NCBI GenBank assembly: GCA_016213405.1 | Contig: JACRAM010000091.1 | Span: 1 to 52,796, forward strand | Direction of reading: 5' to 3' | From: Bacteroidota bacterium | Lineage (GTDB): Bacteria; Bacteroidota; Bacteroidia; Palsa-948 | Length of the DNA: 52,796 nt | Shown: piece after piece, positions 1 through 52,796 of the stretch | Numbering within the stretch: position 1 is the first letter of the stretch | Layout of the letters: each line of letters starts with the position of its first letter | Program-made: the position numbers and the translations under genes | The notes under the pieces: generated by a model | Told to the model about the DNA's origin: nothing | Database searches by the model: none | The model's input: the letters and a program-made list of their open reading frames with translations, nothing else

Positions 1-297
1 CGATACATTGTGATGCCAGTACCATATCTCCTCGCTCGTGTCTACCATGAAGTAAACATACTCTTTTGCGCTTCGCGCAACGGCATTTCATCCCTGTGGC
101 AAGACCACAGGGAGTTCATGCCGGGGTCATTAAAATAAAATCACTTAATAGACATTATTATGGAGCATTACACCGGCAAACATGAATCTGTCTTTACTGA
201 AAAAAAATGTAAGAAGTATCAGAATAATAAAAGTAATTATTGAAAGCATGAATGGGAAAATGAATGCGTCTTAAAACTCAATTTATAAATAGAAATT
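1..297. other. Intergenic region at window edge, no clear gene
   Basis: Apart from the palindromes at 66-123, no gene is convincing here. A minus-strand frame is open from the window edge to about position 85 (it reads EYVYFMVDTSEEIWYWHH). It could be the end or interior of a gene lying outside the window, but the stretch is too short to assign. From 124 to 297 there is only AT-rich sequence with no hairpin and no clear TAnnTTTG promoter for the gene starting at 298. Confidence 0.4.
66..123. repeat. Palindromic repeat cluster at left edge
   Basis: Two nested hairpins lie side by side. The first is a perfect stem TTGCGC/GCGCAA (66-71 with 75-80, loop TTC). The second has a 9-bp perfect stem TCCCTGTGG/CCACAGGGA (91-99 with 105-113), extended by an outer CGGCAT/ATGCCG pair (81-86 with 118-123). 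This looks like a REP-type intergenic palindrome. A transcription terminator is possible, but no T-tract follows it. Confidence 0.6.
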
Positions 298-2445
298 ATG
301 AACCTGCTTCCGGTCAAACCATCCTTAGCAATAAAATTTTTTATCTGGGTTTCAATTATTCCCACTTTGGCAGGACAGATTTTTAAAATTCAACATTGGC
401 CTGGAGCCAGTATGTTAATGCTCTTCGGCACTTTTGTTTTTGCTTTTTTTTATTTACCTCTTTTTGTAACTGAAAACTGGAAAACAAAAGAGAGTAGCAT
501 AACAAAATCGATCTTGATTTTTCAATCTTTAGTTATTTTCATTTTTGCAATTGGATTTTTATTTAAGATTCAGCATTGGCCAGGTGCAGGATTATTCTAT
601 TACTTTAATAATTTTCTTCTTTTATTCATTGTACTTCCCTATGCATTTTATCACTTTATAAAAGCCCAAAAAGGAAGTTTGGATAGAACTAACAACCTCT
701 TTTTATTAATTTATTTTTTTAGCCATTGTACAAGCGCCTTAATTAACTCTGGCAGCGGAAAAATAAATATTGATAGCGTGCTCCAGCAAGGAGTGAACAG
801 TGAAACTGCTTTCAAAACAGCTTATTCAAGAAACAAACAATTATACGCCACATTAAACAGCGGTACATCAGATAAAAATTCCGAAATATTTATTAAAGCA
901 AATAAATTAAAAACCCTGACTGACTCAACGGTAATTCACATCAAGGAATTAAAATCTTCGTTAGTTGTTGCAACAGACAATATTCCAAAAGTTCAGGCAG
1001 ATACATTATCTTCAATAAATATTGTAAACAAAGTTAATTATGACGTGCCAACTTTTCTGATGATAGGCAATGAATACAATGTAAGGAAAGACAGGTTTTC
1101 AGCATATAAATTAAAATCAGTAATTAATAATTTCAGGGATTCACTAATTAGTTTGGTACAGGAACAAAACCGAGCCATTATAAAAGAAGGTCTTAATTTA
1201 AGTACAGATAATTATGCAGATGAAAATGGTGAGCCGATTAGTTGGGAGATGACAAATTTCAATCATATGCCTTTGTTATATGTATTTAATACTTTAACAA
1301 ATATTCAATACGAAGCAAAAAATGCCGAATACCAAGCCCTGACGGATATTATTAATTCCGGCAATAAAGAACTGAACACAGCGCTCTTTAGTCAAATTGC
1401 CCAACTCAACTCAAAATATGATGCTGTAAAAAAGCAAGAAGAAATTTCTAAGCTGCAAAGTGAGAATGACAAGGGCATGCAGTTATTGAATGCAAAGGAT
1501 TCGGAGTTGAGTAATACAAGACAAGCAGTCGTTCTCTTTGTGCTCATCATTTTAGTTTTTATTGTTCTGGTCTTTTTTGTTATCCGAAGTAATTATCTGA
1601 GAAGGCAGGCAAATAAAACATTGCAACGGCAAAAAGAAATTATTGAATTGCAAAAATCAGAAGTTGAAAACCAGAAAACATTAGTGGAAGAAAAACAAAA
1701 AGAGATCATTGAAAGTATTACTTACGCCAAACACCTGCAGGAAGCCATTCTGCCTCCGGCAGAATTCATAAATAAATATTTGCCGGATAATTTTGTTGTT
1801 TACAAACCCAAAGATATTGTTGCCGGTGATTTTTATTGGGCAGAGAAAATTAATGATTTATTTTTTATAGCTGCTGCTGACAGCACCGGCCACGGTGTGC
1901 CAGGAGCTATGGTTTCTGTTGTTTGCAGCAATGCCTTAAACAGAACCGTTAAAGAATTTAATTTAATTGAAACAGGGAAAATACTCGACAAAACAAGAGA
2001 ATTAGTTTTAGAAACATTTGAAAAAAGTACAAGCGAAGTAAAAGATGGTATGGATATATCACTTTTATGTATCGACTTGAAAAATCAACAAGTGTATTGG
2101 AGCGGTGCAAACAATCCACTCTGGTATATGCAGGATGATTCATTAATAGAGATTAAACCTGACAAACAACCGATTGGTAAAACTGTATATCCAACACCTT
2201 TTACAACACATAAAATAGAGTATAGAAAAAATACTTCCTTTTACCTGATTACGGATGGTTTTGCTGATCAATTTGGTGGTGAAAAAGGCAAAAAGTACAT
2301 GTATAAGCAACTCAAAGAAAATCTGACAACACTTTATAATCTTCCAATGCAAACTCAAAAAGAAAAATTAGAAAAAGAATTTCAAGATTGGAAAGGAAAT
2401 ATAGAACAGGTAGACGATGTGACAATTATTGGAGTAAAAATATAA
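298..2445 (+). CDS. GldL/GldM-like membrane sensor fused to SpoIIE phosphatase
   Basis: A 715-residue membrane protein with a cytoplasmic PP2C-type SpoIIE phosphatase output. Two tandem GldL-like hairpins each carry FKIQHWPGA (residues 29-37 and 89-97). A fifth membrane segment is near 133-148. A probable periplasmic part (about 150-405) contains EPISWEMTNFNHMPL and a following Q...KNAE segment, resembling the GldM N-terminal domain. A further membrane helix (408-430), a coiled coil (435-472) and the SpoIIE domain (about 485-715) follow; the last has GDFYW, DSTGHGVPGAM, GANNPLW, TDGFADQFGG and VDDVT. GldL and GldM form the proton-driven motor of T9SS and gliding. The second helix of each hairpin here lacks the buried glutamate known from GldL, so I infer a sensor and not a motor. 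SpoIIE enzymes dephosphorylate anti-sigma antagonists; no partner is encoded nearby. The phosphatase call is firm; the GldM match is by eye. Confidence 0.85.
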   Translation: MNLLPVKPSLAIKFFIWVSIIPTLAGQIFKIQHWPGASMLMLFGTFVFAFFYLPLFVTENWKTKESSITKSILIFQSLVIFIFAIGFLFKIQHWPGAGLFYYFNNFLLLFIVLPYAFYHFIKAQKGSLDRTNNLFLLIYFFSHCTSALINSGSGKINIDSVLQQGVNSETAFKTAYSRNKQLYATLNSGTSDKNSEIFIKANKLKTLTDSTVIHIKELKSSLVVATDNIPKVQADTLSSINIVNKVNYDVPTFLMIGNEYNVRKDRFSAYKLKSVINNFRDSLISLVQEQNRAIIKEGLNLSTDNYADENGEPISWEMTNFNHMPLLYVFNTLTNIQYEAKNAEYQALTDIINSGNKELNTALFSQIAQLNSKYDAVKKQEEISKLQSENDKGMQLLNAKDSELSNTRQAVVLFVLIILVFIVLVFFVIRSNYLRRQANKTLQRQKEIIELQKSEVENQKTLVEEKQKEIIESITYAKHLQEAILPPAEFINKYLPDNFVVYKPKDIVAGDFYWAEKINDLFFIAAADSTGHGVPGAMVSVVCSNALNRTVKEFNLIETGKILDKTRELVLETFEKSTSEVKDGMDISLLCIDLKNQQVYWSGANNPLWYMQDDSLIEIKPDKQPIGKTVYPTPFTTHKIEYRKNTSFYLITDGFADQFGGEKGKKYMYKQLKENLTTLYNLPMQTQKEKLEKEFQDWKGNIEQVDDVTIIGVKI

Positions 2446-2505
2446 TTAGCAGTTAATGTAAACTTGTGCGAATGTAATACTTAGTAGCAGCAGTAAATAA
2501 AATCC

Positions 2506-3081
2506 ATGGCAGCAACACACTACCTTGCATTGTTACGTGGCGTAAATGTTGGTGGTAACAACATTATCAAAATGTCTGATTTGAAAGCTTGTTTTGAAAA
2601 CATGGGCTTTACCGATGTTGCAACCTACATTCAAAGCGGCAATGTTTTGTTTCAATCCGATGAAAAGGAAAAAACTAAACTGACAAATAAAATCGAGAAG
2701 GTGCTGTCTGAAAAATTTCATTATAGGTCGCGTATTGTTGTCGTTTCACATAAACAACTTAAAAAAGTTGTAGATGAAGCGCCACGGAGATTTGGTAAAG
2801 ATGCTGACAACTACAGATACGATGTTATTTTTTTAAAAGAGCCTCTTAGCCCAAACGAAGCAATGAAAAATGTCAGCGCAAAAGAGGGCGTTGATACTGC
2901 TTGTGCAGGGAAATATGTTCTTTACTTTTCCCGGCTTATAAGCAAAGCATCGCAAAGCCGCTTAATTAAAATCATCACACTTCCTGTGTATCAGAATATG
3001 ACTATACGCAATTGGAACACCACCACCAAGCTGCTTGAACTGATGGAAAAAGAAGCAACAGTTTCTCACTTTCAAAAATGA
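2506..3081 (+). CDS. DUF1697 family protein
   Basis: A 191-residue soluble protein that starts with the family hallmark YLALLRGVNVGGNN.IKM..L, followed by a YIQSGNVLF motif near residue 42. The C-terminal RNWNTTTKLLELM segment is also typical. Length fits the usual 170-190 residues. The fold is small alpha/beta; the biochemical role of the family is unknown, so no reaction is assigned. It lies 60 bp after the SpoIIE gene on the same strand and could share its transcript. The ATG at 2506 places the hallmark directly at the N-terminus. Confidence 0.85.
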   Translation: MAATHYLALLRGVNVGGNNIIKMSDLKACFENMGFTDVATYIQSGNVLFQSDEKEKTKLTNKIEKVLSEKFHYRSRIVVVSHKQLKKVVDEAPRRFGKDADNYRYDVIFLKEPLSPNEAMKNVSAKEGVDTACAGKYVLYFSRLISKASQSRLIKIITLPVYQNMTIRNWNTTTKLLELMEKEATVSHFQK

Positions 3082-3238
3082 CACTAAGAAAAGCTTAACA
3101 GTTACTGCATTTCTGTTTTTTTATTTTACTTTCGCTCATGGAAAATTACAATACTTATAAATTGATAAAAAGGTTTTGCTTTTCTTGTTAACAGCAATGA
3201 ATCTTTTTAGTTTAATTTTCAGGATATAAACATTTTTT

Positions 3239-5287
3239 ATGAAACACATCCAATTCATTTCTCTTTTGTTTGCTGGAATTATTTTTTATTCCTGCGGAAA
3301 TAATAATCCGTCATCTGACGAAAAAAAAATCAAAGACCCGCTCATTGAGCATATAGATTCAGGCATTAACGCCAGCAAAGATTTTTATCTTTTCGCTAAC
3401 GGAAAATGGTTTAAGCAGAATCCGATTCCGGCTTCAGAAACAGGTAATGGTATTTTTCTGATTGTGAACGACAGCGTAAACAATGTTCTGAAATTAATCT
3501 GTGAATCAAACGCTAAAGAAACAAATCTACCGAAGGGAAGCAATAAACAGAAGATAGGTGATTTCTTTTTTTCGGGAATGGATTCCGTGACAATTGAAAA
3601 ACTAGGAATGAGTCCGCTGGATGAGGAGATGAAAAGAATTGAATCAGTAAAAACAAAAGATGATGTGCTGGCTTCTATCGCAAGTCTCAACTCGATTGCT
3701 GTTTCACCACTGTTCAGATTCGGTGTCACACGTGATGATAAAATCAGTTCGAAGTATGCGGCACGCATAGTTCAGGGTGGATTAGGACTGCCCGATCGTG
3801 ATTATTATTTAAATACTGATGAGCGAACAAAAAATATCAGGGAATCCTATACGAAGCACGTTTCAAATATATTTAAGCTGATGGGCGATAATGCCACAGA
3901 TGCGGATGTTCACTGCAAAAGCATTTTAACTTTAGAAACTTCCTTAGCAAAAGCAAGCCGTACCATTGAAGCTCTTCGTGACCCTTATAAAAATTATAAC
4001 AAGATGACGATTGCAGAGATGAACAAGCTTTGCCCTTCTGTAAATTGGAAGCAAATGATGGCTGGGCTTGGAATAAAAAATATTGATACTCTTATTGCCG
4101 GTCAGCCCGAGTTTTTCAAGCAAGTGGATGTTTCGCTGAAAACTGTAAGTATTGACGAATGGAAAACTTATTTGAAATGGAACCTCATCCGCGCCTATGC
4201 ACCGTACTTAAGTAAAAATTTTGATGACGAAAATTTTAATTTCTATAACCGTATTTTATCCGGACAGAAAGAGCAAAAGCCAAGATGGAAAAGAGTAGTC
4301 GAGGAAACAGAAAATGATCTAGAACAGATTCTGAGCCAGGAATACGTTGCAAATTATTTGCCCAAAGAAACCAAAGAAAAATTCATTGAACTTGCGAATA
4401 ACCTTATGGAAGTGTATGCGGAGCATATAAAAAAACTGGATTGGATGGGCGACACCACCAAACAAAAAGCGCTGTACAAGTTAAGCAAAGTCACCATGAA
4501 ACTCGGCTGGCCCGATAAGTGGAAGGATTTTTCCTCGCTGGAAATTGACCGTAATGCGTATTGCATGAATGTGATGCGAACTGCTGAATGGCATTATAAT
4601 TATAACGTCAATCATTTTGGAAAACCGGTTGACCGCACCGAATGGCAAATGACTCCCGAAACGTACAACGCATATTACGAACCAACGAATAACGAGATAT
4701 GTATTCCAGGTTGCAACATCATTGTTCCTGGTTTTGACAGCATCCCTGATGACGCAGTGATTTATGCAGTGATTGCCGGCTCCACTTTCGGGCATGAGAT
4801 TACGCACGGTTTTGACGATGAAGGAAGACAGTATGATGCGGAAGGAAACCTGAAAGGGTGGTGGACAAAAGAAGACAGCGCTAAATTTGCCAAGCGCGCA
4901 AATCTTTTAGCATCGCAATACAGCGCATACACGGTGCTCGACAGTTTGCATGTGCGCGGAGAAGCAACGCTTGGTGAAAACATTGCCGACCTTGGCGGAG
5001 CAATAATGGGATTTGAAGCATTTAAGAAAACAGAGCAATACAAGCAAAACAAAATCATCAACGGACTCACCCCTGCGCAACGTTACTTTTTAGCATTCGC
5101 TTACTCATGGATGTTTCAGCGCACGGATGAAGCCCTGGCGAATCAAATCATGACCAATGTGCATTCGCCCTCGCAGTTTCGCGTGGATGGACCTTTGAGC
5201 AACATCAAAGAATTTTACGAAGCGTTTAATATAAAAGCAGGTGATGGAATGTACCGTGACGATTCTGTGAGAGTAGTGATTTGGTAA
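3239..5287 (+). CDS. M13 family metallopeptidase (neprilysin/PepO-like) lipoprotein
   Basis: A 682-residue zinc endopeptidase of the neprilysin family, which cleaves small peptides outside the cytoplasm. The N-terminus is a lipoprotein signal (MKHIQF...FYSC, Cys at 19). The M13 N-terminal helical domain begins near 40 (DFYLFANGKWF). The catalytic part contains NAYYEPTNNEICIPG, the zinc site HEITH within FGHEITHGFDDEGRQYD, and the downstream glutamate ligand in LGENIADLGG. The C-terminus SPSQFRVDGPLSN ... VRVVIW is complete and typical of M13. In Bacteroidota such enzymes are usually membrane-anchored in the periplasm. No operon partner is evident: 157 bp of AT-rich sequence precede it and a VOC gene follows after 42 bp. 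Confidence 0.95.
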   Translation: MKHIQFISLLFAGIIFYSCGNNNPSSDEKKIKDPLIEHIDSGINASKDFYLFANGKWFKQNPIPASETGNGIFLIVNDSVNNVLKLICESNAKETNLPKGSNKQKIGDFFFSGMDSVTIEKLGMSPLDEEMKRIESVKTKDDVLASIASLNSIAVSPLFRFGVTRDDKISSKYAARIVQGGLGLPDRDYYLNTDERTKNIRESYTKHVSNIFKLMGDNATDADVHCKSILTLETSLAKASRTIEALRDPYKNYNKMTIAEMNKLCPSVNWKQMMAGLGIKNIDTLIAGQPEFFKQVDVSLKTVSIDEWKTYLKWNLIRAYAPYLSKNFDDENFNFYNRILSGQKEQKPRWKRVVEETENDLEQILSQEYVANYLPKETKEKFIELANNLMEVYAEHIKKLDWMGDTTKQKALYKLSKVTMKLGWPDKWKDFSSLEIDRNAYCMNVMRTAEWHYNYNVNHFGKPVDRTEWQMTPETYNAYYEPTNNEICIPGCNIIVPGFDSIPDDAVIYAVIAGSTFGHEITHGFDDEGRQYDAEGNLKGWWTKEDSAKFAKRANLLASQYSAYTVLDSLHVRGEATLGENIADLGGAIMGFEAFKKTEQYKQNKIINGLTPAQRYFLAFAYSWMFQRTDEALANQIMTNVHSPSQFRVDGPLSNIKEFYEAFNIKAGDGMYRDDSVRVVIW

Positions 5288-5329
5288 ACCGCTTTTCCTT
5301 CTCCAGGAAGGAATGAAAAAAAATAAAAT

Positions 5330-5704
5330 ATGGATAGTGTATCTCCAAACATTTTTGTAAAGGACATTAATAAGACAATTGACTTTTACCGGCAATTAGG
5401 ATTTGAATTAATAACAACCGTTCCCGACCAAGGCGACTATGTTTGGGCAATGATGAAATGCGGCAATGTTACTTTCATGTTCCAAACTTTTGACAGTTTA
5501 GCTGATGGGTTGCCTGCCATCAGCAGACATGACGGTGGATCACTTTTGCTTTATATCGGACTGAAAAACATCAGAACATTTTTTGACAGCATAAAAGATA
5601 AAGTGACGGTTATTAAAGGTCTTGAAAAAACATTTTATGGCGCAACTGAATTTTCAATTACAGATAATAACGGATATGTATTAACCTTTGCTGAAGATGA
5701 ATAA
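5330..5704 (+). CDS. VOC (glyoxalase/bleomycin-resistance/dioxygenase) family protein
   Basis: A 124-residue protein with one vicinal-oxygen-chelate domain: it opens with SPNIFVKDINKTIDFYRQLGFEL, the usual first beta-alpha-beta module, and ends with an ITDNNGYVLTFAE strand. Members bind metal and act as lyases, dioxygenases or antibiotic-binding proteins. The usual first His ligand is not obvious, so activity cannot be predicted. It follows the M13 gene by 42 bp on the same strand and converges with the ABC transporter gene on the other strand. No hairpin terminator is visible in the 30-bp gap. Confidence 0.8.
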   Translation: MDSVSPNIFVKDINKTIDFYRQLGFELITTVPDQGDYVWAMMKCGNVTFMFQTFDSLADGLPAISRHDGGSLLLYIGLKNIRTFFDSIKDKVTVIKGLEKTFYGATEFSITDNNGYVLTFAEDE

Positions 5705-5734
5705 ACTATTAGCATTTCAATTTCAGACAATTCA

Positions 5735-7471
5735 TCATATCCTCGCCTGATAAGTATACAACTCAAAGTATCTTCCTTTTTTATCTATCAGTTCCTGATG
5801 TATTCCCTGTTCCTCTATTCTGCCGTTTTCAATCACTAATATTTGTGTGGCTTGACGGATGGTGCTTAAACGATGGGCGATAACAAAAGTGGTTCTTCCT
5901 TTCATAAGTTCACCCAAACTTTTTTGGATGAGCGCTTCGCTTTCGGTATCTAAATTGGAAGTGGCTTCATCCAGAATAATAATTTTAGGGTCGGCTAAAA
6001 TAGCGCGTGCAATGGCAATGCGCTGGCGCTGCCCACCGGAAAGTTTTACACCTCTTTCGCCAATCAACGTATCTAATCCTTTTTCAAACCGGTCTGTAAA
6101 TTCGTTTACATACGCTGCTATCACTGCTTTTTGTAATTGTTCAGCAGAAGCGTTAGGTCGCGGGAAAAGAATATTTTCCCTAATGGTTCCTTCAAATAAA
6201 AATTCATCCTGCAGCACCACGCCTAAATATTTCCGGTAGCTGTTTAAATTCACTTTCGATAAATCATTTTCATCAATGGTTATCGTTCCCGAATCCGGGG
6301 TGATGAAGGATGCAGCCAGTGATGCAATGGTTGATTTGCCTGAACCGGATGTTCCTACCAGCGCTGTAACAGAACCGATAGGCGCATCAAAACTAATGTT
6401 GCGTACCACTTCTTTTCCTTCTTCGTAGGCAAATGACACGTTATCATATTTAATATTTCCGATAATATTTTTTAAGTGAATCGTTCGTTTTGATTCATCG
6501 TTCTCAGGTTCCATGTTCATTATTTCCTGCGTTCTGTCCAATCCCGCAAACGCTTCTGTGAGCTGACTGCCGATATTGCTCATCTGCACAATGGGCGCAA
6601 TCATGAAGCCAAGATAAAGCGTGAAAGAAAGAAACTCTCCAAAGGTCATTTGCTCAAGCATAATTCTGTACCCTCCTATTCCCATAATGGCTGTGGATGC
6701 CAAACCCAACAGCAGAGCGGAAGCGCTCGTGATAAGGGCAGTTGAGGTGAGAGACTTCTTTACGTTCTCAAAAAGAAGCGCTGCTCCTTTTTCGAATGCA
6801 GTGTTTTCCTGATCTTCTGCATTAAATCCTTTTACTACTCTGATGCCGCTGATGGTTTCGGTTAATCTTCCGGTTACGTTCGCATTTATTTCACCTCTTT
6901 TTTTAAAGATAGGGCGAATCGTGCCGAAAGCTTTCAGGGCGATCAACGCAAATATTCCAACGGGAACTAAAACATATAAAGTCATCATCGGACTAATTCT
7001 GATAAGCAGCACCAAAGAAACAATCGCAGTAAGTGTTCCGCCAACGAGTTGCACCAACCCTGTGCCAACTAAGTTTCTCACTCCTTCCACATCATTCATA
7101 ATTCTTGAGACGAGCGCGCCCGATTTATTGTTATCGAAATACCGGATGGGGAGAGAAAGAATCTGTTTCTGCACTTTCACTCTCAGCAGAGAAATTAAAT
7201 GCTGCGCTTCCACACTCAATAGTTTTGTTAAAAGGAAAGATGTTACGGATTGAACAATGATTGAACCCGCCACCGCCAACAGCAAAAGTTTTAGCATGTG
7301 CATATCCTTATTGACAATTACATCGTCCATCAGATATTTGCTTGCTCCGGGCAGCACCAAACTTGCCGCTCTGCTGATGACAATTAAAATTAATCCAATC
7401 AAAACAAGTTTCCGCCTCGGCCAGATGAAGGACTTGAAGGCGTCCATCATGGTTACTTTATTTTTCTTCAT
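5735..7471 (-). CDS. ABC transporter, fused permease and ATPase (MsbA/lipid-exporter type)
   Basis: A 578-residue half-transporter that works as a homodimer in the inner membrane. A six-helix transmembrane domain covers about residues 15-310. The nucleotide-binding domain (about 340-578) shows Walker A GTSGSGKST, Q-loop VVLQDEFLFEGTIREN, signature LSGGQRQR, Walker B IIILDEATSNLD and H-loop IAHRLST. The architecture and length match MsbA/LmrA-like lipid or drug exporters, but the substrate cannot be read from the sequence. It is a single gene with its own candidate promoter at 7506-7513. Confidence 0.93.
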   Translation of the reverse strand: MKKNKVTMMDAFKSFIWPRRKLVLIGLILIVISRAASLVLPGASKYLMDDVIVNKDMHMLKLLLLAVAGSIIVQSVTSFLLTKLLSVEAQHLISLLRVKVQKQILSLPIRYFDNNKSGALVSRIMNDVEGVRNLVGTGLVQLVGGTLTAIVSLVLLIRISPMMTLYVLVPVGIFALIALKAFGTIRPIFKKRGEINANVTGRLTETISGIRVVKGFNAEDQENTAFEKGAALLFENVKKSLTSTALITSASALLLGLASTAIMGIGGYRIMLEQMTFGEFLSFTLYLGFMIAPIVQMSNIGSQLTEAFAGLDRTQEIMNMEPENDESKRTIHLKNIIGNIKYDNVSFAYEEGKEVVRNISFDAPIGSVTALVGTSGSGKSTIASLAASFITPDSGTITIDENDLSKVNLNSYRKYLGVVLQDEFLFEGTIRENILFPRPNASAEQLQKAVIAAYVNEFTDRFEKGLDTLIGERGVKLSGGQRQRIAIARAILADPKIIILDEATSNLDTESEALIQKSLGELMKGRTTFVIAHRLSTIRQATQILVIENGRIEEQGIHQELIDKKGRYFELYTYQARI

Positions 7472-7505
7472 ACAGGGGGTTTATAAAAAAATAATTTGAT
7501 TGATT

Positions 7506-7513
7506 CAAAAGTA
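7506..7513 (-). promoter_or_regulatory. Candidate -7 element TACTTTTG
   Basis: On the minus strand this reads TACTTTTG, a match to the Bacteroidota -7 consensus TAnnTTTG, 34 nt upstream of the ABC transporter start at 7471. No clear TTTG is seen at the -33 position. Confidence 0.5.
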
Positions 7514-7586
7514 GGTAAATTCATTCCCCGATAGACGCGGAGTTACTTTTCACGTAATACTAAAAGCAAGCTGAGTTACATAAGAA

Positions 7587-7796
7587 ATGAGAAACACAAC
7601 AAAGTTAAAAGCCATTCTTCTTAAATACACGGTATCATTTGATATGAATGATGATGAGATTTTTACCATGACGATTATAGATAAAACCCTTGGCAGCGGT
7701 AAAGAGTTTCAAGCCAAAACATATTCTCAGGTTATCAGCAAAGCATATCACTTTATGTCAGGTGAGTTAAGAAAGTCCGAAGAAAGAGAGCAATAA
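7587..7796 (+). CDS. Small hypothetical protein (69 aa)
   Basis: A 69-residue, charged, soluble protein without a signal peptide or membrane helix. The composition (VSFDMNDDEIFTMTIIDKTLGSGKEFQAKTYSQVI) suggests a small beta-alpha fold, but I do not recognise a family. It is supported as a real gene by its isolation between a divergent promoter region and a hairpin terminator that starts right at its stop codon, and by the absence of a better frame on either strand. Confidence 0.55.
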   Translation: MRNTTKLKAILLKYTVSFDMNDDEIFTMTIIDKTLGSGKEFQAKTYSQVISKAYHFMSGELRKSEEREQ

Positions 7797-7845
7797 AAAA
7801 GCCCGTTCGAAATTCCGATAACTATGGGACCGAACGGACTTTTTA
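7796..7845. terminator. Bidirectional intrinsic terminator
   Basis: Arms AGCCCGTTCG (7800-7809) and CGAACGGACT (7831-7840) pair with one mismatch. An A-run lies on the left and a T-run on the right, so the hairpin can end both the small plus-strand gene (stop at 7796) and the convergent minus-strand gene (stop at 7859). Confidence 0.75.
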
Positions 7846-7858
7846 AAAACAATCTCCT

Positions 7859-10354
7859 CTACTCTATCATTAATTTCCCTGAAGAAATAATCTCTTTGCC
7901 TGAGGTTATTTTGTAGAAATACATTCCGCTGGGCTGAGAAGTTAAATCAAGAGTTATTGAGTTATTGAGTTGTTGAGGGATTGAGTTTAACTTCTTAACT
8001 TTTGCACTCATCAACTCAACAACTTTCTCCCCCATCACATTATAAACAGAAAACTCAACAGGAGACTGTAAACCGTAAACCGTAAACCTTCCGTTAGAAG
8101 GATTGGGATACACCGTAACATTGCCGTTTTCAGCAGCTAAATTATTCACAGCGCTTGCTGCCGAATCATAGACAAAGAATTTATCCAAGCCACCTTCCAC
8201 TATAGTTCCTCCGGGTCCGGCATCTGATGTGCTGAGAATTATTTGCATGTTAGCAGAGGGAGTTACAAAGGTGGATATCTTGAATGTTTTATGAAGCCAT
8301 GTTCCGTTTCCTACAGTGCTTTTTATCATTCGTTCAAGCAGAACAGTGGTGCTTCCATTCGTAATATAAATGTTCATGGTATCGTTCGGCTGGTTGGCGT
8401 TTAGCTTGGCATCGTAGAACCAGCGGTAATAACTTACATAGGCATCGGTGTAAGCAGTGGGATTAAAAGTTGGCGATGTGAGAATGGTGTATCCCGGTGG
8501 ATCCACATCGTGGTCAGAAACAGCTCCGCCACCGTTATCAGTAACGAACGCTTCGTCAGAGCAATCGTTTTGTACATCTGCATCCGGATTTGCCGTTGCA
8601 CCGCCATTGGCAGCATCATAAGTTCCTACCGGAATGCTTCTCTCCCATGCATTTGCAGCTAATCCTGAAACTGTCCAGCCGAAATCAAAACTGAAGTCGT
8701 CATAAATGCCGGGGTCAAGACCCACGCTTAAAGGACCTGAAGATGAATTAAGATTTATTCCGGAAAAACATTTAGTGATATAGCCCCACTGACCGATAAG
8801 AATATCATACGTGCCACCCAGCATGTTTGGAATAGTAAAGTTTCCGCTGGCATCGGTGATGGTATCCCAAATCAAACTTGAATCCTGAATGTGTACAAAG
8901 GCTCCGTTCACTCCGTTTGTTGTAGGATTATCAAAAACATTTCCTGTATAGTTGAAAGGAGGGGTTAGTGAGCAGAGCTGAACATTAAGCGCAGTCACAT
9001 TTCCTGAAGTAACAGAAACTGTAAAAGTCTGAGAAATATATGCTTGTTTAGAAACTGTTACCGTATACGTTCCGGCAGTAACAACACCCACTCCGTATTT
9101 GCCCTGCCCATCGGTAATATCAGAAGAAGAATTAACACTGTAGGCAGGAGGATTTACAATCTGCACCAGCGCACCGCTGAGAAGATTTCCGGTAATGCAA
9201 TCGGTGACCACTCCTTCGAGATAACTTGCGCGGACATAGGTTGGGGAACAAACAAATAAACCATTCGCCATATCAGAAGCTACAATTGTTCCGGATGGAA
9301 AGAAGGGATAAACTCCCCAATCATTACTCATGCCTGAACCCGATGCGGTGGGCGCTGTGTCATAATTACCAACCTGAACGAGATTGTCCGGCCTTCCGGC
9401 ATCCACAATGGTGAAGCCATCTTTATACCATGAAGTAACCGCAAAATCATTTCCTCCCACATTAATAATGTGCGTGTTGTGCACTACAGAATTGCTTCCG
9501 GGATTGGATTGTATTCTGTCAAGTTCCGTAATGTTGCCGAGAGCAGATACATCAAAAGCAGCAAGGTAAGAATCGTTGACTTCATCGGTGGTGAAACAGG
9601 TTTTGCTGTCGGCAGAAAGCCATGCGTTGTGCGCAAAATTGTTTGGAGTAGCAAAATCACCTATAGAAACTCCGGCAGCAGGATTTGCCACATTCACTAC
9701 TTCGCAATCACCTTCATAAATGTGGCAGGCATACATGGTATCGTTGCGAATATACCCATCGTGGATGTAGCGGTTATCATATTTGCCGAGGTAAATGGGA
9801 GCCATAGGCGTTGTCTGGATATCAGCGATGAGCGCTCCCTGATTGGCAATGTTGCTTCCGAATAAATAAATTTTTCCTTTTGCTTCATCAATATGCAAGG
9901 CATGAATTGTTTTCAGCACTGTGCTGCTGATGGTGGGAGCCCATGTGGCAACGGGAAGCGGGGTTGCGGGAAGATTGGTGAGGTCAACAATTTGCAAGCC
10001 GATGGTTCCGCACTCGGTGGTAACGTAGGCATAATTGCCAAGCGTTTTGATTTCGCGCCAGGTGCAGTTGGGACCTGATACGAGCGTGACCTGAAAAACA
10101 TTTGCCGGATTTGTTATATCCACCACTGATAATCCGTTAGCCGCACCTACCAGTGCGTATTCTTTTCCATCAATGGGACTTTTCCAGCCGCAGATATTGG
10201 AAAGGGCTGTGGCGCCATAGGTTAACTGGTCTGCCAGAGTAACGTTGAGGTTTTGGCTGAATGCAGAAGCAAACAGATTAAAACAGATGCAGACAGATAA
10301 CATCCGTTTGAATCCATGTCTTTTATCAGTTTGAATCTTTTTAAGTTTTTTCAT
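7859..10354 (-). CDS. Choice-of-anchor B family T9SS-secreted protein, large paralog
   Basis: A secreted surface protein of 831 residues from the ATG at 10354 (MKKLKKIQTDK... signal ending FASAFSQ); 22 extra upstream codons exist but do not look like a signal peptide. The N-terminal half (about 30-400) is the choice-of-anchor B beta-propeller with repeats such as GLSVVDITNPANVFQV and LQIVDLTNLP. Two carboxypeptidase-regulatory-like beta-sandwiches follow (SGALVQIVNPP, GAFVHIQDSS), then a jelly-roll-like region and a T9SS type A sorting domain (VYPNPSNGRFTVYG ... SQPSGMYFYKI). T9SS cargoes cross the outer membrane and are anchored or released after cleavage of this domain. It is a paralog of the gene at 11618. 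The sorting domain contains repeat-derived DNA (8068-8088 and 7969-8023). Substrate unknown. Confidence 0.88.
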   Translation of the reverse strand: MKKLKKIQTDKRHGFKRMLSVCICFNLFASAFSQNLNVTLADQLTYGATALSNICGWKSPIDGKEYALVGAANGLSVVDITNPANVFQVTLVSGPNCTWREIKTLGNYAYVTTECGTIGLQIVDLTNLPATPLPVATWAPTISSTVLKTIHALHIDEAKGKIYLFGSNIANQGALIADIQTTPMAPIYLGKYDNRYIHDGYIRNDTMYACHIYEGDCEVVNVANPAAGVSIGDFATPNNFAHNAWLSADSKTCFTTDEVNDSYLAAFDVSALGNITELDRIQSNPGSNSVVHNTHIINVGGNDFAVTSWYKDGFTIVDAGRPDNLVQVGNYDTAPTASGSGMSNDWGVYPFFPSGTIVASDMANGLFVCSPTYVRASYLEGVVTDCITGNLLSGALVQIVNPPAYSVNSSSDITDGQGKYGVGVVTAGTYTVTVSKQAYISQTFTVSVTSGNVTALNVQLCSLTPPFNYTGNVFDNPTTNGVNGAFVHIQDSSLIWDTITDASGNFTIPNMLGGTYDILIGQWGYITKCFSGINLNSSSGPLSVGLDPGIYDDFSFDFGWTVSGLAANAWERSIPVGTYDAANGGATANPDADVQNDCSDEAFVTDNGGGAVSDHDVDPPGYTILTSPTFNPTAYTDAYVSYYRWFYDAKLNANQPNDTMNIYITNGSTTVLLERMIKSTVGNGTWLHKTFKISTFVTPSANMQIILSTSDAGPGGTIVEGGLDKFFVYDSAASAVNNLAAENGNVTVYPNPSNGRFTVYGLQSPVEFSVYNVMGEKVVELMSAKVKKLNSIPQQLNNSITLDLTSQPSGMYFYKITSGKEIISSGKLMIE
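7969..8023. repeat. Imperfect inverted repeat inside T9SS sorting domain
   Basis: Arms 7969-7986 (GTTGTTGAGGGATTGAGT) and 8006-8023 (ACTCATCAACTCAACAAC) are complementary at 14 of 18 positions. They lie in the coding sequence and encode the polar stretch KKLNSIPQQLNNS between the last strands of the sorting domain. Confidence 0.55.
8068..8088. repeat. Three tandem GTAAACC heptamers in sorting-domain DNA
   Basis: GTAAACC occurs three times without gaps at 8068-8088, inside codons for FTVYGLQ in the T9SS sorting domain. A diverged copy sits at the equivalent place in the paralog (11791-11811). Confidence 0.6.
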
Positions 10355-10684
10355 AAAAAGGATTTTAGTGTTATACGAATGAATAAAATGCCAATATACA
10401 AATGAATACCAATGATACAAATAATACGAATGGTTGTTTTATTATTATTAGTTTCATTTGTATGGGCTGTATATTAGCATGGCGCATCAAAGGAAACAAT
10501 TTCATACTACGCAAACAAGGAAAGGGCGGGAATTATTTTTGAACGCAGATTGCATCAGGTTGAAAACAAAATAGAAAAGGCGCTCAATAACTGATAAATG
10601 CATTTCTTTTTTTACTTGTTCATTTATAGAAATAAATTCAGATAGAACTTTACTTTGTATAAGATTTCAAAGATGTCCTTTTAA
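10355..10684. other. AT-rich intergenic region, 330 bp
   Basis: No gene or RNA is recognisable. The part next to 10354 has short, irregular repeats of the type CAAATGAATACCAATGATAC. No hairpin followed by a T-run and no exact TAnnTTTG match was found for the downstream gene. Confidence 0.4.
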
Positions 10685-11500
10685 TTACTGACAAGTATCA
10701 TTCACCAAAACAGTATTCCAGCAATGCCATTGTGAATCGGAGAAGTGGAACTGGTCTAATACCCTGCCTGCCATTGAACTTCTGTTCCATTTAATGCTGG
10801 TAAGGTTATTCTGCCCTTTGTTATAAATATAATAATAGGCATCATACACGGGGTCGCTTGCAATTCCGTAGTTGATGTATCCTCCGTTTTCGGCTCCACC
10901 TGGAACAACATTCGTATAGCGGATATCGCAGGTGCCGATTGAATTTTTGGTCCAGTCAATCTGCAATAAAGGAGTTTTATTAGTAGGATTATCGTTTAAT
11001 GTCCATACCCCGCTTGTATTATCTTTTTTAGAAGTTCCGGTGTACCAAATGAAATCAGAAAAGCCACCGTCTTTAGATAGGTGCATTGACCAGTTTACAT
11101 TATCTCCGTCTTCTTTTCCGTGCAGTTTGCAGCTATATGAATCGTTTCCAACAGGTACAGAATAGGACCATACCCAATCTTTACTTTTTTTATTCCATTC
11201 TGCCTGATGCTTGAATGATTCGGCAAAAGAGGCGACCGGAACTGCCAAACCTACTGTGAGAATAACATTCCAGACGAGTACGTTTGTTCCGGCAAAAATA
11301 AGATTGCTTTTTGTAGTGTCCGTAGCGGTGCCGGCAAGTTTTGCCGTGCCATCCCAGAAATTTCCAACTTCAATCGCCATGGATGAAGAGGGAGGCAATG
11401 TTAATTCAGGGTCTTTCTTTTTGCAGCTGATAATTGATGCTGCCATTAAAACAAATAAGAAAGCTACCGTGGTGATTTTAATGAAACAAGAATTTTTCAT
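10685..11500 (-). CDS. Lipoprotein of unknown function
   Basis: A 271-residue protein with a clear lipoprotein signal: basic start MKNSCFIK, hydrophobic core, then AASIISC with the acylated Cys at 26, followed by KKKDPE. The mature part is rich in W, Y, N and G (SGVWTLNDNPTNK, YYYIYNKGQNNLTSIKWNR), suggesting an all-beta periplasmic or outer-membrane domain. I do not recognise the family. It sits between the two choice-of-anchor B paralogs on the same strand and may be exported with them. A candidate -7 element lies 41 nt upstream. Confidence 0.75.
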   Translation of the reverse strand: MKNSCFIKITTVAFLFVLMAASIISCKKKDPELTLPPSSSMAIEVGNFWDGTAKLAGTATDTTKSNLIFAGTNVLVWNVILTVGLAVPVASFAESFKHQAEWNKKSKDWVWSYSVPVGNDSYSCKLHGKEDGDNVNWSMHLSKDGGFSDFIWYTGTSKKDNTSGVWTLNDNPTNKTPLLQIDWTKNSIGTCDIRYTNVVPGGAENGGYINYGIASDPVYDAYYYIYNKGQNNLTSIKWNRSSMAGRVLDQFHFSDSQWHCWNTVLVNDTCQ

Positions 11501-11540
11501 TGTAGATTTGGTTTTGTTGATTGTACAAATAACAATATGA

Positions 11541-11548
11541 CAAATATA
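11541..11548 (-). promoter_or_regulatory. Candidate -7 element TATATTTG
   Basis: Reads TATATTTG on the minus strand, an exact TAnnTTTG match, 40 nt upstream of the lipoprotein start codon. No convincing -33 TTTG was found. Confidence 0.5.
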
Positions 11549-11581
11549 AATAAAAAAAAATTACTGCATCATGATCTTATC

Positions 11582-11614
11582 AGGACTTTCGCTCCGAAGG
11601 AGTCCCTTCGGGAC
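11582..11614. repeat. Nested hairpin at 3' end of the second choice-of-anchor B gene
   Basis: GTCCC/GGGAC (11602-11606 with 11610-11614, loop TTC) is a perfect hairpin. It is preceded by an overlapping GGACT...AGTCC pairing (11583-11605 region). It lies just past the stop of the minus-strand gene ending at 11618 and could terminate it, although no strong T-run follows on that strand; a short intergenic repeat is equally possible. Confidence 0.5.
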
Positions 11615-11617
11615 AAA

Positions 11618-12973
11618 TCATTCAACGCATAGTTTTCCGGTTGCAATTATTTTATCGTTTGAAAAGAGTTGATAGAAATAAATTCCACTCCTCGCTTCGC
11701 TTAGATTTACGGTTTCCTGTTTACTGTTTACAGTTTGTTCACGGACAATTTCACCTAAAGAATTGTAAATATGTATTTGAACCGGAAACTGCAGACCGTA
11801 GACCGTAAACTTCCCATTATTTGGATTCGGATAAACATTCACCGGCAAATTTTCAACAGTGTTTTCATTTACACCTGTTGTTAAATGAACAGAATTTAAA
11901 ACAAAAAGCCCGAGTTCAATATCTGAAGCCACAATTATTCCCGAAGGAAGAAATGGATAAACTCCCCAGCATCCTCCATACCCTCCGCCCGACATGGAAG
12001 GTGAAGTATCATAGTTGCCTACCTGAATAAGATTTGAAGGGTTAGAAGCATCCACGATGGTAAGCCCATCTTTATACCATGAAGTTACCGCATAGTCAAT
12101 TCCAAATTTATTAACGATATACGTATTGTGCACGATAGAGCCACTTCCGGGATTCGATTGTATTTTGTCGAGCAGCGTGATATTGCTGAAATTAGAAATG
12201 TCGAATGCGGCAAGAAAAGAATTGTTCACTTCATCGGTAGTGAAACAGGTTTTTCCATCGGTGGAAAGCCATGTGTTGTGCGTAAAGTTATCGGGAGTGG
12301 AAAAAGAAGCGAGCGGAATGCCGCTTGCAGGATTCGTGAGGTTAACAATTTCTACCGTGCCGGCATAGACATGCGATGCATACATGGTATCATTACGCAC
12401 ATATCCATCGTGAATGTATCCACCTGCATCATAGCTTCCAAGATAAACTGGCGCCATTGGAGTTGTGCTGACATCGGCAATAATTGCTCCTTGTCCTCCA
12501 ACATTGCTTCCATAGAGATATAATTTCCCGTTATCAATATGCAAAGCATGTATTGTTTTTAACTGTACAGTGTTTATGGTAGGAGTCCATGTAGCGGTTA
12601 AAAGATTGGTTGCCGGAAGATTTGTCAAGTCAATAATCTGCAAACCCATTGTTCCGCATTCGGTAGTAACGTAGGCATAGTTTCCCCATGTTTTCACTTC
12701 GCGCCATGAACAGTTGGCAGATGCAGGCGGAACAGGAACCTGGATTATTTCTGTTGGAGCGGACGGATTGCTCACATCCACAATGGACAAACCATTGGCA
12801 GCGCCAACGAGGGCATATTCTTTTCCATCCACCGGGCTTTTCCATCCCCATATATTTGAAAGTTCCTGTGTTCCGTAACTTAATTGCCCGGCAAGGGTGA
12901 TGTTTACATTCTGTGAATGAATGTAAAATGTAAGATGGCAGAAGGCAGATGTAATGAGTAAAAGGTTTTTCAT
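11618..12973 (-). CDS. Choice-of-anchor B family T9SS-secreted protein, short paralog
   Basis: A 451-residue secreted protein from the ATG at 12973 (MKNLLLITSAF..., signal ending in YIHSQ). The frame continues 57 codons upstream, but that part is basic, overlaps the next gene and has no signal character. The propeller is closely similar to that of the 7859-10354 protein (GLSIVDVSNPSAP, LQIIDLTNLP, HIDNGKLYLYGSN, YIHDGYVRNDTMY). It lacks that protein's two regulatory-like beta-sandwiches and goes straight to a T9SS sorting domain (VYPNPNNGKFTVYG ... ARSGIYFYQL). The pair most likely arose by duplication with domain loss or gain. The sorting-domain DNA contains heptamer repeats. Confidence 0.87.
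   Translation of the reverse strand: MKNLLLITSAFCHLTFYIHSQNVNITLAGQLSYGTQELSNIWGWKSPVDGKEYALVGAANGLSIVDVSNPSAPTEIIQVPVPPASANCSWREVKTWGNYAYVTTECGTMGLQIIDLTNLPATNLLTATWTPTINTVQLKTIHALHIDNGKLYLYGSNVGGQGAIIADVSTTPMAPVYLGSYDAGGYIHDGYVRNDTMYASHVYAGTVEIVNLTNPASGIPLASFSTPDNFTHNTWLSTDGKTCFTTDEVNNSFLAAFDISNFSNITLLDKIQSNPGSGSIVHNTYIVNKFGIDYAVTSWYKDGLTIVDASNPSNLIQVGNYDTSPSMSGGGYGGCWGVYPFLPSGIIVASDIELGLFVLNSVHLTTGVNENTVENLPVNVYPNPNNGKFTVYGLQFPVQIHIYNSLGEIVREQTVNSKQETVNLSEARSGIYFYQLFSNDKIIATGKLCVE
11719..11811. repeat. Paired heptamer repeats in sorting-domain DNA
   Basis: GTTTACT, GTTTACA and GTTTGTT follow each other at 11719-11739; GCAGACC, GTAGACC and GTAAACT at 11791-11811. The two sets are roughly complementary and could pair. 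They encode TVNSKQETVN and FTVYGLQ. Confidence 0.5.
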
Positions 12974-13043
12974 AGATAGTTTTTTAAAGGAGACCAAAGG
13001 AAAGCAAAATATTTCGTAAAGGGAAGGAAAAAGTGTTAAATGT

Positions 13044-14039
13044 TTAATGCATTTTCCCTTTTTGCTCCTCTTCCGCGTTTTGAATCTTTTTCTTTTTGAG
13101 GTATTCAAATTCTGAAGTAGGAATAATGTCAAGCTTTTTGTCAACTAAAGTAAATACACACGTGTATTTTCCTGCCACCACATGATGTTCATCCCACTCT
13201 AACTGGCTTTTATACAACAGAAGCGTTGCTATGTCGGTGGGTGTAATCAGTTCGGATGCTCCTTCTTTGTGAGTGTGAATCGTAGCTTTGCTGACATCAT
13301 ACGATTTTCCTTTGTATTGAATGGAAATAAAAACGCAATCCTTATGCAAATCAGTTTTTTCTATCAGCATTTTTGTTTTCTTGTCATACACCAAAAGATA
13401 ATCACCGCCAAAAGGAACTATGCCATCCTTCTTCACAGATGAATACACATATACTTTCACTTCTTTGCCTGCATCAAATGGAACTGCTTTGAGCGATGTT
13501 TCAGCATATAGTTTAAAAAAGGAAGTGTCTGTATTAATTTCTTTGTAAACCATTGAGCGATAATCCATCAGAATTTTTTCCTGTCCGGTTGGTTCTCTTT
13601 CTTCTTCCTCAATTATTTCAGAATTATTTTTTTTAACGATCATTTTAGGATAACAGATGGTCTTTATAATAACGCGAAGGTCTTCTGTTTTTTTCGGTTG
13701 CTGCTGAGCAACAATTCCGGTATCTCCCGCCTGCTTAAAATTTTTTGCTTTGTATTCTGCCGATGTTGTATCAATCTCTCTCCAGAAAATCGTTTTGATG
13801 GTATCTTTTTGCCGATAGGATAAATATCCTTTTACATAACTTGTATTGAATTCATTTTCATAATACAAATCATTGGATGTCCAGTTGGCAAGGATGAGTG
13901 TATAAAGGGCAAGCCCTTCACCTACTATTTCCTTCTTTTCTTTTTCTAGTTTTTTTTGAGAAAATGCCGGATGCAGACAAATGAATACGGATGCAATGGA
14001 AAAGAAGAATAATTTTGAAAAATGAATGTATCTCATCAT
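13044..14039 (-). CDS. Exported protein of unknown function
   Basis: A 331-residue protein with a signal peptide (MMRYIHFSKLFFFSIASVFICLHPAFSQ, cleavage after about 28). The mature part is Lys-rich with alternating beta-type segments (YLLVYDKKTKMLIEKTDLHKDC) and a charged C-terminus ending KKKKIQNAEEEQKGKMH. No family is recognised. It starts 2 bp after the stop of the protease gene (14042), so the two are almost certainly co-transcribed and may act together in the envelope. No catalytic motif is apparent. Confidence 0.75.
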   Translation of the reverse strand: MMRYIHFSKLFFFSIASVFICLHPAFSQKKLEKEKKEIVGEGLALYTLILANWTSNDLYYENEFNTSYVKGYLSYRQKDTIKTIFWREIDTTSAEYKAKNFKQAGDTGIVAQQQPKKTEDLRVIIKTICYPKMIVKKNNSEIIEEEEREPTGQEKILMDYRSMVYKEINTDTSFFKLYAETSLKAVPFDAGKEVKVYVYSSVKKDGIVPFGGDYLLVYDKKTKMLIEKTDLHKDCVFISIQYKGKSYDVSKATIHTHKEGASELITPTDIATLLLYKSQLEWDEHHVVAGKYTCVFTLVDKKLDIIPTSEFEYLKKKKIQNAEEEQKGKMH

Positions 14040-14041
14040 TA

Positions 14042-16243
14042 TTACTTCTTTCCTTTTTCTTTAACGGGCTGCTCTGCGATGGAAGAAAGCGTTAGCTGAT
14101 GAAAAGCGAGCCGAACATTCTGCGATTCAAAACCAATTCTTCCTGCACTCATCAGAATATTTTTGTTGTCATAACTTAGCCATGTGGAATAATCAGAGCC
14201 AACAGAAATCGAATTACCATCCGCTTTAACTTGTATGGATGCTGTTGAGCCGAAAATTTTTGAAACAATATTTTTCTCTTTCAGAATTTTTTCTTTCCCG
14301 TTCTCATTCTGAATAAGAGATAATTTATTTTTCTCTTTCTCGAAACGCAGCGAGATTTGATTTTGATTATCTTTTCTTAAAATTATTTCAAACAGCGCAT
14401 CCTTCTTTCCCTCATCAATGGAAACAACAATGCTCATTACAAAATCTGCAAGTTTGTATTTTGTGAATTCCATTATTTGAGGCGTGTCGCATTCTTCTGT
14501 GATGGCGAAAGAACCATCCACCATATAAAGAGGGCTGAGTTCTTCCGCTCCGTTATTTATTTTGTACTGATACCACCAGTTTGATTTCAAATCAAAATTG
14601 TCAGAAAACCAAAACGAAACAAGCGAAGGGGTTTGTGAAATGTTGCCAGTTTCAATGTTTTTTGTTTTCACAACCGTTAAACTGTCAAAAACAGGTTTGC
14701 TCTCGACCGAATAGAACCCCACTCTTCCACCCATTGAATAAGACGCATTCACATTGAATAAATTTTTTCCGTCAAGAAAACATGAAATACTATTTCCACT
14801 TACAGAAGCGGAAAGCCGATACCATTTTCCGATTTCAATGTCATCGTCTAATTTCTTTTCGGTGATGATAAACCATCCGAATGGACTTTTGCAATGATAT
14901 GCCAGTTGCGCTTTGTTGGTTTCCTTGTGAATCCTCAGAAGGTAAAAACCATTTTCGGTCTCCCGAAAAATAATTCCAGCCCTGCTGTCTGCCTCCATCC
15001 CACCGCCCTCATTAGTGATTTTTACTTTTGCTTTCACAGTGTAATCGTTCCAGTTTTTATCACCCAGGTAAATGGCATGAAGCGTTCCATTGTTTTCGAA
15101 CTGGTTGAGCTTTCCGTCCTCCAGATACCATGTTCTGTTTTTTTCTCCCCCTGTGCTTTGCTCCCATCCATCAAATCTTTTTGCATCATCAAAATTCTCT
15201 TTCATTAATACTTCTTCGGTATTAGTTATTGATGAAGCGGTAGTAATTTCTTTTTTATCAGATTTATCTTTAGCAGGAACAACAAGATTTTTTTCTGAAC
15301 TCAACGTAATTGCTTCCTCATACTTTCCCGTAAAGCTCACTTCCTTCATAAAGGATTCATATCCTTTTTTCATGATAAAGATCGAGTGCAATCCATTCGG
15401 TTTAAAATCATCCTTGTATCCATCTTTAGAAAATAATTTTTCTCTGTCTACAAACACTTGCGCATCTTCAGGAATGGTTTTGATTTTTAGATGCGTTGTT
15501 TCTGATATGGAAAACCCATCAGGAATGTCTTTCATTAATTTACCAAGGTAATGCGATGGTACAGCAAAGTTGATACGCGTATTTCCCATCATACTGTTGA
15601 TGATGCCAACTACTTTTCCATTTTCATTTACTACAGGACCACCGCTGTTGCCGTGATTGATAACAGCATCCACCTGCAAACTGTTTAATTCATTTCTGTC
15701 ATCATGCCGCAAAGCCGAAACAGAACCATTGTTCACTGTGATTTCAGGACCGCGCTGTAAAACCGTAAACTCATCACCAAACGGAAATCCAAAAATCCAG
15801 ACAGAAGCAAGTTCATTTAGCTTTGACGTATCAATTTCAACATATGGAAGTTTTAACGAATCGCTCACAGCGAGAATGGCAAGGTCGTTATCTTTATCTA
15901 TGGAAACAATAGTGGCGCTGTAAGTCTTGTACTCTGAAGTTCCGCTGTTACGGGTAATTTTTATCTGATTAATTTTTGTGGGATACGTTGCGTTGTAATC
16001 TCCCAGCAAAGATTGAATGACGTGATAGTTGGTGGCAATCCACCCTTTATCGTTAATGAAAAATCCGCTGCCCGATGAACTTAACTCTTCGCCCGTAAGA
16101 ATGAAATGATGTTTAACTTCTATAAAGACAGTTGCCTTTTTTATTTTATCGAGGGAAGCAGAAGGAAGCGTTTGCGAAAACGTAAAATGCAGGAAGACAG
16201 AGGGCAGATGCAGAAGAAAAAATATATAAATAATTTTTCTCAT
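14042..16243 (-). CDS. Trypsin-like (S1C/DegP-type) protease with PEGA and concanavalin-like domains
   Basis: A 733-residue exported protein with signal peptide (MRKIIYIFFLLHLP...FSQ). The protease domain (about 25-240) shows the triad: GWIATNYHVI (His), DKDNDLAILAV (Asp) and NHGNSGGPVVNENGKVVGI (Ser). No PDZ domain follows. There is instead a PEGA-like domain (about 245-310, LKIKTIPEDAQVFVDREKL ... GLHSIFIMKKGYE). Two LamG/DUF1080-like beta-sandwich modules come next, the first around 340-510 (NFDDAKRFDGWEQ, AGIIFRETENGFYLLRI, WYRLSASVSGNSISCFLDG, GGRVGFYS), the second degenerate (NFDLKSNWWYQY, AGRIGFESQNV). The latter often bind carbohydrate, so envelope or polysaccharide-associated proteolysis is plausible. 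The triad is intact. Confidence 0.88.
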   Translation of the reverse strand: MRKIIYIFFLLHLPSVFLHFTFSQTLPSASLDKIKKATVFIEVKHHFILTGEELSSSGSGFFINDKGWIATNYHVIQSLLGDYNATYPTKINQIKITRNSGTSEYKTYSATIVSIDKDNDLAILAVSDSLKLPYVEIDTSKLNELASVWIFGFPFGDEFTVLQRGPEITVNNGSVSALRHDDRNELNSLQVDAVINHGNSGGPVVNENGKVVGIINSMMGNTRINFAVPSHYLGKLMKDIPDGFSISETTHLKIKTIPEDAQVFVDREKLFSKDGYKDDFKPNGLHSIFIMKKGYESFMKEVSFTGKYEEAITLSSEKNLVVPAKDKSDKKEITTASSITNTEEVLMKENFDDAKRFDGWEQSTGGEKNRTWYLEDGKLNQFENNGTLHAIYLGDKNWNDYTVKAKVKITNEGGGMEADSRAGIIFRETENGFYLLRIHKETNKAQLAYHCKSPFGWFIITEKKLDDDIEIGKWYRLSASVSGNSISCFLDGKNLFNVNASYSMGGRVGFYSVESKPVFDSLTVVKTKNIETGNISQTPSLVSFWFSDNFDLKSNWWYQYKINNGAEELSPLYMVDGSFAITEECDTPQIMEFTKYKLADFVMSIVVSIDEGKKDALFEIILRKDNQNQISLRFEKEKNKLSLIQNENGKEKILKEKNIVSKIFGSTASIQVKADGNSISVGSDYSTWLSYDNKNILMSAGRIGFESQNVRLAFHQLTLSSIAEQPVKEKGKK

Positions 16244-16338
16244 TTGAAAATGAAATCTAACAGGAAACGAAATAAAGATACGATTATTTGAGAAGACGCG
16301 GAATGTTCAGAAAATAAAGAAATGAAAACAGGGGTTTT

Positions 16339-16740
16339 TCAATAGAAAAAGAAATAGAAAAAAAGAATCGCCTGCTGAGAATTAACTCCATCAACTCTTC
16401 CAAGTGTGGAGCCGGAGGTATCATACAAATAGTTTCCATCTATTCTCCCAAGCGAACTTCCTGATTTATCATAAATATAGTTGCCATCTATTCTTCCCAA
16501 AGAACTTCCGGAAGCATCATAAACATAATTTCCATCAATTCGCCCAAGTGTACTTCCTGATTTATCGTAAATATAATTCCCGTCAAATCTGCCGAGCGTT
16601 GCGCCCGATGCGTCATAAACATAGTTGCCATCAATTCTTCCCACAGTGCTTCCCGATTTATCATACAGATATTGTGCGGAAAGATTTGTAGCGCACAAGA
16701 GAAGCGCGCTGAATAAAATGAAATGAATACTTTTTCTCAT
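16339..16740 (-). CDS. 5-fold beta-flower-type repeat protein
   Basis: A 133-residue exported protein: signal peptide MRKSIHFILFSALLLCATNLSAQ, then six tandem 16-residue units of pattern Y.YD.SG..LGR.DGN, and a hydrophobic aromatic tail (AILFFYFFFY). The repeat and the aromatic tail match the small Bacteroidota family called 5-fold beta-flower, where each unit is a beta-hairpin petal; function is unknown. The DNA repeats with a 48-bp period, so copy number could change by slippage without shifting the frame. It is divergent from the VIT1/CCC1 gene. A candidate -7 element lies 20 nt upstream. Confidence 0.82.
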   Translation of the reverse strand: MRKSIHFILFSALLLCATNLSAQYLYDKSGSTVGRIDGNYVYDASGATLGRFDGNYIYDKSGSTLGRIDGNYVYDASGSSLGRIDGNYIYDKSGSSLGRIDGNYLYDTSGSTLGRVDGVNSQQAILFFYFFFY

Positions 16741-16760
16741 GGATATATATTTTATTTCAT

Positions 16761-16768
16761 CAAAGATA
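16761..16768 (-). promoter_or_regulatory. Candidate -7 element TATCTTTG
   Basis: Minus-strand TATCTTTG, an exact match to the TAnnTTTG consensus, 20 nt upstream of the beta-flower start codon in the divergent region shared with the VIT1/CCC1 gene. Confidence 0.55.
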
Positions 16769-16828
16769 TAAAAGAAATACTTTTACATCTTATTGATTTC
16801 ACTCATTTCAATTAACAAACACCACACC

Positions 16829-17533
16829 ATGCACCAGCATCAACACGAGGAAAAACACTTAAAGAGTTCCGCTTTTATTACAGATGTAGTAATCGGAATG
16901 GCTGACGGACTTACCGTTCCTTTCGCTTTAGCGGCAGGACTCAGTGGTGCATTGCAAAGCAATACTATTGTGATCACAGCAGGCATTGCAGAAATTGTTG
17001 CCGGAAGCATTGCCATGGGATTAGGCGGCTATCTTGCAGGAAGAACTGAAATAGACCATTACGAATCTGAACTCAAGCGCGAATACGATGAAGTTGAACA
17101 TCTGCCTGAAAAAGAAAAAGAGGAAGTAAGAGAAGTCTTTCGCAATTACGGATTGAGCGAACAATCGCAAAACATGATTGCCGATGAACTTGCAAAAGAC
17201 AAAGACCAATGGGTAAATTTCATGATGAAGTTTGAATTGGGACTTGAAGAGCCACACGCAAACCGTGCGCTGAACAGCGCAGCCACTATCGGCATTTCAT
17301 ATATCGTTGGAGGTTTGATTCCATTGACTGCTTATTTCTTCACTGCTACTCCGCACGAAGGATTAATTGTTTCTTCCGCACTCACCATGGTATGCCTTTT
17401 TATATTCGGATATTTCAAAAGCAAAGTGACAGGACAGCCGGCTTTAATGGGTGCAATAAAAGTTACGCTGATTGGTTTGGCAGCAGCCGGAGCCGCATTC
17501 TTTGTTGCTAAAGCTTTCGCAGGATTAGTTTAG
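16829..17533 (+). CDS. VIT1/CCC1 family iron/manganese transporter
   Basis: An inner-membrane metal transporter of 234 residues; family members move Fe2+ or Mn2+ out of the cytoplasm. I start at the ATG at 16829, which gives the His-rich N-terminus MHQHQHEEKH; a TTG 12 codons upstream is less likely. Helix 1 has the hallmark VIGMADGLTVPFALAAGLSGA, helix 2 AGIAEIVAGSIAMGLGGYLAGRTE. A cytoplasmic acidic helical segment (about 75-130, EYDEVEHLPEKEKEEVREVF, FELGLEEP) corresponds to the metal-binding domain. Three C-terminal helices complete the fold. Its stop codon overlaps the stop of the convergent parC gene. Confidence 0.9.
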   Translation: MHQHQHEEKHLKSSAFITDVVIGMADGLTVPFALAAGLSGALQSNTIVITAGIAEIVAGSIAMGLGGYLAGRTEIDHYESELKREYDEVEHLPEKEKEEVREVFRNYGLSEQSQNMIADELAKDKDQWVNFMMKFELGLEEPHANRALNSAATIGISYIVGGLIPLTAYFFTATPHEGLIVSSALTMVCLFIFGYFKSKVTGQPALMGAIKVTLIGLAAAGAAFFVAKAFAGLV

Positions 17534-20400
17534 AATAATTTCATTTGATTTTTTCCTGCTTTGCCTTTCTTTTTTTGCTTTTGACTTTTGACTTTTTTCT
17601 CTTTTGACTTTTTATCCTTTGGATTAAATTCTTTCACACTCTCTTTTCTCTTCGGAACAATTTCAAATTCCACTATGCGAGGTCCGCTGTCTTTTGTAGC
17701 CCCACCCGACCTCCCCGAAGGGGAGGAGATTTGCTTCGTATTGCTTTTTTCTTTTACCTCCTTCTTCTTACTCTCTGATTTCACAACTACTTTTTCTTCA
17801 GCAATTGGCTCTCCCCCATCTGGAGAGTTGGAGGGGGCTATAACAATATCCTTCACTTTATAATCCGAAAGTTTATTTCCCTTCGCTTTAACTCCTTTCA
17901 CATCGATAAACTCAGCAAGATTTAATTTTTTATTTCTTGGCTGCACTCCGTCTGTTGTTCTGAAAGTGATTTCTGCTATAGGGTTTGCAGCAGTTGATGC
18001 AGCTTCTACGGATGAGCCATCAGATTCTGAAATAAAAAGTGTTTTTCGGCTTGCGGCTTCAATCATGAAACGCTTAACATATTCTTGCTTGTCATCCGCA
18101 TCGTAATGCACAACTGAAATTGGTTTTCCTGGTTTGAATTTTTCTATGAGTACAATTCCTTCGTCAAAATGCTCGCTCAGATCGAAGGTGTGCAATTCAA
18201 AAAATCCTTTTTTAGTAATGGTGAGAATTTGATCATCCCCGGAAAATTCTCCAAGATATTTGCCGTGTTCATCCCTGTTAATACGGTGAACAGTTTCATC
18301 AAACCAGATTTTGATGGCAGCAAGCGTTGCTTTTCCTTTTTCTTCCTGAACCACTTTCTTCACTGGATTTCGGGTAAGAATATTTCCAACAGAATCTCTT
18401 CCTTTAATATCCAGTTCACCGAAATTAAATTCAAATTCCAATTTCTTCAAATGTTTTTTCTCCTTATGAATAACCGTCACAACTTCCGCTTCTCCATTTG
18501 GATTCACGCTTAAGTAATGAACTCTTGAACCTTCGTTTCCGCGCGTGAGAACATATTCCTTATCGCGTATCACACCTTTTATGCTAAACCGTTTCACATA
18601 CACATTTCCTTTCAATCCATCGCGATAAATCATATGATACACCGTGCGGTCATCCTCTTTGTTGAATACGCCAATGTATTGCACATCTTTTCCAACGAAC
18701 GCTTTGTCGGTTACTTTGATCATTCTCATCGTTCCGTCTCCTGCGAAAACTATAATGTCATCCAAGTCAGAACAATTGCAGACAAATTCATCGCTGCGCA
18801 TGCTTGAGCCGGCAAAACCCTCATCGCGGTTCACATAGAGTTTTACATTGTTGGCGGCAACGCGTGTCGCGACAATTGTTTCAAATGCTTTAATTTCCGT
18901 TTTTCGTTCTCTTCCTTTTCCGTATTTCTCTTTGAGATTTTTGAAATAGTCAATAGCATAATCGGTAAGATGAGCCAGATGATGTTTCACCTCACCAATT
19001 TTCTTTTCCAATTCTTTTATTTCTTCATCTGCTTTCTTTTTATCGAATTTGGAAATGCGTTTGATTTTTATTTCTGTAAGGCGAAGAATATCATCGCGAG
19101 TAACATCACGGACAAACAACTTTTTGTAAGGTTTTAAGCCTTTATCAATTGCTTCAATAACTTCTTCCCATGTTTCGCAGGTTTCAATGTCGCGGTAGAT
19201 TTTCTTTTCAATGAATATTTTTTCGAGCGAAGAAAAATGCAATTGCTCTAAGAGTTCTGCTTTTTGAAATTCAAGTTCCTGTTTTAGAATACTTAATGTT
19301 CTGTCAGTAGAAATTTTCAGAATCTCACTTACGCCAATGAACTTCGGCTTCTCATCCTCAATAATGCAGGAATTCGGAGAAATTGAAACTTCGCAATCCG
19401 TGAAAGCGTACAGCGCGTCCATCGTTACATCAGGCGAAACACCTGCAGAAAGGTGGATTTGTATTTCAACAGTTTCAGAAGTGTTATCCTCAACTTTTTT
19501 AATTTTTATTTTTCCTTTGTCGTTTGCCGAGATGATTGATTCAATCAAGGAAGTTGTAGTTGTGCCGAAAGGAATTTCATTCACCACCAGCGTTTTCTTA
19601 TCCAACTGAGACATCTTCGCACGTAAACGAATCTTTCCTCCGCGTTTTCCATCATTGTAATCAGCAAAGTCTGCCATTCCTCCTGTGGGAAAGTCAGGAT
19701 AGATTTTTTTATTTCTTCCCTGAAGAATAGAAATGCTTGCGTCTATGAGTTCGATAAAGTTGTGCGGAAGAATTTTACACGCAAGTCCGACAGCAATTCC
19801 TTCCACGCCCATCGCAAGCAAAAGCGGAAACTTTGCAGGAAGAAAAACAGGTTCTTTGTTTCTTCCGTCATAACTCAACTGCCACTGCGTAACTTTAGGA
19901 GCATACAAAACATCCAGCGCAAATTTTGAAAGACGCGCTTCAATGTATCGTGGCGCTGCCGCGCTATCGCCTGTGAGAATATTTCCCCAGTTTCCCTGCG
20001 TGTCAATCAATAAATCTTTTTGTCCCAACTGAACCAGCGCGTCACCAATGCTCGCGTCACCGTGCGGGTGATACTTCATCGTCTGCCCGATCAGGTTCGC
20101 TACCTTATTATAGCGTCCATCTTCTAATTCCCACAACACGTGTAACAATCTGCGCTGAACGGGCTTCAGTCCATCTTCCACATACGGCACAGCGCGTTCG
20201 AGAATCACATACGAAGCATATTCCAAAAACCAGTTCTGGTACATGCCGTCTACATGCGTCACATTGCCGAGTGATTCCGAAGCCCCACCTAAATCCTCCC
20301 CCAAGGGGAGGACTTCTTTTTTTGCTCCCTTCCCTTGGGGAAGGGCTGGGGATGGGCTCTTCTTTTTCTTTTTTTCGAATTTATCTTTTTTCTTTGCCAT
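17530..20400 (-). CDS. parC: DNA topoisomerase IV subunit A
   Basis: The DNA-cleaving subunit of a type IIA topoisomerase (decatenation of daughter chromosomes). It has 956 residues from the ATG at 20400; a TTG two codons upstream is unlikely. The catalytic core starts near residue 50 (YASYVILERAVPYVEDGLKPVQRR) and includes YHPHGDASIGDAL and the active-site Tyr in APRYIEARLS (about residue 152). A coiled-coil segment (about 435-490) and a C-terminal beta-pinwheel region follow, then a Lys-rich tail ending KNQMKLF. Bacteroidota ParC has a similar length. The partner parE is not in the window. The N-terminal extension and two tail segments are encoded by palindromic repeats (20281-20358, 17807-17839, 17698-17730). 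GyrA is the alternative call; context does not separate them fully. Confidence 0.9.
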   Translation of the reverse strand: MAKKKDKFEKKKKKSPSPALPQGKGAKKEVLPLGEDLGGASESLGNVTHVDGMYQNWFLEYASYVILERAVPYVEDGLKPVQRRLLHVLWELEDGRYNKVANLIGQTMKYHPHGDASIGDALVQLGQKDLLIDTQGNWGNILTGDSAAAPRYIEARLSKFALDVLYAPKVTQWQLSYDGRNKEPVFLPAKFPLLLAMGVEGIAVGLACKILPHNFIELIDASISILQGRNKKIYPDFPTGGMADFADYNDGKRGGKIRLRAKMSQLDKKTLVVNEIPFGTTTTSLIESIISANDKGKIKIKKVEDNTSETVEIQIHLSAGVSPDVTMDALYAFTDCEVSISPNSCIIEDEKPKFIGVSEILKISTDRTLSILKQELEFQKAELLEQLHFSSLEKIFIEKKIYRDIETCETWEEVIEAIDKGLKPYKKLFVRDVTRDDILRLTEIKIKRISKFDKKKADEEIKELEKKIGEVKHHLAHLTDYAIDYFKNLKEKYGKGRERKTEIKAFETIVATRVAANNVKLYVNRDEGFAGSSMRSDEFVCNCSDLDDIIVFAGDGTMRMIKVTDKAFVGKDVQYIGVFNKEDDRTVYHMIYRDGLKGNVYVKRFSIKGVIRDKEYVLTRGNEGSRVHYLSVNPNGEAEVVTVIHKEKKHLKKLEFEFNFGELDIKGRDSVGNILTRNPVKKVVQEEKGKATLAAIKIWFDETVHRINRDEHGKYLGEFSGDDQILTITKKGFFELHTFDLSEHFDEGIVLIEKFKPGKPISVVHYDADDKQEYVKRFMIEAASRKTLFISESDGSSVEAASTAANPIAEITFRTTDGVQPRNKKLNLAEFIDVKGVKAKGNKLSDYKVKDIVIAPSNSPDGGEPIAEEKVVVKSESKKKEVKEKSNTKQISSPSGRSGGATKDSGPRIVEFEIVPKRKESVKEFNPKDKKSKEKKVKSQKQKKKGKAGKNQMKLF
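17698..17730. repeat. Palindromic repeat inside parC tail (copy 2, single hairpin)
   Basis: AGCCCCACCCGACCTCCCCG starts the element. CCTCCCC (17710-17716) pairs with GGGGAGG (17720-17726) around GAA. It is homologous, in the same orientation, to the first half of the 20281-20358 element and encodes SSPSGRSGGA in a low-complexity linker. Confidence 0.7.
17807..17839. repeat. Palindromic repeat inside parC tail (copy 3)
   Basis: CTCTCC (17809-17814) pairs with GGAGAG (17822-17827), and the unit ends in GGAGGGGGCT. It encodes APSNSPDGGEP in frame. The composition resembles the other two copies but the sequence differs. Confidence 0.55.
20281..20358. repeat. Two-hairpin palindromic element inside parC 5' end (copy 1)
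   Basis: A 78-bp element bounded by AGCCCCACC (20281-20289) and its near-complement GGATGGGCT (20350-20358). It holds two perfect hairpins: TCCTCCCC/GGGGAGGA (20294-20301 with 20305-20312) and CCCTTCCC/GGGAAGGG (20327-20334 with 20338-20345). Its length is exactly 26 codons, and it encodes the N-terminal segment SPSPALPQGKG ... VLPLGEDLGGA ahead of the conserved core. Confidence 0.8.
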
Positions 20401-20693
20401 AAACAAAAAAACTTTTGTCCGATGAAATACGTACTCCGTACGTTTTATCGAAGCCGAAGTTAATCACTGTTTTGATTTTCTTCCTCTTCATAAGAATAAA
20501 TTCTTAAAAGTATGTTGTTAATATCATTTGGGCTGATGTTTCAATCCGTCATAGCTAACAAAATTGCCGAGGCACTCCCATCGCTGACTCAAGTCGGGTA
20601 TTAGCACAAATCTTTTTGAGATAAAAAGGATTTTCGCTGCTATTTCGCACAAATTTTTTTTATTTTATATTTCAAATCGCCACGACCTTCTGA
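20401..20693. other. Intergenic region with possible gene remnant, 293 bp
   Basis: No complete gene. On the minus strand about 20530-20640 is an open frame reading IPDLSQRWECLGNFVSYDGL without a plausible start, which may be a remnant or a dispersed repeat. CGTAC repeats near 20440-20455. No clear terminator follows the glycan operon (stop at 20694). Confidence 0.35.
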
Positions 20694-21458
20694 TCATGGA
20701 TAAGTAATGATTCCCCCTTTAATTTTTTTTAGAACTATTTCATAATCTTCAAAAGTATCGAACTCCAGCCATCCACCATCAGAAACAATAGGAGTAACAA
20801 TATTTCCCATAAGAATTAATTCATTTAACATATCGGTCATATAACCCTGCTTAAATTCTTTTCCTGATTGTATCCAGTACTCGTTTTTCATTTTTTTATT
20901 ATCATATATATCAAGGGCTCTTTGAATACCATTTACTGAAAATTTAATCATTCCGATATATCTGAAATCTATTCCTAAAGAGTTATTGACTGATTTTCCA
21001 AGTTCCACAATTTTATTGTCCTTAACCGTTAAGGACTCTAAATCATTTTCTGTTGTGCCATATCGCATTTGCCAATAGTCCCTCCACGACTTATCTACAG
21101 CAACTCCAATATCTGCTTTACTCTCAGTAATCAATTTCGCCAATTTATCAGTAAAAATAATATCTGAGTATGTAATAAGTATGTCAGAATTTAATTCATC
21201 ACGTGCACACAGTAGAGATTCAACCATGTTGGTTGTTGCATAGTTGGGATTGTGATAGTAATGTATATTGGAAAAATTTATTTTTTCTTTTTTATAACCG
21301 GTAACTATAATAATTTGATCTATTCCAGCTTTTCTTAATTGCAATATCTGCCATTCAATAAGCGGTTTGCCATTAAAATTCAACATTCCCTTGGGCATGT
21401 TCTCTGTGTATTTACCCAAGCGAGTACCCATTCCCGCTGCAAGTATGATTGCTTTCAT
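20694..21458 (-). CDS. LicC-like sugar/choline-phosphate nucleotidyltransferase
   Basis: A 254-residue GT-A fold nucleotidyltransferase. The N-terminal MKAIILAAGMGTRLGKYTENMPKGML is the nucleotide-binding signature; NPNYATTNMVESLLCA and ILITYSDIIF (catalytic Asp) follow, and the C-terminus has DGGWLEFDTFEDYEIVL. These features match the phosphocholine cytidylyltransferase (LicC)-like group, whose members activate choline phosphate, phosphonates or sugars as CDP derivatives. It is the last gene of the glycan operon, 18 bp after the fusion protein at 21477. I infer that both act on one small head-group; the actual substrate is unknown. Confidence 0.85.
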   Translation of the reverse strand: MKAIILAAGMGTRLGKYTENMPKGMLNFNGKPLIEWQILQLRKAGIDQIIIVTGYKKEKINFSNIHYYHNPNYATTNMVESLLCARDELNSDILITYSDIIFTDKLAKLITESKADIGVAVDKSWRDYWQMRYGTTENDLESLTVKDNKIVELGKSVNNSLGIDFRYIGMIKFSVNGIQRALDIYDNKKMKNEYWIQSGKEFKQGYMTDMLNELILMGNIVTPIVSDGGWLEFDTFEDYEIVLKKIKGGIITYP

Positions 21459-21476
21459 AACTAAGGCTTCTAAAGA

Positions 21477-24365
21477 TTATATTGTTTTAATCACCTTATT
21501 ATTACAATCCAAGATAACGTGAGAGGCTTTACATACTTTCGAAAAAATTAAATCACCGCAGCCGATTGCTGCCGGTATCCGAAATTCCGCACAGCGTATT
21601 GCCATGTGGGATGCCGCTCCACCATATTTGGTAATTAATGCTTTTATGTTTTTTGTAAAAATCCAATCGTAACCCGGATCAGCTTTTTCAACTACTACAA
21701 TTTTATTCTCTATCACAATGTCTTTTCCAGTATTCTCCAAAAAAATAACTTCACCCTCTATGATTTCATCAGTAATAAAATTTGGTTTTGTTATGTATGA
21801 TGGAACTGTAACAAAATCTTTTTCTGAAAAAAGGATCGGAGGGAGAGATACCTGATTATTTATTCTTTTTTCTTCTGTTCTGCCGGCAATTAAATTCTTC
21901 CATGTGTTTTTCACCTCATTCTTTGAGCAGAAATCTTTGCATCCCACTACACTGTAATAGTCAAGTTGAGCTAATTGTTCCCTTGAGAAACCCAACTCAT
22001 CTCCTACTTCAGCAAGCAATTCAATTGCCATGCTTATATTTTTGGTGTATATAAATTTATAAAACTCTCTTAATTCAATTGGCCGAGTAATGAAATCGAG
22101 CGTGTGCGATACGTCTATTTTGATTGAATGTTTTTTACATTGATCAACAATTGCTTTATGAATCAATGATTGTATTTTGATTGTTTCACTTTCTGTGATA
22201 TTAGTGTTTTCAATTTCAAGAATGCCTTTATCTAAATTTAAAATAAATGCGTTTTTGCTATAAGGAAAATTATTAATGTCAAAGGTTCCTGGCCTGAGAT
22301 GTCCATATTTTTCCATATAGGTCTCTAAAGAAAATTTTTTATTCTTTAGTCTGTTAAAATCACGATCCATTTCTGAGGCAACCGTGTTGATTGAATTCAT
22401 AAAATCATCTAACTCGCTACTGGAAACAGTCCCAGTATTTACTAAACTTTTAAGAAGCGAATTGGAAATAAAAGCCAAACGCGCCACTCTTGAGAACTGG
22501 AGTGTTCCATATTTTCTGCAATCTTCAATGAGTAAAAAAAGGATCTCCAGTTTTTCATTCCATTCGCAATTATTGCTTAAACGTTTTTTAAAAGCGGTAT
22601 ATTTTATCTCTAACTCAGCAATATCTTTATTATCTTTTTCAACAACACTTCCCCATGTTTGCAAAATATTATTTGTAAAATCTATCAGAGATTGTTTTAA
22701 GCAGGCAATTTCATCAGATGTAAAATTATTTTTCATCAACTCTTCAGACTGCTTATCAAAATCAAAACTATAACAGCTATGCACAATATTGAATTCTATT
22801 TTATCGTGCAATTCCGGTTTGCCTTTTAGTTTTTTATTATAAAAGTTCAATAATTTTTTCTTGAGTGCTGATGGAATATCATCAGGTAAAAGGGTTAAAA
22901 AAGCATGGTGTACATTTATATACGGTTTATTTCCAACCAAAACCATGAGACCGTCATTTACTTTTGAATATCCAAGCGGCAACAATGCCTGATTCCAGTT
23001 GGATTTCATTAACAAATGATTGAACAAAGAGTAATCAAGGTAGTTTGGCCTGTCGCCAATTAATTCAGCAGGATTCCAGAATGCCATATCGCTGAGAAAA
23101 ATTTCTTCGGATAGAATTTCAGTATTATTATTATTTTCCAAGTTTCTATATTCTTCCTGAAGCAAGCGTATTTTTTGTTTTATTGAATCATCATCAAAGG
23201 AATAAAACTTTGAATTTGCAGCAAGAGGTCTAACCTGAAAAATAACCACATTGCCATTTGATTTAATCGCAAATTCTATATCTAAAGTTAAACCTTTAAA
23301 AAACTGTTCTATTTCCCTAATAGCAGAAACAAGACCGTACCATTTAGGGATGATTTCATCAAGAGGAAGATCATTTAATATTTCTATTTTCGAACTTTCT
23401 ATTCCTGAGGTAACCGTATCTGTCTTCGAAGTTGTTTCATCATAGTTGATAAGATAGTACGGAGTATTTGTCCATAAATTTCTGGTGAAAACAACTCCGC
23501 TTATTGCAACATCTTCGGTTTGCTTCTGAACAAGCACCTGGTTTTCTGAAAAAATATTTTTTGCTGATTGATAGCTATTGACAACTTTATTTACTGCCAA
23601 AGTAACCTCTCCATAATCATTGGCATCTACATTTAAAAAACTATCATAATGTCCTGCGTTTGACTGGTCAATAGAATCTTCGTTCATGCTTGAACTGCGG
23701 ATGACAATTTTCTGATTGAGAAACAAACCAGATATTTCCTTCACTATTTGTTCCTTATCTTTTCCCCATTGACCAACAGTAAAAACAAATTCTTTCTCAA
23801 TAATTGCATTTTTCAAAACTCTTTTTAAACTTTGAATAGTATTGGCTTTTGTAGAAAAATGTTTTTTGAAAAAATCTATATCGGCAATTTTAATGTCACT
23901 TACAGAAATATTTTTTATGTTGTTCTTTCCCGCTGCTTCTTTTAAAAAAATATTTCTTATGTGTTCGCGAGAGAGATTAGAATAGAAATTATGAAAAACA
24001 ACTTCGCCATTTATTTCTTTAATATAATCCAAGCCGAGGATACTGTTTCCTCCTAAAATATGATTTTGTATCAGTAATATTTTGGCAGATGGAAACCTGC
24101 TATGAAGTTTTTTCAGATTCTCTGTCGGATCAAGCGAATCCTGACAAATAGTTTCATCTACATATTTAATCTTATCTATTACTTCTTTTCTTTCTTCATA
24201 ATTACATATTAAAGGAGTAATCCACTTTTTCACTACATCATCACTAATTACACCGCAAATATGATAATCTCCGCTTTTTTTTGCAGTCTCAAGCATCTTC
24301 AGATGCCCGTAGTGAAAAAGATCTCCTATTATAATACTATAGACAATATTTTTAGGACTCGCCAT
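21477..24365 (-). CDS. Cytidylyltransferase fused to PEP-synthase/rifampin-phosphotransferase-like dikinase
   Basis: A 962-residue protein with two unrelated activities. Residues 1-145 are a TagD/ECT-like cytidylyltransferase: IIIGDLFHYGHLKML with the HxGH motif at 18-21, and YSNLSREHIRNIF near 128-140 in place of the usual RTxGISTT region. Residues about 190-385 are the PPDK/PEP-synthase nucleotide-binding domain: VIRSSSMNED, AGHYDSFLNV, and LDIEFAI...VVIFQVRPL. A long middle helical region (about 390-830) has no recognised match. The C-terminal swivelling phosphohistidine domain has GGAASHMAIRCAEFRIPAAIG with His920. The order ATP domain, middle domain, His domain resembles rifampin phosphotransferase and PEP synthase. 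I infer that it phosphorylates a small hydroxyl compound and then activates it with CTP for the glycan. The fusion is unusual. Confidence 0.82.
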   Translation of the reverse strand: MASPKNIVYSIIIGDLFHYGHLKMLETAKKSGDYHICGVISDDVVKKWITPLICNYEERKEVIDKIKYVDETICQDSLDPTENLKKLHSRFPSAKILLIQNHILGGNSILGLDYIKEINGEVVFHNFYSNLSREHIRNIFLKEAAGKNNIKNISVSDIKIADIDFFKKHFSTKANTIQSLKRVLKNAIIEKEFVFTVGQWGKDKEQIVKEISGLFLNQKIVIRSSSMNEDSIDQSNAGHYDSFLNVDANDYGEVTLAVNKVVNSYQSAKNIFSENQVLVQKQTEDVAISGVVFTRNLWTNTPYYLINYDETTSKTDTVTSGIESSKIEILNDLPLDEIIPKWYGLVSAIREIEQFFKGLTLDIEFAIKSNGNVVIFQVRPLAANSKFYSFDDDSIKQKIRLLQEEYRNLENNNNTEILSEEIFLSDMAFWNPAELIGDRPNYLDYSLFNHLLMKSNWNQALLPLGYSKVNDGLMVLVGNKPYINVHHAFLTLLPDDIPSALKKKLLNFYNKKLKGKPELHDKIEFNIVHSCYSFDFDKQSEELMKNNFTSDEIACLKQSLIDFTNNILQTWGSVVEKDNKDIAELEIKYTAFKKRLSNNCEWNEKLEILFLLIEDCRKYGTLQFSRVARLAFISNSLLKSLVNTGTVSSSELDDFMNSINTVASEMDRDFNRLKNKKFSLETYMEKYGHLRPGTFDINNFPYSKNAFILNLDKGILEIENTNITESETIKIQSLIHKAIVDQCKKHSIKIDVSHTLDFITRPIELREFYKFIYTKNISMAIELLAEVGDELGFSREQLAQLDYYSVVGCKDFCSKNEVKNTWKNLIAGRTEEKRINNQVSLPPILFSEKDFVTVPSYITKPNFITDEIIEGEVIFLENTGKDIVIENKIVVVEKADPGYDWIFTKNIKALITKYGGAASHMAIRCAEFRIPAAIGCGDLIFSKVCKASHVILDCNNKVIKTI

Positions 24366-24377
24366 TTTCAGTCAAAA

Positions 24378-26141
24378 TTACTCCTCTAAATATGAAAGTA
24401 AATATTTAGTAGTCTTATCTGAAGAATCAGATATCATTTCTGAAATTAAATTCAAAAGATGGTCTTGTATTTCTTGTTTATTCCACCATTCGTATACGTT
24501 GTCATATATTAAATTAAGGTGAGACATGGCAGATTGAGCAGAATCATGGAATACCTTACAATCATAAAGCCGATCAATAATTACCTGATACTTTTTTGAA
24601 ATAGGATGCAAGGACTTCTCATGTATTACTAAACAAGGCACACCAGATAATAATATCTCAGCAAAGCCGGTAGAAAGATGATCAATAATAACAATCCTTG
24701 ATTCAGTAATACTTTTTGAAAACATACCTTCGTCCAGTTCGATTTTTTTTTCTTTTACCTGCCAGGCTTTTTCAGTATCCCAAAAATACGGAGAACGTCT
24801 TACTCTGAGTTGAAAAATATTTTTCAAACGTGCGGGAAGCAAATTAATAAAATCTTCGACAATTTTTAATTCGGTAACATATGTGCTATTAGCCAAATGA
24901 TGCCCAGTATAATTGAATAAATATGGTAATCTGATGTGACTTATAAATAAAATATTTTTCTTTTGTGATTGCTGTTCGTATTTAATTATTTTAACGCTTA
25001 AAAGACTTCCCTGAATAAATTTACTTTCATCTACTTTCCATCCGGTTGTTATATATTTATCTGCAGCAAGAAATTCCATCCACATCATATTCTTCTCAAA
25101 CAACATCTGAGATGCCGCATGTTCATTTAAAATAATTTTCTTCCCTTCTTTTTGAGCTATAGCTGAATGAATAGAGGTATTGAGATTACTCATCCAATCT
25201 TCAGAAACAATGTATTTATAACTGCTTTTTATAATATCAGCATGAAATATTTTATAAATAGGAATAAATTGTTCTAATAGTTTTTTTGGGAAACAATAAA
25301 AAAGGGTTTCAAAAAAATATTTTTCGTAATTATTTTCTGATTTGATAGCAGTAAGTTTTTTTCGTTTTTTAAAGTCAATTTTGATTTCATCAGTATTCAC
25401 GGATGCAGGAGTAATACTTTTTATCCTGCCATTTGATTTTTCATATAATTCTTTTTTTACATCAGAAGTATAAAATAATCCACAAAGCGCTATTTGAGAA
25501 TTGTCGAAACCGGATTGCGATTGTACCGGAGTATAATATATATTTTTTATTGTTTTTTTTAACCGGTCAAATAAAGATATTACCGGTTTTGATTCACCTA
25601 ATTGGAATTTGAATTTGGATTTAATTACAGGATGATCGGTTTTTGAAAACAAATAATAATAGTGGCTTACTAACTGCTGAACTCCGAAATCATAGGCAAA
25701 ATAATGAAGATAGTCTACATGATTATCCGGGATATAAAAACATTTCTTATGCAAAAGATTGATACTTGATGAATCAATATCTATTTGAGAAAGCGCTATA
25801 AATTTATCATAGGTTATACAAATATGCCTGAAAAGCCAATAACCAAAAATAGTAATCCAAAAAGATTCAGGAAAATCTTTTGAATGAATTTCATTTAGCT
25901 TTTTTGTTAAAAGAGGGATAAACTTGTAATATAATTTTTTACAATAGTCGTGTGCTTCATTGATTTTCTCGCCAGTAGAAAACTGATCATGAAGGGTAGG
26001 AACTGGATGATTTATAATATCCTGTAAGGGAAGATTATGTTTCGCTCCTTCCCATAAATAAATTGATTCTGGATATTCTTTTCCCCAGAATTCATCTAAA
26101 GAGGTTGCCCTGATATTTTTATTTGAAATAATCTTTTCCAA
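24378..26141 (-). CDS. LIC12162-family transferase, surface carbohydrate biosynthesis
   Basis: A 587-residue cytoplasmic protein resembling the LIC12162 family found in surface-polysaccharide loci: the N-terminal half has LNEIHSKDFPESFWITIFGYWLFRHICITYDKF, and the C-terminal half has a glycosyltransferase-B-like end (RIVIIDHLSTGFAEILLSGVPCLVIHEK). Its presumed job is transfer of a sugar or amino-sugar acid during glycan assembly; the donor is unproven. No ATG exists near the N-terminus, and an in-frame stop lies just upstream, so translation probably begins at the TTG at 26139-26141. It has 25-bp spacing from the PtmE-like gene and 12-bp spacing to the fusion gene, so it is co-transcribed. 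Confidence 0.78.
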   Translation of the reverse strand: MEKIISNKNIRATSLDEFWGKEYPESIYLWEGAKHNLPLQDIINHPVPTLHDQFSTGEKINEAHDYCKKLYYKFIPLLTKKLNEIHSKDFPESFWITIFGYWLFRHICITYDKFIALSQIDIDSSSINLLHKKCFYIPDNHVDYLHYFAYDFGVQQLVSHYYYLFSKTDHPVIKSKFKFQLGESKPVISLFDRLKKTIKNIYYTPVQSQSGFDNSQIALCGLFYTSDVKKELYEKSNGRIKSITPASVNTDEIKIDFKKRKKLTAIKSENNYEKYFFETLFYCFPKKLLEQFIPIYKIFHADIIKSSYKYIVSEDWMSNLNTSIHSAIAQKEGKKIILNEHAASQMLFEKNMMWMEFLAADKYITTGWKVDESKFIQGSLLSVKIIKYEQQSQKKNILFISHIRLPYLFNYTGHHLANSTYVTELKIVEDFINLLPARLKNIFQLRVRRSPYFWDTEKAWQVKEKKIELDEGMFSKSITESRIVIIDHLSTGFAEILLSGVPCLVIHEKSLHPISKKYQVIIDRLYDCKVFHDSAQSAMSHLNLIYDNVYEWWNKQEIQDHLLNLISEMISDSSDKTTKYLLSYLEE

Positions 26142-26166
26142 AGCTGGTAGCTGGCTTTCTTCTCAA

Positions 26167-27237
26167 TTACTCTAAAAATGTTTTTAAAGTTTTTTTATAT
26201 TCTGACCATTGCCCGATATCTATATATGATTTCTCAGAAACAGGATATACACCGATGCTGTATTTTTTTTCTTGAAGTATATTTATAAGATTTGTCATGT
26301 TGAATAATTTACCGGTTGGAATTAATGTAAGCACTTCAGGGTTTAAAATATACATGCCTGTATTTACAAGAAAATCATACTCGGGTTTTTCTATAATGGA
26401 TGTAAGTTTTCCGCCAGCTTCTATTTCACAAACTCCATAGGGAAGAACATGATGCTGCATGGAAGCCACCAGTGTCATAACAAATCCTCCATTAATATGA
26501 AAATCATACAACTTAGAATAATCGTCCTTGATAAGGATATCGCAATTGGATACAAAAAAGGGAGCATTAAATTTTCCTTCAACATATTTAAGGCTGCCTG
26601 CTGTTCCCAAAGGTTGTTCTTCCCTGATATATTTAATTTCATATTTATGGGATTTGTCTTCAAAATATGCTTCAATCATTTTAGCCATGTGGTTGACAGA
26701 AAGATAAAACTGGTTAATACCATATTTTAAATATTCATTCATAATAATTTCAAGGATTGGTTTTTCTCCAATAGGGATAAGTGGTTTTGGCAAGATATGG
26801 GTAAAGGGTTCGAGGCGCGTTCCCTTACCTCCTGCCATTATAACTACCGGCACATTCAGTAATTTACGTTCAACTTTGTTATCAGAATCGAAAAACAGAT
26901 TGGCTTTTATTATTACATCTAATAGATTCCCATTTTGAATAACAGGAAGTTGCTGCGAAACAGAATTTTTGAAAATGTTTATGGCATCTTCTTTATTATA
27001 ACCGGGTTCTAAATATTTATAATTTCTGTTAGTTATTTTTATAATCGTATCATTTAAAGATATGCCCTTCAGAATTGCCTTTCGGAAATCACCGTCCGTA
27101 AACACACCAATTACCTTATCCGATTCATCCACCACTACCATGAAACCAATACCTCCTTCATCCATTCTCTTGATTGAATCTCGTATATTAAGGAGAGATG
27201 AAACTTTATATTTTTCAATTGAACTGTTTTTTTTCAT
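26167..27237 (-). CDS. PtmE-like nucleotidyltransferase with N-terminal CBS pair
   Basis: A 356-residue protein. A CBS-domain pair (about 1-115: DEGGIGFMVVVDESDKVIGVFTDGDFRKA, SQQLPVIQNGNLLDVI) precedes a sugar-1-phosphate nucleotidyltransferase (about 128-350) with VVIMAGGKGTRLEPFTHILPKPLIPIG, FFVSNCDILI and EKPEYDFLVNTGMYIL. This architecture is that of PtmE, the glucosamine-1-phosphate guanylyltransferase of Campylobacter legionaminate synthesis, which channels carbon into GDP-linked intermediates. In this operon it is a good candidate for the entry step of nonulosonic-acid synthesis. The CBS pair may bind a nucleotide as an effector. The nucleotide used (GTP or another) is not certain from sequence. 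Confidence 0.82.
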   Translation of the reverse strand: MKKNSSIEKYKVSSLLNIRDSIKRMDEGGIGFMVVVDESDKVIGVFTDGDFRKAILKGISLNDTIIKITNRNYKYLEPGYNKEDAINIFKNSVSQQLPVIQNGNLLDVIIKANLFFDSDNKVERKLLNVPVVIMAGGKGTRLEPFTHILPKPLIPIGEKPILEIIMNEYLKYGINQFYLSVNHMAKMIEAYFEDKSHKYEIKYIREEQPLGTAGSLKYVEGKFNAPFFVSNCDILIKDDYSKLYDFHINGGFVMTLVASMQHHVLPYGVCEIEAGGKLTSIIEKPEYDFLVNTGMYILNPEVLTLIPTGKLFNMTNLINILQEKKYSIGVYPVSEKSYIDIGQWSEYKKTLKTFLE

Positions 27238-27247
27238 GTTGAATAAA

Positions 27248-28093
27248 TTATATAGTATCTAGATAATGAGTAGCTATAATTGCATTATTCGGAATCAAGC
27301 ATGGTATTCCATCTATAACAGGATACAGAAGCATGCTATCCTTGCTAAAATAATTATTTCTGATTAATTCCAATGGCGTTTTTGTAACAGGGCAAGCATA
27401 AGGAATACTTGTCTTTTGCTTAGCAGTATTGTTCTTCCTGATAATCAACACACTTGTATTATTAGAAGTAAATGGATGTTTTTCGATAAATATATTATGT
27501 TCCAATATTTCATATCCAAGTTCCCTGGCGATCTGAGACAGATTTTTTACATAGCCATGCTCATCAATATATTTTTTTGTATCTGAATTTCCAAGTTCGC
27601 AGGAGGGTTCAAAAACAAATAAATATTTTCCCGTAATTCTATATAATTCCATAAGCGCTTCCTTTTCCCTTCCACCGTTGGGTTCTAAAGAATGCCATGT
27701 ATAAACCAAGTCAACAGAATTATCCTGCATGGGAATGTTGAATAAGTCACCCATGAACAGATTAACGTGATTAATATTTTTGCTTGCAAGATAGCTGAGT
27801 GCATACTTTATGCGCGACCATGAAATATCGAACCCATATGCTTCTGATGATTTTTTCAATTGTTCAAGTATTCTGTATAAAGTAGTGGCTTCGCCAACTC
27901 CCGCCTCCAGTATAGAACCGTAATCATTATATTTATTAAAAAGTTCAACTATTTTTTTTGCATAATCCTTCTCAAAATCAGACAAGGATGCAGATTTTTT
28001 AATGTAACTTCCAGCTTGAAAATCATAACTTATCTGAATTGATTCAAGCGAATTATTATCAGCATTCGTAATCTTGTTCATGTATTGAATCAT
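27248..28093 (-). CDS. SAM-dependent methyltransferase with degenerate Trm112-like tail
   Basis: A 281-residue class I methyltransferase. The SAM-binding loop is GSILEAGVGEATTL, followed by AYGFDISWSRIKYA and NSVDLVYTWHSLEPNGG. The last 50 residues (ACPVTKTPLEL ... MLLYPVIDGIPCLIP) resemble the Trm112/UPF0434 zinc-ribbon tail, but most Cys ligands are missing. I start at the ATG at 28093 because AAAGGAGGG lies just ahead of it, a rare strong ribosome-binding site for this phylum; an ATG 19 codons upstream (28150) overlaps the preceding gene. It probably O- or N-methylates a sugar in the glycan, possibly the chain-end cap read by the Wzt C-terminal domain. Confidence 0.82.
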   Translation of the reverse strand: MIQYMNKITNADNNSLESIQISYDFQAGSYIKKSASLSDFEKDYAKKIVELFNKYNDYGSILEAGVGEATTLYRILEQLKKSSEAYGFDISWSRIKYALSYLASKNINHVNLFMGDLFNIPMQDNSVDLVYTWHSLEPNGGREKEALMELYRITGKYLFVFEPSCELGNSDTKKYIDEHGYVKNLSQIARELGYEILEHNIFIEKHPFTSNNTSVLIIRKNNTAKQKTSIPYACPVTKTPLELIRNNYFSKDSMLLYPVIDGIPCLIPNNAIIATHYLDTI

Positions 28094-28106
28094 ATTCCCT
28101 CCTTTA
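28094..28106 (-). promoter_or_regulatory. Strong Shine-Dalgarno-like site deciding methyltransferase start
   Basis: On the minus strand AAAGGAGGGAAT stands directly before the ATG at 28093. Such a site is uncommon in Bacteroidota and favours this start over the upstream in-frame ATG. Confidence 0.55.
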
Positions 28107-28136
28107 GAATATATTTCTTTAATTTTTTTTAAACTT

Positions 28137-28835
28137 TTAATCAGTTCCATGCTTCTGCTTTTTAATATATAATTCTGCTAATTCAAAATCAAAATAACTG
28201 TCAATATCGAACGACCTTTCTGCGGGCATTATATATGCATAAGTTTTATCAGAATAATAAGTTTGTTTTTGCTTCAATAATTTATATTTGAATACATAGA
28301 TTGCCCCATTGGGCATAAATGCCATTTCCGATTCCTGCCGGTTTCTGTTATCAGCAACCGATTCAAAATAATTTGACAATATGCCATCTTTATTTATTTT
28401 TTTTGCCCAAGAGGGAGGATGTGCGGCTTGGCAGCATGAAATAACTGAATCAGCATTCTTCTGAGAAAAAAGCTTAATAGCGTTGTCAATATCCATAGAA
28501 GTTCTAAGTGGGGATGTTGGCTGCAATACTGCAAATTCGTTTATATTAAAGTTAAATTCGTTATTCAACCTTTCAACAGTATATATATAAGTATCTATAG
28601 CCGGAGAATTATCAGTTGAAAGATATGACGGACGCAAAAACGGAACATCGGCTCCATATTTTATTGCTATCTCTGCAATTGCTTTATCATCTGTTGAAAC
28701 AATCACTTTCTCAATGCTTGCTGACGCTTTCGCTGCTTCAATGGTGTATGCAATCAAAGGCTTGCCGCAAAGGTTTTTTATATTCTTGCCCGGCAATCCT
28801 TTTGAACCGCTTCTGGCTGGAATTATTGCAATCAT
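28137..28835 (-). CDS. CMP-nonulosonate synthetase (acylneuraminate cytidylyltransferase family)
   Basis: A 232-residue enzyme that activates a nonulosonic acid as its CMP derivative. The N-terminal IAIIPARSGSKGLPGKNIKNLCGKPLIAYTIE is the NeuA signature; IVSTDDKAIAEIA, LQPTSPLRTSMDI and ERSFDIDSYFDFELAE (metal-binding end) follow. Length matches NeuA/LegF/PseF-type enzymes. It overlaps the NeuB-like gene by 4 bp, a typical synthase-activator pair. Which acid is used (sialic, legionaminic or another) is judged from the LegB/LegC neighbours and is not read from this protein alone. Confidence 0.9.
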   Translation of the reverse strand: MIAIIPARSGSKGLPGKNIKNLCGKPLIAYTIEAAKASASIEKVIVSTDDKAIAEIAIKYGADVPFLRPSYLSTDNSPAIDTYIYTVERLNNEFNFNINEFAVLQPTSPLRTSMDIDNAIKLFSQKNADSVISCCQAAHPPSWAKKINKDGILSNYFESVADNRNRQESEMAFMPNGAIYVFKYKLLKQKQTYYSDKTYAYIMPAERSFDIDSYFDFELAELYIKKQKHGTD

Positions 28836-29899
28836 ATATCTAAATCTTTTCTATGAATTAATTCGTCTTCCTTAATATTCCGTTTTATTTTTTTTCCAAC
28901 TATCTTATTAATCTCATCGGGAGGAATGCCTGTTCCGGGACGTTTAAAAACCAGATCATTCGTTGTAATAATGTGTCCTGCTGTCAAATTGTGTTTCGCA
29001 ACAATGCTTCTTCTGAATTTCAGTTTTTTTTCTTCTTCTTCTTTTAACACGACTCTCTCATACATGCCGAGCGCTTTAACAATGTTCTTAGATTCATTTA
29101 CAATCGTTTTCATTTCTAACGGGTCCGCAGAAATCTGATGATCCCATCCGGGCAAATCCTTATCAATAGTAAAATGCTTTTCAATTATACAACTGCCAAG
29201 CGTGGTGGCAGCAAGCGGTATGGATGTGCCAATAGTATGGTCTGAAAACCCAACCGGATAATTAAAAGTTTGACGCAACATTAAAATATTATTCAGATTT
29301 ATATCCACAAATTCCGGAGGATAAATAGAGATACAATGCAATAAAATAATCTTATAGTTCCCTTGCGACTCTATAGTTTTTACAGCAGATTTTATTTCAT
29401 CAAGTGACGCCATGCCTGTAGATAAGACGATGGGTTTATTGGTATTCGCAGCATATTTCAGGAGTGTAAGGTTATTCACATCCATAGAGGCAATTTTAAT
29501 AAACGGTACATCTAACTTCACAAGCAAATCAATTTCTAATTCAGAAAAGGGCGATGAACAAAAATCTATACAAACGCTGCTACAATATTTTTTTAATTCA
29601 AAATGCTGCTCTTCCCGGAGATAATATTTTTCAACCATTTCTTTAAGAGAACCGAAATGTTTTTTGGGTGAATCCGTGTATTTTGTATTCCGTTCATACT
29701 CCTCCCGCGCTATAAGCGATTGGGGAGTCCACGACTGAAACTTCACTGCATCACAGCCGCATTTTTTTGCAGCATCTACTAACTTCCTTGCCAGATCCAT
29801 ATCGCCATTATGGTTGGAACCCACCTCAGCAATAATATAGGGAGATTTATTTTTTTTTATCCTTTCAAAAAAATCAATTGGCATAGGTTTGGTATTCAT
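28832..29899 (-). CDS. NeuB-like nonulosonic acid synthase
   Basis: A 355-residue aldolase-type synthase that condenses PEP with a six-carbon amino sugar. The TIM barrel (about 15-280) has PYIIAEVGSNHNGD, DAVKFQSWTP, DFCSSPFSELEID, FIKIASMDVNNL, IVLSTGMAS, GFSDHT and IEKHFTIDKDLPGWDH; a SAF antifreeze-like domain ends the protein (RRSIVAKHNLTAGHIIT, GTGIPPDEINKIVGKK). The motif LPGWDHQISADP differs from EGPDHKASLEP of classical NeuB and LegI, so the precursor may differ. The start could also be Met6 (29884); the 29899 start overlaps the GT2 gene by 26 bp. No hydrolysing 2-epimerase to supply its substrate is in the window. Confidence 0.88.
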   Translation of the reverse strand: MNTKPMPIDFFERIKKNKSPYIIAEVGSNHNGDMDLARKLVDAAKKCGCDAVKFQSWTPQSLIAREEYERNTKYTDSPKKHFGSLKEMVEKYYLREEQHFELKKYCSSVCIDFCSSPFSELEIDLLVKLDVPFIKIASMDVNNLTLLKYAANTNKPIVLSTGMASLDEIKSAVKTIESQGNYKIILLHCISIYPPEFVDINLNNILMLRQTFNYPVGFSDHTIGTSIPLAATTLGSCIIEKHFTIDKDLPGWDHQISADPLEMKTIVNESKNIVKALGMYERVVLKEEEEKKLKFRRSIVAKHNLTAGHIITTNDLVFKRPGTGIPPDEINKIVGKKIKRNIKEDELIHRKDLDI

Positions 29900-30788
29900 T
29901 AATATTAATTATATCGCTCCACCACCCTGAGAATATCTTATCATAGTTCTGATTGACAGCTTTAATATACTTCTGCTTAAAATCTGATTCAGATATTTTT
30001 TTTTCAAGAGCTATCATTTCATCAAGTTTGACTGTATATATCAGGGCTGCATCAATATATTTATTCTCTATGCAAAATTCTTTCATGCGGGAAAAATGTT
30101 TTTTTTTCACCTCAATGCCAAACATCAATTTATCATTGTTCATGCCGCCTTTCATTCCTACTAAATTACCGTCATGCTGCCTGTAAAAGGTTGTGCAATG
30201 AGTTATAAATTTTCCTTTGCATTTATTCAGGAGCATGCATGAAAATAAGTACCAGTCAACAGCTATAACATCGTTCGGTATTATTATTTTCTTTATTGCA
30301 TTCACATTAACTGCTGTATTGCTCATGCCGGCAATGTTTTTATCAAGCAATATTGTATAATCACTCAATTCATCTTCTGTAATTATTCCGGATAAAAAGC
30401 AAGGTTGAATTACTAAGTTGTTTTCATCCACCAGATGAAGTTCATTCAAAACAAAATCATATTTTTTCAGATATTTAATTGACAATTCAATTCTTTGTTC
30501 AGAAAAAAAATCATCTGTATCAGAGAAAATTAAATTTGCATACTGATTTTCACAGGCGTATTCAATAATTTTTTGTCTTATCCGGGCAAACGTGCATTTT
30601 TCTTTAATCAATAAAACATTAATATCTTCCTCATAAATATCTAGTTTTTCTTCTCCCAAGCCATCATTAATAATTAAAACATCAAAGTTTTTATCTGATT
30701 GTTTTTTTATTGAATCAAAATACATAGGCAAAAAAGGTTCTGCACCTTTATAAACTACTCCCGCCAACAAGGTATTATGCTTCTTCAA
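29874..30788 (-). CDS. Family 2-type glycosyltransferase
   Basis: A 304-residue GT-A fold glycosyltransferase. It starts NTLLAGVVYKGAEPFLPMYFDSIKKQSDKNFDVLIINDG, the usual first strand and nucleotide site, with the metal-binding DTDD in LIFSDTDDFF near 91-96. A long helical C-terminal part follows. The acceptor is unknown. There is no ATG: the frame opens after the stop of the acetyltransferase gene, and the TTG at 30786-30788 is the likely start, since the first ATG would delete the first strand. It sits between the acetyltransferase and synthase genes in the operon. Confidence 0.82.
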   Translation of the reverse strand: MKKHNTLLAGVVYKGAEPFLPMYFDSIKKQSDKNFDVLIINDGLGEEKLDIYEEDINVLLIKEKCTFARIRQKIIEYACENQYANLIFSDTDDFFSEQRIELSIKYLKKYDFVLNELHLVDENNLVIQPCFLSGIITEDELSDYTILLDKNIAGMSNTAVNVNAIKKIIIPNDVIAVDWYLFSCMLLNKCKGKFITHCTTFYRQHDGNLVGMKGGMNNDKLMFGIEVKKKHFSRMKEFCIENKYIDAALIYTVKLDEMIALEKKISESDFKQKYIKAVNQNYDKIFSGWWSDIININEYQTYAN

Positions 30789-30800
30789 AGGAGGTTCAAC

Positions 30801-31385
30801 TTATTTTACAATACTGTTAGCTTTTATAAAACTACCTTCTCTGATCACCACATTTTCTTTGGTTACAGCGCCACTTCCAATAAAAGTATCGTTCTCTACT
30901 TTTACTCCGCCATTAATAGTGGCATTTGTTGAAATATGGCAAAAGTCACCAACTATGGCATCGTGCTCAACAAGAGCTTTGGTGTTAATAATACAATTAT
31001 GTCCGATTAATACGCCAGCATTAATAATTGCATGATGCATTATAATAGTTCCTCTGCCAACCTTAGCATGTTTCGAAACGTAAGCGATGGGAGAAATAAT
31101 GGTGGGCAAAAAAACATCCAAACCGTTAAGAGCATGGAATACTTTTTTTCTTGCTTCAGGTTTTCCTATTTGCCCTATGGTGATAAAAAAAATCGAATGT
31201 TCCTTAACTAATTTTGGCAAATCTTTATCGCCAGCAATTATTTTATGCCCTAATACTGATTCTCCGATTTTACTTTGAGTATCAACAATACCGGCAATAT
31301 TGTATTTCCCTTCCTGTTCAATAACATCTATACATGAACAACAATGCCCACCTCCACCAATTAATATTATATCTTTTCTCTTCAT
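30801..31385 (-). CDS. NeuD/LegH-like sugar O/N-acetyltransferase
   Basis: A 194-residue acetyltransferase of the NeuD/PglD family. A small Rossmann-like N-terminal domain (MKRKDIILIGGGGHCCSCIDVI, INIAGIVD pattern) is followed by a left-handed beta-helix with hexapeptide repeats (VGRGTIIMHHAIINAGVLIG, HDAIVGDFCHISTNATINGGVKV). These enzymes acetylate the 4-amino group made by a LegC/PglE-type aminotransferase. That gene lies directly upstream with a 4-bp overlap, which supports the role in N-acetylating a UDP- or GDP-4-amino sugar. Confidence 0.87.
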   Translation of the reverse strand: MKRKDIILIGGGGHCCSCIDVIEQEGKYNIAGIVDTQSKIGESVLGHKIIAGDKDLPKLVKEHSIFFITIGQIGKPEARKKVFHALNGLDVFLPTIISPIAYVSKHAKVGRGTIIMHHAIINAGVLIGHNCIINTKALVEHDAIVGDFCHISTNATINGGVKVENDTFIGSGAVTKENVVIREGSFIKANSIVK

Positions 31386-32521
31386 AAAATCATACTACTT
31401 GGCAAATTAACAATTCTATCTTCAATCCATTGGCTGTTTTCTAAAGAATCGGTTTGACAACTTTGATACATAGTAAGTTTGTTCGTAAGTTTCCATACAG
31501 GGCGGGTCATCACACCGTTTTCATTTGAATACTTCAAAAAATCATCGCGTTCCTTTCTGCTCTCCAAACAAATACAATTCAGCCAATAGTTTGCTTTGCA
31601 ATTTTCTGGCTCTGTAATAAATTTAATGTTCGTTTTTTCAAAAAATAATTTGTACTTCTTAGCCAATTCTCTTTTTTTTTCAATAAAGAAATTCAACTGT
31701 TCCAACTGAGCACATGCTAATGCAGCGTTAATGTTTGGCATACGGTAATTATAACCAATCATATCATGAATATATTCCCATGCATGTGGCTGCTTGGCTG
31801 TGGTTGTGATATGTTTTGCCAGTTTTGCCAATGCCTCATTATCAGTAATTATTGCACCACCACCGCCACAGGTAATAATTTTATTCCCGTTAAAACTTAA
31901 TGTTCCGAGTAAACCAAATGTTCCGGTATGTTTGCCTTTATAACTACTCCCGATTGATTCAGCCGCATCTTCTACTACAGGTATATTATATTTAGCACAA
32001 ACATCAATTATTTCTTGTATCCTGCAAGGAAATCCAAAGGTATGCATGGGAACACATGCGGAAATCCGTTTGCCTGATTTAATATTATAGCAGCCATCTT
32101 TTTTAATTTCTGTGTTTCTTTCTAAAAAAAAATTCAACTTATCAGGAGATAGCCCTAGTGTGCTTTTGTCAACATCGAGAAAAACAGGATTGGCTCCGGT
32201 ATAATTTATGGCATTGGATGTAGCCACAAATGAAAGAGCTTGAGTAATTACCTCATCTTCTTTTTTTACTCCGGCAAGAAGCAAAGCAATGTGTAAGGCA
32301 GCAGTTCCGTTTACGGTAGCAATAGCATATTTTGAACCTGTATAGGTGGCGATATTTTTTTCAAACTCATTTACATACTTTCCTGCTGAGGATACAAAAG
32401 TGGAATCAATGCAATCATTAACGTATTTTTTTTCATTCCCAATAAATAATGGTGCGTGAAGAGAAATTGTTTCCTTTGTGTGAAATATGTTTCTTATATA
32501 GTCAACGGTATCTTTATACAT
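31382..32521 (-). CDS. legC: LegC-family PLP-dependent aminotransferase
   Basis: A 379-residue sugar aminotransferase (DegT/DnrJ/EryC1 family). It opens with ISLHAPLFIGNEKKYVNDCIDSTFVSSAGKYVNEFE, matching LegC-type enzymes. ATVNGTAALHIAL (PLP phosphate site), VVEDAAESIGSSYKG (ring-stacking Asp) and SFNGNKIITCGGGGA with the Schiff-base Lys follow. It converts the 4-keto-6-deoxy sugar made by LegB to the 4-amino sugar. It overlaps LegB by 8 bp and the acetyltransferase by 4 bp, giving the order LegB-LegC-acetyltransferase. Confidence 0.88.
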   Translation of the reverse strand: MYKDTVDYIRNIFHTKETISLHAPLFIGNEKKYVNDCIDSTFVSSAGKYVNEFEKNIATYTGSKYAIATVNGTAALHIALLLAGVKKEDEVITQALSFVATSNAINYTGANPVFLDVDKSTLGLSPDKLNFFLERNTEIKKDGCYNIKSGKRISACVPMHTFGFPCRIQEIIDVCAKYNIPVVEDAAESIGSSYKGKHTGTFGLLGTLSFNGNKIITCGGGGAIITDNEALAKLAKHITTTAKQPHAWEYIHDMIGYNYRMPNINAALACAQLEQLNFFIEKKRELAKKYKLFFEKTNIKFITEPENCKANYWLNCICLESRKERDDFLKYSNENGVMTRPVWKLTNKLTMYQSCQTDSLENSQWIEDRIVNLPSSMIL

Positions 32522-33506
32522 TGTAAATGTCTGCTTTATACTTAGAAAGATTTTTAGGTTTAATAAACCATTCGATTGTTTTGTTCAATCCATCTTTAAA
32601 TGTGACTTTTTGATTGTATCCGGTGAGTTTTTTCATTTTGGCATTATTGCATTTTAATCTCTTTACTTCAGATTTGGCAGGACGAATTCTTTTTTCTTCT
32701 CTAACTAATTCAACATCACTTTTCATTAATTGCTTAATCATTGAAAAAATATCGCCAATAGATATTTCAGTATTGGACCCGATATTAACAGTTTCACCTA
32801 TTGATTTCTCGCATTCAGCCAATGCAATTAATCCGTTGCATGTATCTGTAACATAATTAAAATCTCTGGTCGGGGATGCATCACCTATCTTTATTTTTTT
32901 AAATCCTCTGGCGATTTGTGTAATGATGGTTGGGATTATTGCCCTTGCTGATTGTCTTGGACCGTATGTGTTAAATGGTCTTGCAATAGTCAGTGGCAAT
33001 CCAAAAGAATAATAAAAACTTATTGCTATCGCGTCTCCGCCAATTTTACTGGCACTATAGGGGGATTGTGGTTGTAAAATATGTTTTTCGTCAATTGGGA
33101 CATATTGAGCCGAGCCATATACTTCGCTGGTTGAGCAATGAATCACTCGTTTGCAGCCATTTTCAAATGCGGCATGGCAAATATTTAATGTTCCTTTTAC
33201 ATTTGTATCAATATAACTATCTGGAGCGGTATAAGAATAAGGTATTGCTATCAGTGCGGCAAGATTAAAAATCACATCAACATCTTTTGAAATTTTATTA
33301 CAGAAATGCGGGTCTCTGATATCTCCCGAAATAATTTTGATTTTATTTTTACAATTAACATCTTCCAACCATCCCCAATGATTAAAAGAATTGTAAAATG
33401 ATAAAGCATTGACTTCACCACCCATGTTTACCAAAGTTTCTACTAGATGAGAGCCAATAAATCCATCTGCCCCAGTTACTAAAATTTTTTTCCCTTTTAA
33501 TTTCAT
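32514..33506 (-). CDS. legB: LegB-type NAD-dependent sugar 4,6-dehydratase
   Basis: A 330-residue short-chain dehydrogenase/reductase. Cofactor site GADGFIGSHLVETL; characteristic SFYNSFNHWGWLED, IAIPYSYTAPDSYIDTNVKGTLN, STSEVYGSA, active-site YSASK (with PQSPYSASKIGGDA) and RPFNTYGPRQSARAIIPTIITQIA. These segments match LegB, which makes a 4-keto-6-deoxy-GlcNAc nucleotide. It overlaps the Wzt gene by 4 bp, linking export and precursor synthesis in one transcript. Confidence 0.88.
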   Translation of the reverse strand: MKLKGKKILVTGADGFIGSHLVETLVNMGGEVNALSFYNSFNHWGWLEDVNCKNKIKIISGDIRDPHFCNKISKDVDVIFNLAALIAIPYSYTAPDSYIDTNVKGTLNICHAAFENGCKRVIHCSTSEVYGSAQYVPIDEKHILQPQSPYSASKIGGDAIAISFYYSFGLPLTIARPFNTYGPRQSARAIIPTIITQIARGFKKIKIGDASPTRDFNYVTDTCNGLIALAECEKSIGETVNIGSNTEISIGDIFSMIKQLMKSDVELVREEKRIRPAKSEVKRLKCNNAKMKKLTGYNQKVTFKDGLNKTIEWFIKPKNLSKYKADIYNV

Positions 33507-34798
33507 AATGCTTCAGTTAGTTGTGTACTCCATTTGCTTCTGATAAAATTTCCATATCCGCGAAACCTGTCATAATCTACGAAATGTCCTGTAAGGTTAT
33601 CGGAAACAACATCTATAACGATTGCATTTTCGCAGGCACAATCAACTTCTCTGTGATGTACAATCCATACACCGATTGTATATTCAGACGGAAGAAGGAG
33701 CAATGCCGGAATCTCCACCTCAATCTCCTGAATGCCAGTACTGAAATCATTAAACCCTTCCGATGCACTCGACAGCATGCCAAGTACTTCCTGCCTTACA
33801 CCTTTTATAAAAATTCCCAGCTCAATGTTCTTTTGATGATTTGTCATTTCAAACTTCACCATTATTTTTAATGTGCTTCCCATTTTGAATGCGCTTTGCC
33901 TTTTATTATTCTTATCAAGTGTTTCAATGCTTAACAATCTTGAAAAATTTTTATTTTCTTTCCACATCTCTGATTTCTTGTCTTGTAAATCTGCATATCC
34001 TTTTGAATGATCCCCATAATCCAGATAATGATCTATGCCTTTTCCCACATCACCCAAATACCCGGCTTGTCCATTTTCCAAAATAAACAATCTGTTGCAA
34101 AGAGAAGAAATAGCAGCCATATTATGGCTCACAAAAAGCACCGTTCTTCCTGCGCCACTTACGTCTTTCATTTTTCCAAGACATTTTTTTTGAAATTCAG
34201 CATCTCCAACAGACAGCACTTCGTCAAGTATTAATATTTCAGGTTCCAGATGAGCCGCAACAGCGAATGCCAGCCGAACATACATTCCGGAAGAATATCT
34301 TTTAACAGGCGTGTCAATATATTTTTCAACTCCGGAAAAATCCACCATTTCGTCAAACTTTTTTTTGATCTCAGATTTAGTCATTCCAAGTATGGCTCCA
34401 TTCAAAAAAATATTTTCTCTTCCTGTAAGCTCAGGATGAAATCCTGTACCAACTTCAAGCAAACTGGCTATTCTTCCTTTTATTTTTATGTTTCCGGTTG
34501 TGGGAGTTGTAATTTGGGAAAGAATTTTGAGAAGTGTAGATTTTCCCGCTCCGTTTTTTCCAATGATGCCAAGTACCTCTCCCTGCTTTACGTCAAAACT
34601 GATATCCTTCAACGCCCATAAATATTCATTGTTTATATTATTGCCTGAAAAATCTTTCTGACCAATTTTTACAAAAGTATCTGCTTTCCCCCGAACACGG
34701 TGCCACCATCTGTTCACGTCCTGTATAATGGTTTCAGCTCCAATTGTTCCGAGCTTATATTGTTTGGAAATGTTTTCTACTTTAATGACTGTATTCAT
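33503..34798 (-). CDS. wzt: ABC exporter ATPase for surface polysaccharide, with C-terminal domain
   Basis: A 431-residue ATPase that powers polysaccharide export with the Wzm permease. The ATPase domain (about 1-245) has Walker A GIIGKNGAGKST, signature YSSGMYVRLAFAVAA, Walker B ILILDEVLSVGDAEF and FVSHNMAAI. The last 160 residues (about 270-431, FKMGSTLKIMVKFEM ... TGHFVDYDRFRGYG) form a beta-sandwich typical of Wzt C-terminal domains that recognise the modified non-reducing end of the chain. A methyltransferase in the operon could supply such an end. It is separated from wzm by a 151-bp inverted-repeat element. Confidence 0.9.
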   Translation of the reverse strand: MNTVIKVENISKQYKLGTIGAETIIQDVNRWWHRVRGKADTFVKIGQKDFSGNNINNEYLWALKDISFDVKQGEVLGIIGKNGAGKSTLLKILSQITTPTTGNIKIKGRIASLLEVGTGFHPELTGRENIFLNGAILGMTKSEIKKKFDEMVDFSGVEKYIDTPVKRYSSGMYVRLAFAVAAHLEPEILILDEVLSVGDAEFQKKCLGKMKDVSGAGRTVLFVSHNMAAISSLCNRLFILENGQAGYLGDVGKGIDHYLDYGDHSKGYADLQDKKSEMWKENKNFSRLLSIETLDKNNKRQSAFKMGSTLKIMVKFEMTNHQKNIELGIFIKGVRQEVLGMLSSASEGFNDFSTGIQEIEVEIPALLLLPSEYTIGVWIVHHREVDCACENAIVIDVVSDNLTGHFVDYDRFRGYGNFIRSKWSTQLTEAL

Positions 34799-34814
34799 TT
34801 GTTTTTTAAATCCT

Positions 34815-34975
34815 ATATAAGTAACTGTTTAAATTTCTAAAATAGAACGCTGATGACGCTGGTTAAACTGATTTTCACGGATTTTATCTGCGCTTATCTG
34901 TAAAATCTGCGTCATCTGTGTTCCATCTTTCTTCATAAAAACATTTCAAAATAAAATTTAAACAGTTACTAATAT
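34815..34975. repeat. MITE-like inverted-repeat element between wzm and wzt
   Basis: Perfect 17-bp terminal inverted repeats AGTAACTGTTTAAATTT (34820-34836) and AAATTTAAACAGTTACT (34954-34970) extend with one mismatch to 22 bp (34815-34836, 34954-34975). Nested inside are GAACGCTGATGACGC (34845-34859) and GCGTCATCTGTGTTC (34909-34923), complementary at 13 of 15. There is no coding capacity. The element fills almost the whole 186-bp gap between genes that are normally nearly adjacent. Confidence 0.8.
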
Positions 34976-34984
34976 CATTATTAT

Positions 34985-35842
34985 TTAAATAGTATCAATA
35001 AAGTTTTTTTCTACCCTGTTGAAAATAATGATTCCTGTTAAAAGAAGTACAACTGCCACGCACATGCTGTATAATAAAGAAGTAAGATTAAATGAACCGA
35101 TACCCAAAAAACCATAGCGAAAGATTTCGATGATTGATGTCATGGGATTGGCAAAAATTATCCAACGAATTTTTTCAGGCCAGATGGAGACAGGAAAAAT
35201 CACAGGAGATAAATACAAAAGCAGTTGCACTCCAAATCCAACGAGATTTGATAAATCACGGTAACGTATAGTAAGCGAAGAAACAATCATGCCTATTCCC
35301 AGTCCAAGAAATGCCATAGTAATAATAAGTACGGGGAATAGCAGAATGAAATAATTAGGATGAATAGCAACATTCCCTTTCAAGTAATAAACGAAAAAGA
35401 AAATCAGAAAGAGACAAAATTGAACTGAAAAACGGATAAGATTTGAAAGCACAGAGGAAACAGGAACAACCATTCTTGGAAAAAAAACTTTGCCGAATAT
35501 GCCGGCATTTTGCACAAATGTATTTGAAGTGCGGGTAGTGCATTCAGCAAAATAACTCCATGGCACAATACCGGATAAATAAAAAAGCACGGGGGGAATG
35601 TTTTCAGTAGAAATCTTTGCAATAAAAGAAAATGCAAATGTAAAGATGAATGAGCTTATGATCGGCTGCAAAAAATGCCACAGCGGACCTAAGATTGTTT
35701 GCTTATATGTGGCGGTAAAATCCCGCTTTACGAATAAAAAAATTAAATCGCGAAAAGACCATAACTGACTTAATTTAATATTTAACCAACTGCTTTTTGA
35801 TTTTATTATATGAGTCCACTCGTCTTTTTCCACCATAAACAT
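34985..35842 (-). CDS. wzm: ABC-2 type polysaccharide export permease
   Basis: A 285-residue inner-membrane permease with about six helices. The N-terminal amphipathic part WSFRDLIFLFVKRDFTATYKQTILGPLWHFLQPIISSFIF is the hallmark of Wzm/TagG permeases; IPPVLFYLSGIVPWSYFAECTTRTSN and PEKIRWIIFANPMTSIIEIFRYG are also typical. It pairs with the downstream Wzt to move a lipid-linked glycan across the membrane. It sits 17 bp after the Wzc-like gene. Met3 is an alternative start. Confidence 0.92.
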   Translation of the reverse strand: MFMVEKDEWTHIIKSKSSWLNIKLSQLWSFRDLIFLFVKRDFTATYKQTILGPLWHFLQPIISSFIFTFAFSFIAKISTENIPPVLFYLSGIVPWSYFAECTTRTSNTFVQNAGIFGKVFFPRMVVPVSSVLSNLIRFSVQFCLFLIFFFVYYLKGNVAIHPNYFILLFPVLIITMAFLGLGIGMIVSSLTIRYRDLSNLVGFGVQLLLYLSPVIFPVSIWPEKIRWIIFANPMTSIIEIFRYGFLGIGSFNLTSLLYSMCVAVVLLLTGIIIFNRVEKNFIDTI

Positions 35843-35859
35843 TTTAAGAAAAAATAGAA

Positions 35860-38187
35860 TTAACTTTCTTGAGGAGCACTGTAACCGTAAACATATTTAT
35901 ACCTCTTGTAATAATACCTTGAAAACCTTTGCCGCACATTATTCAGTACAAAACTGAAACCAACAGCCTTATGATTTTCAATAACATGATGAGCGTATTT
36001 CAATCCTTCTTCCGGTCCAAGCTTGGTGTTGAGAACGAATAAATTAATATTTGAATATTTCATAACCAACAAAGCATCCGAAATAATTCCCATGGGCGGG
36101 GTATCAATAATAACGTAATTATAATTTGCTTTTGCGTACTCCATAAAAGAGGCAAGATGGCTGCTTAGTATTAGTTCCGAGGCATTGGGTGGAGTTGGAC
36201 CTGACAGAACAATATCGAGATTTTCTATTGATGATTTTAAAATGGCGTCTGTTGGAGGATGTTTTCCGATTAACAATGTACTCATGCCATATTCTGATGA
36301 AAGATTAAATGCAGAATGGATTTTTGGTTTATGTAAATCCAGTTCTATCAGCAAAACCTTTTTTCCACCCTTTGCCAGAATAGCGCCAAGATTGACCGAA
36401 CAAAAGGTTTTTCCAACATTAGGGCGGTTGGAAGTAATCAAAATCGTTTTGCATTTTGCATCAGGCACCAGATATTCAAGGTTGGTCCTGATGGAGCGGA
36501 AAGATTCTGTAATGAACGACCTCGGCTGTGCATCAACAACTAAATACGAACCCTTTGTTTCTTTTGAATGAAAAACCTCTCCTAATACGGCAAGGGTGGT
36601 TCGCTCTCTTAACTCATCGGCACTTTCAATTTTCACGAAGAAGAACGACCTGATTAATGCAATGACCAATGCTAGTAAAAGTCCCGCGCTCATAAAAGAA
36701 TAATATATCTTTTTCAAATCTGGTTTTACAATTCCTATAGAATGAGCCGATTCAATCACAGAGGTCTCTGAAATTATTCCTGAACGCGCAATGACTGTCT
36801 CTGCCCTCTTTTCCAACAGGTATAAATACATTTTTTCATTCACCTGAAGTTTTCGGTCAATGTTTAATATCTGGCGTTGATTGCGCGGAACTCCTTTGAG
36901 CATTCCTTCGTAATAAGCAATTTCGCCATCAACTGATTCAATTTTTTCATTTGCCGCTTTTTCGGAATTAACAAGGTATTTCAGAATATCATTTCGAAGC
37001 AATTCAATTTTATATTCCAGTTCTTTTACTCCGGTGCTTTTTTCTGTGGTGGTAAACAAAGAACTGTTTATCTGCACCTGATAATTATATAACTCTGCAA
37101 TTGCCTTATTCAGGTAAGCATCAGTGGCTTCAATGTATAAGGCGGGAGGAAGCAGCTCCTTATTCATATTTGAAGTGATATAGTTTTTCAGATACGCAAT
37201 TGTTTTCAGTTGCATCTCCAATCCTCGTTTTGAAATTTCAAATTTGGTCAGGTTTTCATAATACGTTGATTCTTCTTTGGTAAGGTTAAGAATTGATTTT
37301 GATTCTTTGTAATCTTCCATCATATTCTCGATTGAATCAAGTATAAATATTATCTGGCTTAACTGCCTGTCTATATCTCGTATTGTATTTTCATTAACTC
37401 TGACTTTTGTTTTAAGCGAGTTTTGAATGTACACTTTTGACAGGGTGTCAAGAAAAGTAATGGCTCGTTCAGGGCTTTCATTTTCCAATGTAACTTCGAG
37501 TATGGCTGTCCATTCAATGTTTTCCACTTCCAGTGAGTTTTTATACGTGTAAATGAGATTATTGCTGTCGTGAACAACAAACTGATAGGTGATTTCACGA
37601 AAAGAAGAAATGCTTGTGTTGGTTACTACTGCTGATTTTTTGATTAATAAATAATAGTCATTCTTGATTAACGGCTCGCCAAATTTATTTTTTATGACTG
37701 TTTGGATTCCGTTTTCATCATATGAAATTTCATAATTCTCCGTATCAATCATTTTTATTGTAAAGGGAAATTCGTAAAATTTATCGGAAAAGATTTTAGC
37801 TTCAACTTTAAACGGCATGCCTGCATACACTTCCTTTGTTTGAATTCTTCCTACAATAAAGTAAGAAACATCCATGGTTAATTTTGATATGGTTTGTGCT
37901 ATAATATCGGTTGAAGTGAGCACGTTTCTTTCATTTGACATTTTTTCAAACCCGGTGTACATCCCCAATCCATTATATAACCCTTCCTGATAAGAATATG
38001 TTTCCTGAGATTTTAACAGCAGCTGGGTTTTAGCGGCATAAATTTTAGGAAGTTTATAGGAGTAAAAATAGGCGGCAATGATGGAGATAGCAAGAAAAGA
38101 AATAATAATCAGCAGGTTATCAATGAAGATTTGCGCAATCTTCTTAATATCATTAATATCAATAATGGTGTTGGTTTTGGAAGCCAT
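35860..38187 (-). CDS. Wzc-like polysaccharide co-polymerase / tyrosine autokinase
   Basis: A 775-residue BY-kinase. The Wzz-type N-terminus has a first helix near 20-45 and a large periplasmic coiled-coil region (about 50-490, KMSNERNVLTSTDII, PRNQRQILNIDRKLQVNEKMYLYLLEKRAE), then a second helix near 505-525. The cytoplasmic kinase has Walker A TSNRPNVGKTFCSVNL, Walker A' VLLIELDLHKPKIH, Walker B YVIIDTPPMGIISDALLV and a tyrosine-rich tail (RYYYKRYKYVYGY). Such kinases regulate chain length in Wzy-dependent systems, so it is notable beside an ABC exporter. It is the first gene of the operon. Confidence 0.92.
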   Translation of the reverse strand: MASKTNTIIDINDIKKIAQIFIDNLLIIISFLAISIIAAYFYSYKLPKIYAAKTQLLLKSQETYSYQEGLYNGLGMYTGFEKMSNERNVLTSTDIIAQTISKLTMDVSYFIVGRIQTKEVYAGMPFKVEAKIFSDKFYEFPFTIKMIDTENYEISYDENGIQTVIKNKFGEPLIKNDYYLLIKKSAVVTNTSISSFREITYQFVVHDSNNLIYTYKNSLEVENIEWTAILEVTLENESPERAITFLDTLSKVYIQNSLKTKVRVNENTIRDIDRQLSQIIFILDSIENMMEDYKESKSILNLTKEESTYYENLTKFEISKRGLEMQLKTIAYLKNYITSNMNKELLPPALYIEATDAYLNKAIAELYNYQVQINSSLFTTTEKSTGVKELEYKIELLRNDILKYLVNSEKAANEKIESVDGEIAYYEGMLKGVPRNQRQILNIDRKLQVNEKMYLYLLEKRAETVIARSGIISETSVIESAHSIGIVKPDLKKIYYSFMSAGLLLALVIALIRSFFFVKIESADELRERTTLAVLGEVFHSKETKGSYLVVDAQPRSFITESFRSIRTNLEYLVPDAKCKTILITSNRPNVGKTFCSVNLGAILAKGGKKVLLIELDLHKPKIHSAFNLSSEYGMSTLLIGKHPPTDAILKSSIENLDIVLSGPTPPNASELILSSHLASFMEYAKANYNYVIIDTPPMGIISDALLVMKYSNINLFVLNTKLGPEEGLKYAHHVIENHKAVGFSFVLNNVRQRFSRYYYKRYKYVYGYSAPQES

Positions 38188-38208
38188 AGCGTGCGTTCAA
38201 AATTCTAA

Positions 38209-38216
38209 CAAAGATA
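38209..38216 (-). promoter_or_regulatory. Candidate promoter -7 element of glycan operon
   Basis: TATCTTTG on the minus strand, an exact TAnnTTTG match, 21 nt before the start codon of the first operon gene. A -33 TTTG is not evident. It is likely the main promoter for the 14-gene operon. Confidence 0.55.
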
Positions 38217-38257
38217 AAAATAAAACGCTTTGGCGGTTTCACTCTCTGTGGCGAAGA

Positions 38258-38365
38258 AGAAGCAAGAGAGTGTGTGTGAGTGTAAGAAGGTGAGAGTGTG
38301 AGAGAGTAAAATTCATTCTCACTTTCTTACTTCCTTACTTTCTTACCTTCTCACTTTCTCACACC
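38258..38365. repeat. Low-complexity inverted region of GTGAGA/TCTCAC motifs
   Basis: GTGTGAGTGTAAGAAGGTGA and GAGTGTGAGAG on the left mirror TTCTCACTTTCTTAC and CTTCTCACTTTCTCACAC on the right, around AAAATTCA. The two halves can pair imperfectly. It lies between the coiled-coil gene (ends 38359) and the operon promoter. Confidence 0.5.
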
Positions 38366-39081
38366 TTGATGAGCCGTATGGAATTCCATTCATCCGAACT
38401 GCTGCCATAATTTCCGCGCACATATTTTTTTGTTTCGCTCACTATTTTGCGTATGCCATCGCTCTTGCGGTTGGTTAATTTTTCGCGTTCTTTTTCTTTG
38501 GGTTTGAGTTTTTTTTCGGTTTCACTCACATTTTTAGTCAGCTCTTTTATCTTCGCAGTCAGTTCGTCATAATTTTTCAGTGAAATGGTTTCATCGGCAG
38601 GAGCGTAATCAGCATCCATGGCTTTTATGATGGATAAAATTTCATCGGCATGAGCGGTGATGGAAGCAAAACTTTGCTCCGATGTGCTTCGGGTTTTATC
38701 TTCGGGCGAGGTAGGTTTTCTGCGTGTTTTGCTCGGCTTCATTTTCTCCACCAATTTTCTAATCTGTGCGGCTTCTGATTCAAAGGGCTCGCCCATGCCA
38801 TCCACATACAAAGCAACCTGGCGGCTTCTGCGGATGATTCCTTCAAAGGCATCATCTTCTATTTGCCCGTGCACTTTCAGTTCGCGCTCATCGCGCTGGT
38901 CTTTGAGCAGGGTGATAAGCGGGTTCATTTCAAGCGCAAGTTTATCCAATGCCGATATGCGTTTGTCCATTCCTTTGATTTGGATGAGTTCCTGCTTGGG
39001 AGAATATTTTGTCATCAGCGCGCAGGCGTTTCTCAAATCCTTGAGCGCCTGTAATTTTGTTGCAAAGTTGCTTTCAGCCAT
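38359..39081 (-). CDS. Hypothetical coiled-coil protein
   Basis: A 240-residue, highly charged soluble protein without signal peptide or membrane helix. Helical coiled-coil stretches cover about 5-110 and 165-215 (KNYDELTAKIKELTKNVSETEKKLKPKEKEREKL), separated by a low-complexity basic and Ser/Thr-rich linker (KMKPSKTRRKPTSPEDKTRST). No family is recognised. It precedes no partner: upstream lies the 21-bp repeat array, downstream the low-complexity region ahead of the glycan operon promoter. Confidence 0.65.
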   Translation of the reverse strand: MAESNFATKLQALKDLRNACALMTKYSPKQELIQIKGMDKRISALDKLALEMNPLITLLKDQRDERELKVHGQIEDDAFEGIIRRSRQVALYVDGMGEPFESEAAQIRKLVEKMKPSKTRRKPTSPEDKTRSTSEQSFASITAHADEILSIIKAMDADYAPADETISLKNYDELTAKIKELTKNVSETEKKLKPKEKEREKLTNRKSDGIRKIVSETKKYVRGNYGSSSDEWNSIRLIKV

Positions 39082-39220
39082 GGTAGATTGATTAGTGAGT
39101 GATGTGTAAGTATTTTATGGGGATGTGAATGTATAAAATAATATGGTATGCAGGTTTTTTTTTTGAGGCATAGCGGTTTTACAGATACGCATAAGGGTTT
39201 TTTTCATTTTGAAACGCATG

Positions 39221-39367
39221 TGCGTATCTATAAAATGCGTGTGCGTATCTATGAAACGCGTCTGCGTACTTGTGAGAGGGCTCTGCGTATCTGTGAGAGG
39301 GCTCTGCGTATCTGTGAAACGGCTCTGCGTATCTGTGAAACGGCTCTGCGTATCATAAAAACGCAAA
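39221..39367. repeat. 21-bp tandem repeat array (7 units) upstream of T9SS gene
   Basis: Units start with TGCGTATCT at 39221, 39242, 39263, 39284, 39305, 39326 and 39347; the middle ones continue GTGAAACGGCTC or GTGAGAGGGCTC. Outer units are diverged. The period is exactly 21 bp. The array ends 166 bp before the start of the 880-residue T9SS protein. It has no spacers, so it is not a CRISPR array. Confidence 0.85.
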
Positions 39368-39437
39368 AAAATAGGTTTTATACTGAAAAATTCAGATTTT
39401 ATCCCCACAAGTCGGGATGCGTAAGCCCTGAAAAAAG

Positions 39438-39445
39438 TATCTTTG
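39438..39445 (+). promoter_or_regulatory. Candidate -7 element TATCTTTG
   Basis: Exact TAnnTTTG match 88 nt before the start of the T9SS gene at 39534 and 70 bp past the 21-bp array. This places the array where an upstream activator site would lie. Confidence 0.5.
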
Positions 39446-39533
39446 CCAAAGCCCTCTGTCAATAAGTTTATCCGCCAAAATGTAACCTTTAGAACAAAAA
39501 TTGAGTATCAGACAAAAAACCAATTAAACCATT

Positions 39534-42176
39534 ATGAAAAACTTATTACTCTCAGGCATCCTAACTGCTTGTATTAATTTTCTGTTTATTTGCTCATACA
39601 GTCAGGGCACTTTTCAATCAATAGCCACCGGAAGTTATACCACCGCTGCTACCTGGACACTTACAGCGGGAGCAGATGCCAATGGGGTTCCGGATGCAGA
39701 TGATGATATCACTATTTTATCAGGGCATACGGTTACAGCTCCGGCTAATTCAACGCAACAATGCAAAAATATTACCATCAACCTTGGCGGTCAGCTAACA
39801 AGGGCAGGAACCTTTGTAATAAATGGAACCACATTCAGCAATAGCGGAACTTTTGCAAGCAGTGGAGCTCAATCACTTTATTTCAGAACGTATGCACCAA
39901 AAACAATAAGCGGTGCGGGCAGTTATGGCGCTTCCGGTGGATGGCAAATAGAATCCAACACCACTATTTCTGCAAATGTAACTATCTCAAAAACTGATGC
40001 TATCACTGTTGTTAATACCGTTACTGTAACAAATAATGGAAAGGTTACTCTTTCAAATAATACGTTGAGTGTTGTTGGACCTAGTGGCAAATGGATAAAC
40101 GCAGCAGGTTCCACTCTTTCTATCAGAAACACACTTTCAGGAAGTGGAACAGTGGATGCAACCGCAAGCACCAATACAGTGACCATGACCACCACTGCAG
40201 GAACCTGCACCGTAACATCTACCGATGGAAAAAGACCATTAGGAGGGCGTTTTAACACCTTGGTTCTTTCAGGAGGAGCTCCAAAAAAACTGGGCAGTAA
40301 TTTAGATGTTGACGGAAATTTAACTTGCAGCACCGGAGGTCTGAATGTAAATGGATTGAATATGACTATTGGAGGTAATTGGACACAAAACTCTACCGTT
40401 TCATCCAACACCGCAACCTGCACCTTTGATGGCAGCAGCGGAGCGCAAACAATCAGCGGAACTGTTGCCAACATCAGTTTTGCCAATTTAACCATCAATA
40501 ATGCTTCAGGTGTTTCATGCAGCAGACCAATAACCGTAAGCGGAACAAATACGCTTACTTCAGGAGTTTTTACAGAGAGTTCAACCCTTACATATAATGG
40601 AGCAGCCCCCCAGTCAATAACAGGAGGCACCGGCAGCATTACCTGCCCTTCAGGAGCAAGCATTACCATGAGCAACGCATCGGGAGTAACAACCACCCAG
40701 CCGATGACCATTGCCGGAACCATTAATGTTACTGCCGGAACATTTGCAACAGGCGCTTCTAAAATTAATGTCACATCAGTTGCCGGCACAACCGGCAGAA
40801 TTGGCGATTGCACTGGAGGAAACATTACAGGAACAAAATGGTTTTTGGAACGCTACATTGCCTCAAGCGATACCGGGTGGCAGGATATTTCTTCTCCTAT
40901 TAACGGAGCAGATATCAGTTCATGGGACAGCACATTATATATGAGTCTTGCTGCTGGTTGTCCGGATGGATTATCAGGCGGATGGAATTCAGTTTATTAC
41001 TGGGATGTAACAGGTGCCGGTTCCTGGGCAACTGTTACCAGTTGCAGTGAACCGCTTACTGTCGGAAGAGGATTTGAAATGTGGCTTGCATCCACCACCA
41101 CCACATTTGTTCCTACCGGAACCACCAGAACAATAGGCACACCCAATGTAGGTTCAAAAATAATTACAATTGGAGATGCTGCGGCAGAAACTGCTTTGTT
41201 AGGAAATCCTTATATGTCACCGGTTAGCTGGACAACCATGTATGGTGATAATGCCAATGTGCAGAATTGGTTTCAGGTTTATGATGAAGTGAGCGGCACC
41301 TATTCAATATGGAATGGCTCAAGCGGAACCGGTACAGGAAAATTAGCTGCCTCAGCAGGAGTAATTCCAGCTTATCAGGGCTTCTGGGTTGAAAATCTGA
41401 CGGCAACTTCTACGTTTACATTTAACGAAAATCGAAAAGTTGCCAGTGCGCTTGAATTAGTGAAACAACAACATATGCCTGAAGTAAATATTCTGAGAAT
41501 GAAAATTCATTCTGACTTCATGCCCAATGCACACGAGTCTATGATTTGCTTTATGGATGGCGCATCAGAATATCATGATGGTTTCGGAGATGTTACCTTT
41601 TTACCCAGCAGAGAGAAAAAATCTCCAAGTTTAACCCCAATGTCTGCTGACAATCACAAATTAACCGTTTCAGCTTTTCCTTTAGACAAACAATCACAGG
41701 ACATCACCATCATTGCAAATGTTAGCGTTCCTGGCGATTACATGATTGATTTCAAAAATGTAAATCTCATTTCTGCATACCCTTGCTTATCACTTCAGGA
41801 AATCGGAATGAATACTGTTATTCCGCTAAAAGGAGATTACACTTATCACTTCACTTCACATGGCGATGCCGACAGTGAAAGAAAATTTATTTTACACTGC
41901 AAAAAAACTACTTCCGGTTGCTATGATGATGCAAAAAAAGCTTCTCCTGATTTTCGCATATCACCGAACGATGCGGGAGTAAATATTTCTTTCTATTTCG
42001 ATAAACTAACAAAAGCAAACATTTCCGCATACAATCTTTTAGGGCAAACTCTTTTCAACTCAAATGAGATTGTTTCTCAAAATGACATTACGTTGCCGCT
42101 TGCAAAAACAAATTCTGTTTACTTCATAAAAATCATAACCGAAGAAGGCACAATAACCAGGAAAATAATTTATTAA
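39534..42176 (+). CDS. Large T9SS-secreted adhesin-like protein
   Basis: An 880-residue secreted protein. A signal peptide (MKNLLLSGILTACINFLFICSYSQ) is followed by a G/T/S/N-rich beta-helix-like region (about 30-430) with recurring strands such as GGQLTRAGTFVING, SNSGTFASSG and GGNWTQNSTVSSN. A non-repetitive beta domain follows (about 430-690, LGNPYMSPVSWTTMYGD, YQGFWVENLTATSTF). The C-terminus (DFRISPNDAGVNISFYF ... NSVYFIKIITEEGTITRKIIY) is a variant T9SS sorting domain. A role as surface adhesin or matrix protein is inferred from composition only. A terminator hairpin follows at 42193. Unlike the other four T9SS proteins here, its sorting-domain DNA has no obvious inverted repeat. Confidence 0.85.
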   Translation: MKNLLLSGILTACINFLFICSYSQGTFQSIATGSYTTAATWTLTAGADANGVPDADDDITILSGHTVTAPANSTQQCKNITINLGGQLTRAGTFVINGTTFSNSGTFASSGAQSLYFRTYAPKTISGAGSYGASGGWQIESNTTISANVTISKTDAITVVNTVTVTNNGKVTLSNNTLSVVGPSGKWINAAGSTLSIRNTLSGSGTVDATASTNTVTMTTTAGTCTVTSTDGKRPLGGRFNTLVLSGGAPKKLGSNLDVDGNLTCSTGGLNVNGLNMTIGGNWTQNSTVSSNTATCTFDGSSGAQTISGTVANISFANLTINNASGVSCSRPITVSGTNTLTSGVFTESSTLTYNGAAPQSITGGTGSITCPSGASITMSNASGVTTTQPMTIAGTINVTAGTFATGASKINVTSVAGTTGRIGDCTGGNITGTKWFLERYIASSDTGWQDISSPINGADISSWDSTLYMSLAAGCPDGLSGGWNSVYYWDVTGAGSWATVTSCSEPLTVGRGFEMWLASTTTTFVPTGTTRTIGTPNVGSKIITIGDAAAETALLGNPYMSPVSWTTMYGDNANVQNWFQVYDEVSGTYSIWNGSSGTGTGKLAASAGVIPAYQGFWVENLTATSTFTFNENRKVASALELVKQQHMPEVNILRMKIHSDFMPNAHESMICFMDGASEYHDGFGDVTFLPSREKKSPSLTPMSADNHKLTVSAFPLDKQSQDITIIANVSVPGDYMIDFKNVNLISAYPCLSLQEIGMNTVIPLKGDYTYHFTSHGDADSERKFILHCKKTTSGCYDDAKKASPDFRISPNDAGVNISFYFDKLTKANISAYNLLGQTLFNSNEIVSQNDITLPLAKTNSVYFIKIITEEGTITRKIIY

Positions 42177-42192
42177 TAATCACAGCTAACAG

Positions 42193-42221
42193 AAAACCCC
42201 GAATACTCTTCGGGGTTTTTT
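42193..42221 (+). terminator. Intrinsic terminator
   Basis: AAAACCCCGA (42193-42202) pairs with TCGGGGTTTT (42210-42219) around ATACTCT, and a T-run follows. It ends the T9SS gene transcript 17 bp after the stop codon. Confidence 0.85.
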
Positions 42222-42228
42222 ATTTTTG
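42221..42228 (+). promoter_or_regulatory. Candidate -7 element directly at start of small membrane gene
   Basis: TATTTTTG fits TAnnTTTG and stands 4 nt before the ATG at 42233, giving a very short or no leader. It overlaps the tail of the upstream terminator. Confidence 0.45.
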
Positions 42229-42232
42229 CAAC

Positions 42233-42427
42233 ATGCCGCTTTCAAAAGGACAAAAAATAGTCGCGCTTGTTTTTCTGATTTCATTTATCATCACAATGAT
42301 TTGGGCATACAGGTCAGATGCCAGAATCAATAAAATGTTTTATAAAAATGTATGGGTGGTGTTAATCAGCGTACTGCTGATTTTCGGAGCAATTATCGTT
42401 CTGATAAAAATTTCGCACTCGTACTAA
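42233..42427 (+). CDS. Small two-helix membrane protein
   Basis: A 64-residue protein with two predicted membrane helices (about 8-26, IVALVFLISFIITMIWAYR; and 40-60, VWVVLISVLLIFGAIIVLI) joined by a short basic loop. No family is recognised. Support for it being real: a consensus -7 element just before its ATG, a terminator isolating it from the T9SS gene, and a termination codon only 3 bp from the convergent enoyl-CoA hydratase gene. Confidence 0.65.
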   Translation: MPLSKGQKIVALVFLISFIITMIWAYRSDARINKMFYKNVWVVLISVLLIFGAIIVLIKISHSY

Positions 42428-42430
42428 AAT

Positions 42431-43210
42431 TTATTCTCCTTTAAAAACAGGTTTCCTTTTTTCAAGAAACGCTTTCACTCCTTCGCTGAAATCATACGTG
42501 CTTGCGGCACTCGCCTGCACTGTTCCTTCCGCTTCAAGTTGTTTGTCAAGCGTATTGTACATAGATTGATTCAGCAATCGTTTGGTAAGCCAGATTCCTT
42601 TCGTAGGCATTTCAGAAAGTGTTTTAGCTACGGCAAATGCGTCCGCATGAAACGCAGCATCATCAACAACTTTATAAATCATTCCCATTTTTTCCGCATC
42701 GGCAGCAGAAATTTTATCACCCAGCATCATCAGTGCCGAGGCTTTTCCGAATCCAATTAAGCGGGGAAGAAAAAAAGTTCCTCCGCTGTCGGGAATAAGA
42801 CCGATTTTAGAAAATGCCTGCGTAAAACTTGCCGATGCAGCCGCAATCACCACATCGCATGCAAGCGCAATGCTTGCTCCGGCTCCAACAGCAGGTCCAT
42901 TCACAGCACAGACAACAGGTTTTTCAATGTTTCGTATTTTCTGAATGATTGGATTGTAAGTTTCGCGGACAATCTCGGCTATATTTGCTCCCGGAGAAAT
43001 CGCTTCGCTCAAATCCTGACCAGCGCAGAAGGCGCGCCCTTCTCCAGTTATATACACCGCGCGGATGTTTTTATCGGACGCACACACATCCAATGCGTTT
43101 TGCATTTGCTTTGCCATCTCGCGGTTGAAACTGTTCAGCGTATCCGTTTTGTTCAGAATTATTTTCCCGACAGAACCTTCTGCTGAAAATTTAATAAACT
43201 CATTTACCAT
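42431..43210 (-). CDS. Enoyl-CoA hydratase/isomerase, PaaG-like
   Basis: A 259-residue crotonase-fold protein. The oxyanion-hole strands are GRAFCAGQDL and NGPAVGAGASIALACDVVIA; the next segment FSKIGLIPDSGGTFFLPRLIG has Asp where hydratases have Glu, as in PaaG, the ring-opening isomerase of phenylacetate degradation. The C-terminus ends with FSEGVKAFLEKRKPVFKG, usual for the family. No other phenylacetate genes are in the window, so a general enoyl-CoA isomerase role is as likely. It is a single gene convergent with the small membrane gene. Confidence 0.88.
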   Translation of the reverse strand: MVNEFIKFSAEGSVGKIILNKTDTLNSFNREMAKQMQNALDVCASDKNIRAVYITGEGRAFCAGQDLSEAISPGANIAEIVRETYNPIIQKIRNIEKPVVCAVNGPAVGAGASIALACDVVIAAASASFTQAFSKIGLIPDSGGTFFLPRLIGFGKASALMMLGDKISAADAEKMGMIYKVVDDAAFHADAFAVAKTLSEMPTKGIWLTKRLLNQSMYNTLDKQLEAEGTVQASAASTYDFSEGVKAFLEKRKPVFKGE

Positions 43211-43321
43211 GATTGAACTATTTTATGTAAAGTTTTTTTGAATTTGTCAGGAGCATTTCGGATACAGATAAAATACTAAAAAAAGAATTATGTAGTTTAT
43301 AAAAATTCATCCATTAAGAAA

Positions 43322-44407
43322 TTAATCATGTAGATTTTTCACTAATCTATATTTATTTTTCATTTTCAAAAATCTCTTTTCAATAACAAAATATGAAAAA
43401 GATGCCATTATAAAAGTACATAAAATATTTTGTGGAAATTTCTGCATCCACGATTCCTTTCCATGAACAGCTCCCATCAGGAAGATTTCTTGCCATAAAT
43501 AAATACTGTAAGAGAGTTTTCCAATGAACTTTAAAATAGAAAATTCAAAAATATTTATCAAAACATGCGAATTATTATTGACAAGCCAGTAAATAAAAAT
43601 TCCTACGCCCATCATTGGCAAATAATAAATTACATATGAAAAATAAGGAATAAAATGGAAGTATTGATATAGAGGAAACAAGGGTGAAAAATACATTGCA
43701 ACGCTGACAGGAAGTAAAATATTTGATTTATAAATCTTAGAAAATAATGACATCACAGCAACCAAACAGCCAATTAATATCGGATAAATTCCTGGTATTG
43801 TAAGCCGATAAGATTGGTAAATGGTAGAGATGGGAAGAGTGTCATACCACCATTTAAATATCTGGGTAAATACAATTGAAAATAATATTAAAATAAAAAT
43901 CCAATTCTTCTTAAAAAAATGCATCAGCAAAGGCCAAACTAAATAATATTGTTCTTCAACTGCCAACGACCATGTATGACCTATTTCTACAAATCTCAAT
44001 TTACCATAGGGTACAAAATTATATAGATAAAAAAATGCAATCAACCATCCCGTAATAAAATGTTTACTTATTCTACCTTCAATTATGAAAACAACAAAAG
44101 TAATGAGCATGTAAAATGAAAAAGCAGGAAATAATCTAAAGAATCTACGAATAATAAACTTTTTATAATTTATTTTCCCAAATTCGATTTTTTCTTTCAA
44201 TAATAAAGTAGTGATTAAGTATCCACTTAACACAAAAAAAATACCTACGCCCATGCCTCCTGAAGTAATACTAAATAACCTTCCTCCAAAATCATTGCCA
44301 AATAAGGTTTTAAGAAAATTCCCACCTTTGAGATGCTCATTTAATACAAACAGAATGGAAATGCATCTTAGTCCATCAAATCCCCTTATGTAATACTTAT
44401 CATTCAT
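43322..44407 (-). CDS. Acyltransferase 3 (OafA/NolL-type) membrane protein
   Basis: A 361-residue inner-membrane acyltransferase with about ten helices. It starts YYIRGFDGLRCISILFVLNEH, with the catalytic His in the second motif position, then GGMGVGIFFVLSGYLITTLL, FIIRRFFRLFPAF and HTWSLAVEEQYYLVWPLL, all hallmarks of the family. Members transfer acetyl or other acyl groups to surface sugars or lipids. It is not in the glycan operon but could modify its product. A candidate -7 element lies 46 nt upstream. Confidence 0.9.
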   Translation of the reverse strand: MNDKYYIRGFDGLRCISILFVLNEHLKGGNFLKTLFGNDFGGRLFSITSGGMGVGIFFVLSGYLITTLLLKEKIEFGKINYKKFIIRRFFRLFPAFSFYMLITFVVFIIEGRISKHFITGWLIAFFYLYNFVPYGKLRFVEIGHTWSLAVEEQYYLVWPLLMHFFKKNWIFILILFSIVFTQIFKWWYDTLPISTIYQSYRLTIPGIYPILIGCLVAVMSLFSKIYKSNILLPVSVAMYFSPLFPLYQYFHFIPYFSYVIYYLPMMGVGIFIYWLVNNNSHVLINIFEFSILKFIGKLSYSIYLWQEIFLMGAVHGKESWMQKFPQNILCTFIMASFSYFVIEKRFLKMKNKYRLVKNLHD

Positions 44408-44453
44408 ATAATTTATTGGGCTGGATACGCATATTGGGAATATGTCAGCAATT

Positions 44454-44461
44454 CAAAATTA
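44454..44461 (-). promoter_or_regulatory. Candidate -7 element TAATTTTG
   Basis: On the minus strand TAATTTTG matches TAnnTTTG and lies 46 nt upstream of the acyltransferase start. No -33 element is evident. Confidence 0.4.
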
Positions 44462-44546
44462 AGGTTTTTTTTAGATTCTGAACTTCACTATTTCATTGCT
44501 TAAACACCGAAAGTAATAGCGCTGATTTTGTCTGTATGTTCGCAAT

Positions 44547-45218
44547 ATGTCAGCAAAATATTTTCTGATACAATTGCTATTCTTTATTTTCGCCTGTTCA
44601 TTCACTCCTAAAATGGATAACAAAATCCGCTACGTAGCCCTCGGAGATTCTTACACGATTTGCGAAGGTGCAAGTTGGGAAGAATCCTGGCCCGTGATTC
44701 TAACCAAGCGTTTAAATGAGAACGAAGTTTTCATTGAACTCATCGCAAACCCATCACGCACAGGATGGACTACGGAAGATTTAATTGACAACGAACTTCC
44801 TGTTTTTGATTCTTCCGCTCCCACCTTTGCAACGCTTCTCATTGGCGTGAATGACTGGGTGCAGGGCGTGAGTGAAGAAACCTTTCAGAAGAACCTTATT
44901 CAAATCATAGAGCATGTACAGAAAAAAACAGGAAATAAATTCGTGCTGATTACCATTCCTGATTTCAGCGTTACGCCAGACGGACCAAAATATTCCAACG
45001 GGAGAAATATCAGCGAAGGACTTGCTGCTTTTAATAAAATTATTTCGGATGAAGCTGAAAAGAGAAATCTGAAGTGCGTGGATATTTTTTCTGTCTCTCA
45101 GAAAATGAAAGACAATCCTGAATTAATTTCCAAAGACAACCTTCACCCTTCTGCAAAAGAATATGCTGTTTGGGAAAATTTGATTTATCCGGTGGTGTAT
45201 GGAGTGCTGATAAAATAA
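44547..45218 (+). CDS. SGNH/GDSL hydrolase, probable lipoprotein
   Basis: A 223-residue esterase. The N-terminus MSAKYFLIQLLFFIFACSF looks like a lipoprotein signal with Cys at 17. Block I is IRYVALGDSYTICEGA (nucleophile Ser in GDSY), block III ATLLIGVNDWVQG (GxND), and block V DNLHPSAKEYAVW with the catalytic Asp/His pair. Members hydrolyse esters of acyl groups, often on sugars. The substrate is unknown; it is divergent from the acyltransferase gene, so acylation and deacylation genes share one intergenic region. Confidence 0.9.
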   Translation: MSAKYFLIQLLFFIFACSFTPKMDNKIRYVALGDSYTICEGASWEESWPVILTKRLNENEVFIELIANPSRTGWTTEDLIDNELPVFDSSAPTFATLLIGVNDWVQGVSEETFQKNLIQIIEHVQKKTGNKFVLITIPDFSVTPDGPKYSNGRNISEGLAAFNKIISDEAEKRNLKCVDIFSVSQKMKDNPELISKDNLHPSAKEYAVWENLIYPVVYGVLIK

Positions 45219-45221
45219 ATT

Positions 45222-45311
45222 CCAAGTATTAAGTCCCAAATACCAAGCCCAAAGAAACAGCCATTGCATTTTCTTCGGCTGTTCCCTTGGAACTTGGTAT
45301 TTGATACTTGG
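45222..45311. repeat. Inverted-repeat hairpin after SGNH hydrolase
   Basis: AAATACCAAG (45238-45247) is perfectly complementary to CTTGGTATTT (45293-45302). CCAAGTATT (45222-45230) pairs with GATACTTGG (45303-45311) at 8 of 9, and an inner CAGCC/GGCTG stem lies between. It looks like a dispersed intergenic repeat that could also act as a transcript end for the gene stopping at 45218. Confidence 0.65.
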
Positions 45312-45355
45312 TGCTTTGAACTTTGAATTACTTCCCTCTCCCTCGCCAATATTCT

Positions 45356-45363
45356 TACTTTTG
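45356..45363 (+). promoter_or_regulatory. Candidate -7 element TACTTTTG
   Basis: Exact TAnnTTTG match 23 nt before the ATG at 45387. A TTTG lies at 45322-45325, a spacing somewhat longer than usual for the -33 element. Confidence 0.5.
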
Positions 45364-45386
45364 GTTCTCCTTAAAATCACCAATAC

Positions 45387-48188
45387 ATGAAACAACTTTA
45401 CTCATTTATTCCTGCTGTGATTTTTTCAGTGGGATTAGTTGCATTTATTTCAACACAAAGTCCCCGCCAAGCTCCACCAATTGTTGGCGGAGAAAAGACT
45501 CAAACCCTTTCAGAAGGAAATGATGCCGATGACGGACTTCTTCAATACGAACTCCAGCGCCTCCGCGATCCTGAAACAGGAAAAATTCCTTCTAACATCC
45601 GAAGGTTAGAATTAGAATATGCTGCTACACTGCCCGGATATGTTTCACCCTCTTCTAAAGGAGTACAGAATTTATCTTCCCTCAACTGGCAATCACGCGG
45701 ACCCTGGAATGTTGGAGGAAGAACACGCGCTTTTGCAATTGATGTTACCAACTCTCAAAAACTTTTAGCCGGCTCTACTTCCGGAGGAATGTGGTCATCC
45801 GCCAACGGAGGAACTTCATGGTCGCAAAACTGGAGCGCTGTTCATCAAAGCGTTTCGTGCATTGCGCAGGATACACGCGCAGGAAAAACAAATACATGGT
45901 ACATCGGCACAGGCGAAGGTTACGGACAATCGGCAGGAGCATCGGGCGCTTATTATCTTGGCAACGGAATGTACAAATCAACTGATGGAGGAACAACATG
46001 GAATTCTCTTCCATCAACTGTTTCAGGAACTCCGCAATCTTTTGACAATGTGTGGGATCTTATATGGAACGTTGCAACTAATCCTGCCGACACATCTGCA
46101 AACGGAACAGTGTATGCAGCAGTTTACAACGCTGTTTACAAAAGCATCAATGGCGGAACGTCATGGACATTGGCGAGAGGCACCGGCATTTCAGCGCCTT
46201 ATTCTTATTTCACCGATGTAGCAGTATCAGATTCGGGAGTCATTTATGCCACGCTCAGCAGCGATGGCGGAGCACAAAAAGGAATCTGGCGTTCGCCCGA
46301 TGGCGTTACATGGACAAGCATTACTCCTGTTGGATTTCCAACCACCTACGGAAGAATCAAAATAGGAATTTCTCCTTCGGATGGAAACCAGGTTTATTTC
46401 TGGGCGGGAACAACAACAGGATTCGGAACAGCTGATACAAATTTTCTCGGGCAGGTGGAATGGAACAGCTTGTGGAAATATCATTACAACTCAACAAGTC
46501 CAAAATGGTATGACCTTTCTGCAAATCTTCCCACCACAGGCGGACCACATGACAAGCAGCACGTGCAGGGCGGATACGATATGCTTGTGAAATTTCATCC
46601 CACTGATACAGCAGTAGTTTTTCTTGGAGGAACAAATCTCTATCGTTCGGATGACGGATTCTTTTCTCCTGACAGCACTCATTTCATCGGAGGATATAAA
46701 AAGGGTTCTTCCATTCCTTTAACTATAGATACATACCTGAATCATCACCCCGACCAGCATGAAGTGGTTTTCGATAACACAAACAATAGTATGTACAGTT
46801 CCAATGACGGAGGAATTTACAAAACCACCAACTTTATGGCAGATACCGTTGCCTGGACTAAACTGAACAACGGCTATCTCACTTCCATGTTTTACACTGT
46901 GGCGCTCGACCACGCGACACCCAACGACAGCACAATTATTGGAGGATTGCAGGATAATAACAGCTGGTTCGTGAATTCACAAAATCCGCAGTCACCCTGG
47001 GTAAGCGAATTTTTCGGAGATGGTTCTTACTGCGCCATTGACAACGGAAAGAACAATTATTATTTTTCCATTCAGAACGGAAAGATGCAGAAGATGCAGC
47101 TGGATGCGGCAGGTAATGTGCTCGCGCGAAGAAGAATTGATCCCATTGGAGGAAAAGGTTATCAGTTTATCAATCCTTATACTCTCGACCCGAACAATAA
47201 TAACAGGATGTATCTGGCAGGAGGAAAAAATCTCTGGAGGAATGACAGTTTGAATTTTATTCCTCTGAACGGAAACTGGGACAGCATCAGTCAGGGATGG
47301 CTCATGTTTCCCGATACGGTTCCTACAGCAAATGCGAAGATCACCGCGCTTGCAGTTTCAAAAAATCCTGCAAACATTTTGTATTACGGAACAAGCAACA
47401 AGCGCGTGTACAGAATTGACAACGCAAATGTTGGAACGCCCATCGCCACCGATATTACCGGAACCGTTTCACCCAACCTGTTTCCTGCCGGCAACGTATC
47501 CTGCATCGCCATTGACCCGAATGATGCAGGCAATGTGATAGTGGCATTTTCCAATTACAGCGTTTACAGTCTCTTCTACTCCACCAATGCCGATTCCACC
47601 GTGCCCACATGGTCAAAAGTGGGCGGCAACCTTGAGCCGGGTAATGGAACAGGTCCTTCTGTCAGATGGGCAACTATTTTGCCCGTTTCTGACGGAACTG
47701 TATATCTTGTTGCAACAAGCACCGGGGTGTATGCAACCGATACGCTCACCGGAACGTCTACTGTATGGGCGCTTCAGGGAGCAACCACCATCGGAAATTC
47801 TATTTGCGATATGATTGATACAAGAACCTCAGACGGATTAGTGGCAGTGGCAACCCACTCGCGCGGAGTATTCACCACCAACATCACCAGCATAAATGAT
47901 GTGGTTACATCAACCGGGTTTCCGATTGCAAATTTCGGGTTTCAGGTTTATCCTAATCCGAACAGCGGAGTGTTTAATGTGCAGATGAGCGGATTAGAAA
48001 ATGTGCAGATGAAAGGCATTGAAGTTTTCAATTCACATGGTGAAAAAGTATTTGAATCCGCACATCCGCATATCCGCACATCTTCACATCTGCAAATTGA
48101 TTTGTCTTCTCAGCCCAGCGGAGTTTATTTTTGCGTGATGAAAGCAGGAGAAGCTACTCAAACAAGAAAACTACTCATTATTAAATAA
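45387..48188 (+). CDS. T9SS-secreted BNR/VPS10-like beta-propeller protein
   Basis: A 933-residue secreted protein. Signal peptide MKQLYSFIPAVIFSVGLVAFISTQ, then a propeller-like body (about 95-840) with Asp-box-type repeats: SSANGGTSWSQ, KSTDGGTTWNS, KSINGGTSWTL, RSPDGVTWTS, YRSDDGFF and SSNDGGIYK. Such repeats occur in sialidases and sortilin-like proteins, but no sialidase arginine triad or other catalytic site is evident, so binding is as likely as hydrolysis. The sorting domain is VYPNPNSGVFNVQMS ... SQPSGVYFCVM. Its DNA contains two AATGTGCAGATG copies (47976-47987 and 48000-48011) with complementary sequence downstream. Confidence 0.88.
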   Translation: MKQLYSFIPAVIFSVGLVAFISTQSPRQAPPIVGGEKTQTLSEGNDADDGLLQYELQRLRDPETGKIPSNIRRLELEYAATLPGYVSPSSKGVQNLSSLNWQSRGPWNVGGRTRAFAIDVTNSQKLLAGSTSGGMWSSANGGTSWSQNWSAVHQSVSCIAQDTRAGKTNTWYIGTGEGYGQSAGASGAYYLGNGMYKSTDGGTTWNSLPSTVSGTPQSFDNVWDLIWNVATNPADTSANGTVYAAVYNAVYKSINGGTSWTLARGTGISAPYSYFTDVAVSDSGVIYATLSSDGGAQKGIWRSPDGVTWTSITPVGFPTTYGRIKIGISPSDGNQVYFWAGTTTGFGTADTNFLGQVEWNSLWKYHYNSTSPKWYDLSANLPTTGGPHDKQHVQGGYDMLVKFHPTDTAVVFLGGTNLYRSDDGFFSPDSTHFIGGYKKGSSIPLTIDTYLNHHPDQHEVVFDNTNNSMYSSNDGGIYKTTNFMADTVAWTKLNNGYLTSMFYTVALDHATPNDSTIIGGLQDNNSWFVNSQNPQSPWVSEFFGDGSYCAIDNGKNNYYFSIQNGKMQKMQLDAAGNVLARRRIDPIGGKGYQFINPYTLDPNNNNRMYLAGGKNLWRNDSLNFIPLNGNWDSISQGWLMFPDTVPTANAKITALAVSKNPANILYYGTSNKRVYRIDNANVGTPIATDITGTVSPNLFPAGNVSCIAIDPNDAGNVIVAFSNYSVYSLFYSTNADSTVPTWSKVGGNLEPGNGTGPSVRWATILPVSDGTVYLVATSTGVYATDTLTGTSTVWALQGATTIGNSICDMIDTRTSDGLVAVATHSRGVFTTNITSINDVVTSTGFPIANFGFQVYPNPNSGVFNVQMSGLENVQMKGIEVFNSHGEKVFESAHPHIRTSSHLQIDLSSQPSGVYFCVMKAGEATQTRKLLIIK
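47976..48094. repeat. Inverted/direct repeats in sorting-domain DNA
   Basis: AATGTGCAGATG occurs at 47976-47987 and 48000-48011. CATCTGCA (48087-48094), complementary to TGCAGATG in both copies, and CCGCACATCCGCATATCCGC lie downstream in the coding sequence of the same domain. Confidence 0.55.
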
Positions 48189-48553
48189 CTACTGATAACA
48201 GAAACAAACCAAGAATGAATTGTCACATCTCATCCATGAACCGAAGCATCCCAAGCATGCAACACTATAATGTAAGCAAGCAGCGAGAGGTTGTAATCAC
48301 GCAACGAAACAATGTAAGCATGCAACGTGGCAATGTAAGCTTACAACGAAACAGTGTAAGCACGCAACGCGACAATGTAAGCTTACAACGAGACAGTGTA
48401 AGCATGCAACGCGACAATGTAAGCTTACAACGAGACAGTGTAAGCACGCAACGAGACAGTGTAAGCACGCAACGCAACAATGTAAGCTTACAACGCAACA
48501 ATGTAAGCTTACAGCGAAGAAAACCATCAAAACAGCAACAAAATCAATCTTTT
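48189..48553. other. Leader region with 21-bp array upstream of SprB-repeat gene
   Basis: No separate gene. The 12-unit array (48269-48520) occupies most of it. The frame is open from 48215 into the next gene, but the encoded heptapeptides would precede the signal peptide and probably are not translated as part of the mature protein. No terminator after 48188 and no TAnnTTTG was found, so co-transcription with the upstream T9SS gene is possible. Confidence 0.5.
48269..48520. repeat. 21-bp tandem repeat array (12 units) with palindromic cores
   Basis: Twelve head-to-tail 21-bp units begin with AATGTAAGC or AGTGTAAGC. Five inner units contain the perfect 12-bp palindrome TGTAAGCTTACA; others have TGTAAGCATGCA or TGTAAGCACGCA. 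The two types partly alternate. If read in frame they encode heptapeptides NVSLQRD/SVSTQRD. The array ends 33 bp before the ATG at 48554. It has no spacers. Confidence 0.9.
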
Positions 48554-50650
48554 ATGAAAAAACTATTACTCACATTTGCCACCTGCATTTTTACATCTTA
48601 CATTCTTTTCGCCCAAATTGGCTCATGGAGCGCAAAAGCTAATTTTGGAGGAACTGGCAGAAGCAATGCCGTTGGCTTTTCCATCGGAAGCTACGGTTAC
48701 ATAGGCACCGGATATGCAGGCACCAATCAAAAAGATTTCTGGAGATATGATCCTGTGGCAAATTCATGGTCGCAGATGGCGGATTTTGGAGGAACTGCCC
48801 GCAGAGCAGCAACAGGGTTTGCTATTGGAAATTTCGGATACATCGGAACAGGATTCGATGGCGCTTACAAAAAAGATTTCTGGAAATATGATGTTGCCGG
48901 CAACTCATGGGCTCCTATCGCTAACTTTGGCGGCAGCGGAAGATATTATGCCGCGGGGTTTTCTATAGCAGACAGCGGATATGTTGGAACAGGAATGGAC
49001 GGCTCGGTGGCTTACAATGATTTCTGGAGATATAATTCGATTACCGATACCTGGACTGCCCGGGCAAATTTTGGCGGAAGCACTCGTGGTGATTGCTTTG
49101 CCTTTGCTGTGAGCGGAAAAGGATATATGGGCACCGGAAGAAATTTTGCCGGCACAACGTTTTACAATACCTTCTATCAATATAATCCTGCAACCAACAC
49201 ATGGGCAGCAAAAGCCAACTTTGCCGGAACTGCGCGCGAAGGTGCAGGCGCTTTTGTAATTGGCAATTACGGCTATGCAGGAACAGGTAGTATAAATACC
49301 TTCTCAACTCAATACACTGATTTTTATAAATACGATCCGGTTGGAAATGCATGGACAGCCATTGCCACATTCATTGGCACACAACGAACAAATGCTGCAG
49401 CTTTTGCTGTGGGAAACTATGGTTACCTGGGAACAGGATATGCGGGCGGGTCTTACACCAACACTTTCTACCAATATGATTTATGTGGTGTTACTCTTAC
49501 CGTAACCCCTACAGCGCCTTCCTGCAATGCGGGAAGCAATGGTTCTGTAAATCTTACGGTGACAGGTGCAACAAATCCACTCACCTATTTATGGTCAAAC
49601 GCCTCAACGGTTGAAGATGCCACCGGACTTTCTGCAGGAGGATACACTGTTACCGTTACAGATGGTGTGGGCTGTACTAAAACAACAACCGTTACAGTTA
49701 CTCAGCCAACCGCACTTGCAGGAAATATAACAACCGTTACAAATGCATCGTGCTATTCACTCTGCAATGGAAAAATTACTGTTACGGTTTCAGGAGCAAC
49801 TCCGCCTTATACCTATTCGTGGGCGCCAAGTTCGGGTTCAACTTCAGCGATTTCCAACCTTTGCGCGGGCGGATACACCGTTACAATAACTGATTCAAAA
49901 GGATGTTCAACAATAAAAGATTCTGTTGTGACTGAGCCCACTGCTTTGACTGTCACCGTATCATCTGTTCCGAATTCTACCGGATGTATTTGCGATGGTG
50001 AAGTAAGCGTTTCGGCTTCAGGAGGCACTCCGCCTTATACTTACAATTGGCCTTTAATTCCTTGCCCAAGTGACACTTGCAATTTATTGTGTCCGGGATT
50101 TTATACCGTAGTTGTTACCGATTCAAAAGGATGTACTTATATGGACGGAGCAACTGTTAATGGACCATTGCCTCCTATCATCAGCCTGACAGCCACTCCT
50201 GCCACCTGCCCCACTTGTCCGAATGGAGATGCAACAGCAAATATTTCAGGAGGAACTTCTCCTTTCACATATTTATGGAACAACGGTCAAACCACACAAA
50301 CCGCAACAGGTCTTGTTCCGGGAACCTATCCTGTTTGTGTCAGCGATTCTGATAGCTGCGTTGTTTGCGATTCAATTTATGTTGGCTTTGCAATTGGAAT
50401 ACATGAAATCAGCAATCAGGATATTTACATTTCTCCGAATCCGTCAAGCGGAGTGTTTAATGTGCAGATGAGTAGATATGAAAATGTGCAGATGAAAATA
50501 TATAATGTGTATGGAGAATGTATTTATCAGCATATCTGCACATCCGCACATCCGCAAATTGATTTAAGCGAAGTGCTCAACGGCATTTATTTCCTTCAAC
50601 TAAAAACTGAAGAAGGCGTACTGACTAAAAAAATAATTCTGAACAGATAA
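48554..50650 (+). CDS. Kelch-type propeller plus SprB-repeat T9SS-secreted protein
   Basis: A 698-residue secreted protein from the ATG at 48554 (MKKLLLTFATCIFTSYILFAQ signal peptide); 113 upstream codons of array-derived heptapeptides are in frame but are excluded. Six kelch-like units (about 20-310) follow the pattern W...ANFGG..R..A.GF.IG..GYIGTG.....DFW.YD. Four SprB-type beta modules (about 315-610) have YLWSNAS, GGYTVTVTD..GC and TVTQPTAL. The sorting domain is ISPNPSSGVFNVQMS ... LNGIYFLQL. SprB is the gliding-motility adhesin of Flavobacterium, so a surface adhesin is a fair inference. Confidence 0.88.
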   Translation: MKKLLLTFATCIFTSYILFAQIGSWSAKANFGGTGRSNAVGFSIGSYGYIGTGYAGTNQKDFWRYDPVANSWSQMADFGGTARRAATGFAIGNFGYIGTGFDGAYKKDFWKYDVAGNSWAPIANFGGSGRYYAAGFSIADSGYVGTGMDGSVAYNDFWRYNSITDTWTARANFGGSTRGDCFAFAVSGKGYMGTGRNFAGTTFYNTFYQYNPATNTWAAKANFAGTAREGAGAFVIGNYGYAGTGSINTFSTQYTDFYKYDPVGNAWTAIATFIGTQRTNAAAFAVGNYGYLGTGYAGGSYTNTFYQYDLCGVTLTVTPTAPSCNAGSNGSVNLTVTGATNPLTYLWSNASTVEDATGLSAGGYTVTVTDGVGCTKTTTVTVTQPTALAGNITTVTNASCYSLCNGKITVTVSGATPPYTYSWAPSSGSTSAISNLCAGGYTVTITDSKGCSTIKDSVVTEPTALTVTVSSVPNSTGCICDGEVSVSASGGTPPYTYNWPLIPCPSDTCNLLCPGFYTVVVTDSKGCTYMDGATVNGPLPPIISLTATPATCPTCPNGDATANISGGTSPFTYLWNNGQTTQTATGLVPGTYPVCVSDSDSCVVCDSIYVGFAIGIHEISNQDIYISPNPSSGVFNVQMSRYENVQMKIYNVYGECIYQHICTSAHPQIDLSEVLNGIYFLQLKTEEGVLTKKIILNR
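50459..50543. repeat. Perfect inverted repeats in sorting-domain DNA
   Basis: ATGTGCAGAT (50460-50469, again at 50484-50493) is perfectly complementary to ATCTGCACAT (50534-50543). All three lie inside the coding sequence of the T9SS sorting domain. Confidence 0.65.
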
Positions 50651-50653
50651 TTT

Positions 50654-51229
50654 GTGAGCGTTGATTTTGATTATTACAACTGGCTTATCCTTCCGCTGAT
50701 AATTTTTGTTTCGCGCATCGGAGATGTCACACTCGGAACAATCAGGCATGTACTCACCACGCGCGGACAGAAAAGCATCACCCCCATTCTCGGGTTCTTT
50801 GAAGTGCTTATTTGGATAGTGGTGGTGAGCCAGGTGATGAAACAGGCAAATAATTTTGCTTGCTACATTGCATGGGCAGGCGGATTTGCAATGGGAAATT
50901 ATATCGGTTTGCTTATTGAAGAACGCATTGCGCTCGGACTGCAAATCATCCGCATCATTACCAATCAGGAATGTTCTGCACTTATCACTCAGTTGCAAAT
51001 CGCCAATCACGGAACTACTGTGATAAATGCACAGGGAGCAAAAGGTCCGGTGAAAGTTATTTTAACAGTTGTTAAGCGGAAAAACATAGAACCGATTATT
51101 AAAATCATTCAGCAGCATAATCCTGATGCTTTTTATTCCATAGAAGATATACGAGATGTGAATCGTGGTGTTTTCACAAAAAGCAGTCAAACTCTTTTAA
51201 GGAAAATGTTTCCGTCAGATAAGATTTGA
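50654..51229 (+). CDS. DUF2179/DUF5698 (UPF0316-like) membrane protein
   Basis: A 191-residue protein. Three membrane helices (about 10-30, 42-62, 68-90) open with LPLIIFVSRIGDVTLGTIRHVLTTRG, typical of the UPF0316 family. A cytoplasmic DUF2179-like domain follows (ALITQLQIANHGTTVINAQGAKGPVKVILTVVKRKNIEPIIKIIQQHNPDAFYSIEDIRDV). The function of the family is unknown; the C-terminal domain has the size of a small ligand-binding module. The start codon is GTG, 3 bp after the upstream stop. Confidence 0.85.
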   Translation: MSVDFDYYNWLILPLIIFVSRIGDVTLGTIRHVLTTRGQKSITPILGFFEVLIWIVVVSQVMKQANNFACYIAWAGGFAMGNYIGLLIEERIALGLQIIRIITNQECSALITQLQIANHGTTVINAQGAKGPVKVILTVVKRKNIEPIIKIIQQHNPDAFYSIEDIRDVNRGVFTKSSQTLLRKMFPSDKI

Positions 51230-51237
51230 TAGGTTTG
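51230..51237 (+). promoter_or_regulatory. Candidate -7 element TAGGTTTG
   Basis: Exact TAnnTTTG match overlapping the end of the DUF2179 gene, 4 nt before the ATG at 51242. It could drive the RidA gene with almost no leader, or with an 85-nt leader if Met28 is the start. Confidence 0.45.
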
Positions 51238-51241
51238 CAAC

Positions 51242-51706
51242 ATGAAACAGGTTCTCATTGCTACTGCATGTTTCGCTATCATTGGACTATCATTTTATTT
51301 TTATTTTTCAAAACATAAAATCATGGAAAATTCAACAATCATTTACACAGATAAATCTCCAAAACCAATCGGACCTTATTCTCAGGCGGTGATGCGCGGC
51401 AACGCATTATTTGTATCCGGGCAAGTAGCATTCGTTCCTTCTACAGGAGAATTAGATACTTCCAGCATTGAAAACGAAACAAAACAAGTGATGGAAAACA
51501 TTAAAGCAATTGTAGAAGAAGCCGGAATGAAAATGAGCGATGTGGTAAAAGCAACCATTTATCTCTCTGATATGAATAATTTTTCAAGAATGAACGAAGT
51601 GTACGGAAAATATTTTAAAGAAAATCCTCCTGCAAGAGAAACGGTCCAGGTTTCTGCTCTCCCCAAAAAAGTTAATGTGGAAATTTCGGTGATTGCGATA
51701 AAGTAG
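51242..51706 (+). CDS. RidA family enamine/imine deaminase with N-terminal membrane segment
   Basis: A 154-residue RidA/YjgF protein, which hydrolyses reactive enamines from PLP enzymes. The domain covers about 32-154: KPIGPYSQAVMRGNALFVSGQVAF, ETKQVMENIKAIVEEAGMKMSDVVKATIYLSDM, PPARETVQVSALPKKVNVEISVIAI; the Arg of PARETVQV is the conserved substrate residue. The first 27 residues (MKQVLIATACFAIIGLSFYFYF) form a membrane helix or signal peptide, unusual for a cytosolic family. An internal ATG at 51323 (MENSTIIYTDKSP) would give the standard soluble form. The N-terminal helix is translated only if the first start is used. Confidence 0.9.
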   Translation: MKQVLIATACFAIIGLSFYFYFSKHKIMENSTIIYTDKSPKPIGPYSQAVMRGNALFVSGQVAFVPSTGELDTSSIENETKQVMENIKAIVEEAGMKMSDVVKATIYLSDMNNFSRMNEVYGKYFKENPPARETVQVSALPKKVNVEISVIAIK

Positions 51707-51709
51707 AAA

Positions 51710-52651
51710 TTATTCCGCCTTTGTATTAAAGAGCGAATCTGCAAACTCCTTTTTATCGAAGAGCTGCAAATCATCAATCCCCTCACCTACTCCGATATAC
51801 TTCACAGGAATTTTGAATCGGTCAGAGATGCCGATGACTACTCCTCCTTTCGCTGTGCCATCAAGTTTGGTAAGAGCAAGCGCAGTGACATTAGTGACTT
51901 CGGTGAATTGCTTGCATTGTTCGATTGCATTTTGCCCGGTGGAAGCATCTAACACTAAAAGCACTTCATGGGGAGCATCAGGAATTACTTTTTGAATCAC
52001 ACGTTTTATCTTAGAAAGTTCGTTCATCAAATTTGTTTTGTTGTGTAATCTTCCTGCTGTATCAATTATTGCTACATCCATTTTTTTTGCAATAGCAGAA
52101 TTCACCGTATCAAACGCAACAGCGGCAGGATCGGCATTCGCACCTTGAGAAATGATTTGCGCACCAGAACGTTTCGCCCAGATTCCTAACTGTTCAACTG
52201 CAGCTGCGCGAAAAGTATCTGCTGCACCAAACAGAACATTTTTTCCTGCTTTCTTAAAGATATGAGCGAGTTTGCCTATGGTAGTGGTCTTGCCTACTCC
52301 ATTCACACCAACTACTAAAATAATATATGGCTTCTTAACAATACTTGCAAAATCTGTAAATGAATTATCTATCAACAAAGAAGAAATTTCTTCTTTCAGG
52401 ATTTCATTTAATCCACCAGTTCCAATTTTCTTTTCCTTCTCAATGCTTTTCTGAATGTTTGAAATTATTTTAAGAGAAGTTTCTGTTCCGACATCCGCAG
52501 CAATCAATGTTTCTTCTATCTTATCCAGCACCTCTTCATCTATAATGGTTTTGCCTGTAATTGCTTTTCCAAGGCGCGAAAGAAATCCTTCCCTCGTGCG
52601 AAGTAATCCGCTATCGAGTTTTTTTCTGGTGAAGAGGTCAAAGATTCTCAT
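51710..52651 (-). CDS. ftsY: Signal recognition particle receptor FtsY
   Basis: A 313-residue SRP-type GTPase that docks ribosome-SRP complexes at the membrane for co-translational insertion. It lacks the long acidic N-terminal A domain, as is usual in Bacteroidota, and begins with the NG domain (SRLGKAITGKTIIDEEVLDKIEETLIAADVG). G motifs are GVNGVGKTTTIGKLA, DTFRAAAVEQL, DTAGRLHN and TKLDGTAKGG, and it ends with GVGEGIDDLQLFD.KEF. It converges with the RidA gene, stop to stop with 3 bp between. Confidence 0.95.
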   Translation of the reverse strand: MRIFDLFTRKKLDSGLLRTREGFLSRLGKAITGKTIIDEEVLDKIEETLIAADVGTETSLKIISNIQKSIEKEKKIGTGGLNEILKEEISSLLIDNSFTDFASIVKKPYIILVVGVNGVGKTTTIGKLAHIFKKAGKNVLFGAADTFRAAAVEQLGIWAKRSGAQIISQGANADPAAVAFDTVNSAIAKKMDVAIIDTAGRLHNKTNLMNELSKIKRVIQKVIPDAPHEVLLVLDASTGQNAIEQCKQFTEVTNVTALALTKLDGTAKGGVVIGISDRFKIPVKYIGVGEGIDDLQLFDKKEFADSLFNTKAE

Positions 52652-52718
52652 ATATCAAATTAAAGTAGGAAGCGAAGGTACAAAGTAACTTCGCCACCTC
52701 TCACACCACTGTACATGC

Positions 52719-52796
52719 TTAGACGCATACAGCGGTTTCATAAAGTTTTAATCGTTTGTAGTTTGCCGATAAACTGTAGTAACCTTCTTTTGCAAA
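52719..52796 (-). other. Possible 3' end of a gene cut by the window edge
   Basis: The minus strand has an open frame from the window edge to a stop at 52719-52721, reading FAKEGYYSLSANYKRLKLYE. It is only 25 codons and two other frames are partly open too, so this is a weak candidate for the end of a gene upstream of ftsY. Confidence 0.2.

Follow-up and report, generated by a model that had tools for sequence, protein, structure and literature searches.

A single open reading frame in the window, the 52,796-nucleotide stretch of a Bacteroidota contig analyzed here, encodes a 715-residue protein (positions 298–2445, forward strand, ATG start) in which two transmembrane hairpins of the GldL type, a GldM-like membrane helix leading into the first periplasmic domain (D1), a sixth transmembrane helix (TM6), and a coiled coil are fused to a SpoIIE/PP2C phosphatase. 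We consider this protein to be probably a dimeric inner-membrane receptor made of inert GldL and GldM parts, in which a periplasmic cue would act through the SpoIIE domain on a SiaC-type partner switch. A preliminary description had proposed two hairpins, a GldM-like segment, a membrane helix, a coiled coil, and a complete SpoIIE domain, and Pfam searches, profile comparison, and an AlphaFold model confirmed this layout. Just 297 bases of sequence are present on the upstream side of the gene. The architecture highlighted in that description recurs in other genomes, which discounts an assembly artifact as the origin of the fusion. That description covered a single protein of what proved to be a far larger Bacteroidia family, most of whose members lack SpoIIE and which is apparently undescribed.

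GldL- and GldM-type parts of the fusion protein

In the AlphaFold model (a monomer; mean pLDDT 81, pTM 0.42), helix pairs 10–32/37–61 and 67–92/97–122 formed the two hairpins, which span residues 10–61 (positions 325–480) and 67–122 (positions 496–663) and carry the motif FKIQHWPGA at residues 29 and 89, respectively. A GldM-like helix (residues ~128–150) began at residue 128, crossed the membrane, and continued into periplasmic D1, which ended near residue 355 (positions 679–1362). The distal end of D1 was connected to the membrane by a predicted return helix (residues 356–410, positions 1363–1527) of moderate model confidence (pLDDT 62–69). One long modeled helix, residues 357–484, contained both TM6 (residues 411–429, positions 1528–1584), which is the most hydrophobic segment of the protein and is followed by an invariant RSN motif, and a modeled cytoplasmic coiled-coil linker (residues 430–484, positions 1585–1749); the phosphatase came next (positions 1765–2442). 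All of these features lie on the forward strand. An N-terminus inside the cell would place D1 and the two HWPG loops in the periplasm and the phosphatase in the cytoplasm, and the richness in Lys and Arg behind TM6 (10 in 41 residues) fits this topology.

Homology of the hairpins to GldL, previously suggested by the repeated FKIQHWPGA motif, was borne out by two stretches matching Pfam GldL_N (PF22827), which scored 29.8 bits in the whole protein and 35 bits in the N-terminal part against a cut-off of 24, and by scores of 61 and 57 bits for the two hairpins with a hairpin profile. The model for full-length GldL, which includes the cytoplasmic C-terminal part, gave just 15.3 bits against a cut-off of 68.3 (TIGR03513). 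In GldL, Glu49 of TM2 functions in proton transfer, is strictly conserved, and is needed for motor function (PMC8986121). Scoring the equivalent position, 11 residues past the HWPG motif, we found glutamate in 15/15 canonical GldL hairpins, in 0/28 hairpins of SpoIIE fusions, and in 0/201 hairpins of the other, PadR-linked relatives described below. Thus, the second helix of each hairpin does lack the GldL glutamate, as had been noted for the window protein, and this residue is missing from all 229 scored family hairpins, where mostly hydrophobic or small residues take its place. No acidic residue within the membrane segments was invariant among the 14 fusions compared. At residue 59, where TM2 approaches the cytoplasm and approximately at the location of GldL E59, 10/14 fusions kept an acidic residue, which may retain some role linked to pH or proton-motive force (PMF); residue 27 in TM1 was glutamate in 7/14.

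Multiple comparisons support the earlier claim that the periplasmic part resembles the N-terminal domain of GldM. First, Pfam GldM_1st matched residues 169–353 with 67–71 bits (cut-off 25, E ~1e-18). Second, hhalign of 28 relatives against GldM of a sister species gave a probability of 99.2 over residues 145–345. Third, a profile of the hairpin and D1 part, built from the window protein and three relatives, retrieved no PDB chains other than those of GldM (E 2.7e-10) and of GldL (E 0.005), and a phmmer search of the PDB with the window protein returned the SiaA phosphatase domain (E 3.8e-30) followed by four GldM/PorM chains (E 0.004–0.035). Finally, residues 129–355 of the predicted fold aligned with PorM (7cmg) and GldLM (7sau) in VIA-align with Z-scores of 22.2 and 22.1. 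Domains D2–D4 of GldM, all of which were found in GldM of the sister species, had no Pfam match in the fusion, and the model for full GldM gave 44.3 of the required 180 bits (TIGR03517).

Like GldLM/PorLM, the proton motor of type 9 secretion (T9SS) and gliding, the fusion therefore has two-helix hairpins with an HWPG loop and a transmembrane helix continuous with D1. Unlike this motor, it consists of one chain rather than two, has two hairpins per D1, and lacks the motor glutamate, GldM domains D2–D4, and the cytoplasmic domain of GldL, and it has an additional return transmembrane helix and a SpoIIE phosphatase. The original idea of a sensor derived from motor parts is likewise supported.

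The SpoIIE domain and SiaC-family proteins

Residues 523–714 matched Pfam SpoIIE with 60 bits (cut-off 25), and residues 463–715 of the model aligned with the SiaA PP2C domain (6k4e) with a VIA-align Z-score of 31.2 and 28% identity. The metal-binding and catalytic motifs (GDFYW, DxTGHGVPG, DGMD, DGxxDQF, and EQxDD) are intact in the window protein, and all five were present in 14/14 fusions. SiaA of Pseudomonas aeruginosa dephosphorylates T68 of SiaC, within the sequence LLYLNTSSIK, and SiaB opposes this reaction (PMC7647112). The fusion resembles SiaA in being a membrane-bound PP2C phosphatase and in the presence of SiaC-family proteins in its genome and, in one case, beside a fusion gene; SiaA is depicted as having a HAMP domain and two membrane spans (PMC7647112), whereas the fusion has a membrane and periplasmic part like that of GldL/GldM. 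The NCBIfam model for SiaA itself (NF038263) matched the window protein in the phosphatase region only, with 169.5 of 700 bits.

Gene neighborhoods and the genome of origin supported the partner-switching output put forward in the preliminary description. At locus L151, the fusion is immediately preceded by two same-strand SiaC genes (103 and 105 bits), and at L150 one SiaC gene (144 bits) lies ~4 kb upstream of the fusion. Strict adjacency was confined to this single fusion lineage, and most fusions were solitary and had no conserved neighbor. Seven SiaC genes were found in the genome from which the window comes, one of them in an operon behind a DUF6272 gene (150.7 bits), a family to which SiaB belongs. 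Two SpoIIE proteins of this genome are encoded next to SiaC genes, and their phosphatase domains are 38–39% identical to that of the window protein; these Bacteroidota phosphatases carry N-terminal TPR-type repeats (read by eye) in place of the GldL/GldM-like part. An NTSS core was common to the SiaC proteins of L150 and L151 and some of those of the window's own genome. Taken together, these similarities make a SiaC-family phosphoprotein the likely substrate of the window phosphatase, an assignment we infer rather than assert because SiaC adjacency among the fusions is thin, strict in one lineage and nearby in one other. Contigs C125 (L165) and C54 (L160) hold members of this set of seven SiaC genes, and C125 carries two of them in tandem with no phosphatase recognized in the stretch read.

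Relatives with PadR or SpoIIE outputs

Relatives were gathered by a profile search of 395 genomes of the class together with one scan of a genome collection, and were sorted by hairpins, D1, and SpoIIE; a plain protein query over the 395 genomes gave few fusions, and a profile of four relatives was required. The class counts that follow derive in part from a pattern-based scan and do not represent unbiased abundances.

Class A comprises the SpoIIE fusions, with 14 distinct proteins, and was present in 8/395 class genomes from five families and in none of six sister species of the genus. D1 was 46–71% identical among the nearer fusions. Compared with the window protein, the fusions at L150, L073, and L078 were 69–71% identical in D1 but only 39–43% identical in SpoIIE; within class A, the SpoIIE part has been exchanged on a constant sensor. 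In a D1 tree made by a quick method, and with some long branches, 12/14 class A rows fell in one supported clade and L155 and L156 fell elsewhere, so the SpoIIE fusion may have arisen twice. The same tree separated the receptor family from canonical GldM by a branch with support of 90, except for one row. This exception, L159:3825–5495 (G036), encodes 557 residues, with one hairpin that is clear, two that are weak, and a D1 that groups with canonical GldM; it is possibly another type of fusion. Two shorter proteins of ~460 residues, L149:1719–3095 and L093:702–2084 (both on the reverse strand), have GldL-like hairpins fused straight to SpoIIE, with no D1.

Class B proteins have an N-terminal domain of ~80 residues, two hairpins, and D1, which was weak or undetected in more distant members. 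They form a large family of PadR-linked membrane proteins of ~420 residues (L048–L071, L013, L015, and others). The N-terminal domain had no Pfam match in two proteins tested; we had expected a HAAS domain in these PadR-linked relatives, but Pfam returned nothing, and the PadR protein itself scored 66 bits.

Class C consists of tandem genes, the first encoding three hairpins and D1 and the second two hairpins and D1. The pair was present at 28/29 loci with room for it, with intergenic gaps of 0–212 bases, and followed a PadR gene at L082, L084, L085, L088, L093, L094, L096, L098, L100, L105–L107, L111, and other loci. GldM_1st exceeded the Pfam cut-off in both chains of three tested pairs, and the D1 profile was weak or silent in many other pairs. 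A model of a three-hairpin chain showed three hairpins, a seventh transmembrane helix, and D1, and its significant PDB matches were GldM chains only. In GldLM, 10 GldL helices wrap two GldM helices (PMC8986121). A class C pair, with five hairpins and two D1 domains (the latter Pfam-confirmed in three pairs), thus reproduces the GldL5GldM2 count, and a class A dimer would hold four hairpins and two D1 domains, or two hairpins per D1.

Directly upstream of class B genes, on the same strand, a PadR-family gene was located at 46/49 loci; the figure was 27/29 for class C and 0/14 for class A. The PadR-linked proteins share GldL hairpins, GldM D1, and the absence of the glutamate with the fusion. 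In place of SpoIIE, they have the ~80-residue N-terminal domain, which is cytoplasmic, and a PadR gene upstream; in one of their branches, two genes in tandem supply 3+2 hairpins, compared with two hairpins per chain in the fusion. Judged from gene order and domain content, the hairpin and D1 sensor is combined with two outputs, an upstream PadR in classes B and C and a SpoIIE domain of the same chain in class A.

Receptor model and alternatives

We propose that the two GldL-type hairpins of each chain would form a collar around the GldM-type helix (TM5) and that a dimer of the fusion would keep D1 in the part of the periplasm next to the membrane. A cue in this region, or within the membrane itself, would alter the packing of D1 and TM5 within the hairpin collar. 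This change would be relayed by the return helix, TM6, and the coiled coil, which would set the state of the SpoIIE phosphatase. Linker helices control RsbU/SpoIIE-type PP2C phosphatases. The SpoIIE domain would then dephosphorylate a SiaC-family phosphoprotein, flipping a SiaB/SiaC-type partner switch. Dimerization and the direction of signaling are assumptions of this model.

The preliminary description had instead connected the fusion to the state of the secretion motor and had counted at least five T9SS cargoes in the window as fitting. The count was right: five window proteins exceeded the cut-off for the T9SS type A sorting domain (TIGR04183; positions 7862–10420, 11621–13144, 39534–42173, 45387–48185, and 48215–50647). 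As evidence it did not stand, because GldM_1st occurs in 377/395 sampled class genomes and the presence of cargoes or co-occurrence is uninformative about a functional link; we accordingly rejected the argument from cargoes to a T9SS role. Two of the five cargoes, close together, are choice-of-anchor B family proteins. Canonical GldL, GldM, GldN, and SprA were not found in the assembly that contains the window (G000), PorV was present, and GldM and SprA occurred in all six sister species. The missing GldL, GldM, and SprA reflect either loss or missing contigs, and our reading of the fusion is unchanged in either case. On contig C56 of this genome, GldL_N weakly matched an MFS transporter by chance, and a weak match on C103 was set aside (24% identity, two stops).

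Could the fusion nonetheless join canonical GldL and GldM within GldLM and report proton flux or rotation to its phosphatase? Its hairpins and its GldM-type helix with D1 might conceivably assemble together with canonical subunits, four hairpins per two GldM helices in a fusion dimer would leave one place possibly free for canonical GldL, and interaction of the CheY domain of Flavobacterium johnsoniae PorX with GldL provides a precedent for cytoplasmic signaling (PMC10951265). However, the fusion lacks D2–D4, which contribute to the shaft that has been proposed to extend to the GldNK ring (PMC9389320), and a link to the state of the secretion motor is thereby left unsupported. Moreover, the PadR-coupled relatives bring their own complement of hairpins and pair with PadR rather than with T9SS genes, informal inspection recognized no gld or spr gene near the fusions, and the GldL and GldM with which the fusion would mix were not detected in its own assembly, although this may be an assembly gap. 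We regard such a monitor of the T9SS motor as unlikely. Slightly less likely still, in our estimation, is a protein that remains a proton-driven motor, or a sensor of PMF, by virtue of another protonatable residue. The hairpin and GldM-helix architecture is retained and the acidic residues at positions 59 and 27 are candidates, but neither they nor any other acidic residue of the membrane segments is invariant among the fusions, and the glutamate that is essential in GldL is absent from every scored hairpin of the family. Finally, the membrane part might be a general multi-helix anchor for dimerization that senses nothing, with a phosphatase that is constitutive or controlled by its level. Bacteroidota SpoIIE proteins do occur on differing N-terminal parts, and the hairpin–SpoIIE proteins at L093 and L149 dispense with D1. 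Conservation of D1 among the nearer fusions, and retention of the hairpin and D1 part by PadR-linked proteins, which have no SpoIIE, make an inert anchor quite improbable.

Turning from these alternatives to the origin of the receptor that we favor, we see about an even chance that in Bacteroidia the GldL5GldM2 rotary motor gave rise to static receptors, all scored members lacking the glutamate, with one branch keeping the exact 5:2 ratio in a pair of fused chains (3+2 hairpins, two D1 domains, and 12 transmembrane helices) and with PadR transcription factors and SpoIIE phosphatases as unrelated outputs. In the open-licence literature, we found no description of a GldM–SpoIIE, GldL-paralogue sensor, PadR–GldM, or fused GldL/GldM architecture, and no account of an ion-driven 5:2 motor re-used as a receptor; earlier work may exist.

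Ion-driven 5:2 motors are being compared with one another, and their origins are debated. With the same fold, no glutamate, a shortened axle, and swapped outputs, the family described here forms a naturally occurring series in which the requirements for being a motor can be examined, and its tandem pairs argue for the 5:2 count independently, from sequence. The family also points to a PadR-linked family of membrane proteins that is seemingly common in the phylum, and the fusion adds a membrane input to SiaC-type partner switches in Bacteroidota. Because relatives link the same motor-like parts to PadR that the window protein links to a phosphatase, a motor seems to have been converted into a reusable sensor with interchangeable cytoplasmic outputs.
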